Positions 1 to 12,362 of a stretch of 12,362 nt of DNA are shown here, in pieces. The DNA is from Desulfobacteraceae bacterium. GTDB lineage: Bacteria; Desulfobacterota; Desulfobacteria; Desulfobacterales; SURF-15. Numbering within the stretch: position 1 is the stretch's first letter; every line of letters starts with the position of its first letter. The position numbers and the translations under genes were made by a program. Below the pieces are notes generated by a model. The model was not told where the DNA came from. It did not search any database and saw only the letters and a list, made by a program, of their open reading frames with translations. The stretch spans positions 1-12,362 of the forward strand of contig QZKK01000239.1 in NCBI GenBank assembly GCA_003599475.1, read 5' to 3'.

Positions 1-64
1 GATATATAACGGGACGTATGATAAGGTCTTCGATAAGTATAAAAAAGCTCAGATATCCCCATGA
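1..64 (+). CDS. C-terminal tail of a probable family-3 solute-binding protein (partial, 5' end outside window)
   Basis: Reading from base 2, the frame is open up to a TGA at 62-64 and gives a 20-residue tail containing NGTYDKVFDKYKK. Amino-acid-type (family 3) periplasmic binding proteins commonly end in a motif like NGTYDKIYxKW, so this is probably the end of such a protein, or of a sensor containing that domain. Only the tail is visible, so the ligand cannot be named. The stop lies just before the truncated response regulator that follows on the same strand, and the two may have been joined by a rearrangement. Confidence 0.45.
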   Translation, partial: IYNGTYDKVFDKYKKAQISP

Positions 65-81
65 TTAGCTACTTTTTTTAA

Positions 82-606
82 CAAACTGGTAATGCTCCCC
101 CGGATATCGTCCTGATGGATTTGTCGCTTCCCAGGACGGACGGGATGACGGCCATCCAGGAGATCAAGTGTCGATCCCCGGAGACAAAAGTCCTCGTGCT
201 GACGGTTCATAAGACCGAAGGGTACGTCCGGCGGGCGCTGGAAGCCGGGGCGGATGGGTATATCCTGAAGGATGCAAATTATTTTCAGCTTGAAACCGCC
301 GTAAGGACCGTTCTCTCCGGAAACCCGTATCTGAGTCCCGGAATTTCAGACGGAATCATCAAAGGCTACCTGATGGGGGTAAAATCCGCCGCACCCGAGA
401 CCCGGCTGTCCACACTTACGCCTCGGGAGCTCGAGATTTTCAAGCTGGTCGCAGAGGGGTACAAAAGCAAGGATATCGCCGATTATCTCTTCATCAGCGT
501 AAACACCGTCGATAAGCACAGAGCCAACATCATGAAGAAGCTGAACCTCCACAGCATATCCGCTCTGACCACGCTGGCCCTCAAAGAGGGGCTGGTGGAT
601 AAGTAA
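82..606 (+). pseudogene. 5'-truncated NarL/LuxR-type response regulator
   Basis: The sequence carries the second half of a receiver domain followed by a complete LuxR-type helix-turn-helix. The phospho-acceptor Asp lies in VLMDLSLP, followed by the conserved Thr strand (VLVLTVH) and Lys loop (GYILKDA). The DNA-binding part runs LTPRELEIFKLVAEGYKSKD then SVNTVDKHRANIMKKL. Homology begins before the first ATG at 115: the in-frame codons from about 94 read APPDIVL, the normal run-in to the Asp strand. An in-frame TAA at 79-81 stops the frame. The roughly 50 residues that should precede this, with the acidic pocket and first helices, are absent from all upstream frames; one of those frames instead reads a binding-protein tail. 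No ribosome binding site precedes ATG 115. I read it as a remnant that cannot form a normal receiver; a free HTH fragment could still be made. It converges with the histidine kinase, which may have been its partner. Confidence 0.7.
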
Positions 607-609
607 AGC

Positions 610-2721
610 TTAGCAAATAGCCGGCCAGAGAGCCCGGATGAGGGTGCCTTTCCCGGGCCTGGATTCGATGTCGAGCCGCCCGCCCGAAAGCTCCGCGCGT
701 TCTTTCATGCTGGCCAGTCCGAACCCCCGGTCCGTATCCTCCTTCAACGTATCCTTTTCAATGGTAAATCCGGTTCCGTTATCCTCGATGACCAGTTCGA
801 TTTCATCCTCGATCCGGCCCAGGCGGAGACGGATCGTGTCGGCCCCGCTGTGCTTGGCGACATTGTTGAAGGCTTCCTGCAGGATTCTGTATACAGCCGT
901 CCTCATCGGATCCGAGAGCAGAGATTCGTCGATATCCACATGGCTTTCGATGCAAATGCCCGAATAGATGGTTCGAAACTGCTGGCAGAACCAGAGGATG
1001 GTTTCGACGATCCCCAGGTCGTCCAGCGAAGAAGGCCTCAGCCCGGCCGCGATCCTGCGGGTCTCTTCGATCGTGTTCTGGATGATGGGAACAGCCGCTT
1101 TCACCGCCTTGACGGGGGGCGAATCGGAATCGTCTTTGAACATCCGGATGCCGTTTTCCACGCAGAATTTGATCCCGGTCAACGCCTGCCCGATGCCGTC
1201 GTGAAGCTCCCGGGCAACCCGCTTCCGTTCATCCTCCTGAGCGCTCAAAATCTTAGCGGACAGAAGCCGGAGCTCCTTCTGTGACTTCTTCAAGGCATCT
1301 TCCGTCTTTTTCCGCTCGGTATTGTCCTGAGCCAGGCAGACGATGCCCTGGAGGGAGCCGTTCTCTTCCCGCATGGCCGAACTGGAAAACATCACCGGTA
1401 TTTCACCGCCGTTCTTGTGGGCATAGACCGTTTCGATGTTTCTGATATATTCCTGCCGGGCGATCTGTCGAACGAGCGTGTCCCGGCCTGCGCTTTCTCC
1501 GAACACCCGGTAAAGCGGCCGGCCCGCGAGTTCCTCTTCTCGATAGCCGAGAAGTTCGAGGGCGGCGGGATTTGTCGTTCTGATCGTCAAATCCGGATCC
1601 GTAACGATCAGCATGTCTGCCATGGACCGGATGATCTTATCCACGTAGTTTTTGGTAACCGTCACGCGGTTGAGATCCTCGGTCATCTTGTTGAAAGCGT
1701 CTGCCACAATGCCGATCTCATCCTTTGACTGTATGGCAATCCGGGTGTCGAACCGGCCCCTCCCGACGATCAGCGCCGCATTTTTCAACTCTACGAGTGT
1801 GGAAGAGATCGAGCGTGCGAAAAAATAGAAGATGATGCTCCCCAGACCGATCCCGAAAAGATAGATGAAGACGGCTACAACCAGTAAGTCGCGGCGTGCC
1901 TCATACTTGCCACGGTGCGCCTCGGCAAGAAACCGGTCGATGACCGGCTTCATCTGCATCGCCATGTGGATGAACTGTAGCTGGAGACCTTCCTGATCCG
2001 TCCGGCCGATCTTCTCTTCGATTACCATATATTGCTTGAATGCGGTTTCATAGGCATCGAGCTCCTGGAGCATCTTCGGCACGAGGAGGTCCCGGATTTC
2101 AGAGATCCGGCTCCGCAGACGGGCTAATTGTTGCCGGATGCCTTCGATATAATCCCCCTCCCCCCTCAGTAGATAGTCTTTCTCGTGGCGGCGAAGCTGG
2201 AGGAGGTCTTCCTGGAGGTCGGGTCGATTCATTACGGCCACGCTCCGTTCGAAATCGTGTATGGCAAGTCGCCATTGTCCCAAAAGCCCCCAGTCCTTGA
2301 ACCCCCTTTCCCGGTAGGCGGCCACCATAGCGGAAGTCAATACATTGTACTCGTCTACAAGCCGGAGCAGGTTTTCGGCCGATTTCCTGGCTCCGCCGGA
2401 CGACAACCGGATCAGCTCCATGATCTCTTCGCGCGCGGATAAGAGATGATGACGATGCTCTTCCAGGTAGGTCGAACCGCCCGTCTTGAAAAACTCCTCC
2501 TTTTGAAGATCCCGGATGACAAAATTTTTCTCGGCGACTCTGGCCGACTGCATCCGGATCGTGATGCTGTCGGCAAGGGTCTGAATCCGGTCGGATCTAT
2601 CGCTGTACCCGAAAAAATAGACCATGGCCGCAAACCAGAGGAGGGCCGTTAAGAGAAGCGTTCCGACACCCCCGGTCAGCAGTTTGAACAGGATGCTTCG
2701 GTTCTGAAACCATCGGTTCAT
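610..2721 (-). CDS. NarL-family membrane sensor histidine kinase (HBM-like sensor, HAMP, PAS, HisKA_3)
   Basis: Inner-membrane sensor kinase of about 703 residues. Transmembrane segments are at roughly 17-38 and 279-302. They enclose a helical periplasmic region with two similar motifs, AEKNFVIR and HEKDYLLR, typical of the HBM (helical bimodular) small-molecule sensor fold. A HAMP linker (about 301-354), a PAS domain (about 359-469) and a HisKA_3 dimerisation domain follow; the phospho-accepting His is near residue 507 in VARELHDGIGQ. The HATPase domain (about 606-700) has its N box in EAFNNVAKHSG, then DNGTGF and GFGLASM. All catalytic motifs are intact. I chose the ATG at 2721 because GGAG lies 9 bases upstream and the protein then begins directly before the first membrane helix; an ATG at 2778 would add 19 residues with no good ribosome binding site. 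The gene ends 3 bp from the convergent truncated regulator. Ligand unknown. Confidence 0.88.
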   Translation of the reverse strand: MNRWFQNRSILFKLLTGGVGTLLLTALLWFAAMVYFFGYSDRSDRIQTLADSITIRMQSARVAEKNFVIRDLQKEEFFKTGGSTYLEEHRHHLLSAREEIMELIRLSSGGARKSAENLLRLVDEYNVLTSAMVAAYRERGFKDWGLLGQWRLAIHDFERSVAVMNRPDLQEDLLQLRRHEKDYLLRGEGDYIEGIRQQLARLRSRISEIRDLLVPKMLQELDAYETAFKQYMVIEEKIGRTDQEGLQLQFIHMAMQMKPVIDRFLAEAHRGKYEARRDLLVVAVFIYLFGIGLGSIIFYFFARSISSTLVELKNAALIVGRGRFDTRIAIQSKDEIGIVADAFNKMTEDLNRVTVTKNYVDKIIRSMADMLIVTDPDLTIRTTNPAALELLGYREEELAGRPLYRVFGESAGRDTLVRQIARQEYIRNIETVYAHKNGGEIPVMFSSSAMREENGSLQGIVCLAQDNTERKKTEDALKKSQKELRLLSAKILSAQEDERKRVARELHDGIGQALTGIKFCVENGIRMFKDDSDSPPVKAVKAAVPIIQNTIEETRRIAAGLRPSSLDDLGIVETILWFCQQFRTIYSGICIESHVDIDESLLSDPMRTAVYRILQEAFNNVAKHSGADTIRLRLGRIEDEIELVIEDNGTGFTIEKDTLKEDTDRGFGLASMKERAELSGGRLDIESRPGKGTLIRALWPAIC

Positions 2722-2778
2722 ACGTGAGACTCCGGATGAGAAGATGTTTTGTTTATACCATAGATCCCCCGCCTCCAT

Positions 2779-3069
2779 GAATCGGCAATTTTGAGGGAGG
2801 ATCGAGGTGGGGCGGATTGGAAACGACGGAGGAGGGTTCAGGGTGGGGGTGATTGGTGAAGTTTCACACGAGCCCTGCCGCTGGCCACTGGATGCTTGAT
2901 GCTGGATTCTGGATAGCTGAAGCGCCCAGTTTGATCGAACCAGAAACTGATAAGTTTTTGTATATTTTGGATTTTGAGTTTCGGATTTGTTTTTAATTTG
3001 TTTCGGATTTCGAGATTCGGGTTTCGTATTTTATGTAGTTTCTAACAAGGTTCGCCGGGGCGGCTTCCC
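2779..3069. repeat. Intergenic region with degenerate short direct repeats
   Basis: No gene is supported in these 291 bases. Two groups of decayed repeats are visible. At about 2881-2920, CTGGAT/CTTGAT/CTGGAT units recur. At about 2978-3026, GTTTCGGATTT occurs exactly twice (2978-2988 and 3000-3010), followed by the relatives GATTTCGAGATTCGG and GGTTTCG. The base composition is much more AT-rich than the neighbouring genes. I see no convincing Rho-independent terminator for the phosphonate operon that ends at 3070. Confidence 0.5.
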
Positions 3070-4209
3070 TCATGCGCTCAGCAGAGCTGTAAAATCCCTC
3101 TTGTTTTCGGCGGGAGTCTGGGTCGGCCGGCCGAGATCCTTTCTCGACCCGGTTTTCACCTTCACGATCGTCATGTGGGGGCCTTTGATTCCTTTCAAGC
3201 GATCGATTTCGTCTCGCAATGCAGCTTCGGTCGCTACGGTTGCCGCATTTTCGTAATTGCACCCGAGCGCGATTTTTTCGAAGTCCACCTTCGAGGCGGT
3301 CGTCGGCTGTCCCCCGGTCGATTCATAGCTGTTGTTGTCAAAGAGGATGTGCCAGAGGTTTTCCGCATGGTAGTAGCCCACCGTGGCAAGCGAGCCCATC
3401 TGCATGAGAGCCGCGCCGTCTCCGTCGAAGACGACGATCCTTCTTTCTTTCCTGAAGAGAGCGATCGCATTGGCGATCGATGCTGCACACCCCATCGACC
3501 CGACGGTATAGAAGTCTTTCGGCTTCTCCCCCCTGCGGATTCTCTGCTCGTACAGCTCTCTCGATGTCTTTCCGGTGGTCGATACGATGATTTCATCCCC
3601 GGAAAGGTTTTCGAGGAGGATCCGGATCGCCTCCTCCCGCTTCATCGGATATTCACGGGGTGAACCGGCTGGGGTTGTGTTCTCCGGATCGAATTTTTCG
3701 AAAGTGCCGGGTCTGATGATCATCGCAACAGGCATTTTCATCTCTCCGGCGGTTCGGATCAGATCGGAAACAGCTTTTTCGGCCGGATCGATTCCATCCG
3801 GAAGGATTTGAAAAGGCACCTCCAGGGTTTCAAGCAGGGGAAGCGTGATCCTCCCCATCTTTCGATGCTGCGGTTCATCGGTTTTTCCGGGCTCCCCCCT
3901 CCAGCCGATCATCATGATCAGAGGAATCGAATAGACTTCCGGATCGCAGAGGGAGGTCAGCGGATTGACCGCTTTCCCCTCCCCGGAGTTTTGCATGTAG
4001 ACAACCCCGACCCCGCCGGTCGCAAGGTGATACCCCGCCGCCAGGGCGACGGCCTCGCATTCGTTGCAGGCCGCAATGTTTGTAAGCCCCTTTCCGTGGT
4101 TGGCGGCCAGATACGCCATCCAGTCCTTGAGAGTCGAATCGGGGACTCCCGTGAAAAAAGTGATCCCCTTTCTGCCGAATACATCGAACAGCTCTCCGCA
4201 CCGGATCAT
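3070..4209 (-). CDS. ppd: Phosphonopyruvate decarboxylase (thiamine diphosphate enzyme)
   Basis: Converts 3-phosphonopyruvate to phosphonoacetaldehyde and CO2 using thiamine diphosphate (ThDP) and Mg2+ in the cytoplasm. The protein has 379 residues, the usual length for the family. The N-terminal PYR domain has TGVPDSTLKDW (20-30), the ThDP-activating Glu in NECEAVALAAGYHLATG (Glu50), then VVYMQNSG and the highly typical IGWRGEPGKTDEPQH. The C-terminal PP domain has the ThDP-Mg motif GDGAALMQMGSLATV (263 onward) through DNNSYESTGGQ, and a Ppd-like end, KDLGRPTQTPAENK. Two family motifs are altered: NEG(N)A reads NECEA and NSGLGN reads NSGEGK. ATG 4209 has GGAG 6 bases upstream. It is the last gene of the transporter operon, 28 bp after the ATPase. 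Ppd normally works after PEP mutase in phosphonate biosynthesis, but no pepM is visible here. Sulfopyruvate decarboxylase is a related alternative, less likely from the motifs. Confidence 0.85.
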   Translation of the reverse strand: MIRCGELFDVFGRKGITFFTGVPDSTLKDWMAYLAANHGKGLTNIAACNECEAVALAAGYHLATGGVGVVYMQNSGEGKAVNPLTSLCDPEVYSIPLIMMIGWRGEPGKTDEPQHRKMGRITLPLLETLEVPFQILPDGIDPAEKAVSDLIRTAGEMKMPVAMIIRPGTFEKFDPENTTPAGSPREYPMKREEAIRILLENLSGDEIIVSTTGKTSRELYEQRIRRGEKPKDFYTVGSMGCAASIANAIALFRKERRIVVFDGDGAALMQMGSLATVGYYHAENLWHILFDNNSYESTGGQPTTASKVDFEKIALGCNYENAATVATEAALRDEIDRLKGIKGPHMTIVKVKTGSRKDLGRPTQTPAENKRDFTALLSA

Positions 4210-4237
4210 GTTCTTCTCCAGCGGGAATCGATGCGCA

Positions 4238-5350
4238 TCATGCTTTCTTTTTCTTTCTTAAAAGATGAACATTCCTGGGGACTTCGATTTCGATCTCCGC
4301 CGCATTCCGGTACCGCTGCGCATCCCGCGGGTTGTACTGGTCGATGACCATGGTCCTTTCGCCGACGGTCACCGTGCACTTCGCGATAGACCCCGCATAC
4401 ATATAGGATTTCAGCGTTCCACTGAGGACATTCCTCCGGCTGGCTCCGCAGGGGAGCGAAAGGATGACACTCTCCGGCCGGATGACCATCAGCACGTCAT
4501 CGCCTCTTCGGATTTCCTCCTGCCGGAGGTTGATTTCCAGCCTGCCGTTTTCCGTGTCGATGACGGCAGTTCTCGTTTCCTCATCGATCGATTCGACCGT
4601 GCCGTCCATGAAGTTGACGTAGCCGACGAATGCGGCGATGAATTCGTTTGCCGGCCTCTCGTAGATTTCGATCGGTGTTCCGATCTGCTCGATTCTGCCG
4701 TCCCTCAATACGACCAGGCGGTCGGAAATGGCCATGGCCTCGAACTGGTCATGCGTCACAAACACGGTGGTGATATGAAGCCTTTCCTGAAGCTTGCGGA
4801 TCTCCTCGCGCATGATGAGCCTCAGGTTCGCATCGAGATTGGAGAGGGGCTCATCCAGCAGAAGCACCTTCGGTTCAAGGCTGAGCGCCCTGGCAAAGGC
4901 GACGCGCTGCTGCTGACCGCCGCTCAGCCGGTCGATCATCCGGTCCGAAAACGCCTCCAGTTCCACCATCTCCAAGAGCTCCCGGACCCTCGCCTTGATC
5001 TTTTCCTTCGGCCATTTACTGATCTTCAAGCCGTAGCCGACGTTTTCCGCAACCGTCATATGAGGAAAGAGGGCATAATTCTGAAAGCAGATCCTCGTAT
5101 CCCGAAGGTTGGGAGGAAGATCGTTGATTTTCCGGCCGTCGAGAATGATATCCCCCGCACTGATTTCGGTGAAACCGCCGATCAGCCGCAGAAGGGTCGT
5201 CTTTCCGCACCCGCTCGGCCCGACGAACGTAACCAGCTCGCCCCTTTTCACCTCCAGCGAGACCCCCTTGAGCACTTCGCTTCTTCCATAGAACTTATGG
5301 ATGTCTTTTAAGATCAACATCGGTTCTTCATTTGGATGCACATCATTCAT
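4238..5350 (-). CDS. phnT: AEP-type ABC transporter ATP-binding protein
   Basis: ATPase subunit of 370 residues that powers uptake by the adjacent permease. Walker A is GPSGCGKTT (43-51), the Q-loop Gln lies in CFQNYALFP (Gln89), the signature is LSGGQQQR (141-148), Walker B is VLLLDEP with DE at 165-166, and the H-loop His is in VFVTHDQ (His199). A C-terminal TOBE-type region follows (from about 236, FVGYVNFMDGTVES). This layout is that of the PotA/FbpC/PhnT group. Sequence alone would also fit iron or polyamine uptake; the neighbouring binding protein, fused permease and Ppd favour 2-aminoethylphosphonate (PhnT2-like). The gene starts 3 bp after the permease stop, so translation is probably coupled; AAGGGG lies about 11 bases upstream. 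A second in-frame ATG, 9 codons later, has no better ribosome binding site. Confidence 0.85.
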   Translation of the reverse strand: MNDVHPNEEPMLILKDIHKFYGRSEVLKGVSLEVKRGELVTFVGPSGCGKTTLLRLIGGFTEISAGDIILDGRKINDLPPNLRDTRICFQNYALFPHMTVAENVGYGLKISKWPKEKIKARVRELLEMVELEAFSDRMIDRLSGGQQQRVAFARALSLEPKVLLLDEPLSNLDANLRLIMREEIRKLQERLHITTVFVTHDQFEAMAISDRLVVLRDGRIEQIGTPIEIYERPANEFIAAFVGYVNFMDGTVESIDEETRTAVIDTENGRLEINLRQEEIRRGDDVLMVIRPESVILSLPCGASRRNVLSGTLKSYMYAGSIAKCTVTVGERTMVIDQYNPRDAQRYRNAAEIEIEVPRNVHLLRKKKKA

Positions 5351-5353
5351 CGA

Positions 5354-7048
5354 TCACGCAACCCCTTTCTTCTCCAGGCCGCCGCCCATTTTGGTTCTCC
5401 GGCTGATGTAATTCATGATCATCATGCAGATCATGACGATCAGGACGAGCTTCATGGTCGTTGCGGAGGCCATGCCGACTTCACCGTAAACGGCTGCGTC
5501 GAAGATCTTCACCGCGGCCAGCTCGAAGCCCGGGCTGACAAGGAAGACGACCGCACTCAAGGAGACGATCGCCGTCATGAAGGTGTAGATGAACCCGGCG
5601 ATGAAGGCTGGAAACATGATGGGAAGAACGATCTTGTAAAAGGTCGTAAAGAGGCTGGCCCCGAGATCCGAGGAGGCTTCTTCGATTTCGATATGGATCT
5701 GGTGGAGTTTGCTGATTCCCGCCTCCACACCGACGGCAAGAAAGCGGAAGACGCAGTTGAGGGCGAGGATCATGATCCCGCCCGTCAGCTTCAGCGGGGG
5801 CGCACTGAAAGCCAGAAGATAACCGATGCCGAGAACGGTCCCCGGAAGGGCGAACCCGGAAAGCGAAACCATCTCGATGAGGCTGCGCCCGAAAAATTTA
5901 CCCCGGACGATGACATAGGCCAGCAGAACGCCCATGGCGGCTCCGATGACGGCGGCTACGAAACTGACGCGGATGCTGTTGTAAATCGCCTGATTGGAAG
6001 TGAAGTCGAGGTAGTTGGACAAGACGGCATTGTGCGTGACCCCGAGGATTTTATAGAAGGATGCAACGAAAACGACCGCAAAGCAGACAAAAATCGCTCC
6101 GGCTGAAACTACGGTGACGATCAGGAAGGGGATCTTGATCAGAGGCGTCATCCTTCTTGGCTCCGATGCGACCGGTTTTCCCCCGATCGTGGTGAATTTC
6201 TTTCCCTCCAGCAGGTAGTTATGGACGAAGAAGATGACGATGCAGGGGGCGATCATGACGACCGAAAGCACGCTCCCCATGTTGAAATCGGATTCTCCCG
6301 TGATCATCGTGTAGGTATCCGGCGCCAGAAAGGGGGTCCTGCCGCCCAGAATGGCCGCATTGCCGAATTCGGCGATGGTCATGACAAAGATCAGCAGGGC
6401 CGCCTTGAGAAGCCCCGGCGCAAGGAGCGGAATGGTGATCGTGCGTAGGATGGTCGCTTCCGATGCACCCAGGTCGTAGGCGCTCTCTTCGAGGTTGGGG
6501 TTGAGCGACATCAGCGTACTTTCGATCATGATGAAGGCAAGCGGAATGAAGGCCAATGTCTGGGAGATGACGACTCCGGTGAAGCCGTAAAGCTCCCAGT
6601 GGAGATCGAGCATCCGGGTGACGAGCCCGTTTCGACCGAAGAGAATGATCAGGGAGAGGGCGAAAAGGTAAGGCGGTGCAATCAGGGGGACCAGGGCGAT
6701 GATCTTCAGCGGCTTTCGCAGGATCCATGGACCGCGGGTTGTCATGTAGGCGATGCAGAATCCGATGACGAGGCAGACCGCGGTATTGATGATCCCCAGC
6801 AGGAGCGTGTTATATAACGACTGGTAATAGTAGCTTTTACTGAAGAACGCCCTGTAATATTCCAGGGTGAATCCGGAGGGGCCCCGCAAGCTCTTGATGA
6901 GGACAGCGATGATGGGATAGAGGAGAAAGAAGGCGAGCAGCAGAAACAGAAAAGCAGCCAAGAGGTGGATCGAATGGGTGGTGAGAAAACCCCTCACCCC
7001 GCGGCTGCGGCTTGGTTGCAGTCTTACCGGTAGCTCTGCTGTCGCCAT
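5354..7048 (-). CDS. AEP-type ABC transporter permease, two permease domains fused
   Basis: Inner-membrane channel of 564 residues that contains two binding-protein-dependent permease domains in one chain. Each half carries the EAA loop that docks on the ATPase: LEESAYDLGASEATILR... (about 186-213) and IEEASSDLGASLFTTF... (about 455-482). A polar linker near 283-300 separates the halves, and about 12 hydrophobic segments are visible. Single-chain double permeases of this size are known in the FbpB iron family and in the PhnU2-type putative aminoethylphosphonate permeases. The context favours the latter. AGGAG is 4 bases before ATG 7048. The gene follows the binding-protein gene by 35 bp and precedes the ATPase by 3 bp. 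Confidence 0.85.
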   Translation of the reverse strand: MATAELPVRLQPSRSRGVRGFLTTHSIHLLAAFLFLLLAFFLLYPIIAVLIKSLRGPSGFTLEYYRAFFSKSYYYQSLYNTLLLGIINTAVCLVIGFCIAYMTTRGPWILRKPLKIIALVPLIAPPYLFALSLIILFGRNGLVTRMLDLHWELYGFTGVVISQTLAFIPLAFIMIESTLMSLNPNLEESAYDLGASEATILRTITIPLLAPGLLKAALLIFVMTIAEFGNAAILGGRTPFLAPDTYTMITGESDFNMGSVLSVVMIAPCIVIFFVHNYLLEGKKFTTIGGKPVASEPRRMTPLIKIPFLIVTVVSAGAIFVCFAVVFVASFYKILGVTHNAVLSNYLDFTSNQAIYNSIRVSFVAAVIGAAMGVLLAYVIVRGKFFGRSLIEMVSLSGFALPGTVLGIGYLLAFSAPPLKLTGGIMILALNCVFRFLAVGVEAGISKLHQIHIEIEEASSDLGASLFTTFYKIVLPIMFPAFIAGFIYTFMTAIVSLSAVVFLVSPGFELAAVKIFDAAVYGEVGMASATTMKLVLIVMICMMIMNYISRRTKMGGGLEKKGVA

Positions 7049-7083
7049 CTTTCTCCTGTACGGAAAAGAATTCCCGAAGAAGG

Positions 7084-8085
7084 CTATTTCGCCTCGGTTC
7101 TGAACTTCTGTTTCCAGATTTCGTTATTTTTGGGGCGATCCTCGGCCGCCTTGGCCAGATCGATCTTGACGAATTTGGGAAGCGTATCCCCATAGAGTTT
7201 GTTCGGGGCAGGTCGAGGCGTGACATAGCCGATATCGGCCATGACCGCGCTGAATTCCTTTGTGCCCAAAGCATCGATCACCTTCTTGGTTACATCGAGG
7301 TTCTTCGTTCCTTTTAGAATAAAAGCGAAGGTGCCGTCATATCCGGTTCCCTCCTCGGGGACGGTCCAGAGGATGGGATAGCCGTCATCGAGGCGCTTCT
7401 TGACGTTTTCGTCGGAGGTGATGCCCAGCATGAATTCCCCGCGGCCGACGAGGTCCGTCGGGGCATTTCCGCTGCGGGTGTAGTGATGGATATTCTTATC
7501 GAGGTCCGAGAGGAATTTCCATCCCTCGTCATCGCCGTAGAGCGCAAGGAAAGTATACCGCATCATGTTGGCCGTACCGGAGCTCAGCGGAGACGGCATG
7601 ACGATTTCGTTTTTCCACTTCGGATCGAGGAGGTCTTTCCAGCTCTTGGGCATGCTGTAGCCGGCTTTGGCCAGCCGGTCCTTGTTGCCTACCAGGACGA
7701 AGGAGAAGTTCGCGAAGTTGTACCAGTACCCCTCCGGATCCATGAATACATTGGACGTACCCTTCCAGGCTTCGGATACGTACGGAACGGACCACCCATT
7801 TTTCTTGGCCATGAAGGCCAGGGGCGAGCCGCAGCCCGCGACCATGTCTGCATTGAAATTCGGAGCCTCCGCCTTTACGCGGGCTTCGATCTCTCCGAAG
7901 GATTGAAACGTCTGGTTGATCGTTATGCCTGTTTTGTCCTTGATGAAATTGACGATCTTGAGATTGTTTTCGGGAGAGGTTCCCATATAGGCACTGATCG
8001 TATCCGCTGCCTGAAGATTGCCGGGAACAAGGCCGAAGAAAAGAATCGATGCAAAGGCCGTAATGATCAGAGACTTATGTTTCAT
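7084..8085 (-). CDS. phnS: Periplasmic substrate-binding protein of AEP-type ABC transporter
   Basis: A 333-residue secreted binding protein that should deliver the ligand to the fused permease. A classical signal peptide is visible: MKHK, a hydrophobic core (LIITAFASILFFGLV), and a probable cleavage site after NLQA (residue 26). The mature part has the Fbp/spermidine-type fold signature DTISAYMGTSPENNLKIVNFI near its start and MPSPLSSGTANMMRY in the hinge region. That fold is shared by ferric-iron and putative aminoethylphosphonate (PhnS/PhnS2) binding proteins. HHYTRSGNAPTDLVGRGE resembles the phosphonate branch rather than ferric binders with paired Tyr ligands. ATG 8085 is chosen because a strong AAAGGAGG lies 6 bases upstream (8092-8099) and the signal peptide begins there; a longer reading from 8157 would add 24 basic residues encoded by DNA repeats. 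It is the first gene of the operon. Confidence 0.85.
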   Translation of the reverse strand: MKHKSLIITAFASILFFGLVPGNLQAADTISAYMGTSPENNLKIVNFIKDKTGITINQTFQSFGEIEARVKAEAPNFNADMVAGCGSPLAFMAKKNGWSVPYVSEAWKGTSNVFMDPEGYWYNFANFSFVLVGNKDRLAKAGYSMPKSWKDLLDPKWKNEIVMPSPLSSGTANMMRYTFLALYGDDEGWKFLSDLDKNIHHYTRSGNAPTDLVGRGEFMLGITSDENVKKRLDDGYPILWTVPEEGTGYDGTFAFILKGTKNLDVTKKVIDALGTKEFSAVMADIGYVTPRPAPNKLYGDTLPKFVKIDLAKAAEDRPKNNEIWKQKFRTEAK

Positions 8086-8103
8086 TTTGTGCCTCCTTTG
8101 ATT

Positions 8104-8142
8104 GGATCGGATTCGGATCGAATTCGGTTTGATTCGGATCGG
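8104..8142. repeat. Helically phased ATTCGG/GATCGG repeats before phnS
   Basis: ATTCGG occurs at 8111, 8122 and 8132, spaced 11 and 10 bp, with related GATCGG units at 8105-8110 and 8137-8142. The 11-base unit GATTCGGATCG occurs exactly twice (8110-8120 and 8131-8141), a 21-bp period equal to two DNA turns. Tandem half-sites spaced about one turn are typical of response-regulator or multimeric regulator binding. These do not match the PhoB box (CTGTCAT). They lie inside the predicted leader, 20-57 bp before the phnS start, so a repressor role or an RNA role is possible. Confidence 0.45.
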
Positions 8143-8257
8143 TTGACGAAGCGACATGACCCTTGGGGCCGGTTCTTCGGATCAATTAGATCAATCTGGT
8201 GGATCATTCTGGAAAATTCGGTGCGGTCCATCCCCCCTTTCTTTTCGAGCTTTCAAT

Positions 8258-8286
8258 TTTATAACAAACCCTCTGCTGCATGTCCA
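8258..8286 (-). promoter_or_regulatory. Candidate sigma-70 promoter of the phosphonate uptake operon
   Basis: Read on the minus strand, TGGACA (8286-8281) is separated by exactly 17 bases from TATAAA (8263-8258), a good sigma-70 promoter match. Transcription would begin near 8251 and leave a leader of about 165 bases before phnS. That leader holds further short repeats: GATCAAT at 8180 and 8189, and the ATTCGG array. Predicted from consensus only. Confidence 0.5.
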
Positions 8287-8411
8287 GATGAAAACCTGTA
8301 ACTATTTGAAATGGTTAAAAGGAAAGAAAACCAGGAGTCGAACTGAACATTAAGCACAGTTTTTCATGCAAGACAAGGTAATTAAAATCATGGAAATCAT
8401 AAACAAGAGTC

Positions 8412-8482
8412 ATACGGTAGCCGAGGGAGAGAGGATTGAAATGTCTCCCCGTCGCTGCACCGACTTCGGGTGAGACCCGTAT
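8412..8482 (+). ncRNA. Possible structured RNA element (three-way junction) upstream of pit
   Basis: Nested complementary arms are visible. P1 pairs ATACGG (8412-8417) with CCGTAT (8477-8482). P2 pairs CCGA (8421-8424) with TCGG (8466-8469). Two hairpins sit inside P2: GGGAGA/TCTCCC (8425-8430 with 8444-8449) and GTCG/CGAC (8451-8454 with 8461-8464). Only one unpaired base lies between the two hairpins and one between the second hairpin and P2. An alternative hairpin CGGGT/ACCCG (8467-8471 with 8475-8479) would break P1 and P2, which is the mutually exclusive folding expected of a switch. I do not recognise a known riboswitch class. Short stems can occur by chance, and it is uncertain whether pit transcripts start upstream of this element. 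Confidence 0.3.
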
Positions 8483-8501
8483 AACTTAAATTCATTTTCA
8501 A

Positions 8502-8547
8502 TATAATATTATTTAATTTGACTTGCCGGTTGAAACTCGTTCATATA
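8502..8547 (+). promoter_or_regulatory. Candidate promoter region for pit-DUF47
   Basis: An AT-rich stretch contains a perfect TATAAT at 8502-8507, without a good -35 at the right distance. It also holds TTGACT at 8518-8523, with CATATA 18 bases downstream (8542-8547). Either could start a transcript that runs through the terminator at 8588-8619 into pit. If only these promoters are used, the RNA element at 8412-8482 would not be in the pit transcript. Confidence 0.3.
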
Positions 8548-8587
8548 AATATCCCAGTTGTTTCGCCTTTCTGCGGCAGAAAATCGG

Positions 8588-8619
8588 ACGGCATCTTCTC
8601 TGGAACAGATGCCGTTTTT
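8588..8619 (+). terminator. Intrinsic terminator-like hairpin in the leader of pit
   Basis: ACGGCATCT (8588-8596) pairs perfectly over 9 bp with AGATGCCGT (8607-8615). The loop is 10 bases, and the T run reaches 8619. It lies 74 bases before the pit start codon, and no plus-strand gene lies between 607 and the pit start. It is therefore better explained as an attenuator of pit than as the end of an upstream gene. Confidence 0.6.
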
Positions 8620-8692
8620 CGGGAAAAGCGGACTGCCGCGGAGGGATCAATCCCGATCGTGCGCTTATCCCGATTCTGAGAAGGTCCTATCC

Positions 8693-9637
8693 ATGTGGAA
8701 ACTGGTCGGCGGCATCTTCCTGGGCTGGGGCCTGGGGAGCAATGATTCAGCCAATGTATTCGGCACCGGAGTTGCGGCAAGTCTGATCAGGTACCGGACG
8801 GCCGTCATCCTGACTTCGATTTTCGTGATCATTGGCGCCATGCTCGAAGGCTACAAGAGCATGGGGATCGTCGGCGACATGTCAAAAATGAGCCATACGG
8901 GGGCGTTTATCGCAACTCTTGCAGCGGGTATCTGCATGGCAGGATTTTCCTATCTGTCCCTTCCTGTCTCCGCCTCCCAGGCGATCATGGGAGCGGTGCT
9001 GGGAGTCGGCATGGTTTCGGGAATCCCTGATTTTTCACCCCTCATCAAGGTCGTTCTCTGCTGGGTGCTGACCCCTATCGGCGGCATGGTTCTTACCACG
9101 GCTCTGTATCCAATAATCGGGAAGGCTTTAGAGAGGGTCCTGCTCAATCCTGCAAAGCGGACGGTCTTTATCCGCCTGGGCGTGCTCTTTGCCGGATGCT
9201 ACGGCGCCTACTCACTGGGGGCCAACAACGTCGCCAATGTCACAGGGGTATATGTAGGATCCGGTCTTCTGACCCCTATGGAAGCCGCACTGATCGGGAG
9301 TCTCAGCATCGCCTTCGGGGTACTGACTTACAGCAGAAAAGTCATGGAGACAGTCGGGAAAAAAATCGTCGAACTGGACGGATTCTCCGCCTTCGTTTCG
9401 ACTCTTTCGGCCTCTTTGACGGTGCACTTTTTTACCCAGTTGGGGGTGCCGGTGTCCACCTCTCAGGCCACCGTAGGCGGGGTGGCCGGGATCGGATTTG
9501 TCAAAGGTACCCGAACCATTCGGAAAAGGACCCTGATCGAAATCGGAATCGGATGGATCTCCACCCCGATATCGACCGGGCTGCTCTCTTACTTGATGAT
9601 GCGGATTTACATTGCTTTTTCCCTCACCGGAGCATAA
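8693..9637 (+). CDS. pit: PiT-family inorganic phosphate permease
   Basis: Inner-membrane phosphate transporter driven by cation symport (H+ or Na+). The protein is 314 residues if ATG 8693 is used. The two inverted-repeat PiT signatures are clear: GSNDSANVFGTGVA (from residue 15) and GANNVANVTGVYVG (from residue 176). Each half also carries the matching second motif, PVSASQA (91-97) and GVPVSTSQA (251-259). About 8-10 hydrophobic segments are visible and there is no large cytoplasmic loop, so it belongs to the short bacterial/archaeal PiT form. ATG 8693 is preferred because AAGG lies 8 bases upstream and the protein then starts at the first PiT helix; a longer reading from 8558 adds 45 non-homologous residues that overlap the terminator hairpin. 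It is co-directional with the DUF47 gene 34 bp downstream. In this context it may re-import or export phosphate released from phosphonates; direction and cation cannot be read from the sequence. Confidence 0.88.
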   Translation: MWKLVGGIFLGWGLGSNDSANVFGTGVAASLIRYRTAVILTSIFVIIGAMLEGYKSMGIVGDMSKMSHTGAFIATLAAGICMAGFSYLSLPVSASQAIMGAVLGVGMVSGIPDFSPLIKVVLCWVLTPIGGMVLTTALYPIIGKALERVLLNPAKRTVFIRLGVLFAGCYGAYSLGANNVANVTGVYVGSGLLTPMEAALIGSLSIAFGVLTYSRKVMETVGKKIVELDGFSAFVSTLSASLTVHFFTQLGVPVSTSQATVGGVAGIGFVKGTRTIRKRTLIEIGIGWISTPISTGLLSYLMMRIYIAFSLTGA

Positions 9638-9671
9638 TAGAGAGCGAAAAAAAGATCGAGAAGGAGGGCCG

Positions 9672-10325
9672 ATGTTTTTTTCAAGAAAGGAAAAGGAAGT
9701 CACCGCACTTCTCATCAAGCATCTCGACATTGTCGAGGAGTGTCTGAAAACCGGCGTAAAGGCAATTCGGACCTACCTCATGGAAGATATCAAAGAAGCA
9801 AAAGCGCTGGCCAAGAGAGTCGATGCGATAGAGACAAACGCCGATCTGGTCCGCTACGAGATCCGGGACAAGCTGTTTGCGGGCGCTTATCTGCCGAGGC
9901 TTCGAGAAGATATCTATCGACTGGTCGAAAGCGTCGACGAGGTTGCCAACGCGGGTGAAAGCTGCTGTGATTTTTTTCTCAATCAGCGACCCATGATTCC
10001 TGCAGATCTCAGAGATGCATTTCTCAAGGCGGTCGAGGAGTCCCTTGGCATCATCAATCCCCTGAAGAAATCGGTTCTCGGTTTTTTAAAAGGAGAATGC
10101 CCCATAGAGGTTTCCCGGAAACATGCCAAAGAGGTCGGACTCAAGGAATCGGACGTCGATATCATCGAATGGGATTTGAGCCGTGATATCTTTACGCACA
10201 AGGGAATCGACTTCAGCCAGAAGATCCATTTGAAGCTATGCCTGGATTCTATCGGCCACGTTTCGGACCAGGCAAAGAATGCATCCGACCAGCTCGACCT
10301 GGTGATACTGAAATCGATGATTTAG
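9672..10325 (+). CDS. DUF47 (PhoU-like) phosphate transport accessory protein
   Basis: A 217-residue soluble, almost all-helical protein of the DUF47/TIGR00153 family, distantly related to PhoU. Typical features are the N-terminal FFSRKEKEVTALLIKHLDIV, the helix with AKALAKRVDAIETNADLVRYEIRD, and the acidic segment DIYRLVESVDEVANAGE, which probably binds metal as in PhoU. Members are usually encoded next to PiT transporters and are thought to modulate them, as here. ATG 9672 has AAGGAGG (9661-9667) 4 bases upstream, a very strong site; a reading from 9612 would overlap the end of pit. No membrane segments are seen. The gene is convergent with the PbfA-like gene. Confidence 0.87.
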   Translation: MFFSRKEKEVTALLIKHLDIVEECLKTGVKAIRTYLMEDIKEAKALAKRVDAIETNADLVRYEIRDKLFAGAYLPRLREDIYRLVESVDEVANAGESCCDFFLNQRPMIPADLRDAFLKAVEESLGIINPLKKSVLGFLKGECPIEVSRKHAKEVGLKESDVDIIEWDLSRDIFTHKGIDFSQKIHLKLCLDSIGHVSDQAKNASDQLDLVILKSMI

Positions 10326-10335
10326 AAGTTATTTA

Positions 10336-10400
10336 GATCGGCAGCGATTTGCCCTGAATGCCGTTCTGCGCGGACCCCCTGCCTGTACCGGCATCCGATC
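10336..10400. terminator. Possible stem-loop between convergent DUF47 and pbfA genes
   Basis: GATCGG (10336-10341) can pair with CCGATC (10395-10400). ATGCCG (10358-10363) can pair with CGGCAT (10389-10394), directly stacked on the 3' side. No T run follows on either strand. It lies between the two convergent stop codons, where a shared transcription end would be expected. Weak evidence only. Confidence 0.25.
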
Positions 10401-10445
10401 GTCGAAATCTCATTCATCCATGTTGCGGCCGGCTCTCTCCCGGAT

Positions 10446-11798
10446 CTACGCCTCCAGCTCTCGGAGGCAATCCTCGATAATATCCAGCGCTCGGTTTAAC
10501 TCCGCCTCGGTGATGGTGAGCGGCGGCGTGAGGGTGAGGATGTTTCCCATGGTCAGCTTGAAGCTCAACCCTCTTGAAAGCGCCCGGTACATCACTTCCT
10601 CCGCTTCATCTGATGCGCGCTCCCGGGTGGCCCGGTCTTTGACCAGCTCGATTCCCAGGAAAAGTCCCAGCCCCCGGACGTCTCCGATCAGCGGATGCCG
10701 ATCCATCATCTCCTTCATCCGCTCAAGCGCTTTCCTGCCCAATTCCGCGGAATGCTCCACCAGCCCGGTTTTTTCGATATAGGCGATCGCGGCCAACCCG
10801 GCCGCGCAGGCCACCGGGTTTTTTTCGTGCGTGTAGTGGCCGAGAGCCCGGTCTGCAGCCACATCGAGGTCCTCGCGCGCAATCAGTGCCGCCAGCGGAA
10901 AGATCCCGCCCCCCAGGCCTTTTCCGATCACCAGGATGTCCGGCACCACTCCGAAGTTCTCGCAGGTAAACATCTTCCCCGTGCGGCCGAGGGCGTGCGG
11001 GATCTCGTCGAAGATCAGCAGCGCCCCATGGCGGTCGCATGCCTCGCGGATAGTCTTCCAGTATTCCGGCTTGGGGATGTAAGGCGTGCTTCGGATCGGC
11101 TCTGCAACGACGGCCGAGACGTCCCCCTCTTTTTCGAGCATGTATTCCACATATCTTGCGCAGGTAAGATCACACCCTCCCCGGCCGTGACATCCGAAGA
11201 CGCAACGATACTCGTCCGGCGGGGGCGCGTGCTCGGTGCCGGGCAGAAGCGGGCCCGCATTCTGGCGGAAAAGCGCCTCGCCCCCGATGGAGACGGCATC
11301 CAGGGAAGCCCCGTGGAAGGAGTCCCACATGGAGATCGTCTTGTGGCGTCCGGTCGCGGCCCGGGCAAGCTTGAGCGCCATGCCGATCGCCCCCGTGCCG
11401 CCGGGGCACAAGAGCACCTTGTTTAGATTCCCCGGGGCGATCTGCGAAAGTTTTTTGGCAAATTCGACGGCCACCCGATTCGTATAGCGCCGGGTGGAAA
11501 ACGAAAGCGAATCGAGCTGGGCCTTGATGGCCGAGATCACCTCCGGATTGGCAAACCCGACCTGGTGGACGTTATTGCCATGGAAATCCATGTACCGGCG
11601 CCCCTGGAGGTCTTCGATGTAGATGCCTTCGCACCGCGCCATGGCGTTCAGACACGGGGTCGAAAGCGACTGCCGGAGAAAGTACCGGGCATCCTCCTGC
11701 AGGAGGTCCCGGGTTGCCGCATCGAGGTGCTCTTCCTGCCATTTTCTTCGCCGGTCGGAGAAGTTGATGTCTCCTTCGGATTGATGGAGTCCAGCCAT
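10446..11798 (-). CDS. pbfA: (R)-1-hydroxy-2-aminoethylphosphonate ammonia-lyase, PbfA-like class III PLP enzyme
   Basis: A 450-residue fold-type I PLP enzyme of the class III aminotransferase superfamily. PbfA eliminates ammonia from (R)-1-hydroxy-2-aminoethylphosphonate to give phosphonoacetaldehyde, so this natural AEP derivative can enter the PhnW pathway. Visible motifs: LSTPCLNAM and DLQGRRYMDFHGNNVHQVG near the N-terminus, the phosphate-binding PGGTGAIGMALKLARA, DSFHGASLDA, the PLP-N1 Asp in IFDEIPHALGR (Asp264) and the Schiff-base Lys in VIGKGLGGGIFP (Lys293). The N-terminal pattern and the FHGNNVHQVGF segment match PbfA proteins as I recall them, better than ordinary class III transaminases. 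I chose ATG 11798 because AGGGAA-rich Shine-Dalgarno-like sequence precedes it and homology starts there; a start at 11894 would add 32 unrelated residues. A CX3CX5CX3C motif (residues 199-213) is notable. The divergent phnW supports the role. A general transaminase remains the alternative. Confidence 0.8.
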   Translation of the reverse strand: MAGLHQSEGDINFSDRRRKWQEEHLDAATRDLLQEDARYFLRQSLSTPCLNAMARCEGIYIEDLQGRRYMDFHGNNVHQVGFANPEVISAIKAQLDSLSFSTRRYTNRVAVEFAKKLSQIAPGNLNKVLLCPGGTGAIGMALKLARAATGRHKTISMWDSFHGASLDAVSIGGEALFRQNAGPLLPGTEHAPPPDEYRCVFGCHGRGGCDLTCARYVEYMLEKEGDVSAVVAEPIRSTPYIPKPEYWKTIREACDRHGALLIFDEIPHALGRTGKMFTCENFGVVPDILVIGKGLGGGIFPLAALIAREDLDVAADRALGHYTHEKNPVACAAGLAAIAYIEKTGLVEHSAELGRKALERMKEMMDRHPLIGDVRGLGLFLGIELVKDRATRERASDEAEEVMYRALSRGLSFKLTMGNILTLTPPLTITEAELNRALDIIEDCLRELEA

Positions 11799-11894
11799 TT
11801 CGATTCCCTTTCCCTTATGTTGCCCATGTTCTGCGTGACCAATAAACGATAACGCGGTTTTCCATAAAGTGCCAGTGAGAAGATAGGCATGCAC

Positions 11895-11992
11895 AGTTTC
11901 AGGTGGTCGGGTTTCAGCTGTCAGATGAGACCGGGATCTGAAACCTGAATCCCGCAGAAACGGGAAAACCCGAAAACTCGAAACGGAGCTTT
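11895..11992. repeat. Intergenic palindromic and short-repeat cluster upstream of pbfA
   Basis: GGTTTCAG (11910-11917) pairs perfectly with CTGAAACC (11938-11945). TTCAGGT (11898-11904) pairs with ACCTGAA (11943-11949). CGGGAAAACCCG (11961-11972) forms a further small hairpin, followed by CGAAAACTCGAAAC. These GTTTCAG/CGAAAC units resemble, in inverted orientation, the GTTTCGG units at 2978-3026 on the other side of the cassette. They look like remnants of a dispersed intergenic repeat. They lie about 100 bp upstream of the pbfA start; no clear pbfA promoter was found. Confidence 0.45.
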
Positions 11993-12046
11993 TCAGATAG
12001 CTGTAAATGATAAACTGCGGTTATCGAAAACATGATAATTATTCTT

Positions 12047-12075
12047 TTGCTTATATATTCGAAAAATTCTATGAA
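12047..12075 (+). promoter_or_regulatory. Candidate sigma-70 promoter of phnW
   Basis: TTGCTT (12047-12052) and TATGAA (12070-12075) are separated by exactly 17 bases in an AT-rich stretch. TTGCTT is also one arm of an inverted repeat with AAGCAA (12077-12082), so the promoter core sits inside a 36-bp near-symmetrical site. Transcription would start near 12082, leaving a leader of about 77 bases before phnW. Confidence 0.5.
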
Positions 12076-12087
12076 GAAGCAATGACA

Positions 12088-12133
12088 TCCGGAAAACGCT
12101 TTCTCCGGACGAATTCATGGATTGGTCATCCAT
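12088..12133 (+). promoter_or_regulatory. Two inverted repeats in the phnW leader, possible operators
   Basis: TCCGGAAAACGCTTTCTCCGGA (12088-12109) is an imperfect palindrome, with TCCGGA at both ends. ATGGAT-TGGTC-ATCCAT (12117-12133) is a 6-bp inverted repeat with a 5-bp centre. Both lie just downstream of the predicted phnW start of transcription, where repressor operators or RNA hairpins often sit. No T run follows, so they are not terminators. Confidence 0.35.
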
Positions 12134-12158
12134 AGTCCTATCTTATGGAGGTATTCGA

Positions 12159-12362
12159 ATGGAAGTCAATCAATTGCCGGATAATCCCTACCTGCTTCTG
12201 ACTCCCGGACCGCTGTCCACGTCCAAAACGGTCAAGGCGACGATGCTCCGGGACTGGTGCACGTGGGACGACGACTACAAGGATCTCGTGGAAGAGGTCC
12301 GTTCAGGGCTTGTGCGGTTGGCGACACGGAAAACCGAGGCCTACACGACGGTATTGATGCAG
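12159..12362 (+). CDS. phnW: 2-aminoethylphosphonate:pyruvate transaminase (partial, 3' end outside window)
   Basis: The first 68 residues of a PLP aminotransferase that moves the amino group of 2-aminoethylphosphonate to pyruvate, giving phosphonoacetaldehyde and alanine. The PhnW N-terminal signature is clear: [27 protein letters not shown], then [12 protein letters not shown] and the run toward YTTVLMQ. The start is fixed by GGAGG (12147-12151) 7 bases before ATG 12159. It is divergent from pbfA, 360 bp away, with a candidate promoter at 12047-12075. The catalytic Lys lies beyond the window and could not be checked. In biosynthetic clusters the same family runs in reverse (AepW); the uptake genes here favour catabolism, but a Ppd nearby keeps the other reading open. 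Confidence 0.92.

Follow-up and report, generated by a model that had tools for sequence, protein, structure and literature searches.

A probable catabolic phosphonopyruvate decarboxylase in an importer operon near pbfA and phnW of a Desulfobacteraceae bacterium

The textbook role of phosphonopyruvate decarboxylase (Ppd) is phosphonate synthesis, and the pepM-ppd cluster makes 2-aminoethylphosphonate (AEP). In two surveys, phnW genes near pepM and ppd were classed as biosynthetic and such clusters were excluded (PMC8154272, PMC10590968); a catabolic Ppd may therefore have been overlooked. Among catabolic systems, Vibrio phnW-pbfA-phnX clusters with a putative AEP importer are described in one of these surveys (PMC8154272). 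In the palAB phosphonoalanine pathway, as two papers present it, PalA splits phosphonopyruvate hydrolytically into pyruvate and phosphate (PMC8154272, PMC10574752). The absence of a known PhnX homologue in sulfate reducers is called striking in a 2013 genome paper (PMC4046663).

We analyzed a 12,362-nucleotide stretch of a Desulfobacteraceae contig (QZKK01000239.1), hereafter the window. The first-pass annotation had placed Ppd, PbfA, and PhnW together in this locus. As it claimed, a ppd gene lies at positions 3070 to 4209 of the minus strand; its 379–amino acid product, a thiamine-diphosphate decarboxylase with TPP_enzyme_N and TPP_enzyme_C domains, scored 429.9 bits with the curated equivalog TIGR03297 (cutoff of 312.5). 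PbfA (minus strand, 10446 to 11798) was likewise confirmed, with 719.4 bits for NF049939 (cutoff of 525); its start was chosen at the onset of homology, and the gene is also given as 10446 to 11894. PhnW, however, is represented by just its first 68 codons (plus strand, 12159 to 12362), truncated by the window end. The fragment was identified via 84% identity over 68 amino acids to the full-length PhnW of the nearest relative, genome G001, which scored 599.6 bits with TIGR02326 (cutoff of 400.8). No PEP mutase was found among the nine window proteins searched, in agreement with the earlier remark that no pepM is visible. A scan for promoters and terminators was uninformative (5 and 10 sites versus shuffled means of 4.7 and 10.5).

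The order of genes on the minus strand bears out the claim that ppd is the last gene of an importer operon. A periplasmic solute-binding protein (7084 to 8085; SBP_bac_6, 94 bits) is followed by a fused two-domain, PhnU2-like ABC permease (5354 to 7048), a PotA/PhnT2-like ABC transporter ATPase (4238 to 5350), and ppd, with gaps of 35, 3, and 28 bases when the first gene is started at 8085, the ATG ahead of a signal peptide–like stretch (the reading frame stays open to 8157). The curated models do not identify the importer as an AEP importer, and all three cutoffs were missed: the binding protein reached 164 of 393 bits with TIGR03261 (PhnS2), the ATPase 370 of 458 bits with TIGR03265 (PhnT2), and the permease 283 of 593 bits with TIGR03262 (PhnU2). 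The best model for the ATPase was PotA (378 of 482 bits).

The tie between the importer and aminophosphonates rests on gene context in relatives. Permeases 59 to 87% identical to that of the window occur in 8 of 41 PbfA-bearing genomes, and six of the eight permeases of at least 59% identity have a PbfA-family gene no more than 20 kb away. In genome G241, importer orthologues 77 to 87% identical to the window proteins (79.5% for the ATPase and 76.6% for the binding protein) lie on the same contig as two PbfA genes, and the importer is not followed by Ppd. Since the same importer exists there without Ppd, the decarboxylase gene looks added to the operon. The best permease match in G001 is just 33% identical; the ppd-importer operon of the window is therefore unseen in any other genome. 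A PiT/PHO4-family phosphate transporter (plus strand, 8558 to 9637; PF01384, 176 bits) and an adjoining DUF47/PhoU_div gene (plus strand, 9672 to 10325; PF01865, 91.9 bits) are also present in the window. This pair recurs near PbfA in relatives, each family being found in 7 of 22 compared stretches, the window included.

We consider it reasonably probable that the locus forms a catabolic island for aminophosphonates in which Ppd decarboxylates phosphonopyruvate of outside origin. Judging from relatives, the host is probably a deltaproteobacterial anaerobe. The ABC importer would take up phosphonates, and PhnW and PbfA would convert AEP and (R)-1-hydroxy-AEP, respectively, to a common product, phosphonoacetaldehyde. 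Ppd, a biosynthetic-type gene that appears to have joined the end of the importer operon, would most likely decarboxylate extracellular phosphonopyruvate to phosphonoacetaldehyde, so that a third substrate would feed the same intermediate. Phosphonopyruvate may be imported directly, or an enzyme encoded outside the window may form it from phosphonoalanine or phosphonolactate; no phosphonoalanine transaminase is visible. The PiT/DUF47 pair could balance phosphate freed by C-P cleavage. The gene evidence would be identical if Ppd had a housekeeping or detoxification function, clearing phosphonopyruvate, a phosphoenolpyruvate analogue, that arises in side reactions of aminophosphonate uptake, with small nutrient gain; the lack of a visible dedicated phosphonoalanine transaminase agrees with such a function. 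However, the placement of ppd inside the importer operon points to a function connected with an imported substrate, and we regard detoxification as improbable.

The Ppd sequence itself is of biosynthetic type. In a tree of 58 rows chosen from 120 listed homologues, the window clade branches from within a clade that includes Ppds from genomes with pepM. Comparison of 21 Ppds from such genomes gave 45 invariant residues, of which 43 are conserved throughout the 16 rows of the window clade. Positions 248 and 374 vary inside the clade, and the window Ppd differs at both. The closest database homologues (P0001 to P0014) are 65 to 95% identical. Position 295 was considered as a specificity marker (His in 19 of the 21 Ppds of pepM-bearing genomes and Tyr in 16 of 16 clade rows) and was rejected as diagnostic because 39 of 106 further homologues also carry Tyr there.

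The nesting of the window Ppd would fit a mixed biosynthesis and salvage island, with pepM elsewhere in the genome, phosphonoacetaldehyde made by Ppd and converted to AEP by reversed PhnW, and the importer and PbfA serving salvage. The genomic context of ppd bears on this alternative. Among 389 genomes sampled from the class and 291 from the order, G001 was the sole carrier of a close Ppd (75%), and no second one was found in either set. One 28.6-kb contig of G001 holds ppd, phnW, a pbfA paralogue, pit, and DUF47. The ppd gene is 11 kb from the pbfA paralogue, and its far side ends at the contig end; judging from open reading frames, a peptide importer, an M20 peptidase, an amidohydrolase, and an MFS transporter lie between the two. 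No pepM exceeded the cutoff in this 5.5-Mb draft (the top PEP mutase–family match was 148 bits versus 320), which argues against biosynthesis, and the best palA match was 123 bits (cutoff of 374).

Across the class, Ppd was over the cutoff in 17 of 389 genomes, and a pepM-like gene adjoins ppd in 13 of them (11 over the cutoff, one at 303 bits in G301, and a fragment at a contig end in G347). The remaining four are G001; G222, with ppd at a contig end; G032, whose ppd is without pepM in surroundings that, as read from open reading frames, resemble surface-sugar or natural-product synthesis; and G158. In the latter, pepM and ppd are on separate contigs, so pepM may lie far from ppd. In addition, G029 and G030 each hold pepM, ppd, and PbfA, although ppd and pbfA are on different contigs in both. 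Four more genomes have a Ppd-like gene just under the cutoff: a PEP mutase match of 310 bits is found less than 2 kb from it in G251 and G033, and none beside it in G228 and G260 (the G260 gene is cut). On plasmids, 22 records match Ppd, all at less than 60% identity; nine Mycetohabitans records list a PEP mutase gene under the Ppd match, and a PEP mutase relative was present within 6 kb in 8 of 8 further stretches read, drawn from the other 13 records.

The importer, PiT, DUF47, and PbfA of the window had no matches in 20 stretches around other class ppd genes, in a listing that omitted kinase and regulator matches. The first-pass annotation had proposed a survey of other genomes for importer-linked ppd without pepM; ppd with catabolic genes occurs only in G001, and a second importer-ppd operon was not found. 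With no pepM over the cutoff in G001 and the window ppd in one operon with an importer, biosynthesis with salvage loses ground and appears unlikely, and the catabolic reading is favored. The G001 context, where pepM, palA, and phnX were not detected, supports the catabolic branch proposed earlier; the transaminase and the expected sink for phosphonoacetaldehyde were not seen.

For that sink, the first-pass annotation had pointed to phnX or phnY/phnA. In G001, phnX is absent and phnA was weakly matched (about 209 to 210 bits versus 408); the genome instead encodes an acylating aldehyde dehydrogenase resembling SauS and a hydrolase of the HAD family. Among the 41 PbfA genomes, PhnX was over the cutoff in 15, a HAD hydrolase lacking the +2 aspartate was present in 21, and both were present in 0 (counts uncorrected for kinship). 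Sixteen of the 21 HAD genes are near an acylating aldehyde dehydrogenase gene. In a PbfA tree with rows from 36 of the 41 genomes and three plasmid records, the window PbfA belongs to a 22-row clade (support of 99/99) without any row from a PhnX genome; the fork where this clade joins two Vibrio rows and a 12-row clade, 11 rows of which come from genomes with PhnX, has support of 81/83. Phosphonoacetaldehyde could pass through phosphonoacetyl-CoA to acetyl-CoA and phosphate. We tentatively suggest that, in addition to a catabolic Ppd, the SauS-like dehydrogenase makes phosphonoacetyl-CoA, the C-P bond of which is then broken by the HAD hydrolase that lacks the +2 aspartate, the two enzymes replacing PhnX in PbfA-bearing relatives. 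This route for phosphonoacetaldehyde may be one not yet described. Several observations run counter to the proposed HAD function: the HAD protein of G386 is accompanied by a PhnA match just under the cutoff (402 of 407.6 bits), G001 also has PhnA-like proteins, weak PhnX-model matches (60 to 118 bits) occur in G233, G302, and G282, and 3 of 24 HAD genomes are without a PbfA match. The HAD alignment comprised 42 rows selected from 120 listed matches.

SauS is the closest model for the G001 and G041 dehydrogenases, at 503 and 502 bits, but neither reaches its cutoff of 600. This similarity raises the alternative of a sulfonate role, in which the decarboxylase turns sulfopyruvate into sulfoacetaldehyde, a SauS-like acylating dehydrogenase oxidizes it, and the phosphonate genes are mere neighbors. 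Ppd and sulfopyruvate decarboxylase are related, and in G001 the pbfA paralogue is overlapped at its end by an L-sulfolactate dehydrogenase–like gene (240 bits; cutoff of 500). However, the window Ppd, far above the Ppd cutoff, is far under both sulfopyruvate decarboxylase cutoffs (130 bits versus 221.5 and 79 bits versus 148), and the window PbfA, the G001 PhnW, and the G041 PhnW-AepZ all exceed theirs. A sulfonate role is thus quite unlikely.

If Ppd is indeed catabolic, phosphonoalanine or phosphonopyruvate would have a second route by which to supply phosphorus, carbon, and nitrogen, and counts of ppd genes as a sign of phosphonate production would need care. If the HAD-dehydrogenase proposal is also true, this pair would name the missing C-P cleavage step.

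Compared with known systems, the window resembles the Vibrio phnW-pbfA-phnX clusters in having importer genes beside phnW and pbfA, with phosphonoacetaldehyde as the common product; annotated Vibrio plasmid records (L176 and L178) carry an importer, PhnW, and PbfA together with PhnX. The Vibrio stretches examined contain phnX and no ppd, whereas the window has ppd within the importer operon and a PbfA from a subclade without PhnX genomes. With the pepM-ppd AEP cluster, the window shares a Ppd family member over the curated cutoff; unlike in that cluster, pepM is found neither in the window nor over the cutoff in G001, and Ppd is part of an importer operon. In phnWYA (Ruegeria plasmid record L177), as proposed for the window relatives, phosphonoacetaldehyde is oxidized rather than directly hydrolysed, and a Na/Pi cotransporter gene adjoins a PbfA-like gene, as PiT lies near PbfA here; in contrast to phnWYA, the relatives have the SauS-like acylating dehydrogenase and HAD hydrolase, with PhnA-like proteins of G001 scoring well under the cutoff. 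The palAB pathway uses the same substrate via phosphonopyruvate, which the system encoded in the window would instead decarboxylate to phosphonoacetaldehyde.

Genes were assigned from the open reading frame list and family searches. Four minus-strand genes, separated by gaps of 35, 3, and 28 bases, encode a solute-binding protein (7084–8085), a fused permease (5354–7048), an ATPase (4238–5350), and Ppd (3070–4209). The gaps and a TIGR03297 score of 429.9 bits (cut-off, 312.5) confirm that Ppd closes the importer operon; its scores fall far under the sulfopyruvate decarboxylase cut-offs of curated family models. The importer, annotated earlier as an aminophosphonate importer, is PhnS2T2U2-like but was not assigned to that family because it scores under the PhnS2, PhnT2, and PhnU2 curated cut-offs. 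Family searches also identified plus-strand genes for a PiT/PHO4 transporter (8558–9637) and a DUF47 protein (9672–10325), and, beyond them, the minus strand encodes PbfA (719.4 bits; cut-off, 525). PhnW, assigned by open reading frame and family and similarity searches, is indeed present on the plus strand, but only as its initial 68 codons, truncated by the window end. Adjoining ppd on the side away from the importer, a HAMP/PAS sensor histidine kinase (610–2778, minus strand) and a response regulator (115–606, plus strand), whose receiver domain aligned only from model position 48, score far under the cut-offs of named full-length families.

The first-pass annotation weighed a catabolic Ppd against a mixed biosynthesis/salvage island with pepM outside the window. 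We favor recruitment of Ppd to catabolism as the best reading, with somewhat better than even confidence. A Ppd scan of the genome collection returned 11 loci, the best of which (L001), from a draft genome named Deltaproteobacteria bacterium (G001), is 75% identical; the next is 54%. In G001, no protein reaches the PEP mutase cut-off (best match, 148 versus 320 bits, to a protein that in our reading resembles an isocitrate-lyase-type enzyme) or the PalA cut-off (best, 123 versus 374 bits), and ppd shares a contig with catabolic genes. A 28.6-kb contig (L106 and L001) encodes DUF47, PiT, PhnW (589.6 bits; cut-off, 400.8), what we read as a LysR-like protein, a PbfA paralogue (L106:14618–16009; 651 bits, still above the PbfA cut-off), a sulfolactate-dehydrogenase-like protein, and, 11 kb past the latter two, Ppd. 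A second contig (L107 and L129) carries PhnW with 84% identity to the window fragment, part of a PbfA that matches the window PbfA at 86% identity over 377 residues, and, by our reading, an alanine-dehydrogenase-like gene. Against the catabolic reading, no phosphonoalanine transaminase was seen, and its weak point is dependence on a single comparative genome whose importer is unlike that of the window. G001 carries ppd without pepM over the cut-off, but its best match to the window permease is only 33% identical; its importer is therefore either different or absent from the draft, in which the contig ends before the importer-side neighborhood of ppd.

G001 also carries two cassettes, 51 to 76% identical, that we read as encoding an amidohydrolase, a peptide importer, and an M20 peptidase; they may release phosphonates from peptides or amides. 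One (L001:2505–11185) adjoins Ppd with a single MFS-like gene between; the other (L130:2858–12664) contains a PhnA-like gene.

The survey of Zangelmi et al. 2021 (PMC8154272) and that of the FAD-enzyme study (PMC10590968) set aside phnW clusters close to pepM and ppd, taking them for biosynthetic; a review (PMC10574752) gives PalB/PalA as the phosphonoalanine route, and the main text of the 2025 PbfF paper (PMC12366243) mentions neither phosphonopyruvate, Ppd, nor PalA. No report of a catabolic Ppd was found in the literature searched, which lay mostly outside subscription papers.

Ppd was searched for in 389 genomes of the class of G001, and PEP mutase in the 17 carriers over the cut-off and four sub-cut-off carriers. 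A pepM over the cut-off adjoins ppd in 11 of the 17. One more has an adjoining 303-bit match (G301), another a PEP-mutase piece at a contig end (G347), a third pepM and ppd on separate contigs (G158), and a fourth ppd at a contig end (G222); no pepM was found in G032 and G001. Two of the four sub-cut-off carriers have a 310-bit PEP-mutase match near ppd and two do not, and all eight plasmid ppd stretches read have a PEP-mutase relative within 6 kb. A second draw of 291 genomes of G001's order yielded no further close Ppd. In G032 (L067:9424–10557), which lacks any pepM match, the stretch around the full-score Ppd resembles a surface-sugar or natural-product synthesis locus; PhnX was not found in this genome either. 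In a tree rooted by midpoint only, the window Ppd groups with that of G001 and 14 database homologues in a single clade (100/99). This is nested in a larger clade (100/99) that also takes in two archaeal rows and one Marinimicrobia row, all three from genomes with pepM; 18 mostly pepM-linked rows fall outside it. Of 45 residues that never vary among 21 Ppds from genomes with pepM, the window clade keeps 43.

Enzymes consuming phosphonoacetaldehyde (the sink) were followed in the 41 of 379 class genomes with PbfA (40 over the cut-off). PhnX exceeds its curated cut-off in 15 of the 41 and PhnA in none, with weaker PhnA matches in four; that of G386 is barely below (402 versus 407.6 bits). On the second G001 contig, consecutive genes encode a dehydrogenase whose closest family is SauS, the acylating sulfoacetaldehyde dehydrogenase (503 bits; cut-off, 600), a HAD protein of 233 residues that lacks the +2 aspartate (both in L129:974–3200), and a protein resembling PhnA (210 bits; cut-off, 408). 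Relatives of this HAD protein occur in 21 PbfA genomes, none with PhnX over the cut-off (Fisher P = 2.4e-7, kinship ignored); five of the 41 have neither. Classwide, 21 of the 24 genomes with the HAD protein are PbfA genomes (P = 3e-20), two 379-genome draws being treated as the same set since group and number requested were the same and listed handles agree. The other three (G275, G336, and G337), without a PbfA match at the limit used, may pair it with another feeder enzyme. A dehydrogenase gene, whole or part, lies within about 1.5 kb in 16 of the 21 HAD loci. Ahead of the dehydrogenase-HAD pair in G041, G239, and G241, and in the same orientation as it, stand two citrate-synthase-like genes together with a PhnW-like class V aminotransferase (in G041, 415.9 bits, exceeding the PhnW-AepZ cut-off of 360.8). 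Adjacent citrate-synthase/citryl-CoA-lyase-like pairs recur (L106:4432–6365, L122:1635–3574, L187:10855–12791, and L189:7967–9906), near these genes in the three genomes and on the ppd contig in G001.

The window permease has matches at the limit used in 14 PbfA genomes, at 59 to 87% identity in eight: none of the 15 with PhnX, 7 of the 21 with the HAD protein, and one with neither (G142). In six of the eight, a PbfA-family gene is found no more than 20 kb from this permease. G241 has a complete importer, 77 to 87% identical to that of the window, on a contig with two PbfA genes, PiT (45% to the window's), and DUF47, and an EamA-type transporter gene, instead of Ppd, follows the ATPase. Ppd was therefore either added to a PbfA-associated importer operon or lost in G241. 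Gain is the simpler reading, as G001 alone of the 41 PbfA genomes showed a Ppd of the window clade; those of G029 and G030 belong to another. In a PbfA tree covering 36 of the 41 genomes, the clade that holds the window PbfA (22 rows; 99/99) includes 17 rows from HAD genomes, four from genomes with neither, and none from PhnX genomes, so the window organism most likely has a HAD-type sink, encoded beyond the reach of 12.4 kb. A second PbfA-family paralogue, often adjoining PbfA, forms an 18-row clade (L106:14618–16009, L110, L118, L119, and others).

A PhnX-free sink is a more novel lead than Ppd recruitment, on the basis of co-occurrence in 41 PbfA genomes from one class draw. PMC4046663 reports a phosphonatase gene in none of the sulfate reducers sequenced by then and phnA in 18 of 95. 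Searches lying mostly outside subscription papers returned no report of phosphonoacetyl-CoA in catabolism or of an acylating phosphonoacetaldehyde dehydrogenase; the sole paper found with that compound (PMC12871164) places it in biosynthesis. A structure model of the HAD protein gives a confident HAD fold and does not distinguish functions. In its first motif, D8, G10, Q11, and T12 are invariant in 42 aligned homologues, with glycine two residues past the nucleophile. HAD phosphatases generally have an acid at this position, whereas PhnX and haloacid dehalogenases generally do not. The adjoining acylating dehydrogenase would yield a phosphonoacetyl thioester, which could stabilize the leaving carbanion without the Schiff base through which PhnX acts.
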